Assembly: GCA_024398055.1 (NCBI GenBank)
Contig: CP073749.1
Location: forward strand, 3,224,594 to 3,288,593
DNA from: a bacterium SCSIO 12741
Lineage (GTDB): Bacteria; Bacteroidota; Bacteroidia; Flavobacteriales_G; Salibacteraceae
Reading direction: 5' to 3'
Length of the DNA: 64,000 bases
The number at the start of each line of letters is the position of its first letter. Position 1 is the first letter of the stretch. The position numbers and the translations under genes were made by a program. This document shows, in pieces, positions 1-64,000 of this stretch. The notes beneath the pieces are model-generated. The model was not told the DNA's origin and did not search any database. It saw only the letters and a program-made list of their open reading frames with translations.

Positions 1-608
1 GTTTGATTGTACTTGCTGTAGGTGCCGTAGGTTGACTGCCCATTGGATGTTTTCGGCCCATAGTACCCACGATTTCTTCCGTAGTAGTTGGAGCGATAAT
101 CTCCATAATGAGAACGATACGCTGGGTAGGCCAACATGTGAAACATGCTCGAAAAGAACATGTACTTTCCATAAAAAGCCCAGAAGGAATGCCCTGAAGC
201 ATCGGTTTGCCAATGGCCGTAGCGGCTGTTACCAACATAGTTCCCATAGCCGGGAGGGGCCACCGTTTTGGACAAAACACCCTCATCATTCATAGACGCC
301 ACTTCCATACCCATGTCATTTTCATGCAGGGCGAAGAAGCTTTTTGATACTTCATACCATTGCGTAGTATCCTCTCTGGCGGTACTGTCAGGAAGATGCG
401 TAATGATTTTGTACTGATGATGATACGATTTGGAAAAGCTTCCCTTTTCTTCCATATCGTACAAGAGAATGGTAAAGGGCTTCACTTTGTCATCGGTCAA
501 TTTTTTGACCATGATGTCAATTGGACTTTTCTCAAACTTCTTCTGATTTCCACAGGCAGCAACAACTACCAACAAGGCCATCAGGCTTATGGTTTTCAGG
601 TATTTCAT
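1..608 (-). CDS. Lipoprotein of unknown function, truncated by window edge
   Basis: The reading frame starts at the ATG at 608-606 and runs off the left edge after about 202 residues. It begins MKYLKTISLMALLVVVAAC, a classic lipoprotein signal peptide with the modifiable cysteine at residue 19, so the protein should be anchored in the cell envelope. The second half is rich in Tyr, Gly, Ser and Arg (repeated YG, RSHYGDYRSNYYG-like stretches), typical of surface-exposed flexible regions. The start overlaps the stop of the upstream DUF4178 gene as ATGA, which implies translational coupling. I do not recognise a named family. Its tight coupling to a DUF4178 protein suggests a shared, unknown role. 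Confidence 0.75.
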   Translation of the reverse strand, partial: MKYLKTISLMALLVVVAACGNQKKFEKSPIDIMVKKLTDDKVKPFTILLYDMEEKGSFSKSYHHQYKIITHLPDSTAREDTTQWYEVSKSFFALHENDMGMEVASMNDEGVLSKTVAPPGYGNYVGNSRYGHWQTDASGHSFWAFYGKYMFFSSMFHMLAYPAYRSHYGDYRSNYYGRNRGYYGPKTSNGQSTYGTYSKYNQ

Positions 609-1171
609 CGTATACCGGGTTTTGGTTTAATATTCTTGAACTGATCCGCCGATACCACTTTACCAATTGAAGCTTCAAATTCTTCGTCTCCCCATTGCTC
701 CACAATCAGAACGAGTTTTTCTGATTCGTCGTAATAGCTCCAGGAGATAAATTCTTCTGATTCTTCAGGACTTGTAGTGCTAACGTTCCGGTAATAGCCA
801 GAGGACTCTTCATCAAAATGATAGGTTTCACCTTCGTATTCATAGGATTCATCCGGAGATCCGGTCAAATCAATTTTGGTACCTAAGTCGGTGTCCAATT
901 CGGCTAATGGCAGGTTGCGGCTCAAGATTATTTCCAGTCCATCGTCGTTTTCTTCCATATACAGGAAGGATTCGATGCTACCAGAGGTGATCTTAAATTC
1001 TGATGTAAAACACTCATTCCCCCAATCGTACTCGTATTCCTCTTTGACCTTCCACGTCTTTCCGTCGAAATCAAACTGGTCTCCCAGTTTTAGATCGCTC
1101 ACGGTCTTTTCCGGAATATGGGTTCGGGTAAATTTCCTTTTGTCTTTATCAGAATTGCCAAACCAGCCCAT
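605..1171 (-). CDS. DUF4178 domain-containing protein
   Basis: A protein of 188 residues, acidic, without a signal peptide or membrane segment. The C-terminal part, with W-S-Y-Y followed by L-V-L-I-V-E-Q-W-G-D and an F-x-N-I-K-P ending, resembles what I recall of DUF4178, and the N-terminal LKLGDQFDFDGKTWKVKEEY fits the small beta-rich opening of that family. The function is unknown. It lies 3 bases after bioB and its stop overlaps the downstream lipoprotein start (ATGA), so it may be transcribed with the biotin genes but probably works with the lipoprotein. The family call is by pattern recognition and was not searched. Confidence 0.6.
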   Translation of the reverse strand: MGWFGNSDKDKRKFTRTHIPEKTVSDLKLGDQFDFDGKTWKVKEEYEYDWGNECFTSEFKITSGSIESFLYMEENDDGLEIILSRNLPLAELDTDLGTKIDLTGSPDESYEYEGETYHFDEESSGYYRNVSTTSPEESEEFISWSYYDESEKLVLIVEQWGDEEFEASIGKVVSADQFKNIKPKPGIR

Positions 1172-1174
1172 GGG

Positions 1175-2290
1175 TTATGCCTTGTTATCTTCCAGGGTTG
1201 GGGCTTCTACCGTTTCCTGGATGCGGTTCAATTTTCCTTTTTCTGCAGCCTTCACGTTGCGATCAATAACATGACCAGGACGACTCCATTTCGGTTTTTC
1301 CTGCATGTTCTCAATCTCGTGCGATTCTTTTTGCTTCTTCACCGGTGCCTTTGGACGAATGTCCAGAATGTCGAACAATACTTGATCGTCGCTTCTTTCC
1401 GGGTTTGGAGTAGTAAGCAGTTTTTCTCCGGCAAAAATGGAGGACGCTCCAGCCATAAAGCAAAGCGTTTGAGCTTCCTGACTCATTTCAGTTCTACCCG
1501 CTGAAAGACGGATCACTGAATTAGGCAGAATCATTCTTGCCGTGGCTACCATTCTCACCAATTCGTGCCATACTACCGGCTGTTGCTCTTCCAGAGGAGT
1601 TCCCTCTACAGCTACCAGTGCATTGATGGGTACGGACTCAGGCTGAGGATTCAATAGTGAAAGTGTATACAACATATCACAACGGTCCTTCTTCGTTTCG
1701 CCCATTCCGATAATTCCACCCGAACAAACCGTTACTCCGGTTTTTCGAACGTTTTCGATCGTATTCAAGCGGTCTTCATAACCACGGGTAGAAATTACTT
1801 TTTTGTAATACTCCTCCGAAGAATCAATATTGTGGTTGTAGGCGTACAAACCGGCGTTGGCCAATCTTTTTGCCTGGTTTTCGGTAATCATTCCCAGGGT
1901 GCAGCATACTTCCATACCCAGTTCATTGACCTTTTCAACCATTTCTACCACCTGATCAAACTCTTCTCCATCCCGAACATTTCTCCAGGCGGCACCCATA
2001 CATAGGCGAGATGAACCCTCTTTTTGTGCCTTTTTGGCCAAGGCTTCAACCACGCGAACGCTCATCAGATCATTGTTTTCAATGCCAGTAGAGTACCGCG
2101 CCGATTGAGGGCAATATCCACAGTCTTCAGAACAGTTACCTGTTTTAATGGAGAGCAGGGTACTTACCTGAATCTCGTTAGGATCATTCATTTGACGATG
2201 CACTCCAGCGGCCTGGAATACCAGATCCATAAGGGGTGTATCATAAAGCTTATATATATCTTCTTTCGACCAGTTTCTTTTAATTTCCAT
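1175..2290 (-). CDS. bioB: Biotin synthase BioB
   Basis: Radical SAM enzyme that inserts sulfur into dethiobiotin to make biotin, the last step of the pathway. The radical SAM cysteine cluster CSEDCGYC is at residues 53-60 (Cys53, Cys57, Cys60), followed by PQSARYSTGI as in known BioB. Later conserved segments include YNHNIDSSEEYY, GGIIGMGETKKDR and RLSAGRTEM. Length is 371 residues, slightly longer than the usual 320-350 because of a charged C-terminal tail (residues about 320-371). The ATG start overlaps the end of the ketoacyl synthase gene by 11 bases, so it is the last biotin gene of the operon. Confidence 0.97.
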   Translation of the reverse strand: MEIKRNWSKEDIYKLYDTPLMDLVFQAAGVHRQMNDPNEIQVSTLLSIKTGNCSEDCGYCPQSARYSTGIENNDLMSVRVVEALAKKAQKEGSSRLCMGAAWRNVRDGEEFDQVVEMVEKVNELGMEVCCTLGMITENQAKRLANAGLYAYNHNIDSSEEYYKKVISTRGYEDRLNTIENVRKTGVTVCSGGIIGMGETKKDRCDMLYTLSLLNPQPESVPINALVAVEGTPLEEQQPVVWHELVRMVATARMILPNSVIRLSAGRTEMSQEAQTLCFMAGASSIFAGEKLLTTPNPERSDDQVLFDILDIRPKAPVKKQKESHEIENMQEKPKWSRPGHVIDRNVKAAEKGKLNRIQETVEAPTLEDNKA

Positions 2291-3476
2291 GCAGTTTTTC
2301 CCAGTTTCTTTGGATTAATACACTTATTGCATTTCCTCCAAATCCAATTGCATTTACCAATATTCGATTAATTGGGCCGGTTAGATTACAAGAATACAAA
2401 GGATTTTGGATAAAATATTGTTCGCTTAATATATTCACAGCCATTTCAAGACTGAGCATTCCTGAGGCTCCAAACGTATGTCCAATTTTCCATTTATTGG
2501 AGGTGAGTGCTGGAATCTCAGGGCCAAAAAGGCGTTCAATAGCGGTTCGTTCGGCCAGGTCTCCTGCCTTAGTTCCCGGTGCATGAAGCACTACGGCATC
2601 AATTTCATTCAAGGGTATTCCGTCGGTGGCTGCTTTCATGGCCTCATATAAGCCTTGGCCGTCTCTATCTATGGAAGTGTGTCCGTCGATAGATTCTCGT
2701 GCCACTCCGATTTGTTTTACGTAGGCCAAAACGTTTTCGGGTTCAGGATTACGTTCAAGTAGGGCCATGGCAGCGCCTTCGCCCAACACCATCGTGTTTT
2801 GAGTTTTGTCCCAAACCATGGACTGACAAGGAAATTCTTGAGTGGTGTCTGTCTGAAGCGCTTTGATGGCCTTCATTTGGGCCATGGTAAATGGCGTTAA
2901 CGCCGCTTCTGATCCACCGGCCAGAAAATATTTCCCCTCTCCATTTTGCAACCACATACAGGCATTGACCAAAGCGTGGAGCGAGGTGCTGCAAGTAATG
3001 GATAAGGAGCTGTTGTAATGCTGGCTTCTCAAGTCCTGGGCTACCCAATAAGATAGATTTCCCAAGGTGGTAAGTGGAGAGGTTAAAGGATGAGTTTTCT
3101 GTTGCTCGTGCGTGAGAAATCGTTCGTGCTCACGTTCCCAGGTTTCGGTAGCGCCTCTTGAGGACCCAATAAACACACCACACTCCTTTCGGGATTCTTC
3201 GGTGAGCACAGATGCAGCTTGACGAGAGGCGTAAAGTGCCAAAAGAACCGACCGATCCAGGCGTTCGTAATTTCGGTTTTCGTCCCGAATTTGTGAAACG
3301 ATCTTTTCTGTGGAATCTTCAAGCGAGCCTACCCAAAATTCTTGGTCATCAAAAGTTTTGCGAACCAAAGCTGATTCGCCATTTCTATAAGCTTCAACAA
3401 TTTGTTCAGCTGTATGCCCAAGAGGAGACAGACTTCCCCAATTCCGAATCCCTATATTTTCAAATCGCAAGGTCAA
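2280..3476 (-). CDS. Divergent FabF-like beta-ketoacyl synthase in the biotin operon
   Basis: A 398-residue thiolase-fold condensing enzyme related to FabF/KAS II. The nucleophile is visible as Cys162 in SITCSTSLHAL. The second catalytic His and its lysine are present as SNKWKIGHTFGASG (Lys328, His333). The first catalytic His, which in FabF lies in NAHGTST, appears replaced: the aligned segment reads LHAPGTKAGD, with Pro300 in the His position and His298 two residues earlier. It lies between bioA (14 bases upstream) and bioB (11-base overlap), and no bioC, bioH, bioW, bioI or KAS III-type bioZ is in the cluster. It may therefore take part in making or loading the pimeloyl moiety; this is inference. 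The only suitable start is TTG at 3476. General fatty-acid synthesis is the alternative role. Confidence 0.8.
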   Translation of the reverse strand: MTLRFENIGIRNWGSLSPLGHTAEQIVEAYRNGESALVRKTFDDQEFWVGSLEDSTEKIVSQIRDENRNYERLDRSVLLALYASRQAASVLTEESRKECGVFIGSSRGATETWEREHERFLTHEQQKTHPLTSPLTTLGNLSYWVAQDLRSQHYNSSLSITCSTSLHALVNACMWLQNGEGKYFLAGGSEAALTPFTMAQMKAIKALQTDTTQEFPCQSMVWDKTQNTMVLGEGAAMALLERNPEPENVLAYVKQIGVARESIDGHTSIDRDGQGLYEAMKAATDGIPLNEIDAVVLHAPGTKAGDLAERTAIERLFGPEIPALTSNKWKIGHTFGASGMLSLEMAVNILSEQYFIQNPLYSCNLTGPINRILVNAIGFGGNAISVLIQRNWEKLHGN

Positions 3477-3490
3477 AATCGGCCGCGAAT

Positions 3491-4765
3491 TTAAAGCTCA
3501 TCCAGGGAATGAAGGATGGTCTCGTAAATTTTCTCCAAAGACTCATTAGAGGTGCACAGTGGAGGAAGAATGTAGACCACATTTCCGAGTGGACGAAGCA
3601 GGACGCCGCGCTCGAGGTAAAAGTTGTACAGAATATCCCGAATGGAGTTGAAGTAGCTCGTTTCTCCAGTGGTTTTTACCTCCAGGGCCAAAATGGTTCC
3701 TCGGGCTCTTACGTGCTTCACGCGAGGATGACTTTCCAGTTTTTGAGCAAAGGCTTCATGCTTTTGAGCAATTCGATTCACCTTTTCCTCTGTTTCAGGC
3801 TTAACCATTAGGTCTAAACTGGCCAACGCAGCAGCACACCCTACCGGGTTTCCGGTGTAGGAATGTCCGTGGTACAAAGTTTTGGTCACGTCGTCAGAGT
3901 AGAAGCCCATAAAAACTTCCTCGGTACACGTGGTCAAGGCGAGGGGAAGTGTTCCTCCCGTTAAGCCTTTCGACAGGGCCATGATATCTGGATCCGTTTC
4001 GAGCCAATCGGAGGCAAACTTTTTTCCAGTTCGGTAAAATCCGGTCATCACCTCATCAGCAATACAGAATACACCTTCACTTTGACAAGCGCGAATCAAT
4101 CCATCCAGCCCAGCTGGAGAATACATACGCATACCTGATGCTCCTTGAACTAAGGGTTCATAGATAAAGGCCGCCACCTCATGTTCGTCAAGCACTTTTT
4201 TCAAAGCTTCAAGTGAACGGTTTTCATCCCCTTCGTAAGGAACCGGAATATGAATTACATCGAATAGGTATTCGGAGTAGAGCCCAGCCAAAAATTCGGA
4301 GTCTCCGATAGACATGGTTCCAAACGTTTCCCCATGAAAAGCGCCTTCCAAAGCAATAATCTTGGTTCGCTTTTCTCCCTTATTCTTGAAGAATTGAATG
4401 GCCATCTTCAACCCGATTTCTACAGCAGTTGAGCCATTGTCGGAAAAGAAGAAACGACTTTGACTATTCGGTAAAAGAGGTAAAAGACGTTCGCAAAGTT
4501 CTACGGCTGGTTCATGAGTGAAACCGGAGAAGATTACGTGCTCCAGGGTTTGAAGCTGCTTGTGAATCGTATCAGCAATATGTTGATTCGAGTGCCCGTG
4601 CAAAGTCACCCACCAGGAGGATACGGCGTCAATGTATTTTTTGCCATCCGCATCAAACAGAAATTCATCCTTTCCATGGGTTATAGCAATAGGGTCTCCA
4701 GCCGTTTTGGCTTGAGAATAGGGATGCCAAACTAAGCGCTTATCCCGTTCTAATAAATCATTCAT
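3491..4765 (-). CDS. bioA: Adenosylmethionine-8-amino-7-oxononanoate aminotransferase BioA
   Basis: PLP-dependent class III aminotransferase that converts 8-amino-7-oxononanoate to 7,8-diaminononanoate, usually with S-adenosylmethionine as amino donor. The 424-residue length is typical. The N-terminal RLVWHPYSQ, SSWWVTLHGHSN, the FFSDNGSTAVEIGLKMA glycine segment, IADEVMTGFYRTG and the PLP-lysine segment ALSKGLTGGTLPL are all characteristic of BioA and not of other class III enzymes. The start overlaps the end of bioD by 8 bases, placing it in the biotin operon. Confidence 0.97.
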   Translation of the reverse strand: MNDLLERDKRLVWHPYSQAKTAGDPIAITHGKDEFLFDADGKKYIDAVSSWWVTLHGHSNQHIADTIHKQLQTLEHVIFSGFTHEPAVELCERLLPLLPNSQSRFFFSDNGSTAVEIGLKMAIQFFKNKGEKRTKIIALEGAFHGETFGTMSIGDSEFLAGLYSEYLFDVIHIPVPYEGDENRSLEALKKVLDEHEVAAFIYEPLVQGASGMRMYSPAGLDGLIRACQSEGVFCIADEVMTGFYRTGKKFASDWLETDPDIMALSKGLTGGTLPLALTTCTEEVFMGFYSDDVTKTLYHGHSYTGNPVGCAAALASLDLMVKPETEEKVNRIAQKHEAFAQKLESHPRVKHVRARGTILALEVKTTGETSYFNSIRDILYNFYLERGVLLRPLGNVVYILPPLCTSNESLEKIYETILHSLDEL

Positions 4766-5399
4766 TGAAAAGCGATTTTAAAAGTTGGGGTCTCAATTGA
4801 TCGGCGGCTTGTTTGATGGTTTCAGGAGTTACTTCCTCTAACTCAGGAATGCAACCCAATTCTTTTAATCCAGTCATGTCCAAAATGACGGATTTACTTT
4901 CAGCGTTTTCTTCTCCGTTGAATACGATACCCGCGACTTCAATTCCGCGATTTTTTAATACTTCGGCAGAAAGCAGGGTGTGGTTAATACTGCCCAAGTA
5001 ATACCGAGAGATCAAGATAACAGGAACCTGGAGCTCCTGAATCAAATCAAGTAGGGTAATGGTATCGTTTAAGGGAACCAGCAATCCACCTGCTCCCTCA
5101 ATGAGCAGGGTAGAATTTACGGGTTCTGGAGTTTTAAAGTCCTTGATCTCAATTTGAACATTCTCCCGGGCTGCTGCGGCATGAGGAGACATGGGATGTT
5201 CCAGGCGATGGCGTTCCGGGTGAATATGTAATTGAGGGTGGCTTACCCATTCTTCAATCTTATGGCTGTCTGAATAATCGAGTTCTCCAGCCTGAATGGG
5301 TTTCCAGTAATCTGCTTTCAGAGCCTCGGTTAAGATGGCGCTGCTAACGGTTTTTCCGATTTCCGTTCCGATCCCGGAGACAAAAAATGTGTGCTTCAT
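4758..5399 (-). CDS. bioD: Dethiobiotin synthase BioD
   Basis: ATP-dependent carboxylase that closes the ureido ring of biotin (7,8-diaminononanoate to dethiobiotin). The P-loop variant GIGTEIGKT is at about residues 9-17, followed by YWKPIQAGE, the LEHPMSPHAAAARE substrate loop and the IEGAGGLLVPL segment typical of BioD. Length, 213 residues, is normal. Its ATG overlaps the stop of bioF (ATGA, 5396-5399) and its end overlaps bioA by 8 bases. Confidence 0.96.
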   Translation of the reverse strand: MKHTFFVSGIGTEIGKTVSSAILTEALKADYWKPIQAGELDYSDSHKIEEWVSHPQLHIHPERHRLEHPMSPHAAAARENVQIEIKDFKTPEPVNSTLLIEGAGGLLVPLNDTITLLDLIQELQVPVILISRYYLGSINHTLLSAEVLKNRGIEVAGIVFNGEENAESKSVILDMTGLKELGCIPELEEVTPETIKQAADQLRPQLLKSLFNE

Positions 5400-6504
5400 G
5401 AGACGTGTTTTTGAAAGGTTTCCAACAAGTCGTCGATGTCTTTTGTTCGATTATAGGCGTGGAGGGAAACACGTATTCTTTCCATTCCCTCAGGAACAGT
5501 CGGGTGGAGGATAGGAACTACCCGAAATCGATTTCGGGTAAGCTCAACTGCCGCTTCTCGAACTTGATCGTTTCCGGAAACGGGTAAGTATTGAATCGGA
5601 GAGTGGTCTTGAAAAGGCAAATTCAAAGACCGGGCTAATGCTCCGTAATGATCGATGTTGCGCAACAAATCCACTTGCTTTTGACGATCTCGCTGCACCA
5701 GTTCCAAACTGACCAGAATATCGGCTACTGCACTTTCTGAAAGAGCAGTAGTGTATATGAGCGATCGGGCAAAATTGATCAGGTAATCCTTGGTTCTGGG
5801 GAGCATAAAATCATCCCGCCATGTGTGCCCCAGGCTTTACCCAAACCAAGCATTCGGATAAAACAATTTTGCTGTTCTTTTTCAAATACCGAATCCAAGT
5901 ATTCTAATCCGGCAGAATGGGCTTCGTCAAGAATTACGTAGGCGCCAAACTCTTCGGCCAATCGATTCACTCCAGCGAGTGGAGCCAGGTCGCCATCCAT
6001 AGAATACACCGATTCCAGAGCAATGTAGATATTCCCTTCAGCAGCTTCCATTTTTTTGCGCAAATCCATCAAGTTGTTGTGCTTAAACTTGACTGATCGG
6101 GCATGAGATAGTCGAATTCCATCTCGAATGGAAGCGTGGCACCACTCGTCGTAAATGACGGTGTCGCCTTTTTGAGGAATACTGGAAAAAATTCCCAGAT
6201 TAGCGTCATACCCGGAGTTAAATAGCAAGGCATCTTCCGATTGGAAAAATGCTGCCATGTGGGTTTCAGCCTGAATGTACAGGGCATGGTTACCAGAAAT
6301 CAACCGGGACCCACCGGAACCTGCTCGGGACTCTGCCCCAAAAAATTGTTTTTTGATTTTGTTGCGATCCGGATGCTGAGACAGACCCAGGTAGTCATTC
6401 GAGCAAAAATCGATTTGTCCGGGTAATCCGGTGCGAAGGGTCCGAAGCTTATTGGCTTCCTCCCGTTCTTCCAATTTTCGATCAATGTGGGTAGGGATTC
6501 TCAA
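5396..6504 (-). CDS. bioF: 8-amino-7-oxononanoate synthase BioF, interrupted by an apparent one-base frameshift
   Basis: PLP-dependent alpha-oxoamine synthase joining pimeloyl thioester and alanine, the first committed step of biotin ring assembly. The N-terminal frame (6504-5779) has DFCSNDYLGLSQHP, FNSGYDANLGIF, YDEWCHASIRDGIRLS, ESVYSMDGDLAPL and LDEAHSAG, then stops just after GLGKAWGTHGGMIL. The C-terminal frame (5806-5396) resumes with KDYLINFARSLIYTTA and continues to the normal end. Adding one base in the GGGG run at 5798-5801 (plus strand) fuses them into a 369-residue protein of ordinary length. The first frame starts at TTG 6504, which gives a BioF-like N terminus (KLEEREEANKLRTL). 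It heads the operon, 107 bases after htpG. A true pseudogene is possible, but a sequence error is more likely. Confidence 0.85.
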
Positions 6505-6551
6505 AAGTAACGTGCATCCAAAAGAAGTCTAAGCAAGACTTCGGGCAGCCG

Positions 6552-6579
6552 AAAACAGGAGAAATCAGTCTCCTGTTTT
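6552..6579 (-). terminator. Stem-loop terminator downstream of htpG
   Basis: A perfect 10-base-pair inverted repeat (AAAACAGGAG at 6552-6561 and CTCCTGTTTT at 6570-6579) with an 8-base loop lies between the end of htpG and the start of bioF. The AT arms give a U-rich 3' side in either direction. It would end htpG transcripts and separate them from the biotin operon. Confidence 0.75.
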
Positions 6580-6611
6580 TGACGCCACAAATGTAGTAGG
6601 GAAATTCGGGA

Positions 6612-8504
6612 TTAATCGATCAAATCCACACTTCGCTTAATAAAATCGGTTAGGGCTTGCCCAGTGAGCATTCCCTGCGATAAAAGAGCCAGGTCCACCG
6701 CTTGTTTGGCCAGGTTTTCCTGCTTACTCTCATCCGATTCAATCAACATTTTGCTAATCAATGGGTGATTGGCATTCACAACCAGATTCATCATTTCTGG
6801 CAGGTTGCCCATACCCATCATGCCACCGCCAACTTCGCTCTGCTCTTTCATTCGACGCATAAACTCAGGACGAGTGATCAACAAGGGACTTTCCGCTTCA
6901 TTCAGGTTTTCGATCGCTACGCTGAATTTTTCTTTACCCGCAACTTTTTCGATCAATTCAGAAAGTGACTTCTCCTGATCATCGGTCAGGTTGTGTTTGC
7001 TTACCTCTTCTTTCTGGATCAATTTTTCAAGGGTATCGGAATCGATGCGGGCAAAACGTAGTTTTTCCATTTTACCTTCCAACTGCTGGATGAGGTGAGA
7101 TACCAATGGACCAGCCAGCTGAACTACTTCATAACCTTTGGCTTTTGCAGCCTCGATATAGGTATGTTGTTCTTCTTTATCCGAAGTGTAAAGAACGATT
7201 TGATTACCGTCTTTATCCGTTTGATTTTCTTTGATTTTTTCCTGGTATTCTTCCAGCGTGTGGTAGCTATCGTCGATGCCTTTTAGCAAGTAAGAAGCCT
7301 TGGACTTGTCGAAGAATTTTTCTTCAGTAAGCATTCCGTATTCCATGAAGATGCGGATATCATCCCATTTGCTTTCAAAATCTTCACGGTCTTTTTTGAA
7401 CATGGACTGAAGCTTATCAGCTACCTTTTTGGTAATATGTCCACTGATCTTTTTCACGTTTCCGTCGCTCTGCAGGTAAGAACGCGATACGTTCAATGGA
7501 ATATCCGGAGAGTCAATTACACCGTGAAGTAGGGTCAAAAATTCAGGGACAATTCCCTCTACGCTATCAGTAATGAATACCTGGTTGCTGTAAAGCTGAA
7601 TTTTGTTTTTCTGCAATTGCAGGTTATGCGCATTGCTCAGCTTTGGGAAGTATAGAATTCCAGTCAGGTTGAAGGGGTAATCAACGTTCAAGTGAATGTT
7701 GAACAATGGCTCTTCGAAGGTAGTTGGATACAACTCACGGTAGAAGCTGTTGTAATCCTCCGAGGTCAAATCCATCGGCTTTTTGGTCCAGGCAGGAGCA
7801 GGATTGTTCACCACGTTGGCTACTTTTTCCTCTACCTTCTTTACATTTCCTTCTTCGTCTTTGTTTCCTTCTGGATCGTCAATCCAATTGGATTTCTCTC
7901 CAAACTGAATGGATACAGGCAAGAATTTACAGTACTTATCGAGGATACCTGAAATGCGGTTATCTTCCAAAAACTCCAAACTGTCTTCAGCAATGTGAAG
8001 CGTGATTTCCGTTCCACGATCCGTTTTATCGGATGGAGAAACCGTAAATTCAGGGTCTCCTTCACATTCCCATATAACGGCAGGTGCATCTGTATGAGAC
8101 TTGGTATTGACCACTACTTTGTCGGCAACCATAAAGGCTGAATAGAATCCCAATCCAAAGTGACCAATGATTTGCTCTGCCTGTCCTTCGTATTTCTGAA
8201 CGAACTCTTCTGCTCCGGAGAAGGCAACCTGGTTTAGGTATTTTTCCACTTCCTCTTCGCTCATTCCAATACCGCGGTCTGTGATGGTAATGGTTTTGGC
8301 CTCTTTGTTCACTGCAACCTGGATGGTGGTGTCACCCATTTCCCCTTTAAACTCACCCAAATTGCTCAGGGTTTTAAGTTTTTGAGTAGCATCTACTGCG
8401 TTGGAAACTAACTCTCTCAGAAATATTTCGTGATCCGAGTAGAGGAACTTCTTGATGATAGGAAAAATGTTATCAGCTTGTACGTTTATTTTACCGCTTG
8501 CCAT
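6612..8504 (-). CDS. htpG: Molecular chaperone HtpG (Hsp90)
   Basis: Cytosolic Hsp90-type ATP-dependent chaperone. From the ATG at 8504 it is 630 residues, the normal bacterial length. The N-terminal GHKL ATPase motifs are clear: ELVSNAVDA, TDRGIGMSEEE, IGHFGLGFYSAFMVADKV and TDRGTEITLHI. The middle-domain segment LPLNVSRSYLQ-like (here IPLNVSRSYLQSD) and the C-terminal dimerisation part LLSQGMLTGQALTDF follow. The frame stays open 46 codons further upstream, but that extension is not family-like; MASGKINVQADNIFP is the usual start. It is monocistronic, with a stem-loop after it. Confidence 0.96.
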   Translation of the reverse strand: MASGKINVQADNIFPIIKKFLYSDHEIFLRELVSNAVDATQKLKTLSNLGEFKGEMGDTTIQVAVNKEAKTITITDRGIGMSEEEVEKYLNQVAFSGAEEFVQKYEGQAEQIIGHFGLGFYSAFMVADKVVVNTKSHTDAPAVIWECEGDPEFTVSPSDKTDRGTEITLHIAEDSLEFLEDNRISGILDKYCKFLPVSIQFGEKSNWIDDPEGNKDEEGNVKKVEEKVANVVNNPAPAWTKKPMDLTSEDYNSFYRELYPTTFEEPLFNIHLNVDYPFNLTGILYFPKLSNAHNLQLQKNKIQLYSNQVFITDSVEGIVPEFLTLLHGVIDSPDIPLNVSRSYLQSDGNVKKISGHITKKVADKLQSMFKKDREDFESKWDDIRIFMEYGMLTEEKFFDKSKASYLLKGIDDSYHTLEEYQEKIKENQTDKDGNQIVLYTSDKEEQHTYIEAAKAKGYEVVQLAGPLVSHLIQQLEGKMEKLRFARIDSDTLEKLIQKEEVSKHNLTDDQEKSLSELIEKVAGKEKFSVAIENLNEAESPLLITRPEFMRRMKEQSEVGGGMMGMGNLPEMMNLVVNANHPLISKMLIESDESKQENLAKQAVDLALLSQGMLTGQALTDFIKRSVDLID

Positions 8505-8600
8505 TTTTTCAGATTTTATCTTGTTTTCAATTGAATTTCGTGTGGTTAGGGCCAAGTCAAGCCTTGTGCCAGAGTAGGGGAGGGTGACAGAATGGCGGAA

Positions 8601-8635
8601 TTGAACAAAGTCCATCTTCAATTCTTCTATATTTG
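8601..8635 (+). promoter_or_regulatory. Bacteroidota-type promoter for pepE
   Basis: TTG at 8601-8603 and TATATTTG at 8628-8635 match the Bacteroidota -33 TTG / -7 TAnnTTTG promoter pattern with a 24-base spacer, slightly longer than the common spacing. The start codon of pepE is 19 bases beyond the -7 element, giving a short leader. Confidence 0.5.
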
Positions 8636-8654
8636 GCGCCAAAATGTTATTTCT

Positions 8655-9368
8655 ATGAGCGATCTCAATCTACGTCTATTAAGCAATTCTACACTACCAG
8701 GTCAACCTTATTTTGCTTGGCCCAAACCCTATTTGGGAGAATTTTTTGAACCGATAGATGAGATCCTCTTTGTTCCTTTTGCTGGCGTTACCATCACCTA
8801 TGATGAGTATACGGAGATGCTTCAGAAGGCCATTCAGGAATTCGATGTAAAGGTGATTGGCATACACACTTGTGAAAATCCTGTGGAAGCGGTTCAAAAT
8901 GCAAAGGCCATTGCTGTTGGGGGAGGAAATACCTTCCACCTTTTCCATGAGTTACACCGGCTAAACTTGATGAGTGAGATTCAGGCGGCGTGCCATCGTG
9001 GAGTACCCTACATCGGATGGAGTGCAGGATCTAATACGGCTTGCCCGTTTTTGCATACGACCAACGATATGCCCATTATTCAACCGGAAAGCTTTGAGGG
9101 CTTAAATCTGTTGCCCTTTCAAATCAACGTACATTACACCGATAAAACCCTGGAAGGCCATGGAGGAGAATCCCGAGATACTCGTTTGGCAGAATACCGC
9201 GTACTTCATCCTAATTTACCCTTGATCGGATTACCTGAAGGTGATTTAATCGAAGTTAAAGGAAACCTATACAATTTGGTGGGTGCGTTTCCTATGAAGG
9301 TATGGTTGCCTGGACAAAAAGAGGCAATGGAGGTAGCTCCTGGGATTTTTGACCCTTCGAACTGGTAA
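8655..9368 (+). CDS. pepE: Dipeptidase E (peptidase S51, alpha-aspartyl dipeptidase)
   Basis: Cytoplasmic serine peptidase that hydrolyses Asp-X dipeptides. Counting from the ATG at 8655 (237 residues), the catalytic triad is visible at Ser123 (GWSAGSNTACP), Asp138 (TTNDMP) and His160 (INVHYTDK). All three lie exactly three residues beyond Ser120, Asp135 and His157 of the Escherichia coli enzyme. The frame is open upstream to 8592, but the start at MSDLNLRLLSNSTL matches the family and sits properly behind the TATATTTG promoter element. It converges with the giant TPR gene, with 4 bases between the stops. Confidence 0.93.
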   Translation: MSDLNLRLLSNSTLPGQPYFAWPKPYLGEFFEPIDEILFVPFAGVTITYDEYTEMLQKAIQEFDVKVIGIHTCENPVEAVQNAKAIAVGGGNTFHLFHELHRLNLMSEIQAACHRGVPYIGWSAGSNTACPFLHTTNDMPIIQPESFEGLNLLPFQINVHYTDKTLEGHGGESRDTRLAEYRVLHPNLPLIGLPEGDLIEVKGNLYNLVGAFPMKVWLPGQKEAMEVAPGIFDPSNW

Positions 9369-9372
9369 GGAA

Positions 9373-12300
9373 TTAGTTAGTCGCTTTTACTGGATCACGG
9401 GTTTCCAATTGCCAGATATAAGGGGTAATCGGGTGACCATTTTTGAAGTAGTATACCCCTCCCCAGTCGTGGCGGGCTTGTACATACTCCGTTCCGATTC
9501 CTTCCAACACTACAATGCGGTAGGTTAGGCTTTTTCGGTGTCCTTTTCTGATTTCTTCTGTTACCCCTTCTGGATAGGCCCGGCCCAACTCATTTTGGAA
9601 TTTGATCTTGTCCTTACGCACCGAGGATTCAGAGAGCTGCTCGGTTTTAAATCCTTCAGGTTTAGGTCTTGGCAAGTGGTGTGTTTTGGCAATGTGAATT
9701 TGTTTGGCCCGCTCTTCCATTTTACGGCAGTTGCGGATCGATTCCTTCAATTCGGTATTCAGTGGATCCAGTTCCAAACCTTTCTGGTATTCCTGAATAG
9801 CTTCCGCGTATTGGCCTCCTGCAAAGTAGTTGTCTCCTGCATCGAGAATGGTTTCCACTTTGGCCAACAAGGCTTCACGAGCTTTACGACGTTCTTCTTC
9901 CTCGGCTTGCTGAGCTTCCAATAGCGCTACATCTTTTTGAATACTGGCCAGCGCTTCTTTAGCACCCGCATGTCCAGGTTCGAGGTTAAGCACCTTTTCA
10001 TAGCTCGCCTTGGCCGCCAGGAATTCTTTTTTAATAGCCTGCATCTTGCCTTGAGCCATGTAATTTGAAATCTCTTCCTGGCGCAGTTTTTCTTTTTGAT
10101 CGGCGGTCAATCGATCGTGCGCCGACTTCAACTTATTGGCATTGGCAATACGGCTCTTAACCACGGCGCTGGCTGGATCCAGATCCAATGCCTGTTCATA
10201 GGAATCAAGAGCTTCCGAAAATTTCTTATCCGCCAGTTGTTGGTCACCCAAATCGAGGTAACTGGCAATTTGATTCTTTTTCTCCTGTTCCGCTTTGGCA
10301 CGATCGGCGTCTGCTTGCTTTTTTCGAGCAGCTTCTTCTTTGGCCAACCGATCTTTTTCTTCTTTGGCTTGTCTCTCAGCAATTTGTTTGATTCGGGTGC
10401 CCGCCAAGGCATGAGCCGCATCCATGGCCAATACCTGATCAAACTTAGTTTTTGCCGTGGCCAAATCTCCGCTGTTGAAAGCCGCATCCGCTTCGCCAAC
10501 GAGGGTTTGAATTTCTTGTTTTTTCTTCTCTTCAGCTTCGGCACGTGCAGCTGCCGCCTGCTTATCACGTTCCGCTTGCAATCGGGCCTTTTCAGCCTCT
10601 TCCTGTGCTAAGCGCTCTTGCTCTTCCTTGGCCTGACGCTCTGAGATTTGTTGAATTCGGGTGTTGGCCAAAGTATGACCAGCATCTAAGGCAAGGACCT
10701 CATTAAACTTGCTTTTAGCCGTGGTTAAATCTCCGCTATTGAAGGCCGCATCAGCTTCGTCCACCAGGGTCTGAATTTGTTTTTTACGCTCTTCGGCAGC
10801 CTGTGCACGAGCAGCGGCGGCTTGCTTTTCTTTTTCAGCCTGAAGTCTGGCTCGTTCGGCTTCTTCCTGAGCTAAACGTTCCTGCTCTTCCTTGGCTTCA
10901 CGTTCTGTAATCTGTTGGATACGGGTAGTTGCCAAAGTGTGACCGGCTTCCAAAGTCAAAACTTCGTTGAACTTACTTTTAGCTGTGGTTAAATCTCCAC
11001 CGTTGAAGGCGGCATCAGCTTCATCTACGAGCGTCTGAATTTGTTTTTTGCGCTCTTCAGCAGCTTGGGCAAGAGCCGCGGCTTCCTGTTTTTCTTTTTC
11101 CGCTTGAAGTCGAGCCTTTTCAGCTTCTTCTTGAGCCAGACGATCCTGCTCTTCCTTGGCCTCTCGATCTTTAATTTGTTGAAGGCGAGTTCCGGCTAAG
11201 GCATGAGACGCATCCAAGGTCAGAACTTGGTTAAACTTGCCTTTTGCCGTAGTTAAATCTCCACTGTTCAAGGCTGCATCACCTTCGCTCATCAACGACT
11301 CAATCTGCTTCTTAAGTTCTTCTTCTTCCTGTGCCTTGGCAGCAGCAGCCTGCTTTTCTTGTTCCGCTTTCAGGCGAGCTTGTTCGGCTGCTTCTTGTTC
11401 CGCCATTTTCTGATCGACCAGAGCGATTTGAGATTGAGCTGTACTATTTCCATCGTCTATGCTCAAGGCTTGTTGATAAGCACTTTTGGCAGCAGCCCAG
11501 TTTTCAGCAGCCAGGGCTTCGTTTCCTTGATCGATGAAAGCCTGAACTTTTTCCTGCAATTCGGCTTTATCCGCCGCTTGTTGAGCGGCTAAGGCGGCAG
11601 CAGCTTTTTCTTTTTCCTGAGCGGCCATCTTATCCGTAACCGATTGTAGTTTTTGTTGAGCTTCGCTGGAACCTGAATCCAAATTCAATGCTTCCTGGTA
11701 CTTGCCTTTGGCATCGGTAAGTTTTCCTTCACTTTCAAACTGCTCTCCCTGGGCGATTAGCTGAGCCAGTTTGCGTTCTTTTTCTTCTTGAGCGGCTTGT
11801 TGCTCGGCTTCCTCAGCCGCTTTTTCTTTTTCCGCTTTCACGGCCGCATCCAAGGCAGTTTGGTATTCCGATTTTTTCTCTAAAGCCGGAGTGTAGTTTG
11901 GAACGAGACCTAAAGCTTCATCTACCAAATTCAGGGCTTCACGATGATTACCTCCCGATGCTTGAGTGGTGGCTTGAGCGAGTAGGGCATCTGCTTTTCC
12001 TTCTTGTTCAGCCTTGAGTTTAGCCGCTTTTTCTGCTTCTTCCTGTTCGCGCTGTTGCTTTTCTTGTTCGTCCAGCAATCCAGAAACCCGAGCCATGGAG
12101 GTTTTAACCTCTCCGTTCTCAGGATCAATGAGGAGGGCAGCAGCAAGTTTGTCTTTGGCACCTGAGTAGTTCTGGCCCTCTTCCAAGGATTTGGCCTCAC
12201 CCAGCAGAGCGGTCACTTTAGCCTCTTTTTCAGCCGCTTCGGCTGCGGCCAGTTCTTTCTCGGTTTTTTCCTTTTCCAACCGAGTAGCTTCTTCAATTTT

Positions 12301-14421
12301 CTTATCCGCTTCAAGGGCACGACCGGGAACGAGCTCTTTGGCCATTTTGAATTGCTCACGGGCTTCCGAAAATTTCTCTTCGGCCATCAGCGTAGAGCCC
12401 TGAGCCAGGTAACTGTCAAATTGATCGTCGTCTTTTTTCTTTTGCTCTTCTTCCTTCAAGCGGTTGGCTTCAGCAATTAGCTCGGTGGTTTTTGAGTTAG
12501 TTGGAAGGATGTCTTCGGCGGCTCTAAAAGTACTTATGGCTACATCATATTGACCATCCTGCATTTGGGTTTCACCTTCCTTCACCTTAGCATCAAATTG
12601 AGCTTGAATTTCGGCTTGTTTGTCCGCCTCAATCATTTTCTTGGCTTCAGCAATGAGCTCCGGAGTGCGGTTTTCTTTTGGGTAAAAGGCATGGGCTTCT
12701 TCCAGCTTTTTGATTCCCGCGTCATACTGCTTGTCGGCAATAAGTTTTTCTCCTTCCGCCAACATCGATTCAAACTGAGCCAGTTTTTCTCCTTCAGCTT
12801 TAGCCTCTTTTAGTCTTTTGGCTTCGGCAATGAGTTCGGCGGTTTTGCTTTCGTTGGGTAGAATTTTTCCGGCAGCTTCAAATCCGGTGATAGCTTCGTC
12901 AAATTTTTCTTCTTTGAGCAAAGCTTCTGCCGAGGCAATGGCAGCATCGTATTGAGAGCGGGTTTCAGCTTGTGCCTTTTGACTTTTGAGTTTTTCCGCT
13001 TCAGCGATCAATTCAGTTGTCTTTGATTCAGAAGGGAGAATCTTTTCAGCGGCTTTGTATTGGGCAATCGCCTCATCAAACTTTTCGTTTGCCAGCAGGT
13101 CGTTTCCTTGGGCAACAGCAGCATCGTATTCGGCTCGGGTTGCTTGTTTGGCCTTGTCTTCCTTTCTTCGGTCCGCCTCGGCGATCATGGTCGCCGGGTG
13201 AGACTCATGAGGCATCACGTTCTGCGCTTCCTGGTATTTGGCTTTGGCCTCGTCAAATTTTTCTTGTTCCAAAAGAGCGTCAGCAGCCTTGACCAGTTCG
13301 TCATATTGAGATTTGATTTTGGCTTTTTCGGCTTGCAATTTCAAATCGTCGCACTCCTTCATCTTCGTGCCCGGGTAGGTTTCAGATGGCAGGATTTTAG
13401 ACGCTTCTTCATACTTAGCCTTGGCCTGATCAAATTCACTGGACTTGAGCAAACCATCAGCTTCAGCGATCACTGCGTCATACTTTTCACGAATGGCGGC
13501 TTGTTTCTCTTCTTCTTTGAGTCTACCAGCTTCGGTAATTTGGGTTTTGGGATGAGTCTCCCCAGGCTTAATCTTTAAGGCTTCTTGGTAAGCGGTGACG
13601 GATTCATCCCATTTTTTCTGCTTGAACAGGTCATCTGCTTTGCCTACTGCAGCTTGGTATTCAGCGTCTAATTTTTGCTGGGCTGCCAGTTTAGCAGCCT
13701 CTTCTTTGGCCTTTTTGGCTTCGGCAATTTTGGTTTTCGGAGCAGCTTCTCCAGGCTTGAGTTTGGCAGCTTGCTCGTAGGAGGCAATGGCTCCGTCAAA
13801 ATCCTGGGAGGCCAGTTTGTCATCTCCCGATTTCATGGCAGCCTTAAATTCGGCCTCCAGTTTAGCCGCTTCCTCCGCTTTGCGTTTTTCTTCTTCCAGT
13901 TGGGCTTGGAGTTTTTTGGCTTCGGTTATTTGATCCTGTGCCCATGCCTCATCAGGTTTGAGTTTAACGGCTTCCTGATACAGCGGGATCGATTCCTTGT
14001 ACTTTTTGCTTTCGAAAAACGCATCGGCCTTGACTATAACTGCCTTGTATTTTTCGTCAATTTCGGCCTGTTTAGCTTCTTCGGCTGCCTTGGCCTTCAT
14101 TTCCTTGGCTTCAGTAATCTTCTCGTCTGGGTACTTTTCAGTAGGTCCCCATTTTTTAGCCTCTTGGTAGGCTGCTATGGCTTCATCAAACTTTTTGGAC
14201 TTGATGAGAGCATCTCCTTTGGAAACCGCCTTGCGGTAGTTGAGGGCATACTTTTCCTCGTTTTTGGCGGCCTTTGCTGCCGCTTTTTTGGCCTCTTCTT
14301 CCTTGCGAAGTTCAGCTTCAATTTCATCTAAAATGTCATCTTGGGCATAGGCTGCTGGGGCTATCGCGATCAAAAAGACCGAAGCCATTGCCATTATCCA
14401 TCGCCTCCATTCTGCTGACAT
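9373..14421 (-). CDS. Giant exported TPR / coiled-coil repeat protein
   Basis: A protein of 1682 residues. A Sec signal peptide (residues about 8-27, ending PAAYA|QDD) is followed by more than twenty units of 60-90 residues. Each unit pairs a TPR-like helix-turn-helix (pattern ADALLxxxKFDEAxxxYxxAxxIxP followed by a conserved E/K) with a linker helix rich in Glu, Lys and Ala that should form coiled coil. Four central units are nearly identical. The C-terminal 130 residues are different and not repetitive (GRAYPEGVTEEIRKGHRKSLTYRIVVLEG, then HDWGGVYYFKNG), and look like a small beta domain that could be the functional or binding end. It is probably a long periplasmic or envelope spacer rod. 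No enzymatic motif is seen and no gene name is recognised. It starts divergently from the gene at 14600. Confidence 0.8.
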   Translation of the reverse strand: MSAEWRRWIMAMASVFLIAIAPAAYAQDDILDEIEAELRKEEEAKKAAAKAAKNEEKYALNYRKAVSKGDALIKSKKFDEAIAAYQEAKKWGPTEKYPDEKITEAKEMKAKAAEEAKQAEIDEKYKAVIVKADAFFESKKYKESIPLYQEAVKLKPDEAWAQDQITEAKKLQAQLEEEKRKAEEAAKLEAEFKAAMKSGDDKLASQDFDGAIASYEQAAKLKPGEAAPKTKIAEAKKAKEEAAKLAAQQKLDAEYQAAVGKADDLFKQKKWDESVTAYQEALKIKPGETHPKTQITEAGRLKEEEKQAAIREKYDAVIAEADGLLKSSEFDQAKAKYEEASKILPSETYPGTKMKECDDLKLQAEKAKIKSQYDELVKAADALLEQEKFDEAKAKYQEAQNVMPHESHPATMIAEADRRKEDKAKQATRAEYDAAVAQGNDLLANEKFDEAIAQYKAAEKILPSESKTTELIAEAEKLKSQKAQAETRSQYDAAIASAEALLKEEKFDEAITGFEAAGKILPNESKTAELIAEAKRLKEAKAEGEKLAQFESMLAEGEKLIADKQYDAGIKKLEEAHAFYPKENRTPELIAEAKKMIEADKQAEIQAQFDAKVKEGETQMQDGQYDVAISTFRAAEDILPTNSKTTELIAEANRLKEEEQKKKDDDQFDSYLAQGSTLMAEEKFSEAREQFKMAKELVPGRALEADKKIEEATRLEKEKTEKELAAAEAAEKEAKVTALLGEAKSLEEGQNYSGAKDKLAAALLIDPENGEVKTSMARVSGLLDEQEKQQREQEEAEKAAKLKAEQEGKADALLAQATTQASGGNHREALNLVDEALGLVPNYTPALEKKSEYQTALDAAVKAEKEKAAEEAEQQAAQEEKERKLAQLIAQGEQFESEGKLTDAKGKYQEALNLDSGSSEAQQKLQSVTDKMAAQEKEKAAAALAAQQAADKAELQEKVQAFIDQGNEALAAENWAAAKSAYQQALSIDDGNSTAQSQIALVDQKMAEQEAAEQARLKAEQEKQAAAAKAQEEEELKKQIESLMSEGDAALNSGDLTTAKGKFNQVLTLDASHALAGTRLQQIKDREAKEEQDRLAQEEAEKARLQAEKEKQEAAALAQAAEERKKQIQTLVDEADAAFNGGDLTTAKSKFNEVLTLEAGHTLATTRIQQITEREAKEEQERLAQEEAERARLQAEKEKQAAAARAQAAEERKKQIQTLVDEADAAFNSGDLTTAKSKFNEVLALDAGHTLANTRIQQISERQAKEEQERLAQEEAEKARLQAERDKQAAAARAEAEEKKKQEIQTLVGEADAAFNSGDLATAKTKFDQVLAMDAAHALAGTRIKQIAERQAKEEKDRLAKEEAARKKQADADRAKAEQEKKNQIASYLDLGDQQLADKKFSEALDSYEQALDLDPASAVVKSRIANANKLKSAHDRLTADQKEKLRQEEISNYMAQGKMQAIKKEFLAAKASYEKVLNLEPGHAGAKEALASIQKDVALLEAQQAEEEERRKAREALLAKVETILDAGDNYFAGGQYAEAIQEYQKGLELDPLNTELKESIRNCRKMEERAKQIHIAKTHHLPRPKPEGFKTEQLSESSVRKDKIKFQNELGRAYPEGVTEEIRKGHRKSLTYRIVVLEGIGTEYVQARHDWGGVYYFKNGHPITPYIWQLETRDPVKATN
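10292..11346 (-). repeat. Four near-identical 264-bp tandem repeats inside the giant TPR gene
   Basis: Anchoring on the codons for the IQTLV/IESLM helix gives units exactly 264 bases apart (marker bases near 10506, 10770, 11034 and 11299). Each encodes about 88 residues: a TPR (GDLTTAKSKFNEVL followed by a hydrophobic helix) and an E/K/A/Q linker (ERLAQEEAEKARLQAEKEKQ). The two middle units are almost identical, which points to recent unequal recombination or conversion. Confidence 0.8.
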
Positions 14422-14599
14422 TTAAAAAAAACTTGTTGTTAAGGGTTTTCCGAGCGCCACGAATATACGAATTATCTACCCTCGCTTCCGGCTATCTGAA
14501 AAGCAATCCTCAAGAGGTGTTAAACGCTGGTGCCGTCCAAAAATTATACCTCATTGAACACACGAATTCAAGGTGGATAACCGTAATTTTGTAAAGTCT

Positions 14600-15169
14600 A
14601 TGCATAACCTGGAACCCTATTACAACTGGCGCAGCTATTACACGGCTGAAGAGGATGAACGTTCGCCTTTCTACGGGAAGGAGTATTCGGAGTTTTTCTT
14701 CACGGATAGGATCTATGATCATGTTATTCATCCTCAATGGGATAACATGGGGTCGACCACCCTTTTTATGAAGATTCTTTATGCCGATTATGACAAGGGT
14801 TTTTGCATTCTCGAATTGATGGGCGAGTGGAACGATACCTTGTACAACGATATTATGACGCTCAAACGAAACATCATCGATCACATGGTGTATGAGGGCA
14901 TCAACAAGTTCATCCTGATCGGAGAAAACGTGCTCAACTTTCATTCCTCCGACGATTGCTACTACGAGGAGTGGTATGAGGATTTAGAGGACGGATGGAT
15001 CGCAATGCTCAACTTTAGGGAGCACGTTCAAGAAGAATTTGCTCGGGAAAACATCGACCAATATTTCCTCATGGGCGGCTCGCTCAATGATATGGCTTGG
15101 CGCACAAGACTTCCACTAACGGTCTTTAATCTGGTTGATCAGCTGGTGATGAAACGAATAGGCATATAA
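14600..15169 (+). CDS. Conserved protein of unknown function
   Basis: An acidic, aromatic-rich protein of 189 residues from the ATG at 14600; the frame is open back to 14573. No signal peptide, membrane span or known catalytic motif is visible. It has WYEDLEDGWIAMLNFREHV and FLMGGSLNDMAWRTRLP, and a regular alpha/beta pattern in the middle with FCILELMGEWNDTLYNDI and FILIGENVLNF. The spacing suggests a compact cytosolic fold. It is divergent from the TPR gene and ends 9 bases before the BNR gene. I do not recognise the family. The clean stop and non-overlapping position support it being real. Confidence 0.7.
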   Translation: MHNLEPYYNWRSYYTAEEDERSPFYGKEYSEFFFTDRIYDHVIHPQWDNMGSTTLFMKILYADYDKGFCILELMGEWNDTLYNDIMTLKRNIIDHMVYEGINKFILIGENVLNFHSSDDCYYEEWYEDLEDGWIAMLNFREHVQEEFARENIDQYFLMGGSLNDMAWRTRLPLTVFNLVDQLVMKRIGI

Positions 15170-15178
15170 ATTTGCCCT

Positions 15179-16717
15179 ATGCGTATCCTGATTTTTCTGG
15201 GACTGATGCTCGCCTCGCAGCTTTCGGCCCAAGTCACTAATGTTAAGATCGGCCAAATCAAACGGTCGGTAGAACCCTCCATTTGCCTAGATCCCAATAA
15301 TCCGGATGTTTTGGTAGCAGGGGCCGTTTTGGATGAGTTGTACACCAGTCGAGACGGTGGGAAAACCTGGACCATGGGGCACTTGCAATCCAGCTTCGGT
15401 GTTTGGGGGGATCCGGTAATTGTGGTGGATACAGCAGGAAGTTTTTATTATTTCCACCTGTCCAACCCGCCTTTTGGAACCTGGATTGATCGTATTGTAT
15501 GCCAGCGATCTGATGATCAGGGAAAGACTTGGTCCAATGGAACTTTTACAGGATTGAATGAAAAAAGAGCTCAGGATAAACATTGGGCAGTTGTGGACCG
15601 TAACACCAATGCCATTTACCTTACCTGGACTCAATTCGATCGCTACAATTCAAGAGCACCTCAAGATTCTTCGGTCATTCTATTTTCCAAATCCAACGAT
15701 AGAGGCGAGACCTGGAGTAAGCCAATGCGCATCAATCAGGTAGCTGGAAATTGCCTGGATAGTTCGGAAACAACCGAAGGAGCAGTTCCCACAATGGGGC
15801 CCAACGGAGAGGTTTATGTAGCCTGGGCAGGACCGGCTGGTTTGCGATTCGATCGTTCGTTGGACGGAGGAGAAACCTGGCTGGATCAGGATATATTGGT
15901 GGATGAGTATAAGGCGGGTTGGGATTATGAAGTCCCGGGTTTGTCTCGTTGCAATGGTTTACCTGTCACCACCAGTGATTTGAGCGGAGGAAAATACCAG
16001 GGTCGTATTTATGTCAACTGGAGTGATCAACGCAATGGATTGAACAACACAGACATTTGGCTCAAGTATTCCGATGACGGCGGTGACACCTGGAGTGCTT
16101 TGAAAAAAGTGAATGACGACCAGACCGAACGCCATCAGTTTCTCACTTGGTTAGCGGTAGATCAAGTAACCGGTTTTGTGTATTGCGTTTTTTACGACCG
16201 CAGGAATTACGATGATCATCAAACCGATGTTTACCTGGCCGTATCCAAGGATGGTGGAGACACCTTTCAAAACCTAAGAATCAGTCAGGAGCCTTTTACT
16301 CCAGAGGATGGGGTGTTTTTTGGGGATTACAATAACCTGGTTGCCCACAACGGAAGAGTAAGACCTATTTGGGCCCGGATGGATCAAAAGAAAACCAGTG
16401 TTTGGACAGCACTTTATGAAGAGGCGGCCAAACCGAATTCGCAGTCGCCCAAAACGGCACAGGTACCTGATGATCAGGAACCCGTATATGCCGCTCATAC
16501 CGTGAAAGTAAAACTCAAAGAAGCCGGAGAAGTATCGCTCTACATTAAAGACAAAAAAGGGAATCGGGTTTCCACCGTATACCAGGGCTTGTCCTTGGAG
16601 GCCGGTGTTCATGAATTGACATTTAATCCAACCATGGAATTGGCAGAAGGCAAATATCGCCTGGAGTTGGTAACAGCAAAGGGTAGCAAGTGTAGCAGCT
16701 TACATCTGAAGCGCTAA
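15179..16717 (+). CDS. Exported BNR/Asp-box (sialidase-fold) repeat protein
   Basis: A 512-residue protein with a signal peptide (MRILIFLGLMLASQLSAQ). At least six Asp-box motifs (S-x-D-x-G-x-T-W/F) are visible: SRDGGKTW, SDDQGKTW, SNDRGETW, SLDGGETW, SDDGGDTW and SKDGGDTF. This pattern marks a six-bladed beta-propeller of the sialidase/BNR type. The last 75 residues (VKVKLKEAGEVSLYIKDKKG onward) form an Ig-like, FlgD/T9SS-like C-terminal domain, so it may be a type IX cargo. Enzyme activity cannot be inferred because I do not see a clear sialidase Arg triad. A TAAATTTG element ends 4 bases before the ATG. Its stop overlaps the convergent barrel gene by 4 bases. Confidence 0.85.
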   Translation: MRILIFLGLMLASQLSAQVTNVKIGQIKRSVEPSICLDPNNPDVLVAGAVLDELYTSRDGGKTWTMGHLQSSFGVWGDPVIVVDTAGSFYYFHLSNPPFGTWIDRIVCQRSDDQGKTWSNGTFTGLNEKRAQDKHWAVVDRNTNAIYLTWTQFDRYNSRAPQDSSVILFSKSNDRGETWSKPMRINQVAGNCLDSSETTEGAVPTMGPNGEVYVAWAGPAGLRFDRSLDGGETWLDQDILVDEYKAGWDYEVPGLSRCNGLPVTTSDLSGGKYQGRIYVNWSDQRNGLNNTDIWLKYSDDGGDTWSALKKVNDDQTERHQFLTWLAVDQVTGFVYCVFYDRRNYDDHQTDVYLAVSKDGGDTFQNLRISQEPFTPEDGVFFGDYNNLVAHNGRVRPIWARMDQKKTSVWTALYEEAAKPNSQSPKTAQVPDDQEPVYAAHTVKVKLKEAGEVSLYIKDKKGNRVSTVYQGLSLEAGVHELTFNPTMELAEGKYRLELVTAKGSKCSSLHLKR

Positions 16718-17861
16718 AAAGATTCCATCAAAGTGAGGTAGAATTCACCATCGTATTCACCACGGGCGTAATCAAGTCTAAGGTTGATGCGTTCCTTGCG
16801 ATTGAGTGCCAATCGAAGTCCCATACCATAGGTAGGTCGAAAATTGGAGGTTTGGAAATCATTAAAGTTCCGAGCTACAGCACCACTTCCTAAAAAAGCG
16901 GTAAATCCTACAAAATACCAGATCGGTGTACGGTATTCTATTTGCCCGGCCATCAAGTGTTGATCGCGGTAAGTTCCAATTTTATAACCACGCATAATAA
17001 TCTGTCCACCCAGCTGAGCCATTCGGTTGAATGGGGTTTCTCCAAAATTGTATTCCCCATAAGCTTGAAAGGCCAAAACATGATTGTTGCCCAGGTTGAA
17101 GTATTTGCGCATATCCAGGGTAAAGTGATTGAAGGCAAAGTCACTGGCAAAGGCCGGATCGAAAAAGAGCATGCTCAATCGAACAAAATGACCCTTATAG
17201 GGAGCATATACCTTGTCGCGATGATCCCACTGAAACTCCCAACCCAGGCCTGAGGTAACGCCACCTTCTCCTCCCGGAATCAATCCGGAGCTGAGCCAAC
17301 CCCCTTCTTCGGTTTCATCCATGGTGGTGTTTTGAATAAAAAGCCGGGGTCCCGTGTACCAATGTTTCTTAATCCGATGGGTGGCGGTGAGTGCCAATCG
17401 AGGGAAACTGGCTTGATACAATTCGCTGTAACCTTGCGGAAATTCGTTACCTACACCAGCAAAGAAATAGGGGTAGCGGTAGTAGGAAAACTCCCCCGAA
17501 TGCGGTAACGGTCTCCCTTCAAGAATAGATTAAAGGGAAGGGAAAATAGAATTTGATCATTTAAGGTGTAAGCCAAGGACAGGCCAACATTGGAAATAGG
17601 AGAGAGGGTATCCTCCTTGCTGAACCGGAAAAATCCCAAGCCAATAGCGCCGAATGCCCACCTTGTTTCCGGAGTGTAATATACCGACGGAAGCAGAATC
17701 CACTTTCTGGGTTTATTGAGTTTAAACCGGCTCGTATCTATGGACAGAGCGCTGGTTTGATTATTCTGATTTTGGGGAGAAGTAGGAGATTGAGCAGACC
17801 CTTCCACTTGAAGGAGAGTTAAGCCCATCCAAAGAACCCATACTATACTCCAAAATCGCAT
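16714..17861 (-). CDS. Outer-membrane barrel protein (BamA/surface antigen-like), apparent one-base frameshift
   Basis: The N-terminal frame (17861-17451) has a signal peptide ending GSAQ, then the surface-antigen opening KPRKWILLPSVYYTPETRWAFG. It stops after GDRYRIRG. The C-terminal frame (17421-16714) carries barrel strands, the loop motif ARNFND, RPTYGMGLRLALN and a terminal strand FYLTLMESF ending in Phe, as expected for BAM-assembled proteins. Adding one base in the CCCCC run at 17493-17497 (plus strand) fuses the frames into 382 residues, with a new junction reading GEFSYYRYPYFFAGVGNEF, which is family-like. It resembles the Bacteroidota BamA/TamA surface-antigen barrel without POTRA domains. 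It follows the Nudix gene by 3 bases and converges on the BNR gene. Confidence 0.82.
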
Positions 17862-17864
17862 GGA

Positions 17865-18323
17865 TCAGCTGAATTGTTTTTTGATCAATCCCACCACATG
17901 AGCGTCAATGAGAAATTCAAATTCCTTAGCATCCAGGGTTGAAATATCAGCCCAGCGAAAGGCTTCTTGATCCCCAGTTATAGCCCGGTCAAAATCGAAT
18001 CGCTTGGTACTCGTTTTGAACTTGTTATCCCCTTTGATTTTGCAGCGGTGGTAGATACTGATAACTTGTTCCCATGGACGAAAAGCAGACCTGACAAACT
18101 GATCTGTTGTATGGAAATGATTCAGCACTTCGATGGGTTGGTTCATTTCTTCCTGGCATTCGCGGTGCAGGCATTCAACGGGCGATTCTCCAAGTTCCAA
18201 TCCACCGCCCGGAAATTTGGTAAAGTACTTGCCTCGAATGATTTCATCCGATACCAATACCTGGTTTTGATCATTGATAAACAAAGCGTAAACACGAACG
18301 TTGAATTCTCTGAGTGCTTCCAT
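17865..18323 (-). CDS. Nudix hydrolase
   Basis: A small cytosolic Nudix-fold pyrophosphohydrolase of 152 residues. The Nudix box is complete: GGLELGESPVECLHRECQEE fits G-x5-E-x7-R-E-U-x-E-E. The substrate cannot be told from sequence; nucleotide diphosphate derivatives are usual for the family. It lies 1 base after mnmD and 3 bases before the barrel gene, in an operon-like run on the minus strand. Confidence 0.92.
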   Translation of the reverse strand: MEALREFNVRVYALFINDQNQVLVSDEIIRGKYFTKFPGGGLELGESPVECLHRECQEEMNQPIEVLNHFHTTDQFVRSAFRPWEQVISIYHRCKIKGDNKFKTSTKRFDFDRAITGDQEAFRWADISTLDAKEFEFLIDAHVVGLIKKQFS

Positions 18324-18324
18324 G

Positions 18325-18996
18325 TTAGTTTTGGGGCTTACGAGCTCTTAGCATTTCACGTTTCCCAGGAGGTCCTGGTATTTTTTCTACTTCAAATCCT
18401 ACTTGTTTTAAGGCTCGTTTCACATCTCCTTTACAACTGTAGGTCACCAATATTCCACCCGGTAATAACCAATCCAGTAGTCTTTCAAACACCGTGGCAT
18501 CCCACAATTCCGGTTGAACCCGGGGACCAAATGCATCAAAATAGATCAGGTGTCCTGGTTCCGGTAAAGAGATGGATCGAATATCACCTTCCATCTTTTG
18601 AAGGATAAAGTGGCTATTGATTCTTTCGGGTTGCTCCCAACTCGATTGGTGTAGGTTTTCAAACACCGAACTTAATTCTGGTTCTTCCAGTTGTTCGGTG
18701 TAATTCAGCTTTTGCCAAATCGATTCTTCCACGGGGTACCGCTCTAAGCCAAAGTAGGTAATTTGCTGATCCCTCTTAGGAGCTTCTCTGGCAGTGAGTA
18801 GGGCATTGAGTCCGGTGCCAAAGCCCATTTCAAAAATTCGAACCTCCTTCAACGAGGCCAATTCATCTAACCCGCTTTTTAGGAAAACGTGAAGGGCTTC
18901 CTGAATAGATCCGTGCCTGGAATGGTAGGTTTCGTCCAACTCTGTGTGGTAGAGTGAATGAGAGCCATCACCTGATTCAATGATTTCCAAGGGCAT
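18325..18996 (-). CDS. mnmD: tRNA 5-methylaminomethyl-2-thiouridine methyltransferase MnmD
   Basis: SAM-dependent methyltransferase corresponding to the N-terminal domain of bifunctional MnmC. It performs the last methylation that makes mnm5s2U at the wobble position of certain tRNAs. The DUF752/MnmC signature is clear: DGSHSLYHTELDETYHSRHGS, IFEMGFGTGLNAL (SAM motif I), YFDAFGPRVQPELWD and a C-terminal KRALKQVGFEVEKIPGPPGKREML. At 223 residues there is no FAD oxidase domain, the stand-alone form usual in Bacteroidota. It is followed by the Nudix gene after one base. Confidence 0.92.
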   Translation of the reverse strand: MPLEIIESGDGSHSLYHTELDETYHSRHGSIQEALHVFLKSGLDELASLKEVRIFEMGFGTGLNALLTAREAPKRDQQITYFGLERYPVEESIWQKLNYTEQLEEPELSSVFENLHQSSWEQPERINSHFILQKMEGDIRSISLPEPGHLIYFDAFGPRVQPELWDATVFERLLDWLLPGGILVTYSCKGDVKRALKQVGFEVEKIPGPPGKREMLRARKPQN

Positions 18997-19079
18997 ATTC
19001 AGTGGGGTGTATTAAGACGATAAATTTTTGATCGGCACAAAAGTGCTGCAAAGTAATTACATGAAACCCATTTTACCGC

Positions 19080-19664
19080 CTAAAGCTCCAGTCTTCGTTC
19101 TTCCGAAAATTGAATTAGATCTTGAAAGAAAGCTTTGAAATCTTCATAAAGCCCTTCGTAGTTTTCATTTAGATAATCTACGGAGTTGGCCAATTGAGAA
19201 GGAAATCGAGTACGTTGAGATAATCCATAAAAGACGTTGCGTAAGGCATCCTTCCGACCGTAATTGACCAAGATGTTGTGTTGGATCATGAACTGAAAGA
19301 ACCTTTGTGCGTATTGGGGAAGCTCGGGGTATCTCGCTTGTAACAGGGCATAAATGTCCTGGGCATAATCCTCCAAATTTTCTTTGTGATAATCGGACCA
19401 ATGGATCGCTAAAAAATGATCGTAGTAGACGTCAACCGCGATTCCTGCAAACTTGCCAAGCGAGTTTCTTACGCGGCTCACGCTGTTCTTCACCAATGGA
19501 TGACTGTCGGTATAGGAATCAATGGCGCGGTGAAGTACTATGCCCTTCTGAACGCCCGAAGAGTAGTCATAAATCTTTTTGCCTTTTACAAAATCAGCGA
19601 TGTAATTGCCAACGATGATATCGTCGTCATCTCCTGACAAGTATATATGGGCAAGGTGATTCAC
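19080..19664 (-). CDS. acpH: Acyl carrier protein phosphodiesterase
   Basis: Removes the 4'-phosphopantetheine arm from holo-acyl carrier protein (AcpH/DUF479 family, HD-like fold). The family opening MNHLAHIYLSGDDDDIIVGN, the GIVLHRAIDSYTDSHP segment and AVDVYYDHFLAIHW are clear and contain the expected metal-binding His and Asp residues. Length, 194 residues, is typical. The start codon is GTG at 19664. It lies 83 bases upstream of mnmD on the same strand and is divergent from the MORN gene. Confidence 0.9.
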   Translation of the reverse strand: MNHLAHIYLSGDDDDIIVGNYIADFVKGKKIYDYSSGVQKGIVLHRAIDSYTDSHPLVKNSVSRVRNSLGKFAGIAVDVYYDHFLAIHWSDYHKENLEDYAQDIYALLQARYPELPQYAQRFFQFMIQHNILVNYGRKDALRNVFYGLSQRTRFPSQLANSVDYLNENYEGLYEDFKAFFQDLIQFSEERRLEL

Positions 19665-19756
19665 TTTTGCTAAGATACGGTTCCAGTTTGGTAAATATGT
19701 TTCCGATCTGTCAAATTGCGGCTTAACTTTTGCAAATCGACTCTTACATTTGCGGT

Positions 19757-21181
19757 ATGATTAAATGGGTAATGACGATGGCGGCCTTTTTGATTGCTTT
19801 TCAAGGGCAATCACAGCTGCTTGAAAAACAGTATGAAGACGAATTATGGGCTTATTACAACAATGGCCTGAACTCTTTTTTGTGGAGTGGAATCGGTGGC
19901 GCGCTCAAAGTGGGGATCGATGAATACTACGTAGACGACGCTCTTCGATTCAACGATGCTGTGTTTCATGATGCACGCAGTTACAACGTTGAAACATTTA
20001 GTGTAATCGATTTTGATGATCCGATCAATCAATCCAAATACGAATTGATTTTTGAAGCCGGCGATACGGTAAATCTGATGGAAGCCTTGCTCTATCTGGG
20101 TGATAACTATGGCGCTTATTACAAAGATCATCGCCGAATTCGAGCCCTAACCTTAAACGAAAGGGATAGCATTAAGGATACCTGCGACTTGCTAAACAGC
20201 CGTAAGATGGTCCTGTATGAATGGTGGTATATGGATACAACCAATTATCAGTTGCGTTCTTTTATTCGTTCTTATGGAATTTATGATGCCAACGATCCCA
20301 AGGCAGATAGACCAGCGATTTGGGTCGATATCGTAACCATGGACCCTAAGTTAATCAATCGCTTTCAGGTGAAGAAAGGAGACGGCTTTGTATCCATCGA
20401 TAAATGGTTGAGAAGTTGGGATCTGGAACGAAGTGAGGTTTTGGTAATGCCGAGTGGTTACCCAGACATTCGTATCAACGATCCTTTTCACAACGAAATG
20501 GATGCCCCAATTTACCGAACCCTTATTGAAATGAGAGGGCAAAACCTTCCGGTAAAAAAGAACCGTGTAAAATCTAAGCTGGTTAATGGCTCCTACAAGA
20601 ATGGTGAGCGAAATGGCACTTGGACCTATAGCAAAAAAGGAAAGGTTTTGGCGGAGTTTTCGTACAGCAAAGGAATACCCGACGGCTCGTACTCCTTATA
20701 TTTTGAAGACGGTTCGTTACGCGAAAAGGGAACGTTTAAAAAGGGAGTCAAGGAAGGGGTATGCAAGGCCTACTATCCGGATGGTAATCTCAAGAGTGAA
20801 AGAAACTTTAAAAACGGTAAGCAAAACGAGAAGCAATCTCAGTACTACACAACGGGTCAGTTGCACAGCACTTGGTTTGTGGAGAATGGACGGCCGCATG
20901 GTGTTTACAATCAATACAACGAAGATGGTACCTCCAGGCTAAAAGGACGTTTTCTTAATGGAATGATTGCTTCGGAATGGACCTACCAAATGTACTTAGA
21001 GGAAGTGCTATGTGGATTTCTTCAAGATGACTTTATGAACGGGGAAGTGTACAAGCAGGTGGAGCAAGGAGCAATGGATGATTGCCGTGCCGATTTTGTT
21101 ATCCGCTTTGTTCATGATAAAAGCCAAGGCTGCTACAAGGGGCTTTGTATTCTTCCGGAGCCTATTGGTAGGATTAAGTAG
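19757..21181 (+). CDS. Exported GldN-like / MORN-repeat protein
   Basis: A 474-residue protein from the ATG at 19757, with a signal peptide ending QGQSQ. Residues about 30-265 have a layout reminiscent of the T9SS ring protein GldN/PorN: NDAVF near the start, VIDFDDPINQSKYELIF, LMEALLYLGDNYGAYY, then LYEWWYMDTTNYQLRSFIRS. I note this as remote similarity only. The C-terminal half has about five MORN/YwqK-type repeats (NGSYKNGERNGTWTY, KGIPDGSYSLYFEDG, YPDGNLKSERNFKNG and others), which form an elongated beta structure. A TACATTTG element ends 4 bases before the ATG. It converges with the TIGR02757 gene, 3 bases apart. Confidence 0.75.
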   Translation: MIKWVMTMAAFLIAFQGQSQLLEKQYEDELWAYYNNGLNSFLWSGIGGALKVGIDEYYVDDALRFNDAVFHDARSYNVETFSVIDFDDPINQSKYELIFEAGDTVNLMEALLYLGDNYGAYYKDHRRIRALTLNERDSIKDTCDLLNSRKMVLYEWWYMDTTNYQLRSFIRSYGIYDANDPKADRPAIWVDIVTMDPKLINRFQVKKGDGFVSIDKWLRSWDLERSEVLVMPSGYPDIRINDPFHNEMDAPIYRTLIEMRGQNLPVKKNRVKSKLVNGSYKNGERNGTWTYSKKGKVLAEFSYSKGIPDGSYSLYFEDGSLREKGTFKKGVKEGVCKAYYPDGNLKSERNFKNGKQNEKQSQYYTTGQLHSTWFVENGRPHGVYNQYNEDGTSRLKGRFLNGMIASEWTYQMYLEEVLCGFLQDDFMNGEVYKQVEQGAMDDCRADFVIRFVHDKSQGCYKGLCILPEPIGRIK

Positions 21182-21184
21182 GAT

Positions 21185-21952
21185 TTAGAATCCCTCGAAA
21201 GCTCCCAGTCCAAATAGAGCGAAGTCGTACTTGACTGGATCTTTAGCATCCAGTTTTCTTAAGTTATCTGTGATTTCTGCCACGGCTTTCCAATCGTTTG
21301 CTTTCCGTTGAAGTAGTCCCAATTTCCTTCCTACATTTCCCGTGTGAACATCTAAGGGGAGCATCAATTCAGCGGTATCGAAGGAAGGCCAAATTCCAAA
21401 ATCAACTCCGCGTTTGTCGTTCCTAACCATCCAGCGTAGGTACATATTGAGTCTTTTGGAAGAAGAACCCTTGGCTGGTGAACTCAAGTGCTTTTCACTT
21501 CTTTTGGGGTGAGGTGGACCCAAAAATACTTCCCGAAAATGATTGATGGCCTCATAGGCTCCTTGTCGAGCACTGAAAACGGATTCCAATCCACCGTGAT
21601 TCTGGTAAATGTGTTGCAAGGCACGAACAAAGGTTACGGCATCTTCTCCCTGAAAAGTACGGTGAACAAACTTTTCGAATTGGAGTAAGTCACGGTCTTC
21701 GGCATGCAGGACAAAGTCGTAGGGAGTACGATCCATCAAGTCGATCAACAAATTGGATTTTTGGATGATGGTTTTGCGCTGTCCCCAAGCCAATGAGGCG
21801 GCCAGGAATCCGGCAATTTCAATGTCTTCCTTTTTCGAAAACTGATGGGGAATGCTAATGGGGTCCGTTTCAATAAAGCTGTTTCGGTTGTACAGATCGT
21901 ACTTTTCGTCCAGAAATTCCCGAAGGTCTTGGGTGGATAGGCTGCTTCCCAT
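21185..21952 (-). CDS. TIGR02757 (DUF2400) family protein
   Basis: A protein of 255 residues that matches the Bacteroidota/spirochaete TIGR02757 family, including LREFLDEKYDLYNRNSFIETDP, EIAGFLAASLAWGQRKTI, KRLNMYLRWMVRND, and MLPLDVHTGNVGRKLGLL. The last part looks like a helix-hairpin-helix DNA-glycosylase-like fold, but the function is unknown. It is the last gene of the mutL operon and begins immediately after the LolD-like stop. Confidence 0.85.
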   Translation of the reverse strand: MGSSLSTQDLREFLDEKYDLYNRNSFIETDPISIPHQFSKKEDIEIAGFLAASLAWGQRKTIIQKSNLLIDLMDRTPYDFVLHAEDRDLLQFEKFVHRTFQGEDAVTFVRALQHIYQNHGGLESVFSARQGAYEAINHFREVFLGPPHPKRSEKHLSSPAKGSSSKRLNMYLRWMVRNDKRGVDFGIWPSFDTAELMLPLDVHTGNVGRKLGLLQRKANDWKAVAEITDNLRKLDAKDPVKYDFALFGLGAFEGF

Positions 21953-22606
21953 TTATTCCACGATCATTCCGTCAGACAAGGTGAGCTTTCGATCTGCCAT
22001 GTCGGCCAATTCGCGGTTGTGGGTAACGATGACGAAGGTTTGGTTGTAAGCTTTTCTCAGGTCAAAGAATAATTGGTGCAATTCTTCACTGCTTTTCGAA
22101 TCCAAGTTTCCAGAGGGTTCATCGGCCAGGATGACAGCCGGCTGATTGACCAGAGCTCGTGCTACAGCAACCCGCTGTTGTTCTCCCCCGGATAGTTCTG
22201 CCGGTTTGTGATCGAGGCGGTGTGAAAGCCCTAAAAATTCAAGATGCTTGAGCGCTTGTTCACGGGCTTCGGCTTTACCCGTTCCGGCTATATAAGCGGG
22301 GATGCAAACATTCTCCAATGCAGTAAACTCGGGTAACAATTGATGAAACTGAAAAACAAAACCAATATGCTTGTTCCGAAACCGTGAAAGGGCATTTGGA
22401 TCCAAACGATTAACTTCTGCCTGGTTTATTTGAAGTACCCCCGTATCGGGTAAATCCAATGTGCCAAGAATCTGAAGTAAAGTTGTTTTTCCGGCTCCCG
22501 ATGCTCCAACAATACTCACCACTTCTCCTTGATCAATATGCAGGTCAATACCCTTCAATACTTGAAGGTTTCCGTAGGACTTGGTAATTTTTTTAGCTGT
22601 GATCAA
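21953..22606 (-). CDS. ABC transporter ATP-binding protein, LolD-like
   Basis: An ATPase of the MacB/LolD type that powers lipoprotein release or another ABC-mediated export. Walker [11 protein letters not shown]-loop [15 protein letters not shown], signature [15 protein letters not shown], Walker [13 protein letters not shown] and the H-loop VTHNRE are all present. No in-frame ATG precedes the domain. A TTG at 22606 gives the family-typical N terminus [11 protein letters not shown] without overlapping the upstream gene, whereas the longer frame to TTG 22648 adds an unlikely 14 residues. The matching LolC/E permease is not in the window. It lies in the mutL operon. Confidence 0.88.
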
Positions 22607-22622
22607 GAGCGGGGAAATGGAT

Positions 22623-23708
22623 TTATTCAGGAAGACTAAAATAGCCAATCAATGGATAGTGATCGGAAAGGTCTTCATGTACGATTTCGAAATAGTGGTT
22701 TTCAATTTGAGGACTGTAGAACATGTAGTCGATGCGAAGAATGGGAAGCATACCATTGTAGGTACTACCTAAACCGCTGCCATTTTCCTGAAAAGCATCT
22801 TTTAGGTTTCCGCCCGCCCGAATCATTTCGTAGGCATGAGATAGGGGAGTGTCGTTAAAATCACCGCATACAATGATGGGGTAGGGACACTGTTCCATGT
22901 GCTCTTCGATCGTGTAGGTTTGTTCTTCGCGTTTTTCGTAGGCTTTAACCAATCGGGATATTAATCCTTTGGTTTCTTCCGTTGGGCTTTCTGAATTCTG
23001 AGGGTTTCGAAGAAACTCGTAGTCATCTGGTTTAAGGTGAACGGACTGCAAGTGCATGTTGTAAACACGGACTACCGTACCATCAAAATCGATATCCGTG
23101 TAGATGCACATGTTGGTGCCCTCTCGTTCAAATTCCACCATGCCCTTCTCCACAATGGGGTACTGACTCAAAGTGGCCAGACCAAACTTATTGCCGCGGA
23201 ATTCGGGCAGGTATTCTACATGGCGATATTTGGCATGGGTCACCTTTTTGATGGAATCGTAAGGCGAGAAGTCTTTTCTATCCGTATCGAAGAATTCCTG
23301 AAAGCAGTAAACATCAAATAGATGTTGATCCAGGTAGCGGAAAATCTTTTCGCCATCCTCGGTTTGAAATTCAGGTCCGTTTAGACCAAAGGCTTTGAGG
23401 TTGTGCGAATAAAAACGGATGGACTCTACCGGAGGGTATTCTGGTTGTTCCTGAAACTGAAAGAATTTGTTGAAATGAAAGTAGCCCGCAGCGATCACCA
23501 AAATGGATAGAAAGAAGCGGTTTTTCAATCGAAAAGCCCAGTAAATGATAAAGATGATATTGATTGCCAACCACACCGGGTAGAGCAAACCAAACAGAGA
23601 AATGAACCAAAGATCTCCCGGACGTACGTAAGGAGATATGTAGGAAAGGACCAGAGCTATGGCAAAGACATAGTTCAGAACATACGCAACGCGGTCAAGG
23701 GTTTTCAA
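22623..23708 (-). CDS. Membrane-anchored endonuclease/exonuclease/phosphatase family protein
   Basis: A 361-residue protein with two to three N-terminal transmembrane helices (residues about 8-85, separated by short loops), followed by an EEP-fold catalytic domain outside the membrane. Domain motifs visible are [20 protein letters not shown] (the metal-binding Glu after Q), [12 protein letters not shown] (the catalytic GDFND) and a C-terminal [11 protein letters not shown] (the SDHxP motif). The substrate could be nucleic acid, phospholipid or phosphosugar. The start is TTG at 23708, forced by an in-frame stop just upstream. It is followed by the LolD-like gene and preceded by two rhomboid genes. 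Confidence 0.88.
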
Positions 23709-23717
23709 AATCGAGTA

Positions 23718-24599
23718 TTACTTTTTGTTACTGGATTTAAACAGAAATTCTTTTTCCTCTTCAGTCAAAGAATCGTACCCTGACTGCAAAATTTTATCAA
23801 GGATCGAATCTACACGTTTTTGGTCAAATCCAGCATCTGGTTCCGCCGCTCTTTGACGAGGGGGAGTTCGGCGTTGTGCGCGGCCATCATTTTTGACCAC
23901 ACGCATTCGGCGTCGCTTGGTAAATAGTCCCATAAAACGATCGATCACCGAATTGAAGGTTAGGGTTAGATCAGTACCTCGTTGCAGGTTTCTAATAAAG
24001 ACATAACCCATTACTGCACCACCAATATGGGCCAGCTTCCCTCCCGTGTTGATGGAGAAATCCATAACCGTGGATGTGATAAATAGGACAAGGGCAATGT
24101 ATTTGATTGGAACTTCGCCAAATAAGAGCAGTCTTACGGGGTAATTCGGAACCAAAAAAGTAATGGCAACCATAACGCCTGTAACTCCGGCAGAAGCTCC
24201 CAGTAGCCAGGAACCCATGAGGTTGCTATCGGTCACTACCATCAATCCATAGGCGACGAGAAAGAACAATCCGCCCGCAATTCCACTCATGAAGTAGACG
24301 GCTACAAATCTTCTCGATCCTTGAAACTCCAGCATGATCCTACCAAATATGTAAAGGACCAACATGTTGAAGAACCAATGGGTAAAACTACCATGAAGAA
24401 ACATGTAGGTGACCAAGGTCCAGGGACGAGTGATGTAGGTGCCAATGTTTCCGGGCAGGGCCAACCATTCTACCACAGGTACAAAGTCCTGGATAAGCCG
24501 TTGGACCAAAAAGATGATGGTGGTATATAGAATGACGCGATGCAGAGGATTTCTCGCCTGAACAATACTCTTTAAGTCATCCAATATAAAGTTTGCCAT
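23718..24599 (-). CDS. Rhomboid family intramembrane serine protease (with basic C-terminal tail)
   Basis: A polytopic protein of 293 residues. The rhomboid fold is shown by TYMFLHGSFTHWFFNMLVLYIFG, the nucleophile Ser in LLGASAGVTGVM and the partner His in KLAHIGGAVMGYVF. Six transmembrane helices are likely. After the domain comes a cytoplasmic basic tail (KRRRMRVVKNDGRAQRRTPPRQR) and an EEKEFLFKSSNKK end. It probably cleaves membrane-anchored substrates; the substrate is unknown. It follows the other rhomboid gene after one base. Confidence 0.92.
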   Translation of the reverse strand: MANFILDDLKSIVQARNPLHRVILYTTIIFLVQRLIQDFVPVVEWLALPGNIGTYITRPWTLVTYMFLHGSFTHWFFNMLVLYIFGRIMLEFQGSRRFVAVYFMSGIAGGLFFLVAYGLMVVTDSNLMGSWLLGASAGVTGVMVAITFLVPNYPVRLLLFGEVPIKYIALVLFITSTVMDFSINTGGKLAHIGGAVMGYVFIRNLQRGTDLTLTFNSVIDRFMGLFTKRRRMRVVKNDGRAQRRTPPRQRAAEPDAGFDQKRVDSILDKILQSGYDSLTEEEKEFLFKSSNKK

Positions 24600-24600
24600 A

Positions 24601-25332
24601 CTAATAGATCGGCGTATCCGCCTTCCAGTATTTAATCAACAAATATCCGAATAACATTCCTCCCAGGTGCGCAAAGTGAGCAATGTTATCGCCAGGTGAG
24701 TTTTGGAAAGCAACGTACAATTCGAAAGCTCCGAAAAACATCACCATGTACTTGGCCTTGATGGGGATGGGGAAAAATAGAGGAATGATTCTCAAATTTG
24801 GGAAAAGCATTCCAAAGGCAAGTAGAATACCAAAAACAGCTCCTGAAGCTCCTACCAGAGGTACATTGAGCAACTGGTTCAATTCAGCCATATCGGGATT
24901 GTTATAATTCATGCCTTGCTGAAGAACATTAGCTCCTTCCGATTTAACGATCTCAATCATATCCGGGGTCAAGTTGGACATAACCGAGCTCACCTGGTAA
25001 AAATCAATTCCAAAATGAAATAGGGAAGCTCCAACACCGGTGATCAAATAGTAGGTAAGAAATCGTTTTGGTCCCCACACGTTTTCAATGTTGCTTCCAA
25101 ACATCCAAAGCATAAACATGTTGGTCAAAATGTGATAGAGACCTCCATGCATAAACATATACGTCACCAACTGATAAGGGCGGAAAGACTCAGATTCAAA
25201 ATAGTACATACCCAAAACCTGATTCAGGTTCTCATGATATACCTGTTGCACGACGTAAGTGGCAAGGAAAAACAAGCCATTAATGATGAGCAGGTTCTTA
25301 ACCACTTGGGGTATTCTTCCAACATTAAACAT
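24601..25332 (-). CDS. Rhomboid family intramembrane serine protease
   Basis: A second rhomboid of 243 residues with the same core: YMFMHGGLYHILTNMFMLWMFG, catalytic Ser in VGASGAVFGILLAFG and His in FAHLGGMLFGYLL. A 40-residue insert between helices (VSSVMSNLTPDMIEI onward) distinguishes it from its neighbour. Its start overlaps the mutL stop by one base (TAATG), so it is translationally coupled to mutL. Confidence 0.92.
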   Translation of the reverse strand: MFNVGRIPQVVKNLLIINGLFFLATYVVQQVYHENLNQVLGMYYFESESFRPYQLVTYMFMHGGLYHILTNMFMLWMFGSNIENVWGPKRFLTYYLITGVGASLFHFGIDFYQVSSVMSNLTPDMIEIVKSEGANVLQQGMNYNNPDMAELNQLLNVPLVGASGAVFGILLAFGMLFPNLRIIPLFFPIPIKAKYMVMFFGAFELYVAFQNSPGDNIAHFAHLGGMLFGYLLIKYWKADTPIY

Positions 25333-27203
25333 TAATCGAATCGTTTGTTGAGTTCATCCATATAGAGCGTAGTAATCACTAATTTACCCGATGGGGTGGC
25401 ATAGGGATTCTCGCAGGCGAACAGAGAGTCAATAAGATTTTGAATTTCGGTAGGCTCCAAAGGACGGTTTCGTTTGATGGCACCTTTTTGGGCTAACGAA
25501 AATGCCACATTTACACGGGCATCCAGTTTAAGCTCCTGAGCATTGAGTTGGTAGTTCTCCAAAATACCATCCAGCAATTCCTGAGCATCCTGATCGCTGA
25601 GTTCGGCGGGAACTCCACGTACGATAAAGGTGTTCTTTCCAAATTCTTCCAGGTCAAAACCCAATTGGTTGAGTTCAGGAAGAAATCCTCGGATTAATTC
25701 ACTTTCGCCAGCTGCGTATTCCAGGGTTACAGGAAATAGGCTTTGCTGCGAAGTGCCTTGACGGTGGGCCAGGGCGTGTAAAAATTGTTCAAACAGAATT
25801 CTTTCGTGGGCCCGTTGCTGATCAATGATCATAACGCCCGATTTGATTTGCGAAAGAATGTACCGGTTGTGAAGCTGAAAAAACTTTTTGTCGGTTTGTA
25901 AAGGATTCTCTTGGTCCAACCCTGAAATCTCTTTTTGAGTAATTCGAGTTTCCTCTTCCTCCATAGGCATCCCAGCTACCTCTTGCTGAGTTAAGGTGGT
26001 TTCGGGGTAAAGCGTTTCCCAGTTATCGATGGATTGCTTTTTGGGCATACTCATCGACCCACCTCCACTTGATCCACCGAAACTTGTGTTGGCAGATTTG
26101 GATTCAAAGGGATTAAATTCAGGATTAACCGTGATAGATGGAGGTACCACTTCCGTACGATTGGTCAAATCGTCGAAGGCCGTTTCCCGGTTAAAGTCGA
26201 GAGTAGGGGCAATGTTATGTTCTCCCAATGCCTTCTTGACCGATGATCGCAAAATGGCGTACACCGATTTGTCATCCTCAAATTTTACCTCGGTCTTGGT
26301 TGGGTGAATATTGATATCCACGAACGACGGATCGCAGGTAAACCGGATGAAGTAGGAGGGATGGTATTTTTCGGGTATCAACTCGTCGAATGCGGCAGTT
26401 ACGGCGTGATGCAGGTAGTTGTTTTTGATGAAACGATCGTTCACAAAAAAGTACTGCTCTCCTCTTGTTTTTCGGGCATTCTCGGGTTTTCCAATAAATC
26501 CTTCGAGTGATATGATATTCGATTCCTCGGCCATGGGTACCAAACGATCGTTGTAGTTTTTTCCGAAAATGGCTACGATCCGTTGACGGTAGTTTCCCTT
26601 GTTGAGGTGAAAAAGTTCATTGTCGTCAGAAAACAGTCTGAATTGAACAGCGGGATAGATCAGGGCAATCCGCTCAAATTGATCAATGATGTGTTTGCTT
26701 TCTACACTATTTGATTTGAGGAACTTTCTCCTTGCCGGTATGTTGAAGAAAAGATTTTTAACGGCGATCGATGTTCCTTGATTGTGGCTGCAGGGTTCCT
26801 GGCTTTTGATTTCTGATCCATCAATCATCAGGCAGGTTCCTATATCTGTATCCGCTTGCCGGGATTTGATTTCGCACTGGGCTACAGCCGTAATCGAAGC
26901 GAGAGCCTCGCCTCTAAATCCCATAGTTCTAATTCGAAACAGGTCTTGAGCATCATTGATTTTGGAGGTGGCGTGGCGCTCAATAGACATTCTAAGGTCC
27001 GTTGGAGACATACCCGAGCCATTGTCAATAACCTGGATGAGGTTTTTACCGGCATTTTTAATGACCACGGTAATCTGGTCGGCACCCGCATCGATGGCAT
27101 TTTCCATTAATTCTTTTACCACCGAGGCTGGTCTTTGAACTACTTCACCCGCTGCAATTTGGTTGGCGACTGCATCGGGAAGGAGTTTAATCACGTCATT
27201 CAT
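25332..27203 (-). CDS. mutL: DNA mismatch repair protein MutL
   Basis: GHKL ATPase that couples MutS mismatch recognition to strand cleavage. Motifs are IAAGEVVQRPASVVKELMENAIDAGA, IDNGSGM, TMGFRGEALASI and GTSIAVKNLFFNIPARRKFLK, then a Pro/Ser/Gly-rich linker (about residues 360-430) and the C-terminal dimerisation domain. The usual endonuclease motif DQHA-x2-E appears as DQQRAHE, and the CPHGRP segment appears as NPYATPSGK, so nuclease activity is doubtful; a non-nicking E. coli-like mode may apply. The start MNDVIKLLPDAVANQ at 27203 (623 residues) is preferred to an upstream extension because it directly abuts the preceding stop. Confidence 0.95.
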   Translation of the reverse strand: MNDVIKLLPDAVANQIAAGEVVQRPASVVKELMENAIDAGADQITVVIKNAGKNLIQVIDNGSGMSPTDLRMSIERHATSKINDAQDLFRIRTMGFRGEALASITAVAQCEIKSRQADTDIGTCLMIDGSEIKSQEPCSHNQGTSIAVKNLFFNIPARRKFLKSNSVESKHIIDQFERIALIYPAVQFRLFSDDNELFHLNKGNYRQRIVAIFGKNYNDRLVPMAEESNIISLEGFIGKPENARKTRGEQYFFVNDRFIKNNYLHHAVTAAFDELIPEKYHPSYFIRFTCDPSFVDINIHPTKTEVKFEDDKSVYAILRSSVKKALGEHNIAPTLDFNRETAFDDLTNRTEVVPPSITVNPEFNPFESKSANTSFGGSSGGGSMSMPKKQSIDNWETLYPETTLTQQEVAGMPMEEEETRITQKEISGLDQENPLQTDKKFFQLHNRYILSQIKSGVMIIDQQRAHERILFEQFLHALAHRQGTSQQSLFPVTLEYAAGESELIRGFLPELNQLGFDLEEFGKNTFIVRGVPAELSDQDAQELLDGILENYQLNAQELKLDARVNVAFSLAQKGAIKRNRPLEPTEIQNLIDSLFACENPYATPSGKLVITTLYMDELNKRFD

Positions 27204-27502
27204 TAAAGGACAAAAAGGTAGAAGTAGAACAGGATAAACAATAACCCGGCAATCATGGCCACTCGCATGTTTGACTGCTGGGATGCCGATTTTCGGCTTT
27301 TTCTTCTCCATTCATCCGACAGTTTCAATCGAACGGTTTCCGAGTCTACATCCCCGGCAGGCCGATTTTCGGCAGCAACCCTTCTTTTGGCTTCTTCGAT
27401 ACGTTGACGAATTTCTTCTTGTTCTTCGTCGAAGTACATCGGTTTGTAATTAAACCTTCGGTGCCGTGGAGTTTTGAGTAATGATGGAAAACGATGTCGC
27501 AT
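27203..27502 (-). CDS. Small membrane protein upstream of mutL
   Basis: A 99-residue protein with a basic N terminus (HRFPSLLKTPRHRRFNYKPMYFD), a charged helix (EEQEEIRQRIEEAKRRV) and one C-terminal transmembrane helix (VAMIAGLLFILFYFYLFVL). It is therefore likely tail-anchored in the inner membrane. Small proteins of this build before mutL are common in flavobacteria and are often labelled riboflavin synthase subunit beta without support. Function unknown. It heads the seven-gene mutL operon, and its stop overlaps the mutL start by one base. Confidence 0.75.
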   Translation of the reverse strand: MRHRFPSLLKTPRHRRFNYKPMYFDEEQEEIRQRIEEAKRRVAAENRPAGDVDSETVRLKLSDEWRRKSRKSASQQSNMRVAMIAGLLFILFYFYLFVL

Positions 27503-27633
27503 AGCTCAAATAGTTTTACAAAAATAAATACTTTGAATTCACAGGGGGCTTACCGGAGAAGGGAATAAACGTTTAAAAATGATAATCTCCGTATCCCGTC
27601 TTTAAAAAATTCAAGAACCGTACCAGATTTAGG

Positions 27634-27722
27634 GGCGAGTAGTGAGTAGCGAGAAGCGAGTAGTGAGAAGGGAGTGGCGAGAAACGAGTAGTGAGAAGCG
27701 AGGAGAGAGAGGGGAGAAGAAG
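27634..27722. repeat. Purine-rich short degenerate tandem repeats
   Basis: About 90 bases of G/A/T-only sequence on the plus strand with very few Cs, built from units like GAGTAGTGAGAAGC with variants (GCGAGTAGTGAGTAGC, GGAGTGGCGAGAAAC). It resembles the short tandemly repeated repetitive elements seen between genes in some bacteria. A run of GAATTCT/GAATTTT repeats follows at about 27730-27770. It is noncoding; apparent reading frames of 60-90 codons through it are repeat artefacts. Confidence 0.75.
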
Positions 27723-27795
27723 GGAATCTTGAATTCTGAATTCTGAATTTTGAAGATTCAAGATTGATTTTGAGGATTGAACCTTGAAGCCTTAT

Positions 27796-27840
27796 CAAAA
27801 AAAGGCTCCCCAATTTCCTCCGTCAGGAAAAAGGGGAGCA
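27796..27840 (-). terminator. Rho-independent terminator of the SprB-type adhesin gene
   Basis: On the minus strand a long stem (GCTCCCC at 27839-27833 pairing with GGGGAGC at 27811-27805) encloses an inner stem TTTCCT/AGGAAA and is followed by a run of seven Ts. It lies 46 bases after the stop of the adhesin gene. Confidence 0.9.
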
Positions 27841-27885
27841 CTTGTTATATCGGATGTGGGAGATCCGAACTGGGGGGTTACTTTA

Positions 27886-30800
27886 CTATTTCAGGATCGA
27901 AAGAGAACCGAGCTCTTCGTGTCGATTCTTTTCGTTTTTGGCATCACCTGTGATTAATTTCCAGGTGTAAACGCCTACTGGAGCAGACTCGCCGGACTTA
28001 CCAACGGTTCCATCCCAAGATTCATTGTAGTCTCTGGATTCGAATACCAATCCACCCCAACGGTCATAAACCATTACGTGGTAGAAATCCAATTCAAATC
28101 CTGTACCAACCGGTTTCCAGGTATCGTTTTTACCATCGCCATTAGGCGTGAAGCTCGTTGGCACATAGATGGTAAAGTCAGGTCTAATGGTGATGTACAT
28201 GATGGTGTCATCTTCACAACCCAGATTGTTGACCACATCCAAGCGAACAGGGTATTTGCCTGCTTCCTCTTCAGGGAAAGTGAAACGTGCGTTCTGAGTC
28301 ATGGAAGTATCCAATCCTGCGAAGTTCCAGCGCCATTCTACGAGTTTTCCATCAGATTCGTCTTTAAACTTGATTTTGGTGTCAAGTAGAGTAGTAGGCT
28401 GAGGACTCATGCTGAAGGATGCTGTAGGCACTTCGTATACGTCCATGTAGTTCTTTCTTACCAAGGAATCCACACAACCATCGGTACTGGTTACCACCAA
28501 TTTCACGTCGTACTTACCACTCTGGGTATAGGTCTTGTCAACACTTCTACAGGTAGTAGCACTGGTTTCATCACCGAAGGACCATTCACATTTTGCTGAT
28601 GCATTGGTCAGGTTCTGGAACCCTACTGTAAGTGGAGGACATCCAGCGGCTGTATCAGAGCTAAAGTCAACCACCGGTTGTGGCATAACAGCGATAGTCA
28701 CACTATCCATTACTTCTGGTGTACCACACTCATCGCTTAACATCAAGTAGTAAGTAGTGGTTTTCTCAGGAGAAGCATTCGGCTGTGCAATGAAGGCATT
28801 AGACAAGCCAACGAATGGTTGCCACAAGTATTTGTATCCGTCTCCTTTTCCACCCAGGGCCTTAGCCTTGAGCTTAGTGTTGGATCCTTTACAGATAGCG
28901 GTGTCATTTGGCATTTCGATGGACAAGGAATCAAACAAGTTAACCTTCATCAAAAGTCCGTTCGATGCACAACCGCGGTTGTCAGTTGCATATACCGAGT
29001 AGATCGAATTTGCATCCGGACACACATTAGCCACATTGGTTGAACTCACAGATGGAGTCCAGTGGTACTGGTGCTGTGGACTGTTTCCTCCGGTGGAGAA
29101 CACTTCCAACTTAGCACAAGTAGACACACAAACCGTTGTAGAATCTTGTGGAGTAGTCAACACCATCAATGGTGGTTCAGTTACCGTAATGGCTTTGTTT
29201 CCTTTACAACCCTTTTGGTCACGTACAAACACCTGGTAAGTTTTAGCACCTACATGGGTCTTAGTTACCGAGCTATCCAACATGGCGTAGGTAGAATCTG
29301 CACCTGAAGTTGGAGGGTAGTAATTGGATCCTGAATCCAGGCTAAAGAAGAACATTCCGTTTCCACCTTTACCCTTGATGTGTAGTTCTGCATCTCCGTA
29401 TCCATAACAAGTTGGAGCTACATAATCCAGGGAATCCACAATCAGTTCTGGGACCTCCGTAATGGTAAACGTGGTATCCAATTTACATCCGTTCGCATCG
29501 CTTACTTCCATGGAGTAACCGTTGTAGGCAAACAACTTGGTGAAAGCAGAATCCTGAACTACTTGAGGTGGGTGAGTTGCACCCGACCAGGAACCTTGCC
29601 AATTGTAGTTATATGGTCCGGTGCCACCTGAAGCAGATGCTACAGCCCAGCCATCACCTTGCTTGTAACAGCTGTCGATGAAAGTAGAGAAGGAGTATTG
29701 CATCGCGTTGGGTTGAGTCAGTGTATCAAACTCTGGGAAGGCCTTACAACCATTGGCACCTCGAGCAAAAATGATGTAGGTGCCTGCTTTCAATCCGGTA
29801 AAGTTTGGAGAGTTACTCCATGTCGCTCCAGAGTCGATGCTGAAGGACAACGGTTGAACACCACCTGAAGCATGAACTGTGATTTGACCTGAGCTGTCGT
29901 TGAAACAGCCTAAGTTTTGAAGATTGATAGAGTCGATCACAGGAGCTCCTTGGTTGTACAGTACATCTACCGAAGTATCACTTACACATCCCATGCTGTC
30001 CTTTACCTGTAGGGTGTAGGTTCCGATAGGAAGATTGGTGAAGTTGCTGTCTGTTGACCAGCTGGTACCACCATTAATGGTAAACTGGTAGGGCTTAACG
30101 CCACCCGTTGGAGAGAAGGCAATTGATCCCTGACCGGTTTGACAATTCGGGTCAGTAAGCACTCCATTGGCCTTAACCGAATCGGCAAATACCGTAATAC
30201 TATCTACGATGGTACAGCTACAAGTATCTGTATAGGTCAATTTGAGCACCGTAGTTTGCGTCAAAGAAACCTTTGGATTTGGAATACTTGGATCGCTAAA
30301 CGCAGAGGCTGGAGTCCAGCTAAAGGTACTTTGTCCACAACCTGTGAAATAGGTCGGATTAAGCTGGAAGCTATCTCCGGCACAGATGGCAGTATCGTTT
30401 CCGATTTCCAATTCCGCAACCAGGATTTTGATAGAAGCTGTATCGCTACACTTATCGAAAGTATCGGTAACCAATACGTTGTAAGTCTGAGTAGTGTTGA
30501 TGGTAGCCTCTGGATTTTGCAAGGTATCAAAGTTCAACCCTGCTGAAGGCGTCCACTTATAGGTAAACTCTTTGGGGTCACGAGATCCACAATAGTTCAC
30601 CTGAAGAGTAGGGCGGTTCAGGTTGTTACTCAAACTCAACATTTGAGAGGTACAGGAAGACAAGGTTCCATAATCGGACAAACAAGTTGGTGCCAATGTA
30701 GAAACGTAGGCCACTGACGCATTGGAAGAAGCAGCACCCGAGGAGTTGTCCCAGCAGATTTCTACCAAGAGAGAACTGTTTCCATCGTAGTTGTAGTTGT

Positions 30801-33125
30801 TGTCTAACTGGTGCGTATTCCAACCAGCAACGGGACTTACCGTTTTTGGGTTGAAAACCGTTACTGCATTTTGCTCCCAAGAGGTCAAGGTTGTCTTGGT
30901 AGCAGGCAAACATTTGAGCTTGATGGTGTACCCTGCAATGGAACCGGCACCATTGGTGCTCACCACATTAAATCCGATGGATTCAATGATTCCGGCGGTA
31001 ACTCCCATGGCATTCAATTCAGCAGCTGTATATAGGAACTGTTGACGTGCCTTAACCTGACCAGCTCCATAAGGACAAGGCCAGTTTGAAGCACCGGTGC
31101 TACCCGAACCAGTTGAGTTTGCGGTCGAGTTACTGGTGCTGTACAAGAAAGAACTGGTACAGTAGTTCGTTGTCGTACCACAAGAGGATGGCATGGCCCC
31201 CAGGGATAGTGAAATCTGCGTAGGTGTACCAGGACACGCTGGATTCGGCATGGCAGAGACCAGAATACTATCCGGCATAGGTGGAGTAACGGCCACGAAT
31301 ATCGAATCTCGTTTGGTACATCCAGAATCCGAAACAATGGTAAATGGATAGTACTGACTCGTTATTGGAGTGGCTATCGGATTTTGAATGGTGTCGTCAG
31401 ACAGGGTAGAATTCGTATCCCATTCATAGGTATAAGAGAAGTGGGTTGAATCGGTACCAATAAACAGATTAGCTATGCTATCACTAAAACATATCAGGGT
31501 ATCCGAAGTTTTGATCACATTGTAATTCTTGGCCGCAACGATCTTAACAGAATCTCGATCCTTACAGGCCGAAGCCTTTACACAGCCCTCTTTCATATCT
31601 GACCATACTTCGAGGTAGGTTGTCTTTTTCGGGAAGAATCGTATGATTTTATTCGTGTCCCTCGCATTGGTATCACCCCAGGCATTGACCCCCCATTCAA
31701 GGGTATCTCCATAAACGGTATTCCATTTATAACTATAGCCGCCCGAAGCCTCAAGGGTTACGGTATCAAAATTCATACATACGGCTAAATCAGGTCCTGC
31801 ATAGGTGGAATTTCGAACTTGAACTTCAAATACCGAAAATCCATTACCTGGATAGGTACATCGGTCATCATTGTATACGAGATAGAAGGTTTTTACAGGA
31901 TTCAGGCCTATGCTCGCCACCCAGCTGAATTTGACCACGGCCTTGTTTCGAGCCAAGTGGGTAACTGTCATGGTGGAATTCGGCATTACCTTATCGTAGT
32001 TGGATTCGAAAATAAGGGTGTCCGCTGCATCCGCATCAACAATGGTATCTTCAAAGGTGATAGTATCACCATTACACACCTGGACCGTAAACTTGGACAG
32101 CCTTTGAGCAGTTTTACCGGTAACATTGGTGACACCCGAAACATCAATTGGGATGTTGTTTGCACAAGCCGTCACCCGGAACTGAACATCACGTAAGGTT
32201 TGAGCCTTCCAGCGACCCGTACAACGTTCGTATTCTTTTACCCAAAAGGCGACCACCCGTTTTCCGGCGGAGGCAGGCGTGAAATCGATCAATCCGGTTC
32301 TGGTGTTTAGACTAAAGTTGGCGCCTGGGGCCTGGGCAGTGAATGCACCGGTATAGTTTACACAGGTGGTTTCGTTTTGCATAGCGCAGGTTAGTTCATA
32401 AACCAAGCTGTCTCCCTCACCATCAATTGTTCCTAAACCGTAAAGTACGCGTTTACCCACACAAGCCGAAGGAATAGGTTTTACTTCATCCGCAAAATCA
32501 GGTGCACTGTTTTGGGGGAAGTTCAAGTTGTCAAATCGGGTTTCTACATACATATTACCCGAGTTGGTGTTTGAGTTAGCCGTATTCCGACAACAACGAG
32601 GTTTATAGCCGAACACCCAGTAATTACACTGAGTTAAAGAAATAATACCAAAATATTTGAATCGAAGGTATCCTTGAGCGGTACCATTTCGGCAGTTGGA
32701 TCGTGGCGTAGTGGCTGGATTTAGCACATTGTCACACAAATCCGATACTTCCTCGGCTACAAGTTGTACTCCACCGGTAGTGGTAGATTGTACTCCTGGG
32801 TATGGACCTGCAAAAGGAACGGGTGTGGGAGCTACAAAGGGTAGGTGGTTAAGCACGAAATTGTTAGACGGGCCACCGCTTGAACATTGGTAGGTTACCG
32901 TTTCGGTAGCGTAGTTATATGAGGCTCCAGAACAATCGCGGAAAACGGCTGTTTCTATATAATACAGGTATCTTCCCGGAACGGTATCTGGACCAACATA
33001 CTTAAATTTAATACTACCCCAGAAACGTGAGTAGCATGGGCGCTTTGAAAAGCCAGCGTCCCAGCAATGAATAGAAAAAGCGACAGCAAGGGTCGCCTGT
33101 AATTAATGGGTGATGATAATGACAT
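27886..33125 (-). CDS. Giant SprB-repeat/PKD adhesin with type B T9SS sorting domain, apparent one-base frameshift
   Basis: The ATG at 33125 gives a signal peptide (RRPLLSLFLFIAGTLAFQSAHA) and the family opening THVSG. The frame then breaks near the CCCC run at 33017-33020 and continues as GSIKFKYVGPDTVPGRYLYY. Adding one base gives 1746 residues without interruption. Order: an N-terminal beta domain with conserved FRDCSG, Cys-rich segments, a jelly-roll-like region (about 600-750), at least five SprB repeats (GxYTLQVKDSMGCVSD type), PKD domains (KCEWSFGDETSAT and EWRWNFAGLD), and a type B CTD from VPTSFTPNGDGKNDTWKPV to SLSILK. It should be a cell-surface adhesin exported by T9SS, possibly moved by gliding machinery. 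It is monocistronic, with a strong terminator. Confidence 0.88.
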
Positions 33126-33423
33126 AGTACGATTCGTTTATTGGCTTTCCGGAGATAAAGCTACGCTATACAATAGGGGTAGAAGACGGCCAATTGCTCA
33201 AACCGGGAGGTGAATGTATTATTTTGAGTTCTCGTTTTGTGAAATGTAATTAACTGAAAATCAAGTAATTGCAAGGGTTTGGTTTTTTCGTCCATTGAAA
33301 GAGCTTTCTTATGGCACGAGATCGGTTTTTTACAAAACCCGAATTTTTGGGAGCACCAAGAAAAAATTCACTTATCCCTTCTACCCGAAGGCATTTTTTT
33401 AGTTTAGCAGCGATACCGGACCT
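33126..33423. other. Divergent intergenic region, adhesin / cysteine dioxygenase fusion
   Basis: Nearly 300 bases between two divergent genes. It must hold the promoters of both, but I see no full TTG-N19-23-TAnnTTTG match. The nearest is TAGTTTAG at about 33401-33408, before the plus-strand gene. No RNA gene or strong hairpin was seen. Confidence 0.3.
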
Positions 33424-34824
33424 ATGAAAAGAGTACTTCAGGCATTAGAAAAAATTAATAAGCTCCCCCTCAAGGAGATGCCCTATCAAGAAGGGTACGA
33501 TCAAGTATTTGATTGGCTGACGGAAATCGATTTCGCACAAGTAGATATTACCGGGTATGAACCTCCCGATCCTGCGGCTGATAATTATTCCAAACGAGTC
33601 ATTCAAATGAATCCCTTTGAGGCGGTTCTAATTCATTGGCCGGCGGGAATGGAATCAGCGGTCCACCTGCACCAAGGCTTTTGGGGTTTTGTAGCTGTCG
33701 TCCAAGGAAAGTTGGAGAACTATGAATACCACCTGGAAAATCGGCAGCTTAAGGAATGGAGGGTGACGGAAGGAATTCCCGGGGCGCTTCTTCAAGAACC
33801 TGATGGAGTAATCCACAAATTGGTCAATCCGAGTTCTACTGAAAGTGCGGTTACCATTCATTTCTATTATCCTCCGCTGGAGAGTTATGAGGGAATGAAA
33901 ATCTTTGACCTCGAAAACTGTCGTTTAGGTATATTAAACGATCAGGCGAATACGGCTTCCTGGGTGGAACCAGAGAGTTCTTTTAAAAAGATCACCGAAC
34001 AGGCCTTTAAGTTTTTGGCTCTCGATGAGTATAGAACCTCTTCACACTACATTCATCCGGTAATTCCCAAGCCAGCATCCGAAGCCATTCGAAAGGGGTT
34101 GAGTGCCTATTATTCGGAACAGGCTCACCAGTATGACTTTTTTGATCTGCAACATGAAATGCGCCGGAAGTACACTGAAAAGATCAATGAACTCATTGCC
34201 CGAGAAATTAGAATCAATCATTCTGATACCCAAAACTTCTTAGCCCTGGCATGTGGCACGGGCCGACGAATTACGGAGATAAGAGAACAGGTTGGATTTC
34301 ACTTCTCTGTTCTTGGAGTTGACTTGAGTGCCGAGATGGCCAACGTGGCAAAAAATCGGGGTATTGAGACTCTTGTTGGTGATTGGCTGGAAGTAGATCT
34401 AAACGGCGAATTATACGACGGCGCAACTTTTCTTTATGCCTTTGGTCATTTGGAATCCTCAGAAGTGAGAAGGCGATCGCTGAAAAAAGTACTTAACTCC
34501 ATTCGTCCAGGGGCACCCGTTTTCTTCGATGTTTTCAATCTGGAAGACAAAAATGAATGGGGCGGTAGGGCTAATACCTATTACCGGGAGCAGAGCCTTC
34601 ATCGCTTTGGATATGAGCGTGGAGATGTGTTCTATAAGAAATCCGGAGGAGAGGCTGTTGCCTTTCTGCATTACTTTACCGAAGAAGAAGTTCGTAGTGC
34701 TTTAGAGGATGTTGGATTTGAAGTGGCCTGGATCAAGCATATTGGATACGCCAAAAAATCAGGCATGGTTCTCGAAACCAAAAATGAAGGATCTTTGTTT
34801 GTTAAAGCAATAAAGCCGAAGTAA
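33424..34824 (+). CDS. Cysteine dioxygenase-like cupin fused to a SAM methyltransferase
   Basis: A 466-residue two-domain protein. Residues about 20-175 look like type I cysteine dioxygenase: IHWPAGMESAVHLHQGFWG has the metal pair His81 and His83, VVQGKLENYEY follows, and His131 (GVIHKLVNPS) supplies the third ligand. This is the three-His iron site of thiol dioxygenases. Residues about 225-466 are a class I methyltransferase with motif I ALACGTGRR (274-282), acidic Asp300 in GVDLSAEM and a Tyr/Phe-rich C terminus. The join suggests that a thiol (for example cysteine) is oxidised and then the product or a partner is methylated. This is inference and the true substrate is unknown. It is followed directly by pdxH. 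Confidence 0.82.
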   Translation: MKRVLQALEKINKLPLKEMPYQEGYDQVFDWLTEIDFAQVDITGYEPPDPAADNYSKRVIQMNPFEAVLIHWPAGMESAVHLHQGFWGFVAVVQGKLENYEYHLENRQLKEWRVTEGIPGALLQEPDGVIHKLVNPSSTESAVTIHFYYPPLESYEGMKIFDLENCRLGILNDQANTASWVEPESSFKKITEQAFKFLALDEYRTSSHYIHPVIPKPASEAIRKGLSAYYSEQAHQYDFFDLQHEMRRKYTEKINELIAREIRINHSDTQNFLALACGTGRRITEIREQVGFHFSVLGVDLSAEMANVAKNRGIETLVGDWLEVDLNGELYDGATFLYAFGHLESSEVRRRSLKKVLNSIRPGAPVFFDVFNLEDKNEWGGRANTYYREQSLHRFGYERGDVFYKKSGGEAVAFLHYFTEEEVRSALEDVGFEVAWIKHIGYAKKSGMVLETKNEGSLFVKAIKPK

Positions 34825-35475
34825 ATGGGAATGGTTAACAATTACCTGAATCAAATTCGACACGAATTTGCCTCTCAAAGTCTGGATCTTGAATCGGTGG
34901 AGGATAATCCCATCAACCAATTGGAGAAATGGATAACCGAAGCGGTGGATTCTCAATTGTTGGAACCCAATGCGATGTCGGTAAGTACGGTGTCAACAAA
35001 TGGTGAACCTACTTCAAGGGTGGTTTACTTAAGAGGATTGGATGACAAAGGGCTTCGCTTTTATACGAATTACCTGAGTCGGAAAGGGCAAGATGTTGAG
35101 TCGCACCATCAGGTTGCGCTTTTATTTTTTCATGCTGAGCTTGAGCGCCAGGTTCGGGTCAACGGAAGAATTGAAAAACTGAGTGAGGAAGAATCAGATG
35201 CCTATTTCAACGCTCGCCCTGTAGAAAGTAAGCTGGGAGCTTGGGCTTCTGAACAAAGCCAGGAAATTGCTTCCCGACAAACCTTAAAGAATAGGCTTGA
35301 AGAATTTCGTCAGAAGTTTAGTGACGATGTTCCTCGTCCGCCACATTGGGGAGGTTATCTCGTTGTTCCTCATCGAATGGAGTTTTGGCAGGGACGTCCT
35401 GCTCGCTTGCATGATCGGATGGTGTATACCTTGGAAGAAGCTTCCAACTGGACCCTTAAGCGCTTAGCTCCCTAA
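34825..35475 (+). CDS. pdxH: Pyridoxamine 5'-phosphate oxidase
   Basis: FMN enzyme that oxidises pyridoxine or pyridoxamine 5'-phosphate to pyridoxal phosphate. Full-length (216 residues), with typical segments NAMSVSTVSTNGEPTSRVVYLRG, FYTNYLSRKGQDV, ALLFFHAELERQVRVNGRIEKL, SKLGAWASEQSQ, PPHWGGYLVVPHRMEFWQGR and the C-terminal LKRLAP. The start codon follows the stop of the fusion gene without a gap, indicating one operon. The PLP product could serve the PLP enzymes of the cell at large; a special link to its neighbour is possible but unproven. Confidence 0.95.
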   Translation: MGMVNNYLNQIRHEFASQSLDLESVEDNPINQLEKWITEAVDSQLLEPNAMSVSTVSTNGEPTSRVVYLRGLDDKGLRFYTNYLSRKGQDVESHHQVALLFFHAELERQVRVNGRIEKLSEEESDAYFNARPVESKLGAWASEQSQEIASRQTLKNRLEEFRQKFSDDVPRPPHWGGYLVVPHRMEFWQGRPARLHDRMVYTLEEASNWTLKRLAP

Positions 35476-35478
35476 TTC

Positions 35479-36732
35479 ATGGGACTCAATCCATACCTGG
35501 AGCGCAATCGTTTCCTTTCCCGACAAATATCAAGTACGCCGGCTTCTGATTTGAGCTTAGTGGTGGTCATTCCCTCGCATGACGAGCCGGATTTGATTGG
35601 ATCACTTACCAGCCTTTCAGATTGTACCTTGCCCGAAGGCTCGGTGGAGGTTATAGTGGTCATAAATGCTTCAGAGGCCGATGATCCACTTCTAAAGGAA
35701 AGAAATCTGGCATCTCTGAATCAAGCTCAATCCTGGGCTAAGGATCATCAAAAAGAAGGTTTGGCGTATCATTTCATCTTACAAAACGAGTTGCCCCGAA
35801 AACATGCTGGAGTGGGCTTGGCCCGGAAGATAGGAATGGATGAAGCTGTTGATCGATTGGATCAAGTGGATAATCCGGAAGGAGTTATTGTATGCTTTGA
35901 TGCTGATTCACGGTGTGAGAGCAATTATTTTCAGGTCCTGGAAACCGCTTTTGATCAGCATCCGAAATGGGGTGGGGCATCCATCCACTTTGAGCATCCC
36001 CTGCAAGGAGGTGCGTTTCCTTCGGATATTTATGATGCGATCACGGCCTACGAGCTTCATTTGCGCTATCACCTCAATGGATTGCGTTATGCTGATCACC
36101 CTCAGGCCTACCATACCATTGGATCGAGCATGGCAGTTCGTAGCACTACCTATCAGAAAGAAGGGGGAATGAACCGCAGAAAGGCTGGTGAGGATTTTTA
36201 CTTTTTACAAAAAATCATTCAGGCAAGTCCCTTTGGTGAGATTACCGATACCCAGGTGATACCTTCGCCGCGAGGATCGCATCGGGTTCCTTTTGGTACC
36301 GGAAAAGCAGTGAACGATACCCTCAATTCAGGCCAAGTTGCCTCGACTTATCCCTGGCAGGCTTATGAAGATTTAAAGGGGGTTCTACAATCGGTTATCC
36401 TCGAATACCGAAATCATGGAGGCTTCAAGGAAGCCTTTATGAATCATCAACCCGAATCGATTCAGGCCTTTTTAAAGAGCACTGATTACGAACAACGCAA
36501 AGCCGATTGGTTGCGCCATGGTACTTCCGAGCTTACTTTCTCCAAGCGGTTTTTCAGCTGGTTCAATGCCTTTCGAGCGATGAAATATGTTCATTTTGCC
36601 CGGGACCATTATTATGGTGAGCAATCCTTGGAAGAGGCCTTACCTCACTTAATGGGCGTTTTGAAATACAAAGGAGCCAACCAGTTTTCAGAGTGGCTGC
36701 TGTATTTACGCAAGCTGGACCGCAATCGTTGA
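35479..36732 (+). CDS. Family 2-type glycosyltransferase
   Basis: A 417-residue cytosolic GT-A-fold transferase, probably using a nucleotide sugar. The N-terminal Rossmann part reads LVVVIPSHDEPDLIGSL, and the metal-binding motif is CFDADSRCE (DxD). A later RRKAGEDFYFLQKI resembles the ED base region of GT2 enzymes. It has no transmembrane helices. It is the third gene of the dioxygenase/pdxH operon, 3 bases after pdxH. Its last 88 bases overlap the convergent GIY-YIG-like frame. Acceptor and donor are unknown. Confidence 0.85.
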   Translation: MGLNPYLERNRFLSRQISSTPASDLSLVVVIPSHDEPDLIGSLTSLSDCTLPEGSVEVIVVINASEADDPLLKERNLASLNQAQSWAKDHQKEGLAYHFILQNELPRKHAGVGLARKIGMDEAVDRLDQVDNPEGVIVCFDADSRCESNYFQVLETAFDQHPKWGGASIHFEHPLQGGAFPSDIYDAITAYELHLRYHLNGLRYADHPQAYHTIGSSMAVRSTTYQKEGGMNRRKAGEDFYFLQKIIQASPFGEITDTQVIPSPRGSHRVPFGTGKAVNDTLNSGQVASTYPWQAYEDLKGVLQSVILEYRNHGGFKEAFMNHQPESIQAFLKSTDYEQRKADWLRHGTSELTFSKRFFSWFNAFRAMKYVHFARDHYYGEQSLEEALPHLMGVLKYKGANQFSEWLLYLRKLDRNR

Positions 36733-37049
36733 GTTTTTAAATCCTGATTATTGGGAGGGTCGTATTTGCCTTCCAAAGATAGTTTTAGGGAATAGGCCTG
36801 TTCTTCGTCTGAAGTAAAGAGGATTTTGAATCGGGAGGATCCGTAGCCTTGTGACTTCTTAAAAAGACCTTTCAGTTCTTGTCCCAAATTTTCCGTTTGC
36901 ACCAGACCGATGTATTTGATGCGGTGTTTCGAATCCGCAAATAGGAATACTCCGTGGTGATTTGGCACCTGAAGGCAATCTTCTTTCAGGGTCCATTTCC
37001 AGGTACCGGTAATTCTCCAGTCCCGTTCATCTGACTCGTCCCAGATCAT
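36645..37049 (-). CDS. Small GIY-YIG-like protein
   Basis: A protein of 134 residues. HGVFLFADSKHRIKYIGLVQ fits a GIY-YIG core with GVF in place of GIY and an intact YIG. FKILFTSDEEQAYSLKLSLEGKYDPPNNQ fits the C-terminal half with its Glu and Asn-Asn end. The conserved Arg after the YIG helix is not evident (ENLGQELKGLF), so nuclease activity may be lost. The last 29 residues are encoded opposite the end of the glycosyltransferase gene, an unusual overlap for this compact genome. Call is moderate. Confidence 0.55.
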   Translation of the reverse strand: MIWDESDERDWRITGTWKWTLKEDCLQVPNHHGVFLFADSKHRIKYIGLVQTENLGQELKGLFKKSQGYGSSRFKILFTSDEEQAYSLKLSLEGKYDPPNNQDLKTQRLRSSLRKYSSHSENWLAPLYFKTPIK

Positions 37050-37083
37050 CGTAATACAGTTTAGTTCAACCGCAGGGCCGTTG

Positions 37084-37299
37084 TTAGCAACCCGGCTTAA
37101 AAGTGGTATAAGGTGTGTTGTCCACGTGATTTGATGAGAAACTTGTGCTCAACAAATCGGTGGATTGAGGCTGCAAGCTAACCGATGAATTGGAGATTTC
37201 AGAACTGGCTACCATAGCTTTAGCATCGCCCAACAAGGAGATGCCAATCAGTAGTGACAGGAACAGAAAAATGGTAATTCTATAGTTCGCTTCTTGCAT
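37084..37299 (-). CDS. Small exported protein of unknown function
   Basis: A 71-residue frame with a plausible signal peptide (YRITIFLFLSLLIGISLLGDAKA) and a Ser/Thr-rich mature part ending in Cys. No family recognised. It sits between the GIY-YIG-like gene and the LytTR gene on the same strand, 34 bases upstream of the former. Real but unproven; the clear signal peptide is the main support. Confidence 0.45.
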   Translation of the reverse strand: MQEANYRITIFLFLSLLIGISLLGDAKAMVASSEISNSSVSLQPQSTDLLSTSFSSNHVDNTPYTTFKPGC

Positions 37300-37420
37300 A
37301 ATCAGAGATAAAGGAACAACAGAATAAGGGCTTATGGAAAATTATCTTCCGATGCCAAACCAGGTATTTCCGTATGGGTAAAAATACTTATCCTGAAAAC
37401 CGGGATAAATACGGGAAATG

Positions 37421-38161
37421 TTAAACCAAGTAGAGGTTTTTGATGATTTCTTTGTGGGATTTGGCCACTGGAATTTCGTGTTCGCGTAGCATTAGATTGT
37501 TCCCTTTAATACCATCCACCTGATTGAGGTTTACCGCATGTTTTTTGCTTACCCGGGTAAGGGATTGAGAAGGAAACTTATCCAGTAAGGCCTTAAGCGG
37601 ATAGGAGAACTGATACGAACGTTTTTCAGTAACCAGAATAGAGTAGGAGCGGTCTGCTTCCAGATACAAGATGTCTTTGATACGAATACGCTCATGCACA
37701 AGGTTCCCCTTGATAAAGATGGAATCCTTAAACACCTTGGGAGCATCCAGGTCTTCGTATTTACGCTCCGGTTCAAATACCCGATCTGCTTCAAAATTTT
37801 GAAGAGCAATCTCGATCGAGATTAGTAATTGACGCGTATTAAAAGGCTTCAAGATGTACGACGAAGGTTTAGTTTTTCCCGCCCGATCGATGGTTTTCTT
37901 GTCCGAATAATCCGTCAAATAGATCAACGGAAGTGAATGGTTTGCCAGGATAGTGCTGGCCGTTTGAATACCATCCATTTCGCCAGCCAGTTGAATATCC
38001 ATCAAAATAATATCCGGTTCATTCTGGCTCACCGATACAATAGCATCTTCACCGCGATCCAGTTTATCGAGCACCTCGTAGCCGGAGGATTCCAGTTTCA
38101 AAGCAAGATCTTCCTGGATCAAAAAATCATCCTCAACGATCAATATTTTAATTTTGCTCAT
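37421..38161 (-). CDS. LytTR-family response regulator
   Basis: Two-component regulator of 246 residues. The receiver domain has the acidic pair ED-D at 10-12, phospho-acceptor Asp55 in IILMDIQLAG, Thr/Ser in YLTDYSD and Lys in SSYILKPF. The LytTR DNA-binding domain (about 150-246) shows DILYLEADRSYSILVT, LTRVSKKHAVNLNQVDGIKG and HEIPVAKSHKEII. It is divergent from the histidine kinase at 38211, with 49 bases between the starts, and is almost surely its partner. Confidence 0.95.
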   Translation of the reverse strand: MSKIKILIVEDDFLIQEDLALKLESSGYEVLDKLDRGEDAIVSVSQNEPDIILMDIQLAGEMDGIQTASTILANHSLPLIYLTDYSDKKTIDRAGKTKPSSYILKPFNTRQLLISIEIALQNFEADRVFEPERKYEDLDAPKVFKDSIFIKGNLVHERIRIKDILYLEADRSYSILVTEKRSYQFSYPLKALLDKFPSQSLTRVSKKHAVNLNQVDGIKGNNLMLREHEIPVAKSHKEIIKNLYLV

Positions 38162-38210
38162 CTTCCTACTATAACTAAATTGCGAGACCTATACGAAGGT
38201 AACACAACAA

Positions 38211-40274
38211 ATGAAGAAGTATTTCCTCAATTTTCTAATTCTTTTTTCCGCACTGACGGTATTTGGTCAAGAATTTAGAGGTAATCCCCTTATTCGAGAA
38301 GGGGATAATACTTTTATAAACAACGAATTACCTAAAGAACTCCGTTTAAAGTTAATTAATTGTTTGAGTCAGGATATTTCTTCCGAGGATAAGGTTCTTT
38401 GCTTGCTTCAATTGGGACAGCAATATCAATCGGAAGGTGAGCATTTTTTGGGAATAATTTGTTATAAATCTGCTTTACAATTTTCAAATTGGGAGGCGAA
38501 TAAAACCTATAAATCTACTTCATATCAACTGTTGGGCTATAGTTATCAAGTCATTGAAGAGCTTGACACTTCAATTTTTTATTTTCAGAAGGCTTTGAAG
38601 GTATCAAAAGCGTCATTGGATTCAGCAGAGATATCAAGTATTTATAACAATATAGCCATGAGTTATTCCCTAAAAGGTGATTTCTCAGAGAGCCTTAATT
38701 CCTTTAAAAATGCGGCGAAAATTTTTGAGGAATTAGGTGACCGTGAACAATATGCTGGCGGGCTTCACAATATCGGTGTAATTTACAAGAGAATTCACTT
38801 CGATGAAGAGGCACAGAAGGTGTTGTTTACGGCTATTGACATTTTTGATGAGCTTGGTTTGAATGGGAAAATGGCCTCCTCTTATAATACATTAGGGAAC
38901 ATCTTTATTAAAAATAAGCAGTTCGATCAAGCACTTAAATACCATCGGATAGCATTAGAACTTAGAAGGGCCGAGGGTGAAGATTGGGGAATTGCTGGTT
39001 CTCTCAATAACTTAGGTCGGACCTATCAGGATATGGGAATTCTAGATAGTGCTCTATATTATTATGGCAAATCATTGAACATAAAGAGAAAGATTGGAAA
39101 TGGAAGGTATATGACCTCGACTCTTGACAACATTGGAGATATCCATCTGCTCCAAGGAGAATTTATAAGTGCCAAAGACTTTTATAAGGAATCATATACA
39201 TATCGTCAAGAAAATCAGGATAGTGTTGGACTCTTGGTCAGCGATATCAATCTTGCTCGAGTTTTGGTTAAAACTGCGAGATATGATGTTGCGGAAGAAG
39301 CTCTGATTCGATCTGAAAAGTTTGCCCAGAAACAAGAGGCTTTAAAAGAACTTCGAACAATTTATGAATTATTGACCGAGCTCTATCAAAATCGAAATGA
39401 GCATGGAAGCGCTTTCATGTATTCTGAATTATTGCGTAACATCAGTGACACTTTGCTTAATGCTGATAAACAAAGGGCGGTTATGGAATTGGAAGCGCGC
39501 TTCGATGTAAGGCAAAAACAAAAAGAAATCAATTATCTAAAACAGATTGAAGAGGAAAAGGATGAGCAATTAAAACTCCAAATTGCTTTTAATACAGCGC
39601 TAATAGTTGGAATGATTATCCTCCTGGGACTGTTGGTGCTGATTTACCGGTTATTTGTAAATAAGAATCTATTGAGTAAAAAGAATGAAACTCTTCTCAG
39701 GGATATGCATCATAGAGTAAAGAATAATCTTCAAGTGTTATCCAGCCTTTTCAGTTTGCAGTTAGGTAAATTGGAAGATGGGGAAGCGAAAGAGGCCCTT
39801 GTGGATAGTGAAAATCGAGTAAGGGCCATGAATTTACTTCATCAACAGCTATATTCTAAGCCGAAAACAGTAACAATTAGTTTACAAGAATACGTTACTG
39901 AAATGGTTGAAGAGATAAAGATATCCTACCACAAATGGTCTTCACAGTCTAATTTGGTTTATCAAGTTGAACCCATAGAATTGGATGCAGACGCTGGTGT
40001 TTCGCTCGGGTTAATCTTAACAGAGTTGCTCAGTAACTGCTACAAACATGTGGTACCGAACACTTCAAATGCAGAAATGAATCTCTCGATTTATAAAGAC
40101 GATTCCAGTCAGATTGTATTAAAAATTTCAGACAATGGTCCAGGGTATTATTGGGAAGAAAGCAGTAAAAAATCATTTGGGTTGCGGTTAGTGAAGCTCC
40201 AAGTTAAACAATTGAATGGTGATATCAGTCAAGTTTCCCCTAATGAACTTATTATTAGAATTCCACCCAAGTGA
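38211..40274 (+). CDS. TPR-containing sensor histidine kinase (HisKA_2 type)
   Basis: A 687-residue kinase with a signal peptide (FLNFLILFSALTVFGQ), five or more TPR units in the periplasmic half (for example YNNIAMSYSLKGDFSESL, NTLGNIFIKNKQFDQALKYH and NNLGRTYQDMGILDSALYYY), a coiled coil and a single transmembrane helix at about residues 465-485. The cytoplasmic part has the HisKA_2 box LRDMHHRVKNNLQVLSSL and a GHKL ATPase with ELLSNCYKHV, KISDNGPG and FGLRLVK. Base composition is clearly more AT-rich than all neighbours (long runs such as TTTTTTATTTT), suggesting transfer or relaxed codon choice. It pairs with the LytTR regulator. Confidence 0.94.
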   Translation: MKKYFLNFLILFSALTVFGQEFRGNPLIREGDNTFINNELPKELRLKLINCLSQDISSEDKVLCLLQLGQQYQSEGEHFLGIICYKSALQFSNWEANKTYKSTSYQLLGYSYQVIEELDTSIFYFQKALKVSKASLDSAEISSIYNNIAMSYSLKGDFSESLNSFKNAAKIFEELGDREQYAGGLHNIGVIYKRIHFDEEAQKVLFTAIDIFDELGLNGKMASSYNTLGNIFIKNKQFDQALKYHRIALELRRAEGEDWGIAGSLNNLGRTYQDMGILDSALYYYGKSLNIKRKIGNGRYMTSTLDNIGDIHLLQGEFISAKDFYKESYTYRQENQDSVGLLVSDINLARVLVKTARYDVAEEALIRSEKFAQKQEALKELRTIYELLTELYQNRNEHGSAFMYSELLRNISDTLLNADKQRAVMELEARFDVRQKQKEINYLKQIEEEKDEQLKLQIAFNTALIVGMIILLGLLVLIYRLFVNKNLLSKKNETLLRDMHHRVKNNLQVLSSLFSLQLGKLEDGEAKEALVDSENRVRAMNLLHQQLYSKPKTVTISLQEYVTEMVEEIKISYHKWSSQSNLVYQVEPIELDADAGVSLGLILTELLSNCYKHVVPNTSNAEMNLSIYKDDSSQIVLKISDNGPGYYWEESSKKSFGLRLVKLQVKQLNGDISQVSPNELIIRIPPK

Positions 40275-40323
40275 AACTCCGATTGTTCAAATTAAATCAG
40301 AGCTTCACTAGTGTGGTATTTCT

Positions 40324-40764
40324 TTAAAGTGATTCAATCATATTGTATACGAGTTCCAGACTGTCTGATACAATCAATGTGTCAACGATTGGATCAAATC
40401 CATTCTTTTCAATTTGCAATACATATTGACCTTGTGGCATATTTGAAAAAACACATTCTCCGAACGAATCTGATGTTCTTACTTCGCTGTAAATTCCCTG
40501 CGGTTCAGAGCGCATTCCGATTTCGACACCAACCATAACCGATCCATTCTTACCAACGTTGATTTTTGCTGCCATCAAGTCGTCATCTACGCCGGTTCTT
40601 ATTTCTTTATTAATAGTCGGAGGAACAGGCAATTCCTGAGAATCCACATTGGCGCTGCTCTGAGGTGTAAATTCCTCTTGTTCTTTGGAGCATGAAGTGA
40701 ATGCCATTGTAGCGATTGAAACAATTGTGAATACGTACCCGAATTTTGTGATTACCTTTTTCAT
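40324..40764 (-). CDS. Lipoprotein with carboxypeptidase-regulatory-like domain
   Basis: A 146-residue lipoprotein with a lipobox at residues 22-25 (signal MKKVITKFGYVFTIVSIATM, then AFTSC). The mature C-terminal half (residues about 65-146) has the layout of a small Ig-like regulatory domain: GVEIGMRSEPQGIYSEVRTSD, GECVFSNMPQGQYVLQIEKNGF. Its role is unknown. It converges with the kinase gene and is followed by a 500-base gap on the other side. Confidence 0.8.
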   Translation of the reverse strand: MKKVITKFGYVFTIVSIATMAFTSCSKEQEEFTPQSSANVDSQELPVPPTINKEIRTGVDDDLMAAKINVGKNGSVMVGVEIGMRSEPQGIYSEVRTSDSFGECVFSNMPQGQYVLQIEKNGFDPIVDTLIVSDSLELVYNMIESL

Positions 40765-41295
40765 CTTTCTAATTTTTAAATAGTTATACCGAATAATTAA
40801 TTTTTTTGACTTAGTTTCTCTTATTCAAGCAGACAGGATGAAATGGGGCATAGTAAGTCCCTTGTGAGTTGGGCTCATTTATTGGACCAGAGTGGAGTGA
40901 GATCTCATGAAGGTGAAAACAACAAAGCGGCTGTTTCCTCAAATTACGATTTGGGCAGTAGATCCTGCTCCCTGGACTTGATTCCGAAACTGCTCAGCAA
41001 TTTCATTGTCCTTATGAATTCTTGATTTTCTCTGCTGGTGGCAGAATTATTTATTTATAGTCTAAGGCCTGCAAAAGTTTTGCTTTTGATATTAACTTCT
41101 TTTGTACGACATGACTTAAATAAATTGTTTTGTAATTTGATTATCTGGTTACTCGCTTTTCGGCAAAAGAATATATTTTTCGTCAAACGGGAAACAGAAC
41201 TCTCCCTATGGCCAGAAATCGCTATCCTGGCATTCCAGTCATTCGAAGAATGACTTCATAAAATGAGTATATTCGACGAAATTTTTTTATTCGCT
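40765..41295. other. AT-rich intergenic region
   Basis: About 530 bases between a lipoprotein gene (minus) and the PNGase F-like gene (plus). Two short frames at 40843-41025 and 41038-41253 have no family-like features. It must contain the two divergent promoters; only partial matches (for example TAATTTG at about 41134) were seen. Confidence 0.4.
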
Positions 41296-43260
41296 ATGAA
41301 AAAGGTCCTTTTTACCCTGCTATTCCTGGGATCACTGGCTCAGGTATTCAGCAAAACTGGTGACACAACCAAAGTAACGATCCACGATCAAACCCATTGG
41401 GATTGGAACGGTAACTTCTACGAAAAGGGGCTGCTCCCGGACGATTCCAAGACTTACGAGAAGATTGTTTTGAGATTTAGACTCGGTTGTCCATCCCAAG
41501 GTTGCAGCGGATGGGACTATACCGGACAGGTTTTCTTGATGGATACGGGGAAAGTTAGATTGGTCGAATTGGCTCGCTTTATCACGCCCTATGCGGGAGA
41601 CCGTCAAAATGGATGGTTCCGTGATTGGTACTTTGATATCACCGATTTTGAGCCTCTTCTACACGATTCTGTAGAGATTAATGCTCGTTATGGGGGATGG
41701 CAAGATGGATTTACCGTAACGCTCGATTTTCTTTTCATAGAGGGTACGCCTCCAAGGGATGTAAACTCGGTTGAAAAACTCTGGATGGGGAGCTACGGAT
41801 ATGGCCATGGAAACAATGAAATCAACGATAAGTTGACCCCCATTAGTTATGATTTTAAAGCGGAGGACAAAACATCTATGCTTCGTCTTATTCCAACTGG
41901 ACACGGAGCTGATCAGCAATCCAATTGCTCGGAATTTTGTCCGAAGACCTATGAAGTAAAAATTGATGGTACTCCTACCTGGACCAAATCGGTTTGGAAA
42001 GACGATTGTGGTGAAAACGGTTACTGGCCTCAAACAGGTACCTGGGTGTACAACCGAGCCAACTGGTGTCCCGGTGATAAAGTTCCAACACATGACTATG
42101 ACTTGAGAGGAGTGGTGACTCCCGGACAAACTCATACCCTGGATGTAGATTTTGAAAGCTACACCACTTCGGGAGGAGCTTCTTACATTTTTACTGGAAT
42201 GCTTTTCAACTACGGTGATTTCAATTTTGAAAAGGACGTGGAGCTTTTGGATATTAAAGCACCAAACAGCTACGAAGATTATGGTCGCTTAAATCCAATT
42301 TGTGGAAATCCTGTGGTACGCATTCGTAACCGCGGAAGCGAAACCCTGGAGTCTGTAAAGATCATTTACGGTGTAACAGGAAAAGACCTGTTGGTGTACG
42401 AATGGACGGGTAAGCTATATGCCCTGGAAGAAACGGATATCACCTTGCCAGATGCGGGATGGTTGTTCAACGATGTTTCCAAAACTGAATTCGTAGCCAT
42501 GGCTTCTTGCCCAAATAACGGAGTAGATGAGTACGAATACAACAACCGCAAAACAACGGTAGTAGAGCACGTTAAAAAGGCGAATTCCACCGAGGTTGTA
42601 GTATGGGGAACCATGAACAACTCTCCAAGCGAAAACGTAATTATCCTCTCTGCTTCTGACGGATCAGAAGTTCGTAGATGGGAAAATATGGGAGCAGGTC
42701 AATCTTTTCAGGACAATGTAACCTTGACGGATGGATGTTACCAATTGCGTATTACCGATACCCGTTGCGACGGATTGAGCTTCTTTGGTAATCAATCGCA
42801 AGGTAGTGGTACTCTTCGTCTACACAACAAAGACTTGACAATCATTCACCCTTTTAACCCCAATTTTGGTTGTTCTGAGACCATCAACTTTTCAGTAGGA
42901 GCAGGTATTACCAAAAAGCCAGATAACGTGGCTGTAGCATCTGATTCGGTTTGCTTGTCTTTGGGAACGGATAATGGTGAAAGCCACAGTTTCTTCTCCT
43001 CTAATAACGAGCAATCTTTGGTTTTGTATCCTAATCCAACGGAAGGTAGTTTCTTGATCAATTTTAGTTCTCCAGAGCCTACGCCTCTTACGGTTCGTAT
43101 TTACAACTTAGAGGGTAAGGTAGTTTTTGAAAAGGAAGTTCAGGAAGCGTTGAACTATGGCGAGATGATCGATTTAAGCGATCAGAAGGCCGGTATGTAC
43201 ATTTTGGAGGCCAATACCCCTCAAGAGTACTTTCAAAAGAAAATTAGCCTGATTCACTAA
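41296..43260 (+). CDS. PNGase F-like peptide N-glycosidase with type A T9SS sorting domain
   Basis: An exported enzyme of 654 residues from the ATG at 41296, with a signal peptide ending QVFSK. The first ~320 residues match the PNGase F fold: LRFRLGCPSQGCSGWDYTG, RFITPYAG, then LIPTGHGADQQSNCSEFCPK followed by a Trp-rich stretch (WPQTGTWVYNRANWCPGDK). PNGase F cleaves the Asn-GlcNAc bond of N-glycoproteins; catalytic residues were not mapped. Further beta domains (about 330-560) precede a type A CTD from LYPNPTEGSFLINF to QKKISLIH. The gene is free-standing, with a terminator after it. It may process host or algal glycoproteins. Confidence 0.88.
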   Translation: MKKVLFTLLFLGSLAQVFSKTGDTTKVTIHDQTHWDWNGNFYEKGLLPDDSKTYEKIVLRFRLGCPSQGCSGWDYTGQVFLMDTGKVRLVELARFITPYAGDRQNGWFRDWYFDITDFEPLLHDSVEINARYGGWQDGFTVTLDFLFIEGTPPRDVNSVEKLWMGSYGYGHGNNEINDKLTPISYDFKAEDKTSMLRLIPTGHGADQQSNCSEFCPKTYEVKIDGTPTWTKSVWKDDCGENGYWPQTGTWVYNRANWCPGDKVPTHDYDLRGVVTPGQTHTLDVDFESYTTSGGASYIFTGMLFNYGDFNFEKDVELLDIKAPNSYEDYGRLNPICGNPVVRIRNRGSETLESVKIIYGVTGKDLLVYEWTGKLYALEETDITLPDAGWLFNDVSKTEFVAMASCPNNGVDEYEYNNRKTTVVEHVKKANSTEVVVWGTMNNSPSENVIILSASDGSEVRRWENMGAGQSFQDNVTLTDGCYQLRITDTRCDGLSFFGNQSQGSGTLRLHNKDLTIIHPFNPNFGCSETINFSVGAGITKKPDNVAVASDSVCLSLGTDNGESHSFFSSNNEQSLVLYPNPTEGSFLINFSSPEPTPLTVRIYNLEGKVVFEKEVQEALNYGEMIDLSDQKAGMYILEANTPQEYFQKKISLIH

Positions 43261-43280
43261 GCAGAATCGGCACGGCATAA

Positions 43281-43317
43281 AAAAATCCCCTTTCAACCTG
43301 TTTGGAAGGGGATTTTT
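43281..43317. terminator. Bidirectional terminator between PNGase F-like and THX genes
   Basis: Stem AAAAATCCCCTT (43281-43292) and AAGGGGATTTTT (43306-43317) are perfectly complementary with a 13-base loop. A-rich and T-rich flanks make it work for both convergent genes. Confidence 0.9.
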
Positions 43318-43338
43318 TATACTGAAAGCTCGCTCTCG

Positions 43339-43560
43339 TTAATCGGCAGTTTCTTTTTCTTCTTTGGCGGTTTTTTTCGCACTGGCCTTTGCTGGCTCTT
43401 TTTTGGCTGAGCTCTTTGCGGGGGCTTTTTTCTTTTTCTTTCCTTGTTTCAAGGTTTCAATTTCAGCTAAGCTTAGGTTCTTACGGTTAGGTTGACGGGT
43501 TTTGCCAGCGGAACCTCTAAAACGTTTTCCCTTGGCAGTTTTTTTATCTCCTTTTCCCAT
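43339..43560 (-). CDS. 30S ribosomal protein THX, with histone H1-like basic tail
   Basis: A 73-residue protein starting MGKGDKKTAKGKRFRGSAGKT, which matches the Bacteroidota/Thermus small ribosomal protein THX (S31e family); that family is usually little longer than 30-50 residues. After a short helix (NLSLAEIETL) it continues into a very basic K/A/P-rich tail (KKKKKAPAKSSAKKEPAKASAKK) that resembles histone H1 tails and probably binds nucleic acid. The next upstream gene on this strand is HU. Confidence 0.75.
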   Translation of the reverse strand: MGKGDKKTAKGKRFRGSAGKTRQPNRKNLSLAEIETLKQGKKKKKAPAKSSAKKEPAKASAKKTAKEEKETAD

Positions 43561-43675
43561 ATATCATTGAATTTTTCAATTAGGCGAACGTCTAATATAA
43601 AGAATTTGAAGGAAAGGGTCAAGGTTATTGGGTTGATTATGAGGAGGAAGGAGCTTGGTATAGGGCAAAAAAAAA

Positions 43676-43695
43676 GCCTCCGCAATGGCGGAGGC
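43676..43695 (-). terminator. Terminator downstream of HU gene
   Basis: GCCTCCGC (43676-43683) and GCGGAGGC (43688-43695) form a stem with a 4-base loop. Long A runs on the plus strand before it and Ts after it extend the stem and give a U-tract on the minus strand. It ends the HU transcript, 26 bases after its stop. Confidence 0.9.
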
Positions 43696-43720
43696 CTTTT
43701 TTATGCAATCATTGTGGCGA

Positions 43721-43993
43721 TTAATTTACCGCAGTAGAAAGTTCAGCACCTGCTTTAAACTTCACCACATTTTTAGCGGCAATTTTAATTTCTTTTCCTG
43801 TTTGAGGATTACGGCCAGTTCTAGCCGATCTTTTGGACACGGAGAAAGAACCGAATCCTACCAAAGCAACTCTGTCGCCTTTCTTAAGTGCGCTTGAAGT
43901 AGAGTCAATCAAAGCATCTAGGGCTTTTTTAGCGTCAGCTTTAGAGATCCCAGCTCCATTAGCCATTGCCTCTACCAATTCCGACTTGTTCAT
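43721..43993 (-). CDS. HU family DNA-binding protein
   Basis: A 90-residue nucleoid protein. [28 protein letters not shown] is the helical dimer region, and [29 protein letters not shown] is the DNA-binding arm with the conserved RxGRNPQTG motif. Bends DNA as a homodimer. A well-formed promoter lies 40 bases before the start, and a terminator follows. Confidence 0.97.
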
Positions 43994-44032
43994 CGTGTAA
44001 TTTGTTTTTAGTTAATAATAATAATTCGATAC

Positions 44033-44062
44033 CAAATTTATACGAAAATGTACACGGGTCAA
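44033..44062 (-). promoter_or_regulatory. Bacteroidota-type promoter for HU
   Basis: Read on the minus strand, TTG (44062-44060) is followed after 19 bases by TAAATTTG (44040-44033). This is a textbook -33/-7 pair for the Bacteroidota primary sigma factor, leaving a leader of about 35 bases before the HU start codon. Confidence 0.7.
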
Positions 44063-44206
44063 GGGTTGCCGGGTGAAATGCACCATTTTGTTGAAAAATC
44101 GGATATTTTGTTAATAAACTACCGGAATCGCCAGCGTCCATGCGGGTTTAGGGCAATTTTAACCCCTTTTTGGAACGTTCAACGATATTCCCAAATCGGG
44201 ACAAAA

Positions 44207-44614
44207 TCAATGTTGGTGATCAGACCAAATTCGATCTTCGCCTAAAAACTCTGGGGTTTGAATGGATAAAACCTTAGCAGGTACAGGGGATCGGGTTTTA
44301 AAGGAATGTACCACCCCTTGGGGGATTCGCACATAATCGCCGGGCTTTAGTTCCATCTTATTGGTACCCAGGTAAAAGGTGCCTTCGCCTTCCAAAACAT
44401 AAATGCACTCGGTGTGCTCGGCATGGTGATGAGGTCGTACGGTATCCTTTACCCAAATCAAAAATGAAGACTGATTGGCATCGGTGCTCAGTTTTTCTAC
44501 CGTGATGTTGTCTTTAAAGACTTCTGGAGTGGAGGTGGGTAAATGAATCGCCTCTTGTGCCCAACCGGTGGCAACAAATCCCAAGGATAAGAATAGTAGT
44601 GTAACAGCCTTCAT
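44207..44614 (-). CDS. Exported cupin-domain protein
   Basis: A 135-residue protein from the ATG at 44614, with a signal peptide ending ATGWAQ. The single cupin fold has metal-ligand motifs HHHAEHTECIYVLEGEG (G-x5-HxH-x-E-like) and GDYVRIPQGVVHSF. It is probably periplasmic; the ligand is unknown. It lies just after fmt, and the longer upstream frame would overlap fmt, so the ATG at 44614 is preferred. Confidence 0.85.
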   Translation of the reverse strand: MKAVTLLFLSLGFVATGWAQEAIHLPTSTPEVFKDNITVEKLSTDANQSSFLIWVKDTVRPHHHAEHTECIYVLEGEGTFYLGTNKMELKPGDYVRIPQGVVHSFKTRSPVPAKVLSIQTPEFLGEDRIWSDHQH

Positions 44615-44618
44615 CTTA

Positions 44619-45572
44619 CTAAAATAGCAATTCGGGTTGATCATTGAGACCACGAAGCAGATCGGCCACAGGCATTCGCTTCTTGCCTTCCAACTGTATT
44701 TGAGTCAGCCAAAGAATTCCTCCTGATAACCGGACGCCCAATCGGTCTTTTTCAGATAACTGTTGAGGCAGGTCTATTGAAGTATCGTCATCCTGAGCTT
44801 CGAAGATGCTTGAGTACACCTTCAATTGTTTTTCGGTGTCACCCACTTTTACCCGGGTAAACGCACCTGGAAATGGAGCCAGTCCCCGAATATGATTGTG
44901 TATATCCTGAGCGGATCGATTCCAATCGATCTGGCAATCCTCTTTAAACAACTTTGGGGCTTCACGAAGAACTTCGCCTTCACTTTGGAACTCATCCTGG
45001 TGTCTGGGAGTTACTTTTCCGTTTTCCAGGGCATCCACGGTTTTTACCACCAAAGAAGCGCCCAAATCCATCAGGCGATCATGAAGATCTCCAGCGGTAT
45101 CATCGGGACTTATATTTTCCTTTTCCCGAAACAGGATATTTCCAGTATCGATGGCATGTTGTAAAAGAAAGGTGGTTACTCCGCTTTCCGATTCTCCGTT
45201 CATAACCGCTCTATTGATGGGAGCAGCGCCTCGGTATTGGGGCAGCAAACTGGCGTGCAGATTAAAGGTACCCATGGCGGGCATGTTCCAAACGGATTCT
45301 GGAAGCATTCGAAAAGCGACCACAATTTGTAGATCGGCCTGCCAATCTTTAAGGGCTTGTTGAAATTCTGGATCCTTGAGGTTGGTGGGTTGAAGTAGGG
45401 GCAGTCCAACAGATTGGGCGTATTCCTTTACGGCAGAAGGTCTAAGTTTATGTCCTCGACCAGCTGGTCTATCGGGAGCGGTTATGACTCCCACCACATT
45501 CTTTTTAGCTTCCACCAAAGCTCTTAGGGAAGCTACCGCAAAATCGGGTGTACCAAGAAATACAATGCGCAT
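44619..45572 (-). CDS. fmt: Methionyl-tRNA formyltransferase
   Basis: Formylates initiator Met-tRNA with 10-formyltetrahydrofolate. The 317-residue length is typical. Motifs are MRIVFLGTPDFAVASLRALV, PDRPAGRGHKLRPS, MGTFNLHASLLPQYRGAAPINRA with the family N-x-H pair, and LQHAIDTGNILF carrying the conserved Asp. The C-terminal OB domain has IRGLAPFPGAFT. A TATATTTG promoter element lies 20 bases before the ATG. The cupin gene follows. Confidence 0.97.
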   Translation of the reverse strand: MRIVFLGTPDFAVASLRALVEAKKNVVGVITAPDRPAGRGHKLRPSAVKEYAQSVGLPLLQPTNLKDPEFQQALKDWQADLQIVVAFRMLPESVWNMPAMGTFNLHASLLPQYRGAAPINRAVMNGESESGVTTFLLQHAIDTGNILFREKENISPDDTAGDLHDRLMDLGASLVVKTVDALENGKVTPRHQDEFQSEGEVLREAPKLFKEDCQIDWNRSAQDIHNHIRGLAPFPGAFTRVKVGDTEKQLKVYSSIFEAQDDDTSIDLPQQLSEKDRLGVRLSGGILWLTQIQLEGKKRMPVADLLRGLNDQPELLF

Positions 45573-45592
45573 TAGTCTACTTTTTAGGCGGG

Positions 45593-45626
45593 CAAATATA
45601 GCGGATAAGAACAGGGACGCCTACAA
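45593..45626 (-). promoter_or_regulatory. Probable fmt promoter
   Basis: On the minus strand TTG (45626-45624) is followed after 23 bases by TATATTTG (45600-45593), a Bacteroidota promoter pattern whose -33 part overlaps the end of the sensor-kinase gene. Confidence 0.5.
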
Positions 45627-48600
45627 GCGAGCAGTCAATTCTAAGCGATATCCGGCATCGGTAGTGATACTTAGTTGACCACTGAGTTGTTTAGCCCGCA
45701 TTTTCATGTTGCTCAATCCTTGCCCATCGGATTTGGTTGGTTCTGCAGCTGAACCATTATCCTGAACGACCAGTTTGAACTGACCTTTTTCCTGGCTAAT
45801 GGAGATATGAACTTCTGTGGCATTCGAATGCTTGGCAATGTTGTGGATGGCTTCCTTAAACAGCAGGTAGCAGTTGTGCCTAAACTCCAGCGATAGTCGT
45901 TGCTGACTTCTCAATTGGGATTCATCAAAGTGAAATTGGATGTCGAGTGGGCCCAGCATTTCTGCCGCAAAATCTTTCATTCGATCGGTGAGATCTTCCG
46001 CCCGGTCTTTACGAGAATCAATGGACCAAACGATGTCACGCATCGATTTGACGGCATGTCGACTGGTGGTTTTGATGGAGTCCATCTCTTTTTGAGTCTC
46101 TTCTTCATTATAGATTCCTTCACCAATGAGATCCGTTTTTAGAGAAATGCGGGTGAGAAGACTGCCGACATCATCGTGTAGGTCGCTGGCAATTTTTAGG
46201 CGAAGTCGATCCAGTTTTTGAAATTGATTGATCCGATAACGATATACACCATATACGATGGCCAGTGAACTGAGAATGACCAAGGATATAAACCACCAGG
46301 TCTTGTAGAAGATTTGGTGAACCTTTAAGGGAAGTGAAATCTCGGCCTGACTCCAAAAGCCATCTCGCCCCTGAGTCTTTACTTCAAATTGATAGTTTCC
46401 TGGAGGAAGTCGGTTGAAGCGAACCTGATGATCGGGCCCCAAAGGAGTCCATTCATTGTCCAGACCCTTTAACCGATAGGCATATCGGTTGTTGTCGGCG
46501 CTAAAATAATCGGTGGAGGCAAAGCGGAAGGTGAAAAATTTATCGCCTGGATAGAGGTGGAGCATTTCCCCCATTTGAGGAGAGATAGATTTTATTTGTC
46601 CCTTATCACCATCGAATTTTTCAAATCCGGAAAGTACAACCGGGAAGTTGTTTCGGGTGGATTCATTTTTGGATTTTGAAAGATGAACGACGCCATTCAT
46701 ACCTCCAAAAAATAATCCTTTTGAACCAGCGGTAAATGCGCGATAATTAAACTCATTGTGAGGAAGCCCCTGAAGGGTGGTGAAATTCTTAAAGCTCTCT
46801 TCCTCGGGATTGAAACGACTCAATCCTTGGTTGGTGCTAATCCATAAATGATCGTCCTGGGCTTGTATGGCATGTACCTGGTTATTGGGTAATCCGTTTC
46901 GCGTGGTATAATGTTGAATTTCGCCTGACTCCGGATCTAAGCGATGCATACCGGTTGGTGAACCAATCCAAAGGAAACCGTTCCAGGATAAAACACATCG
47001 GATGGAATTGCTGCTTAGCCCCGAATTTTTGTTCCACATTCTTTTTTGACCCGATGGTGGATTGATGGCCATAAGCCCCGATTGATTGGTGCCCACCCAA
47101 ATGATCTCATTCGGATCTTGGCATAAGGCGGTGATGTGAAGGGTGGAAAGGTTGATGACAGAATCGGAAAAGGGCAAGGAACGAATGCTCTGTTCGCCAG
47201 GACTTATTTCATTGATTCCTCGATCGGTCCCTTGAAGTATTCGTCCATCCTTCAAAGGCAAGAGGCAGGAACCATAACCCGTGGAATTTCCAGAGGGGAT
47301 AAGGTGATCCATTTCACCAGAGCTCAAGTTGTAAACCAATATTCCCGGATCAAACCAATTCGAAATCCAGAGCAGGGAGTCACGTTGGTGCATACCATAG
47401 GGAAGGATCTGGTATATCTTGCCTGAACTGAAGTAACTATAAGGTAAGAGTTGCGATTCTTTACCTGTATGATCCAGTACATAGATTCCCTGATGAACTA
47501 AACCGGCGTATAATTCACCTGAGCTTCCTTCTTCCAAGCTTCGAATGCTGTTTCCAAATCCATTTCGGTTCAATTTGCCCACGAAAGACAGCTGAAATGG
47601 TGAGGGATCGTCCAACAGTCTAAAAAGCCCAAAATTGGTTCCCATCCACATGGTCCGATCTCGACTCTCGTAAAAGTAGGTGGTGACATTGGTGCCTTCT
47701 TCGAGTTGATCTATTTTCAGGGAGTCTGTACCCGATGTTCTTTCAATCTTGACCCAAGAGCCTTGTTGATACCATAAACTTCCACGATGATCATAAATCT
47801 GATTAACGGGCATGTGTTTTCCAAGCAGCCGTGGCTGGGTTCTTTTGGTATACACCTGTTGACTCAGGTTACATTCAAACATTACCGTGGACTCCGATTC
47901 ACAGAAGCAGCCGTTGAGCACAAAGTCTTGGACGGAAGTGTCCTGAATGAATTCCTGGTTGCGCCGATACGGTCCATGGACTTGATAGGCTTCCTCAGTT
48001 TTGCCAGGTAAGGCATCGGCTAAGCGAAAGTCAGCAACCACATCAGGAATCTGTATTCGGTCTATAACCTTTCCTTGGTCATTTACCTGAAGAAACTCCA
48101 ACGTATTCGTTGGTCGGATCCAAATTCTTCTTTGACGATCTTCAAATACATTGGCGAGGTAGCGATAGGTGGTGTCGTTTTGATCATCGGTGACTAAAAA
48201 ACGTTCAAATTTTCCTCCACCGCGATAGATGGCATAGTCGTACAAAAACTCCTGGTCGGGGCGAGTGCGGGATTGAAGGAAAATAGTCCTGGAATAGGCT
48301 GTTGGAGTAATTTCATAAACACCTATAACATCGTCGAGCCCGGGAAAAACTTCGGCAGCCGAGAAAGATTGAAATTCCCCGGTTTGAGGATCGAGCAGAT
48401 TGAGTCCACCTTCATTGGCAATCCATAGGATACCTGAAGTATCGCATTCCAGATCATGAATATAGCTGTTGAGCAATCCTTCTGGCTCTTCCAGGTAGGG
48501 GGTGAATTGATAGCCGTCAAAACGATTTAGCCCATCTCGGGTTCCAATCCACATAATTCCTTGATGATCTTGGGTAAGACAGGTTACATGGCGGAAAGAA

Positions 48601-48713
48601 AGCCCCTCCTTCATACCGAGATAATTAGACGGAATCGAGTGATTTTGAGCTTCGCACCAACTGCTCAATAGCAACCATATGATGATCCCAAATACCTGAG
48701 CTGCCCTTTTCAT
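45621..48713 (-). CDS. Two-component propeller sensor histidine kinase (Y_Y_Y, HisKA_3)
   Basis: A 1030-residue sensor from the ATG at 48713 with a signal peptide ending WCEAQ. The N-terminal ~730 residues carry many two-component regulator propeller repeats (for example GIMWIGTRDGLNRFDGYQF, GILWIANEGGLNLLDPQTG, GFLWIGSPTGMHRLD) forming periplasmic beta-propellers. A Y_Y_Y domain follows (RLPPGNYQFEVKTQGRDGFW), then one transmembrane helix. The cytoplasmic part has HisKA_3 (IASDLHDDVGSLLTRISL) and a GHKL ATPase (LLFKEAIHNIAKHSNA, VQDNGSAAE). There is no receiver or DNA-binding domain; a partner LuxR-type regulator should exist but is not in the window. The frame is open upstream to 48911, but that part overlaps the MATE gene and is unlikely. 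Confidence 0.93.
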   Translation of the reverse strand: MKRAAQVFGIIIWLLLSSWCEAQNHSIPSNYLGMKEGLSFRHVTCLTQDHQGIMWIGTRDGLNRFDGYQFTPYLEEPEGLLNSYIHDLECDTSGILWIANEGGLNLLDPQTGEFQSFSAAEVFPGLDDVIGVYEITPTAYSRTIFLQSRTRPDQEFLYDYAIYRGGGKFERFLVTDDQNDTTYRYLANVFEDRQRRIWIRPTNTLEFLQVNDQGKVIDRIQIPDVVADFRLADALPGKTEEAYQVHGPYRRNQEFIQDTSVQDFVLNGCFCESESTVMFECNLSQQVYTKRTQPRLLGKHMPVNQIYDHRGSLWYQQGSWVKIERTSGTDSLKIDQLEEGTNVTTYFYESRDRTMWMGTNFGLFRLLDDPSPFQLSFVGKLNRNGFGNSIRSLEEGSSGELYAGLVHQGIYVLDHTGKESQLLPYSYFSSGKIYQILPYGMHQRDSLLWISNWFDPGILVYNLSSGEMDHLIPSGNSTGYGSCLLPLKDGRILQGTDRGINEISPGEQSIRSLPFSDSVINLSTLHITALCQDPNEIIWVGTNQSGLMAINPPSGQKRMWNKNSGLSSNSIRCVLSWNGFLWIGSPTGMHRLDPESGEIQHYTTRNGLPNNQVHAIQAQDDHLWISTNQGLSRFNPEEESFKNFTTLQGLPHNEFNYRAFTAGSKGLFFGGMNGVVHLSKSKNESTRNNFPVVLSGFEKFDGDKGQIKSISPQMGEMLHLYPGDKFFTFRFASTDYFSADNNRYAYRLKGLDNEWTPLGPDHQVRFNRLPPGNYQFEVKTQGRDGFWSQAEISLPLKVHQIFYKTWWFISLVILSSLAIVYGVYRYRINQFQKLDRLRLKIASDLHDDVGSLLTRISLKTDLIGEGIYNEEETQKEMDSIKTTSRHAVKSMRDIVWSIDSRKDRAEDLTDRMKDFAAEMLGPLDIQFHFDESQLRSQQRLSLEFRHNCYLLFKEAIHNIAKHSNATEVHISISQEKGQFKLVVQDNGSAAEPTKSDGQGLSNMKMRAKQLSGQLSITTDAGYRLELTARL

Positions 48714-48741
48714 CAAGAGCCAAAATACAGAAACGATTGGA

Positions 48742-50082
48742 TCAGACCTTGGTATCTTGCCATTTACCTTTCCAGAGGTAGAGGTAAACCAAGGAGGCAA
48801 AGAAGCCGAAATAGACGTATTCGGATAACCACGGATGATACAATTCAACACTGTCAAAATGGGCGAAATACCAGGCCGTGATGAGGTAGATGAATACAGA
48901 GATACTCTCAATCCCTAAACCAACCAGGGTTTTTCCAGTTCCCGATAGGGTTCTGAAACCAACAATGACAACAACGAATACAAACAGCACCGAAAAAATA
49001 ATGCTCAATACCGGTTTGCCCATTTCGATCAATTCCGGTCGATCGGTAAAGGGGGCCAGCAAGTTGCCACCGAAAATGAAGTAAAGTGGGAGCAGTCCGG
49101 CGGCAATAGCCAGTCCCACCACATTGGTTCTTTTCAGGAGAGTATACACGTGGTTAGATAATCCTTGGCCCATGAGATTTCCGGTAAGTGTATTGGCTGT
49201 GTCGCCTAATCCTAAAACTGGAATAATCAATACCATATAGAGGCTTCTTACCATGTGCGAAACGGCCAGTTCATCCGTCCCCAAATGCTCAATGATCATA
49301 AAGAATCCCAGCCAGGCGGAGAAGGAAATGGTGTTTTGAATCATCAGTGGGGTACTGATTTTGAACATCCGCATAAAACGATCGCGATCAAGACCTTGCC
49401 ACTGAAAGAGTCTGTATTTCCGGTGATCCAAGCCCCAAATGGTGTAACTGATCAGAATGAGCGTTGCCGTTAACTCCGCTAAGTTGGAGGCCCAGGCAGC
49501 TCCTTCAACACCCCAGGCGGGAAAGCCAAATTTTCCAAAAATTAAGCAGTAGTCCAGGGCTACGTTGATCAAGGCTGTTATGGGGGTTACAATGCCAATG
49601 ATTTTGGTCTTGGTGGTTCCTATGTAAACCGCAAAAAAGGTGATGTTGATGAAGTTAAAGAAGACCCCAAAACTTCGTGACTCCAGGAAGCGAACATTGA
49701 TATCACGGATGTCATCACTTTCTACGAGGTACTGCAATACTTCGGATAAACCGGTGTGCAAAAAGGTAAAGATGAGTATACCCCAAAGCAGTAAAAAGAA
49801 GGAAACGTGCTGATAAAGGGATCCGATGGATGCATAATTCCGTTCTCCGTTGCGCCGGGAAATCATGATTTGAGATCCGGTGTTGAACCCCATTCCAATA
49901 AAAACCAGAAGAAAGAAAATGAGTCCTGCGTTTCCCACGCCGCCCAATTCTTTTTCTCCTAACTTACTGAGAAATAAAGTATCGGTGAGGTTGACCAGCG
50001 TCATCGACAAACCACTGACCATAATCGGTGCAGCAATTCGTAAGATGTTATTATAACTAATGTTTGCAGGAGATTCACTCAT
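48742..50082 (-). CDS. MATE family efflux transporter
   Basis: A 446-residue inner-membrane exporter with about twelve transmembrane helices. Typical features are the N-terminal IAAPIMVSGLSMTLVNLTDTLFLSKLG with its conserved Asp, GFNTGSQIMISRRNGERN, GLGDTANTLTGNLMGQG in the second half, and pseudo-symmetric bundles. It likely exports cationic drugs or dyes in exchange for Na+ or H+, but the substrate is unknown. Its start overlaps the stop of the upstream barrel gene (ATGA), making one operon, and it ends 28 bases before the sensor-kinase start. Confidence 0.93.
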   Translation of the reverse strand: MSESPANISYNNILRIAAPIMVSGLSMTLVNLTDTLFLSKLGEKELGGVGNAGLIFFLLVFIGMGFNTGSQIMISRRNGERNYASIGSLYQHVSFFLLLWGILIFTFLHTGLSEVLQYLVESDDIRDINVRFLESRSFGVFFNFINITFFAVYIGTTKTKIIGIVTPITALINVALDYCLIFGKFGFPAWGVEGAAWASNLAELTATLILISYTIWGLDHRKYRLFQWQGLDRDRFMRMFKISTPLMIQNTISFSAWLGFFMIIEHLGTDELAVSHMVRSLYMVLIIPVLGLGDTANTLTGNLMGQGLSNHVYTLLKRTNVVGLAIAAGLLPLYFIFGGNLLAPFTDRPELIEMGKPVLSIIFSVLFVFVVVIVGFRTLSGTGKTLVGLGIESISVFIYLITAWYFAHFDSVELYHPWLSEYVYFGFFASLVYLYLWKGKWQDTKV

Positions 50083-50837
50083 GGTTTCGGTTCCTCAGCA
50101 TGGAGGCGCAATATCTGAAAATTGACCGAAAGTTGAGCAAACAAATTGTGCAAGGGAGATTCAATGGCCGTGTAGTCTTCTTTTACGATGGACGTGAAGC
50201 CATAAGACATTCTAAAATCTACCAGAAGAGGTTTGTATTGGTATTGGAATCCGAGTAAGCTGCCGTAGTCATGAAGGTTCATTTCCTTGGCCAAATCTCG
50301 TTCTTCTTCTGTTATTTCTTGAGAAGCACCGACATTTCCTCTGATGTATGCCTCAGAATTGCTCACGGCCAAACTGGCATAGTACATACCAGCCATCAAA
50401 TGCCACTTTTTGTTGAAGGAATACCGGGCCATGATCGGCGTTTCGAAATAGTAGTTGTCAAATTTGCCCCAGGTTTCTCCATTAAACACAGTTTCAATGG
50501 TGGCCGTGATAACGGTACCATTGGGTGTGGTAATGGTCTCTTCATCCTGGTATTCAAAGTCGATCAGTTTTGAGCTGAACTCGGCTGCCTTGCGGTTAAA
50601 ATTCCCCTCAATCCAAATGGACCATTTTGGCGAAAACTGATACATAAAGAAGACTCCTACATTAGGTCCCATCAACGGACTTCCCTTACTGCTATCCGGA
50701 ATTTCACCGGTGGGTAAGGGAAAGCCAACCATGGTGCCCAATTTAGGGCCAAAGGTCAATTTACCTTTTTGGGCAGCTAAGTCATTTCCCGAAAACGAGA
50801 AACAAAGAAGAAGTACAGCAAGCTTTAAAAGTTTCAT
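50079..50837 (-). CDS. Outer-membrane beta-barrel protein (PorT-like/porin family)
   Basis: A 252-residue protein with a signal peptide (LLKLAVLLLCFSFSGNDLAAQ), then alternating strands such as GPKLGTMVGFPLPTG, GPNVGVFFMYQFSPKWSIWIEGNF, YYFETPIMARYSFNKKWHLMAGMYYASL and LVDFRMSYGFTSIV. This fits the outer-membrane beta-barrel (PorT/OmpW-size) class. The function is unknown. Its start and stop both overlap neighbours as ATGA, so it is translationally coupled to the T9SS cargo gene before it and the MATE gene after it. Confidence 0.85.
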   Translation of the reverse strand: MKLLKLAVLLLCFSFSGNDLAAQKGKLTFGPKLGTMVGFPLPTGEIPDSSKGSPLMGPNVGVFFMYQFSPKWSIWIEGNFNRKAAEFSSKLIDFEYQDEETITTPNGTVITATIETVFNGETWGKFDNYYFETPIMARYSFNKKWHLMAGMYYASLAVSNSEAYIRGNVGASQEITEEERDLAKEMNLHDYGSLLGFQYQYKPLLVDFRMSYGFTSIVKEDYTAIESPLHNLFAQLSVNFQILRLHAEEPKP

Positions 50838-51793
50838 TGAACGACAATTCTACCGGAACCCACCGGTATTTGCTGCTGCGTGATTTCGTAGAGGTAGATT
50901 CCCGGATCCAGATGGCTTACCTCAATCTTGGAGAGATCTCGGGTAAGTTCAGTTCGCATAACTTCACGTCCTTGAAGGTCTCTAACCACCAGGGGAAAGA
51001 CTTCTTGGTGAAGCCCATCTATATTGAAGTAAACAAAGTCTGATGCAGGATTTGGATAGGCTGCCACGCGAACAGAGGTTTGATCATTGAGTGCTATACC
51101 GGTTTCACCGGCGTACAAAATTTTGACATGATCGATGTATAAGGCTGAGCCGTTACCTCCTTGAAAATTGGCTCCATCTCCACTCGAAGTGAAAATTATT
51201 TGGATCGAGTCAGGGGCATCGTTCGATTTGTAATCGAAGAAGAGGTTGAACTTGGTGTAATCCGTTACCGTTTTGGTTTGATCGGCGGTTGGTAGTGCGG
51301 CGGTGGCAATGATTTCCTGTTTTTTGGTACTTGAATTCCATCGGGTAAGTGTTGCTTCAATTTTACAATAGTCGTTACCTACAGGAATGTATTTGTAGAA
51401 ACCCACGAATCGTTCTGGGCGACCATTCCAGGGTTTACCCATGTGCACGGCTTTTGCCGGATCGGTACCACCCTTGTAGTCTCCTGCCATTAAACTACCC
51501 GCAGCAATTCCAAAGGGAAAGCTGGTGGACTGTAACAAGCAGGCATAAGGTGCATCATAAGCATCTGTGGTTTTTAGGCATGTTGGTGAAAAGGCAATCG
51601 TCCTTGTTCCCATATTGCTGGTGGTCCAGAAATTACTGGGAAGGGGCTGATCAAAAGCAGGGTAGGTTTGACTTCCTACGGTTACTTCATCGAAATGCTC
51701 CCAGTCCCAAAAGAAACCATTATCCAAATAGTCTTGAGCATAAACGGGAGATAGGCATACTAAACAAAGTAGGGTGTTCCAGAAAGTTTTCAT
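50834..51793 (-). CDS. PCMD-like protein with type A T9SS sorting domain
   Basis: A 319-residue protein from the ATG at 51793 with a signal peptide ending SPVYAQ. The middle ~200 residues resemble the PCMD (putative carbohydrate metabolism) jelly-roll domain: NGFFWDWEHFDEVTVG, GTDPAKAVHMGKPWNGRPERFVGFYKY, DSIQIIFTSSGDGAN, GSALYIDHVKILY. The last ~75 residues are a type A T9SS CTD (VAAYPNPASDFVYFNIDG to GSGRIVVQ). It should be secreted or surface-attached. It is first in the three-gene operon with the barrel and MATE genes. Confidence 0.82.
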   Translation of the reverse strand: MKTFWNTLLCLVCLSPVYAQDYLDNGFFWDWEHFDEVTVGSQTYPAFDQPLPSNFWTTSNMGTRTIAFSPTCLKTTDAYDAPYACLLQSTSFPFGIAAGSLMAGDYKGGTDPAKAVHMGKPWNGRPERFVGFYKYIPVGNDYCKIEATLTRWNSSTKKQEIIATAALPTADQTKTVTDYTKFNLFFDYKSNDAPDSIQIIFTSSGDGANFQGGNGSALYIDHVKILYAGETGIALNDQTSVRVAAYPNPASDFVYFNIDGLHQEVFPLVVRDLQGREVMRTELTRDLSKIEVSHLDPGIYLYEITQQQIPVGSGRIVVQ

Positions 51794-51852
51794 AGGAGCC
51801 AATTTACCAAAACAATTTCAAAGTAGAAACAGTCTTGTCTTTCTGACGAAAG

Positions 51853-53904
51853 CTAAAAATCTTCGTATTCCACGTCCACAGGCATTTGCCCGATTACGCG
51901 GAAGGCTGTTCGGCGGTTTTTGGCTCGCCCGGCTGGATTATCAGAACCATCGGTGAATACGTTGGGGGCTATCGGCTGAGTTTCACCGTACCCTTTGGGT
52001 TGCATTCTTTCCTTGTCAATTCCTTTGGAGCGCAGGTATTTCACGACTGATTCAGCACGTTGTTGAGACAAGTGCTCGTTGTAGGCATGGGTACCTTTTG
52101 AATCGGTATGAGAACTAATCTCTACGATAATTTGAGGATTATGAATTAAGATTTGATAAATCGAAGTGTCAATAGCCGTTTTGGCCTGAGAGGTTAGGGA
52201 GGCATCATCAAAGTCATACAGAATGTTGGGAATGATAATTTCCTCATCTGGAATGCGAGCCAATTTTACGTTCCGAAAGAGTGTGTCAGACTCTGTTTTG
52301 CCAATGGTGCTTACTTTAACCTCTTCTGAGAAGTATCCTTCTTTTTCAAACTGAATACGGTAGTCGATGTTTTCTTCCAGGCGAACGTTGAAGTTTCCAT
52401 TTTCATCCGCCGTCACACGGTTTAGGATCAATTCTTCACCATCAATACTGTCCTGAGAATAGAGAACCAGTTCAACTCCTGCCAGCTTGTTGTCTTTTTT
52501 GTCGGTAATTTCCCCTTCGATAGCCAGGCGAATCAGGTTTTTCCATTGTACATAAAATAAGTCGTCGCAACAATGAGGGTGCTTTAGGGCGATACTTCCA
52601 TCCCGGTTAGAAACCAAAAGCCCCGTCTCCCGATCATCGAATAGCATGTAGTACAAGTCATCGAGGGGTGAATTCAATTGAGTTCCGGCATTTTCGGCCT
52701 TGCCCAGCCACTTGGATCGTTCACCAACGGTATAAAAAACATCAAACCCACCTATCGATTGACGCCCCTCACTACTGAAATACAAGCGGTGACTGGGTAC
52801 ATCAAAATGGGGAGTGATTTCGTCTTGAGGCGTATTCACCTTATTCCCACAATTACGTGGTTTCTCGTATTTGTTTTTGGAAATGCGGTAGCGGAAATAC
52901 CAGATGTCATTGCCCCCTTTTCCACCTGGACGATCGGAAGTAAAATAGATCACATCCCGATCGGGTTTGGAAGAAGGTCCTACCGTTGGATGGGTGCTTG
53001 TGTAATTGTCCAAATTGATCTGGCCATCCAACAACTCGGGTTCTCCCCATTGACCACCTTCCATGTGGCAGACGTATAGTTTACAACTGATTTTTCGTTG
53101 CCAATTGTAGGAACATCGCGTAAAATAAAGGCGCTGTTTGTCTGGCGATAAGGCCAAAGAACCAATGTTGTCCCCCAACTCATTCAAGGGGATTGGAGCC
53201 AAACCCGCATTTTCCCATTCTTGTCCCTGCTTTTGGGCGAGAAACACCTGCTGCAAGGGAACTTCAGGAGGATCAAGGGTGTTCTCGTACCGGTATACTA
53301 TCGTATCCGATGGGAGAGAGGTGTACCAAAAAGTGGTAGAGTCGAGAATCACCGGAGAAAATTCGATGTGCGCCTTATTGATATTTCCGGCCAAGGGTAC
53401 CACATTGGCTTGACGTTTGCTGGTGTCTTCAGCCATCGCCAGTTCAATTCCGCCTAATTCTGCTTTGGCCCAATTGCGGTAGTATTTCGAATCTTTTTGC
53501 TCCCGGTATTCTTTTATAAATCGGTCAAAATAAACGCCGGCCATTTGGTACTGTTCCCGGGTTTTCATGATTCGCCCCATGTGAAACAGGCATACGGCGT
53601 ACTTCTTAGGATCGGCGTAGTAGGTTTTGGAGTAGTGATCCATGGCCGGCTGGTAGTTTCGCGACTCATCGTAGGCTCGAGCCAGTTTAAACTGCCAATT
53701 TACCTTTTCGGGTTTGCGTTTTAGAAGTTCTTCAAGAATGTCAATTTGGGTGTAATAATCGTTTTTCCGATAGGCGTCTTGAAGGTTTCTTTTCAAAATT
53801 CCCGTTTTCGCATCTGCAAAATAGCTCTGGTTTTGGGCCTTTCCGGGAACCCAAAGAATTAGCGCTAACAAGGAAATAGGAAGTAGTCGATTAATAACGT
53901 TCAC
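51853..53904 (-). CDS. PorE-like OmpA-family protein of the type IX secretion system
   Basis: A 683-residue envelope protein with a signal peptide ending PGKAQ. Order: TPR region (residues about 30-160), a PD40-type beta-propeller (LSPDKQRLYFTRC, DRDVIYFTSDRPGGKGGNDIW, YFSSEGRQSIGGFDVFY), a carboxypeptidase-regulatory-like domain (EGEITDKKDNKLAGVELVLY) and a C-terminal OmpA domain (ILYDFDDASL, ISSHTDSKGTHAYNEHLSQQRA, PKGYGETQP). This TPR-propeller-CRD-OmpA build is that of PorE, which tethers T9SS to peptidoglycan. The GTG start overlaps the PorP/SprF-like gene by 14 bases. Confidence 0.9.
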   Translation of the reverse strand: MNVINRLLPISLLALILWVPGKAQNQSYFADAKTGILKRNLQDAYRKNDYYTQIDILEELLKRKPEKVNWQFKLARAYDESRNYQPAMDHYSKTYYADPKKYAVCLFHMGRIMKTREQYQMAGVYFDRFIKEYREQKDSKYYRNWAKAELGGIELAMAEDTSKRQANVVPLAGNINKAHIEFSPVILDSTTFWYTSLPSDTIVYRYENTLDPPEVPLQQVFLAQKQGQEWENAGLAPIPLNELGDNIGSLALSPDKQRLYFTRCSYNWQRKISCKLYVCHMEGGQWGEPELLDGQINLDNYTSTHPTVGPSSKPDRDVIYFTSDRPGGKGGNDIWYFRYRISKNKYEKPRNCGNKVNTPQDEITPHFDVPSHRLYFSSEGRQSIGGFDVFYTVGERSKWLGKAENAGTQLNSPLDDLYYMLFDDRETGLLVSNRDGSIALKHPHCCDDLFYVQWKNLIRLAIEGEITDKKDNKLAGVELVLYSQDSIDGEELILNRVTADENGNFNVRLEENIDYRIQFEKEGYFSEEVKVSTIGKTESDTLFRNVKLARIPDEEIIIPNILYDFDDASLTSQAKTAIDTSIYQILIHNPQIIVEISSHTDSKGTHAYNEHLSQQRAESVVKYLRSKGIDKERMQPKGYGETQPIAPNVFTDGSDNPAGRAKNRRTAFRVIGQMPVDVEYEDF

Positions 53905-54925
53905 AAGGTACTGTGGTTTTTTGCAAAAGGGTACTCAAACTCGTATACACGATAGAAATTTCATAGGCTCCTTGGCTGTTGTTGGCCGCCTGTAAGTCAG
54001 AAACGGTAAAGTCATAGTTGAAGCCCACCTCGAGGTGTTTAAACTTCATGCCCACGACCGCAATGGCAGCATCAGTATTTCGATTGATACCGTTTCTAAA
54101 GAGCATTCCGCCATATATTCCAGAGGCCTTAATCTTATTGTCATTCAAACGAACCATCACATTAGCTCCCACCAAAATTTCGGATGCTTTTTGGTGAATC
54201 ATGTGCAGGTAGTTGGGGGTGAATACCAGTTTTTTACCCAGGTCGATATCGGCTCTGATGGTCAACATAGCCCGCATGGGTAGTTTGTTGGTTTGCGCAT
54301 AAAACGACTCATTAGGCTGATTGATGTGAAAGAAGGATAGTCCAGCTTCCGGCCTAAAGGTTCCTAAATTCACCGAGTAGGAAATACCCGCATTAAAGTC
54401 AAAATAAGTCAGCTGATCTTGATAAGCAGGCTCGCTTGACGGCAGGCTGCTATTAAAGGTACCCGTACTTCTGTCGTACTGCTCGGGTAAGGAAACTCCG
54501 TTGAGGTTTACTGCCTTGATGACCACTCCCGGTTGAATGCCGAGTCGTAACTTATGGCGACCCAGTTGCTTGTGGTAGGCTCCGCTCAACATGATTTTGT
54601 CAAATTTGAGTCCTACCGTGCCTGATTCATCGTGTAAATAAAGCAGGCCAAAGGCCATTTGTTCCGAGTAAACGAAAACATTTTGGTCGTAACTAAGCGA
54701 AGTAGTGGTGTACGGATTTCCAAGCGATCTCCATTGATTTCTGTGGTTAGCCGCAATTCGCCAATCGCCATCAAAATGCCCGGTATTGGCCGGATTGGTG
54801 GTGAGAGGGCTGAGGTAAAATTGGCTAAAGTGCACATCTTGAGCTTGTGCCGGAAATAAGGCAAGACAAGACAATCCAACAAGCAGGCAGACGGTGGAAA
54901 AGGTATTTAGGTATCGGTTCAGCAT
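53891..54925 (-). CDS. PorP/SprF family type IX secretion membrane protein
   Basis: A 344-residue outer-membrane barrel from the ATG at 54925, with a signal peptide ending PAQAQ. The family opening DVHFSQFYLSPLTTNPANTG is unmistakable, followed by HRNQWRSL, GLKFDKIMLSGAYHKQLG and a C-terminal FKHLEVGFNYDFTVSDL and YEISIVY. PorP/SprF proteins are needed for export of type B T9SS cargo and usually sit next to it; here the two PKD adhesins begin divergently just 131 bases away. It overlaps the PorE-like gene. Confidence 0.93.
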   Translation of the reverse strand: MLNRYLNTFSTVCLLVGLSCLALFPAQAQDVHFSQFYLSPLTTNPANTGHFDGDWRIAANHRNQWRSLGNPYTTTSLSYDQNVFVYSEQMAFGLLYLHDESGTVGLKFDKIMLSGAYHKQLGRHKLRLGIQPGVVIKAVNLNGVSLPEQYDRSTGTFNSSLPSSEPAYQDQLTYFDFNAGISYSVNLGTFRPEAGLSFFHINQPNESFYAQTNKLPMRAMLTIRADIDLGKKLVFTPNYLHMIHQKASEILVGANVMVRLNDNKIKASGIYGGMLFRNGINRNTDAAIAVVGMKFKHLEVGFNYDFTVSDLQAANNSQGAYEISIVYTSLSTLLQKTTVPCERY

Positions 54926-55055
54926 GTCGTAGTACAAGTATAGGGATATACCTTGATCTCTTACAAAGGTTTGTAAAAATATAGCCAAACCTTACAAAAT
55001 GCATTGGGTTTTACCTATAAAATGGTGATATTTACCTCTTTAATGGTCCTTAATT

Positions 55056-58000
55056 ATGGTGCGACTACTGCTTGCAATTGTACTATTTTTGGGGCTGAAT
55101 GGTTCTGCCTTCGGGCAATTGGTATGTGATTTTACAGCGGACACCACCCGTGGTTGTTCCCCCATCCAAATTTCGTTCACAGATCTATCCACCGGCCCCA
55201 ACCCAATTACCTACCACAAGTGGGAATTTGGCAATGGAGGTACATCCTTCTTGTCCAATCCTTCGAGAATCTACGCCAATCCAGGGCTGTATACTGTAAC
55301 GCTAACAGTTTCTGACGGAATTGATACCGCCAAGAAAACCATTCAGCAATACATCGAAGTTTACCAAAATCCATCTGCTGATTTTTCCTTTACCAAATTG
55401 ACTTTGTGCAAACCGGTGCAAGTCGCCTTTCAGGATAATTCCAGCCAGGGCGGAGCAGCCATTGTGGATTGGACCTGGGATTTTGGAGACCTAACTACTC
55501 CCTCTAAGCAGTCTAATCCAGTCCATGACTATTTGAACCGGGGGACTTATTCGGTCATTCTTTCGGTAATTGATGCAAACGGTTGCCGAAGCGATGTGCA
55601 GAAAAAGAATATTGTGGTGGTCGATCCACCAGAAGCCGCCTTTACAGCTACCAGTCGATCGGATTGTAAACCGCCATTAAATACGGTCTTTACTAATCAA
55701 AGTGCCGGTGGTCAGGCGCCATTTACTTATCAATGGGATTTTGGTGATGGCACCACGTCATCTGCGGTATCTCCAAGTCATACCTATTCCAATTCGGGAG
55801 TTTATGACGTAACGCTCATTATTTCTGATGCCAACGGTTGTCACGATACCTTGGTCGAAAAGCGTTTTATTACCATTGGGCAAACCGTTGCCGATTTTGT
55901 CTTTCAGGATTCACTTTGCCGAAATGCTTCCTATCAGTTCACCAATCAATCGGTAGGTGCTCATACCTTTTTATGGAGATTTGGTAACCAGGGTACTTCC
56001 ACACAGTGGGATCCGTCCTTTACATTTACCCAGGGAGGAACTGTGCCTGTTACGCTGATTGCATCGGCGGGAGCCAATTGTAAAGATTCGGTTACTTACA
56101 ACATTCGAGTGGATTCGGTTTATCCGGAATTTACGGTTAACTACGACTCGGCCTGTCGTCCTGAATTTGTTACCCTGGCTGATAATAGTAATGGTATTCC
56201 TCAAAAATCCAGTTTTAGGGTCTTTTTGATCCAATACAACAACACTCATAATGGGATGACGGCCAGTATCCAATTTCCACCGAGTGTCTGCCGAACCACT
56301 ACTTACAATGTTACTCATACGATTACCACGCCTATGGGGTGCGTGGATTCTGTGCGAAGACCAGCGATTAGGATTGAGTCCAATCACCTGGACATAAACA
56401 TTGCTTATTCCAGTCCCTGTGCGCCTTCTTTGGCCTCCTATTCACCGACCCATTGTTTGAAGAATAAGCCGGTGAATTGGTTTTGGGATTTTGGAACCGG
56501 AAACCCCGCTGACACCAGCATACTTGAGAACCCAATCGATACCTTTCTCTTTACTCAACCGGGGAAATATCCTGTAACGGTAACCGTAGTGGATTCAGCT
56601 GGTTGTGTTTTTAAACAAACGTCCTCCTTTGATCTGGGAAGTAAGCAGAAGGCCAATTTTGTAGTGAGCGATGACACGGTTTGTTACGGCGACTCCATCA
56701 AATTTACCAACTTATCTACCGACATGACCAAGATTACGGGGCACAGCTGGGATTTTGGAGATGGGGGAGTGGACAATCAAATTCACCCTAACTACCGCTA
56801 CTATTCCCTCGGTACCAAAATTGTTCGGCTAAAGGTTAGGCAATACGCCTGTGAGCATGACACGCTGTTTCCGGCCGTATACGTGAGTGGACCTGTAGTT
56901 ACTCCAGGAGAAAAACCAGATTGTTCCAACCCATTAACCCGAGAATTTAAAGGAAATATTGCCGGTGGTTACACCAAGTTTTATTGGGACTTTGGAGATG
57001 GTAGTCCGCTCGATTCCGTCAACCTAAGCCCCACGCATACCTATTCTTCAACCCAGCTCTTCAAGATTCGATTTTGGGCCCAAAATGATACCACGGGTTG
57101 TGTGGATTCTGTCAAGTTCAATGTATTTCCAACGCCTCTGCAAGCCAAATTCAGGCATACCAATCCACCTAAGCATGTATGTGTAGATCGGGAAGTCATA
57201 TTAAATGGTCGAGGTTCCATCGGGAATATCGGACTCAATTATTGGTGGGATTTTGGCAATGGTAAAACCGAATCTCGGTTGTCCAAGGTCACCACAAAAT
57301 ACGATACCAGTGGCCGTTACACGGCACAACTTATAGTGATGTCGTTGGACAGTTGTTGGGATACGGCTCACCTCGATATTTGGGCACACATGCCGGTGGC
57401 AGCGCACAATTTTACTGGGCCCGTAGTATGTGATAACGATAGTTTGGTCATCATCAATCAGTCCACTACCGATTACGTGTTTAAGACCTTTGAGTGGTAC
57501 CTCGACTCCGTTCAAATGCCGGATACCAATAATTTCTACAGCCACTGGATTCAACATCTTGATTCTGGTAACAACCGGGTATTGATTGATACCCACCAAC
57601 TCATGTTGCGGGTAGAAGATGTGTTTGGCTGTGCCGATACCTTGGTCAAAGACCTTTTTGTAGCGAAACCCAGAGCGAGGTATCAGATTAGTGATGTTAC
57701 TGCTTGTCGAGGCGATACCTTGGTTTTTGAAGATACGCTGAACCACAATACAGGATCGGTTTATTGGTCCTTTGGTGATGGTAATTCTTCCAGCTTGACT
57801 TCACCCAAATACATTTACGATTCTTCTGGAGTTTACAAAACCCAATATGCCGTCACCTACGGTCCATGCTCAGATACATTTGCACTTCCGCTTGAGGTGC
57901 AAGGTGTAGATACGGTAGCCTTTTTTGCTACGCTAACGGATACCAATTGCTATCCCGCAACTACTTTCTTTTTTGATCAATCCAAGGGGGATTCTCTAAG

Positions 58001-59416
58001 CTGGTATACCTGGGACTTTGGCGATGGTAATGTCCCAATCCGCACGGACCTCAAAGACTCTTTGACCAAAACGTTTATTAGCCCCGGTGAATTTAATATT
58101 ACGCTTACCGTAGAAACCTCATTTGGTTGTACTGCCACCGCTACCCGGAGTCATTACATTGATGTAAAAGGACCTTATGCCGAGTTTTCACTCGTTCCGG
58201 ACTCATTGTGCATCAACGAACCCGTGGTTTTGAGGGTGGATAGTATGAATGATTTGGCCTGGACCTTTGTTTGGGACTTTGGAGATGGTCGAGTGGACAG
58301 TACCAATCGATCGACCACAACCTTAAATCATTCCTATAATCAGACTGGGAATTTGGTGGCGGTTATGGTTTTAACTGATTCATCCCGCCATTGTCAGGTA
58401 TTCACCACCCAGGAAGTGGTCATTGAAGAAGTAATTGCTGGATTTGGATTTGATCCAGACTCCGCGGGGTGTGAACCTTTTGAATTGAAATTGACCAATC
58501 AATCCCGGTTGGGAGACACCTGGAATTACAAATTCAGCGATGGAGGATCCACCACGGATTCGGTACCCACTTATGTGATTCAATCTCCCGGTGATCATAC
58601 GGTCACCTTGATTTATGAAAACAGTCGCAATGGTTGTAAGGATACCGTAGTTCGACAGGTTAGGGTACACCCAAGTCCGGAAGTGACTGCGTCACCCGAT
58701 CGACAAATATGTCGGGATGATACGCTGAGGATAGAAGCCTCGGGTGCGATTACCTACGAATGGTTACCGAATGAGAACATTAACGACGCACAAAAGAGTA
58801 ATCCCGATGTTTGGCCAAGGCAGAGCAGTTATTACCAGGTGATTGGACGTGATTCCAATTGGTGCAGTGGTACCGATTCCGTCTGGATTAGGGTGCAGCT
58901 ACCTTCTCAGTTGACCATGCCGCCCGATACGGTTATCATAGTTGGGGAGCAGATAGAATTGAGCCCGGTAGGATTTGATGCCTACTTCTGGTCTTGGACG
59001 CCCATTACAGGGCTGTCGTGTACAGATTGCCCCAACCCTATAGCTCAACCCTTAGTCAATACCGTATACCAGCTCACAGTGAAAGATTCTATGGGGTGTT
59101 TTGAAACCACTCGATCTTTACGTATTGAAGTGGAAGAAAAGTACTCACTGGATGTGCCTGAGGCATTTACACCCAACGGAGACGGCGTAAATGATGTGAT
59201 TTATCCTGATGGCTGGGGAATAAAAGATATTGTTGAATTTCGGGTGTTCAACCGCTGGGGAGAGCAGGTATTTGAAGCCACACCTGCAGACCCAGGATGG
59301 GATGGATATTACAAAGGAAAATTGCAAAATGCGGAAACCTACATTTATCTGGTCAGTGCCAGAACTTATGACGACATACTCAGGACGAAGCAAGGGTGTT
59401 CAGTTTAATCCGATGA
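55056..59416 (+). CDS. PKD-repeat surface adhesin 1 with type B T9SS sorting domain, apparent one-base frameshift at the end
   Basis: An exported protein with a signal peptide ending GSAFGQ and about twelve PKD or PKD-like domains spaced 80-110 residues apart, marked by WDFGDG/WEFGNG-type motifs (WDFGDLTTP, WDFGDGTTSSA, WDFGDGSPLDS, WDFGDGNVPIR, WDFGDGRVDST and others). A type B CTD starts at VPEAFTPNGDGVNDVIYPDGWG. In the given frame the protein ends GCSV at 59408, but adding one G to the GGG run at 59394-59396 gives VFSLIR and a stop at 59414-59416. That matches the end of its paralogue (FSLIR) and yields 1453 residues. It is divergent from sprF/porE-like genes and is followed by a tandem paralogue. 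Confidence 0.9.
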
Positions 59417-59521
59417 CCCAATAAGTTAAAACAGCTACTTAAATGCCCGAAACCAGTTTCTCCAAAAAAGCGTTTGCCTCTCAACTTGGTTTGCGCTAAT
59501 TTCACCGGGCCAATATCCACT

Positions 59522-62500
59522 ATGCTCCGATCCGCTTTTATACTCTTATTCAGCCTATTTACTGTTTACGGCCAAGCTCAATTGGTCTGTGATTTTACCG
59601 CAGATACAACCCGAGGTTGTGCCCCCATTCAGGTCAACTTTACCAGTTTGTCGAATGGACCGAGACCCATCATCTATTACGATTGGGATTTTGGAAACAG
59701 CGGTTTTTCTTCTCAGGCAAATCCATCCAGAGTTTATAGCAATCCAGGTCAGTATACTGTACGACTGACGGTTTCTGATGGAGTGGATACCGTAACTAAA
59801 ACAGTGACTCAATACATCACCGTACACCAAAACCCTGTGGCCGATTTTTCCTACAACCTGGTCACCAAGTGTAAGCCTGTACGAGTCGATTTTACCGATA
59901 ATACCACCGTAGGAAGCGCTCCCATAAAAACCTGGAAATGGGATTATGGAGACCTGACCACCCCGGGAACAACGCAGAATCCAACCCATTTATACAACAA
60001 TCGCGGAACCTTTTCAGTGTCCCTCCAAGTAACGGATACCAACGGTTGTATTTCAGATGAGCAGAAACTCAACATTATTGTTGTTGATCCTCCAGAGGCC
60101 CGTTTTTCTGCAAGCAAACGCTCTGATTGTAACCCACCACTTACCACTACATTTAACAACTCTTCGGTAGGAGGAGCAGCACCGGTAACCTATGCCTGGG
60201 ACTTTGGCGATGGAAATTCATCTTCCGCCACTTCGCCAACGCATACCTACACTGCGGCCGGATTTTATGACGTAACCCTTATCGTAACCGATGCGAATGG
60301 ATGCAAGGACACCTTGAAGCAAACCAAGTACATCACCATTGCTCAAACCTTAGCGGATTTTTCCTTTCCGGATACACTCTGTAAAGGGATGCTCGATACA
60401 TTCGTAAATCAGTCAGTAGGGGCAAATACCTTTCAATGGACCTTCGGAACGCAAGGTTCCTCCACCTTAAGAGATCCTCATTTTAAATTTTCAACTTCAG
60501 GAAATCATCAGGTAAAATTGGTCGCCTCCTCGGGGCCAGGATGTTTGGATTCCGTGACCAAAACCGTGTATGTACAGGTGGTTAATCCTTCATTCACAGT
60601 TCACTACGATTCCATTTGCCAGCCCAACAAGGTTCGTTTCAAGAACACGACACCTCAATCGTTGGATTCGATGATGTACCGGCATCCCTATTTGCCACAA
60701 GGATCAGATTACCGCCCATTTTTTGAGTACACCCACACTTATCCGCCAAGCAGCTGTGCCAAGAAAACCTATGATGTAGAGCAATGGTTTTTGACTACGG
60801 CTGGCTGTAAGGATTCCGTTATGGTTAAAGATACCGTGACCATTTTGAATGATTTTATTGGAATTGGTTATACATCCGGTGGACCCTGTGTGCCTTCCTG
60901 GGCCCACTTTACTTCCAACAGCTGTTTTAGGTTTAAACCTCTTACCTGGCAATGGACCTTTAATTCAGGAACGCCTCCGAACGGAAGTACCGTTCCACAA
61001 CCTGCCGATACCATTCGGTTTAATCAGCGTGGTAAGTTCAATATTACTTTGCAGGTAACGGATTCAATGGGATGTAAGCACTCTGCGGCCCTGCCCCTTG
61101 AATTTGGAGAGAAACCGCAAGCCAATTTTACCTGGAATCCCGATACAGTTTGTTTGGGAGAAAATGTGGATTTCATTAGTCTTTCTACCGATAGCAACAA
61201 AATCACCGACTACGATTGGACATTTACTCCTGGTGGCGGTAGCGTTGGAAAGAGAACCAAATATGCCTTTGGAAATACACCTGGCTGGATCGATGTGAAA
61301 CTGGAGGTCTCCGATCATGGCTGTAAGGACGATACCACTATCAACAAGGCCGTTTATGTAAGTGGCCCGAAGGTGAGTGTTACCCAGAGTCCGCGATGCG
61401 CCAATCCATTGGAACAAGCATTTGTAGGACACATTAAAGGAGGATATACCAGATATTACTGGGATTTTGGAGATGGTTCACCCTTGGATTCCACGACCTT
61501 AACTCCGGTACATACCTATGGTTCTCAAGGTTTTTACTTGACCAAGTTTTATGCCTACAACGATGCCAGTGGTTGTGCAGATACCTTCTTTCATCATTTG
61601 ACGGCTGCACCGTTGGCGGCATCTTTCACTTACAAAGGTCATTTGTGTGCAGGTGAAACGGCTGAGTTTGATGCCACGTCCTCCATTGGAAATATTGGAA
61701 TCAATTATTTCTGGGATTTTGGGAATGGATACAAACCCATTTTAAATCCCAAGCAAAGTGTGAAATACAACCAGGAAGGTATCTACAATGCCCAATTGAT
61801 TGTAATGTCTCAAGACAGCTGTTTTGACACGGTTATTAAACCGGTTTACGTTCACGATCCCATGGCTTCTATGGATTTTGTGGGGCCCGTAATTTGCGCC
61901 GGTGATAGCCTCGTTTTTAGCAGTACTTCTTACACCGATTCCAGTCGAGCTACTTATGAATGGTTTCTGGATACCGTTTCTTTATCAAAAGACTCTATTT
62001 TGCCGCGAAGATGGCCGTTAAAGGCGGATACTACGTTCGGTTATCGGATTACGGCAGATACGCATCAATTAAAACTCCGAATTGAGACTTTCTACGGCGG
62101 TTGTGCCGATTCGCTCATCATGCCCATTTTTATTTCCTATCCTCGAGCTAATTACACGATCGACGATTCCACCATATGTAGAGGAGATAGCGTTCTCTTT
62201 CAAGATTTACTCATTCCTAATGGAGGGAGTATAAAATGGTATTTTGGAACAGGGGATAGCTCGACGGCTATTTCACCCAAATACAGTTATCCCACATCAG
62301 GTAAGTACCAGACCAAATATGTCGTTTCCCATGGTCAATGTAGCGATACGATGGTCAAGAATTTGACCGTTCAGGGAATTGATACGGTTGCTTTTTACTC
62401 CAATCTTAGAGATACCAATTGCTACCCGGCTCCGATGTTATTCTTTGATCAATCGGTGGGAGATTCGCTGAAGTGGTTTACCTGGGATTTTGGAGATGGT

Positions 62501-63888
62501 AAAGTGCCCATCAGAACCCAGCAGCGTGATTCATTGAACAAGGTATACACAGAACCCGGTATTTTTGATGTTAAGCTGATTGTAGAAACCTCCAATGGTT
62601 GTAAAGACTCTGCTACGGTGCCGCAATACATTCGCATCACAGGGCCATGGGCTTCTTACTCAATTGTTCCTGATTCCGTTTGTAAGTACGAGCCACTAAG
62701 TTTTGTTCTGGATACGATGAATCCATTTGCCTATTCCTTTGTATGGGATTTCGGTGACGGAAGAGTGGATAGTACCGGAAGGTCTGTGGACACGCTTCAC
62801 CATGTCTATACCCGTGTGGGAAAGATCAACGCCGTTATGGTCTTAGAAGATTCCCTCAAGACCTGTAAGGTTTTCAATACCCGGGAAGTTGTGGTGGAAG
62901 AAGTGATTGCTGATTTCAGATTCAATCCAGATTCCATCGGTTGTATGCCTTTTGAGATGAAACTGCAGGATCGCTCGCAATTAGGAGATACCTGGACCTA
63001 TAGTTTTGGAGATGGCAACAGTTCTAATCAAGCTGATCCGGAGAATACCTATCTGCAAGATGGCGACTACACCGTTACCTTGGTCTATGAGAATAGCCAA
63101 AATGGCTGTAAAGACACCATTCAAAAACCAGTTCGGGTTCACCCTTTACCAGTAATCACAGCCTCTTCGGATCAATGGATTTGTTTAGAAGACAGTATTC
63201 GATTGACCGCAACTGGAGGAAATATTTACAACTGGTCGCCCAATAATCAAATTGACGATACCACCAAGACCTCTCCAACCGTTTGGCCTTCAGAAACCCG
63301 TGCTTACTACGTAGAGGGACGTGATAGTAATTGGTGTGCTAACTACGATACCACCTGGGTATTTGTACAGCAAAAACCAACGCTCACCATGCCCCGGACA
63401 CAGTAATAATTGTGGGTGAACAAGTTCAACTAATGCCGACGGCCTTCCAGGCTTATACCTGGAGCTGGACGCCTTCTACAGGTCTGTCTTGTGCCGATTG
63501 TGCAGAACCTATTGCTCAACCATTGCGGACCACCGAATACACCTTAACGATCAAGGATTCCTTGGGTTGCTTTGAGGCCATTCAAGTAGTAAAAGTGGAA
63601 GTGGAGGTAAAATACTCCGTCGATGTTCCTGAAGCCTTTACTCCAAATGGTGATGGGGTGAATGATGTCATATTTCCGGCGGGATGGGGAATCAAAGACA
63701 TCATCAGCTTTAAGGTATTCAACCGCTGGGGTGAAATGGTTTTTGAATCATCCCCTGATCAATTGGGCTGGGACGGTTACTACAAAGGAGAATTACAAAA
63801 CATGGAAACCTACATTTACGTGATCGAGGTGCGTACCTACGATGAAGAGGTATCCATTGAAGAAGGTTATTTTAGCCTCATCCGATAG
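59522..63888 (+). CDS. PKD-repeat surface adhesin 2 with type B T9SS sorting domain, apparent one-base frameshift near the C terminus
   Basis: Tandem paralogue of the previous gene. It starts at the ATG at 59522 with a signal peptide ending YGQAQ, then LVCDFTADTTRGC as in the first copy, and has the same one-to-one order of PKD domains (YDWDFGNSGFSS, WDFGDGNSSSA, WDFGDGSPLDS, WDFGDGKVPIR, WDFGDGRVDST). The frame is broken at the CCCC run at 63392-63395. Adding one C changes the end from a stop after PRTQ to MPPDTVIIVGEQ, the paralogue's sequence, and restores the CTD VPEAFTPNGDGVNDVIFPAGWG to FSLIR. Corrected length is 1455 residues. Likely a T9SS-exported adhesin served by the nearby SprF-like protein. 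Confidence 0.9.
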
Positions 63889-63970
63889 TCCTGTCTGCCA
63901 GCTTACCCTTGTATCATAGCCAACGTTTTTAATTTTAGAGCGTTATTGGATTGAACTACATTTGACGTCA

Positions 63971-64000
63971 ATGATCAAGAAATTAGTACTCGGGATAATG
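63971..64000 (+). CDS. Start of a further gene, cut by window edge
   Basis: ATG at 63971 opens a frame reading MIKKLVLGIM, which looks like the beginning of a signal peptide. A TACATTTG element lies at 63957-63964, 6 bases before it. Only ten codons are visible, so no function can be given. It follows the second PKD adhesin and could be another surface protein. Confidence 0.4.
   Translation, partial: MIKKLVLGIM

What the first reader, a model, noticed from the sequence alone, without database searches (positions are those of the whole stretch)
33424..36732. Cysteine dioxygenase-methyltransferase fusion in an operon with pdxH and a glycosyltransferase
A three-His cupin dioxygenase (His81, His83, His131) is joined to a SAM methyltransferase (ALACGTGRR) in one chain. 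It is followed at 0 and 3 bases by a PLP-making enzyme and a GT2 enzyme. The combination suggests a small-molecule pathway from oxidised sulfur amino acid, perhaps sulfinate or sulfonate chemistry; the product is unknown.
Basis: partly seen in the sequence, partly recalled or inferred. Interest (0 to 1): 0.6.

Follow-up and report, generated by a model that had tools for sequence, protein, structure and literature searches.

The report
Cysteine dioxygenase fused to a methyltransferase
A bacterial enzyme that probably oxidises the sulfur of cysteine is joined in one chain to a methyl-transferring enzyme; the fusion is real, rare and shared by several lineages of Bacteroidota, but the glycosyltransferase at the end of its operon is an older partner of pdxH and is no evidence for one shared pathway.

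Summary
Window 33424-34824 encodes one 466-aa chain: an Arg-type cysteine dioxygenase domain (all three iron His invariant in 37 of 37 non-redundant fusions) joined to a class I SAM methyltransferase. AlphaFold models the whole chain confidently. pdxH follows at 0 bases and a GT2-like gene at 3 bases. The fusion is not unique: 37 non-redundant copies, nearly all from Bacteroidota MAGs and mostly Flavobacteriales, but it is rare. The operon reading is only partly right. The pdxH-GT pair is widespread in Bacteroidota without the fusion, so the GT says nothing about it. pdxH lies directly downstream of 18 of 37 fusions, in at least three different surroundings and beside pdxH genes of different descent; that link may mean something. 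Other fusions sit beside an isoaspartyl peptidase or unrelated genes. CDO-only relatives sit at the same loci as fusions, so the methyltransferase was probably lost at least twice. Best reading: an O2-dependent cysteine-thiol dioxygenase coupled to methylation, most likely of an amine on the same cysteine-derived molecule. Substrate and product are unknown. A new combination of known enzyme families, not a new kind of system.

The parts
33424..34824 (+). CDO-methyltransferase fusion gene, 466 aa
   Evidence: ORF and Pfam; model pLDDT 94.6, pTM 0.89
33424..34041 (+). Cupin/CDO part, residues 1-206; iron ligands His81 (33664-33666), His83 (33670-33672), His131 (33814-33816); Lys57 (33592-33594) at the usual Arg position; His146 and Tyr148 of the SHY-type triad
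   Evidence: PF05995; conservation in 37 fusions; alignments to solved CDOs
34042..34821 (+). Class I SAM methyltransferase part; SAM loop LALACGTGRR at residues 273-282 (34240-34269)
   Evidence: PF13649; alignment; fold search
34825..35475 (+). pdxH, pyridoxamine 5'-phosphate oxidase, 216 aa
   Evidence: TIGR00558 264 bits, cut-off 180
35479..36732 (+). GT2-like glycosyltransferase, 417 aa; belongs to an older pdxH-GT pair rather than to the fusion
   Evidence: Window protein 17.8 vs 23.3 bits; relatives to 9.7e-12; Asp141 and Asp143 invariant; GT2-type fold hits; pair without fusion

Best explanation
A soluble two-domain enzyme. Shown by sequence and model: the N-terminal cupin carries a complete Arg-type thiol-dioxygenase site and the C-terminal domain a SAM-binding fold. 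Inferred: the cupin binds Fe(II), takes L-cysteine (thiolate and amine on iron, carboxylate held by the Arg or Lys at position 57) and uses O2 to make cysteine sulfinate. Inferred, weaker: the attached domain methylates an amine of the same cysteine-derived molecule, so the chain makes an N-methylated sulfinate amino acid or its precursor. pdxH next door would at most supply PLP for a later step or be co-regulated; the GT belongs to pdxH's own older pair.
For: Tyr55, Trp72, His81, His83, His131, Tyr148 invariant and Arg57 (36 of 37), His146 (36 of 37) in fusions; nearest solved structures are B. subtilis CDO by sequence (1.7e-9) and by fold (4qm9, TM 0.81 over the target). Arg-type versus Gln-type distinction: PMC8050391. 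Methyltransferase profile finds N-methyltransferases high in the list: aminosugar N,N-dimethyltransferases, glycine sarcosine N-methyltransferase, bacillithiol N-methyltransferase NmbA. Fusion kept in 37 chains down to 31% identity. pdxH directly downstream in 18 of 37.
Against: The window itself has Lys, not Arg, at position 57. The methyltransferase has been lost in CDO-only relatives at the same loci, so it is not essential to the dioxygenase. Its similarity to N-methyltransferases is mostly the common SAM core at 12-22% identity, and C-methyltransferases and other classes score alike. No neighbour other than pdxH points to a product.
Confidence: 0.35

Rival explanations
1. A plain cysteine-catabolic CDO that carries a methyltransferase working on a different substrate; the fusion only co-expresses two functions.
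For: CDO-only forms persist at the same loci: L005/L066 versus L004/L050 between gltS and lptG, L006 versus L032-L035 before pdxH.
Against: The methyltransferase subfamily was found essentially only fused to this CDO in 395 class genomes, which suggests linked chemistry.
Confidence: 0.25
2. The chain acts on a low-molecular-weight cysteinyl thiol such as bacillithiol: the dioxygenase oxidises it, or the methyltransferase modifies it as NmbA does.
For: NmbA is among the nearest solved relatives of the methyltransferase domain (7.8e-9 by profile; ranks 5-6 by fold). 63% of bacillithiol-making Bacteroidota encode NmbA (PMC12719100).
Against: The genome has its own separate NmbA orthologue (L162, 46% to L024, which matches NmbA at 1.2e-37); identity of the fused domain to NmbA is only 16-17%; Arg-type sites fit free cysteine.
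Confidence: 0.12
3. A thiol, sulfide or metalloid detoxifying S-methyltransferase with a cupin accessory domain, by analogy with TehB fused to a DUF1971 cupin.
For: Same overall plan, N-terminal cupin and C-terminal methyltransferase; weak DUF1971 hit (0.04) and weak PRK12335 TehB hit (0.038).
Against: Both far below curated cut-offs; the cupin is a CDO with a full iron site.
Confidence: 0.12
4. One reading: fusion, PdxH and GT form one small-molecule pathway.
For: Tight spacing, 0 and 3 bases; the same trio in L032, L033, L035 and L069/L120.
Against: pdxH-GT occurs without the fusion in many genomes including the window's own family (L078-L083, L087, L090); the window pdxH groups with those at SH-aLRT 99; the PhoD/RlmI group has fusion-pdxH without GT.
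Confidence: 0.06

Closest known systems
Arg-type bacterial cysteine dioxygenase (B. subtilis YubC, PDB 3eqe, 4qm8, 4qm9; PF05995)
   Same: Cupin fold, three His, SHY-type triad, Arg that binds the cysteine carboxylate, Gly in place of the mammalian crosslink Cys
   Different: Extra C-terminal methyltransferase; Thr for Ser in the triad in most members; Lys for Arg in the window
NmbA, bacillithiol N-methyltransferase (PDB 9ri2)
   Same: Class I SAM methyltransferase core, related at profile level; acts on the amine of a cysteinyl thiol
   Different: Not fused; 16-17% identity; the window's genome has a separate NmbA orthologue
TehB with N-terminal DUF1971 cupin (NCBIfam PRK12335)
   Same: Cupin followed by a methyltransferase in one chain
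   Different: Different cupin and methyltransferase families; all cut-offs missed
Canonical CDO beside a group II PLP decarboxylase and a sodium/solute symporter (L021, L027; same family of bacteria)
   Same: CDO near PLP-dependent chemistry
   Different: There the neighbour is a decarboxylase, as in hypotaurine synthesis; here it is the PLP-making enzyme and no decarboxylase is adjacent

Membership tests
Cysteine dioxygenase (PF05995), Arg-type | Family profile over curated cut-off | tested here: met
   45.7 bits vs 23
Cysteine dioxygenase (PF05995), Arg-type | Three His iron ligands | tested here: met
   Invariant in 37 of 37 fusions and 5 of 5 CDO-only
Cysteine dioxygenase (PF05995), Arg-type | Ser-His-Tyr triad | tested here: met
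   His 36 of 37, Tyr 37 of 37; first residue Thr in 33 and Ser in 4
Cysteine dioxygenase (PF05995), Arg-type | Arg at the carboxylate-binding position | tested here: inconclusive
   Arg in 36 of 37; the window has Lys57 followed by Arg58
Cysteine dioxygenase (PF05995), Arg-type | Fe(II)/O2-dependent oxidation of cysteine | not testable with these tools
   Needs an enzyme assay
Class I SAM-dependent methyltransferase | SAM loop and Rossmann-like fold | tested here: met
   ACGTGRR; Pfam over cut-off; fold hits
NmbA bacillithiol N-methyltransferase | E below 1e-20, identity over 25%, coverage over 80% (criteria in PMC12719100) | tested here: not met
   7.8e-9 by profile and partial; 16-17% identity
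OvoA C-terminal methyltransferase (TIGR04345) | Curated cut-off of 170 bits | tested here: not met
   14.2 bits
TehB with cupin (PRK12335 / DUF1971) | Curated cut-offs (303 and 23.1 bits) | tested here: not met
   13.1 and 14.3 bits
PdxH | TIGR00558 cut-off of 180 bits | tested here: met
   264.4 bits
GT2 glycosyltransferase | PF00535 over cut-off and a DxD motif | tested here: inconclusive
   Window 17.8 vs 23.3 bits, relatives to 9.7e-12; invariant Asp141 and Asp143; GT2-type fold hits

The most novel reading that the evidence does not exclude
A bifunctional enzyme that oxidises and N-methylates cysteine or a cysteinyl thiol in one chain, giving an undescribed N-methylated sulfinate (or, after PLP-dependent decarboxylation, an N-methyl hypotaurine or taurine type solute) in Bacteroidota.
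Probability: 0.2. Interest if true: 0.65.

Novelty: new variant of a known kind. Interest (0 to 1): 0.4.

Why it matters
No paper found in the searched library describes a CDO-methyltransferase fusion. If both domains act on one molecule, it would reveal an unknown sulfur metabolite in environmental Bacteroidota, and a simple enzyme assay would show it. The pdxH link, repeated in separate surroundings, makes a PLP-dependent next step a testable guess.

Tried and rejected
Three-gene pathway: rejected as main reading because pdxH-GT is independent of the fusion. A single moving fusion-pdxH cassette: unlikely, since pdxH genes beside fusions group with fusion-free pdxH of the same surroundings; independent insertion and an ancestral pair with many losses could not be told apart. 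NmbA, OvoA and TehB membership: tested, not met. Standalone copies of the methyltransferase as a clue to its substrate: none close in 395 class genomes, only a 29% hit, L144. Viral copies: none. Close plasmid copies: none. Cysteine sulfinate decarboxylase: the genome has two PF00282 proteins, only 26-31% identical to those beside canonical CDOs and not near the fusion. Sulfonolipid link: no paper connected it to CDO.

Full report
Observation. The 466-aa ORF at 33424-34824 is uninterrupted and carries CDO_I and methyltransferase domains over Pfam cut-offs. pdxH follows at 0 bases and a GT2-like gene at 3 bases.

Reality of the fusion. The same two-domain chain appears in the window's family and order, in 7 of 395 class genomes counting the window, and in 33 of the 37 loci from the named genome collection, nearly all titled as Bacteroidota MAGs: Flavobacteriales (with Crocinitomicaceae, Cryomorphaceae and Salibacteraceae named), Chitinophagales and Cytophagales. 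After removing duplicates there are 37 fusions and 5 CDO-only chains in the alignment. A 396-genome sample of the phylum returned only the window at E 1e-40, so the gene is rare. Viral contigs gave nothing. The genome-contig scan works from peptide patterns, so distant fusions in other phyla could have been missed.

Active sites. Tyr55, Trp72, His81, His83, Gly88, His131 and Tyr148 are invariant in the 37 fusions and in the CDO-only forms; Arg57 in 36 (Lys in the window) and His146 in 36. I equate these with rat Tyr58, Trp77, His86, His88, Cys93, His140, Tyr157, Arg60 and His155; the rat numbering rests on my own knowledge, with Tyr157 and Arg60 confirmed in PMC8050391 and the alignments. This is an Arg-type site, the type that binds cysteine. 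The nearest solved structure is B. subtilis CDO by sequence (1.7e-9) and by fold (4qm9, TM 0.81 over the target). The methyltransferase domain has an invariant SAM loop and its own conserved motifs outside the core. Small-molecule N-methyltransferases rank high among its known relatives, but at 12-22% identity, mainly through the core, and other methyltransferase classes score alike. The whole chain is modelled at pLDDT 94.6 and pTM 0.89.

Neighbourhood. In Bacteroidota genomes without the fusion, pdxH is often followed directly by the same GT, with YqgE and a MiaE-like gene divergently upstream and an aminotransferase IV gene beyond in many of them. This includes family members of the window (L078-L083, L087, L090). 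The window pdxH groups with six such genes at SH-aLRT 99. So the GT is pdxH's partner. The fusion stands directly before pdxH in 18 of 37 cases: in the YqgE/MiaE surroundings (L032-L034, L069; L035 is cut by the contig end), in a PhoD...RlmI-RecQ-TpiA-PrmA surrounding (L037, L039, L042-L047, L051, L067, L068), in L070 behind an AraC gene, and in the window. In other genomes where the fusion lies elsewhere, for example beside an isoaspartyl peptidase, pdxH still lies between PhoD and RlmI without it. So either the fusion came to lie directly upstream of resident pdxH genes of different descent more than once, or an ancestral pair was kept in a few lines and lost in many. The adjacency is therefore more than one inherited accident, but it is not universal. 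The names YqgE, MiaE-like, PhoD, RlmI, RecQ, TpiA, PrmA and isoaspartyl peptidase are my reading of the translated sequences; only the window genes were run against Pfam or NCBIfam.

Domain loss. G009 has a CDO-only gene between gltS and lptG, where G015 has the fusion; G004 has a CDO-only gene before pdxH-GT, where others have the fusion. In a quick CDO-domain tree the CDO-only rows fall in separate places among fusions (3 changes, at least 2 forced by well-supported branches). The tree is short-search and its root support is 78. The likeliest reading is repeated loss of the methyltransferase, so the dioxygenase can serve without it.

Function. Best supported is O2-dependent oxidation of cysteine or a close thiol (my estimate about 0.65 for this step alone). 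The second step, methylation of an amine on the same molecule, is inference (about 0.35 for the combined reading). PdxH would then support a PLP-dependent later step or merely share regulation. The genome has no second CDO, a separate NmbA orthologue, and two PF00282 decarboxylases away from the locus.

Novelty. A new domain combination of known enzyme families. The library holds no paper that I found describing it, but it lacks most subscription journals, so absence there is weak evidence.

Noticed in passing
window 27886-33126, minus strand: A large secreted adhesin-like gene (PKD, SprB repeat, CHU_C type IX secretion domain) has its likely signal peptide (MSLSSPINYRRPLLSLFLFIAGTLAFQSAHATHVSG) in a different frame from the body, which points to one frameshift near 33000, real or a sequencing error.
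   Followed up: partly
L021, L027 (G018, G003): Canonical CDO genes in the same bacterial family lie beside a PLP decarboxylase and a sodium/solute symporter, which looks like a hypotaurine-type operon.
   Followed up: no
window 34825-36732; L078-L083, L087, L090, L104, L108, L112, L136: The pdxH-GT2 pair is widely conserved in Bacteroidota; why a PLP-making enzyme should travel with a glycosyltransferase is unexplained.
   Followed up: partly
L003/L036 (G012): The fusion stands where pdxH stands in species of the same genus (PabC> <YqgE X>), while pdxH lies on another contig.
   Followed up: partly
L052, L053, L055, L057, L058, L060: In one group the fusion is followed closely, often overlapping or within 9 bases, by an isoaspartyl peptidase/asparaginase-like gene.
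   Followed up: no
L022 (G017): A CDO-like cupin that lacks the second metal His of the HxH pair (HNYNFQQGW), possibly not a dioxygenase.
   Followed up: no
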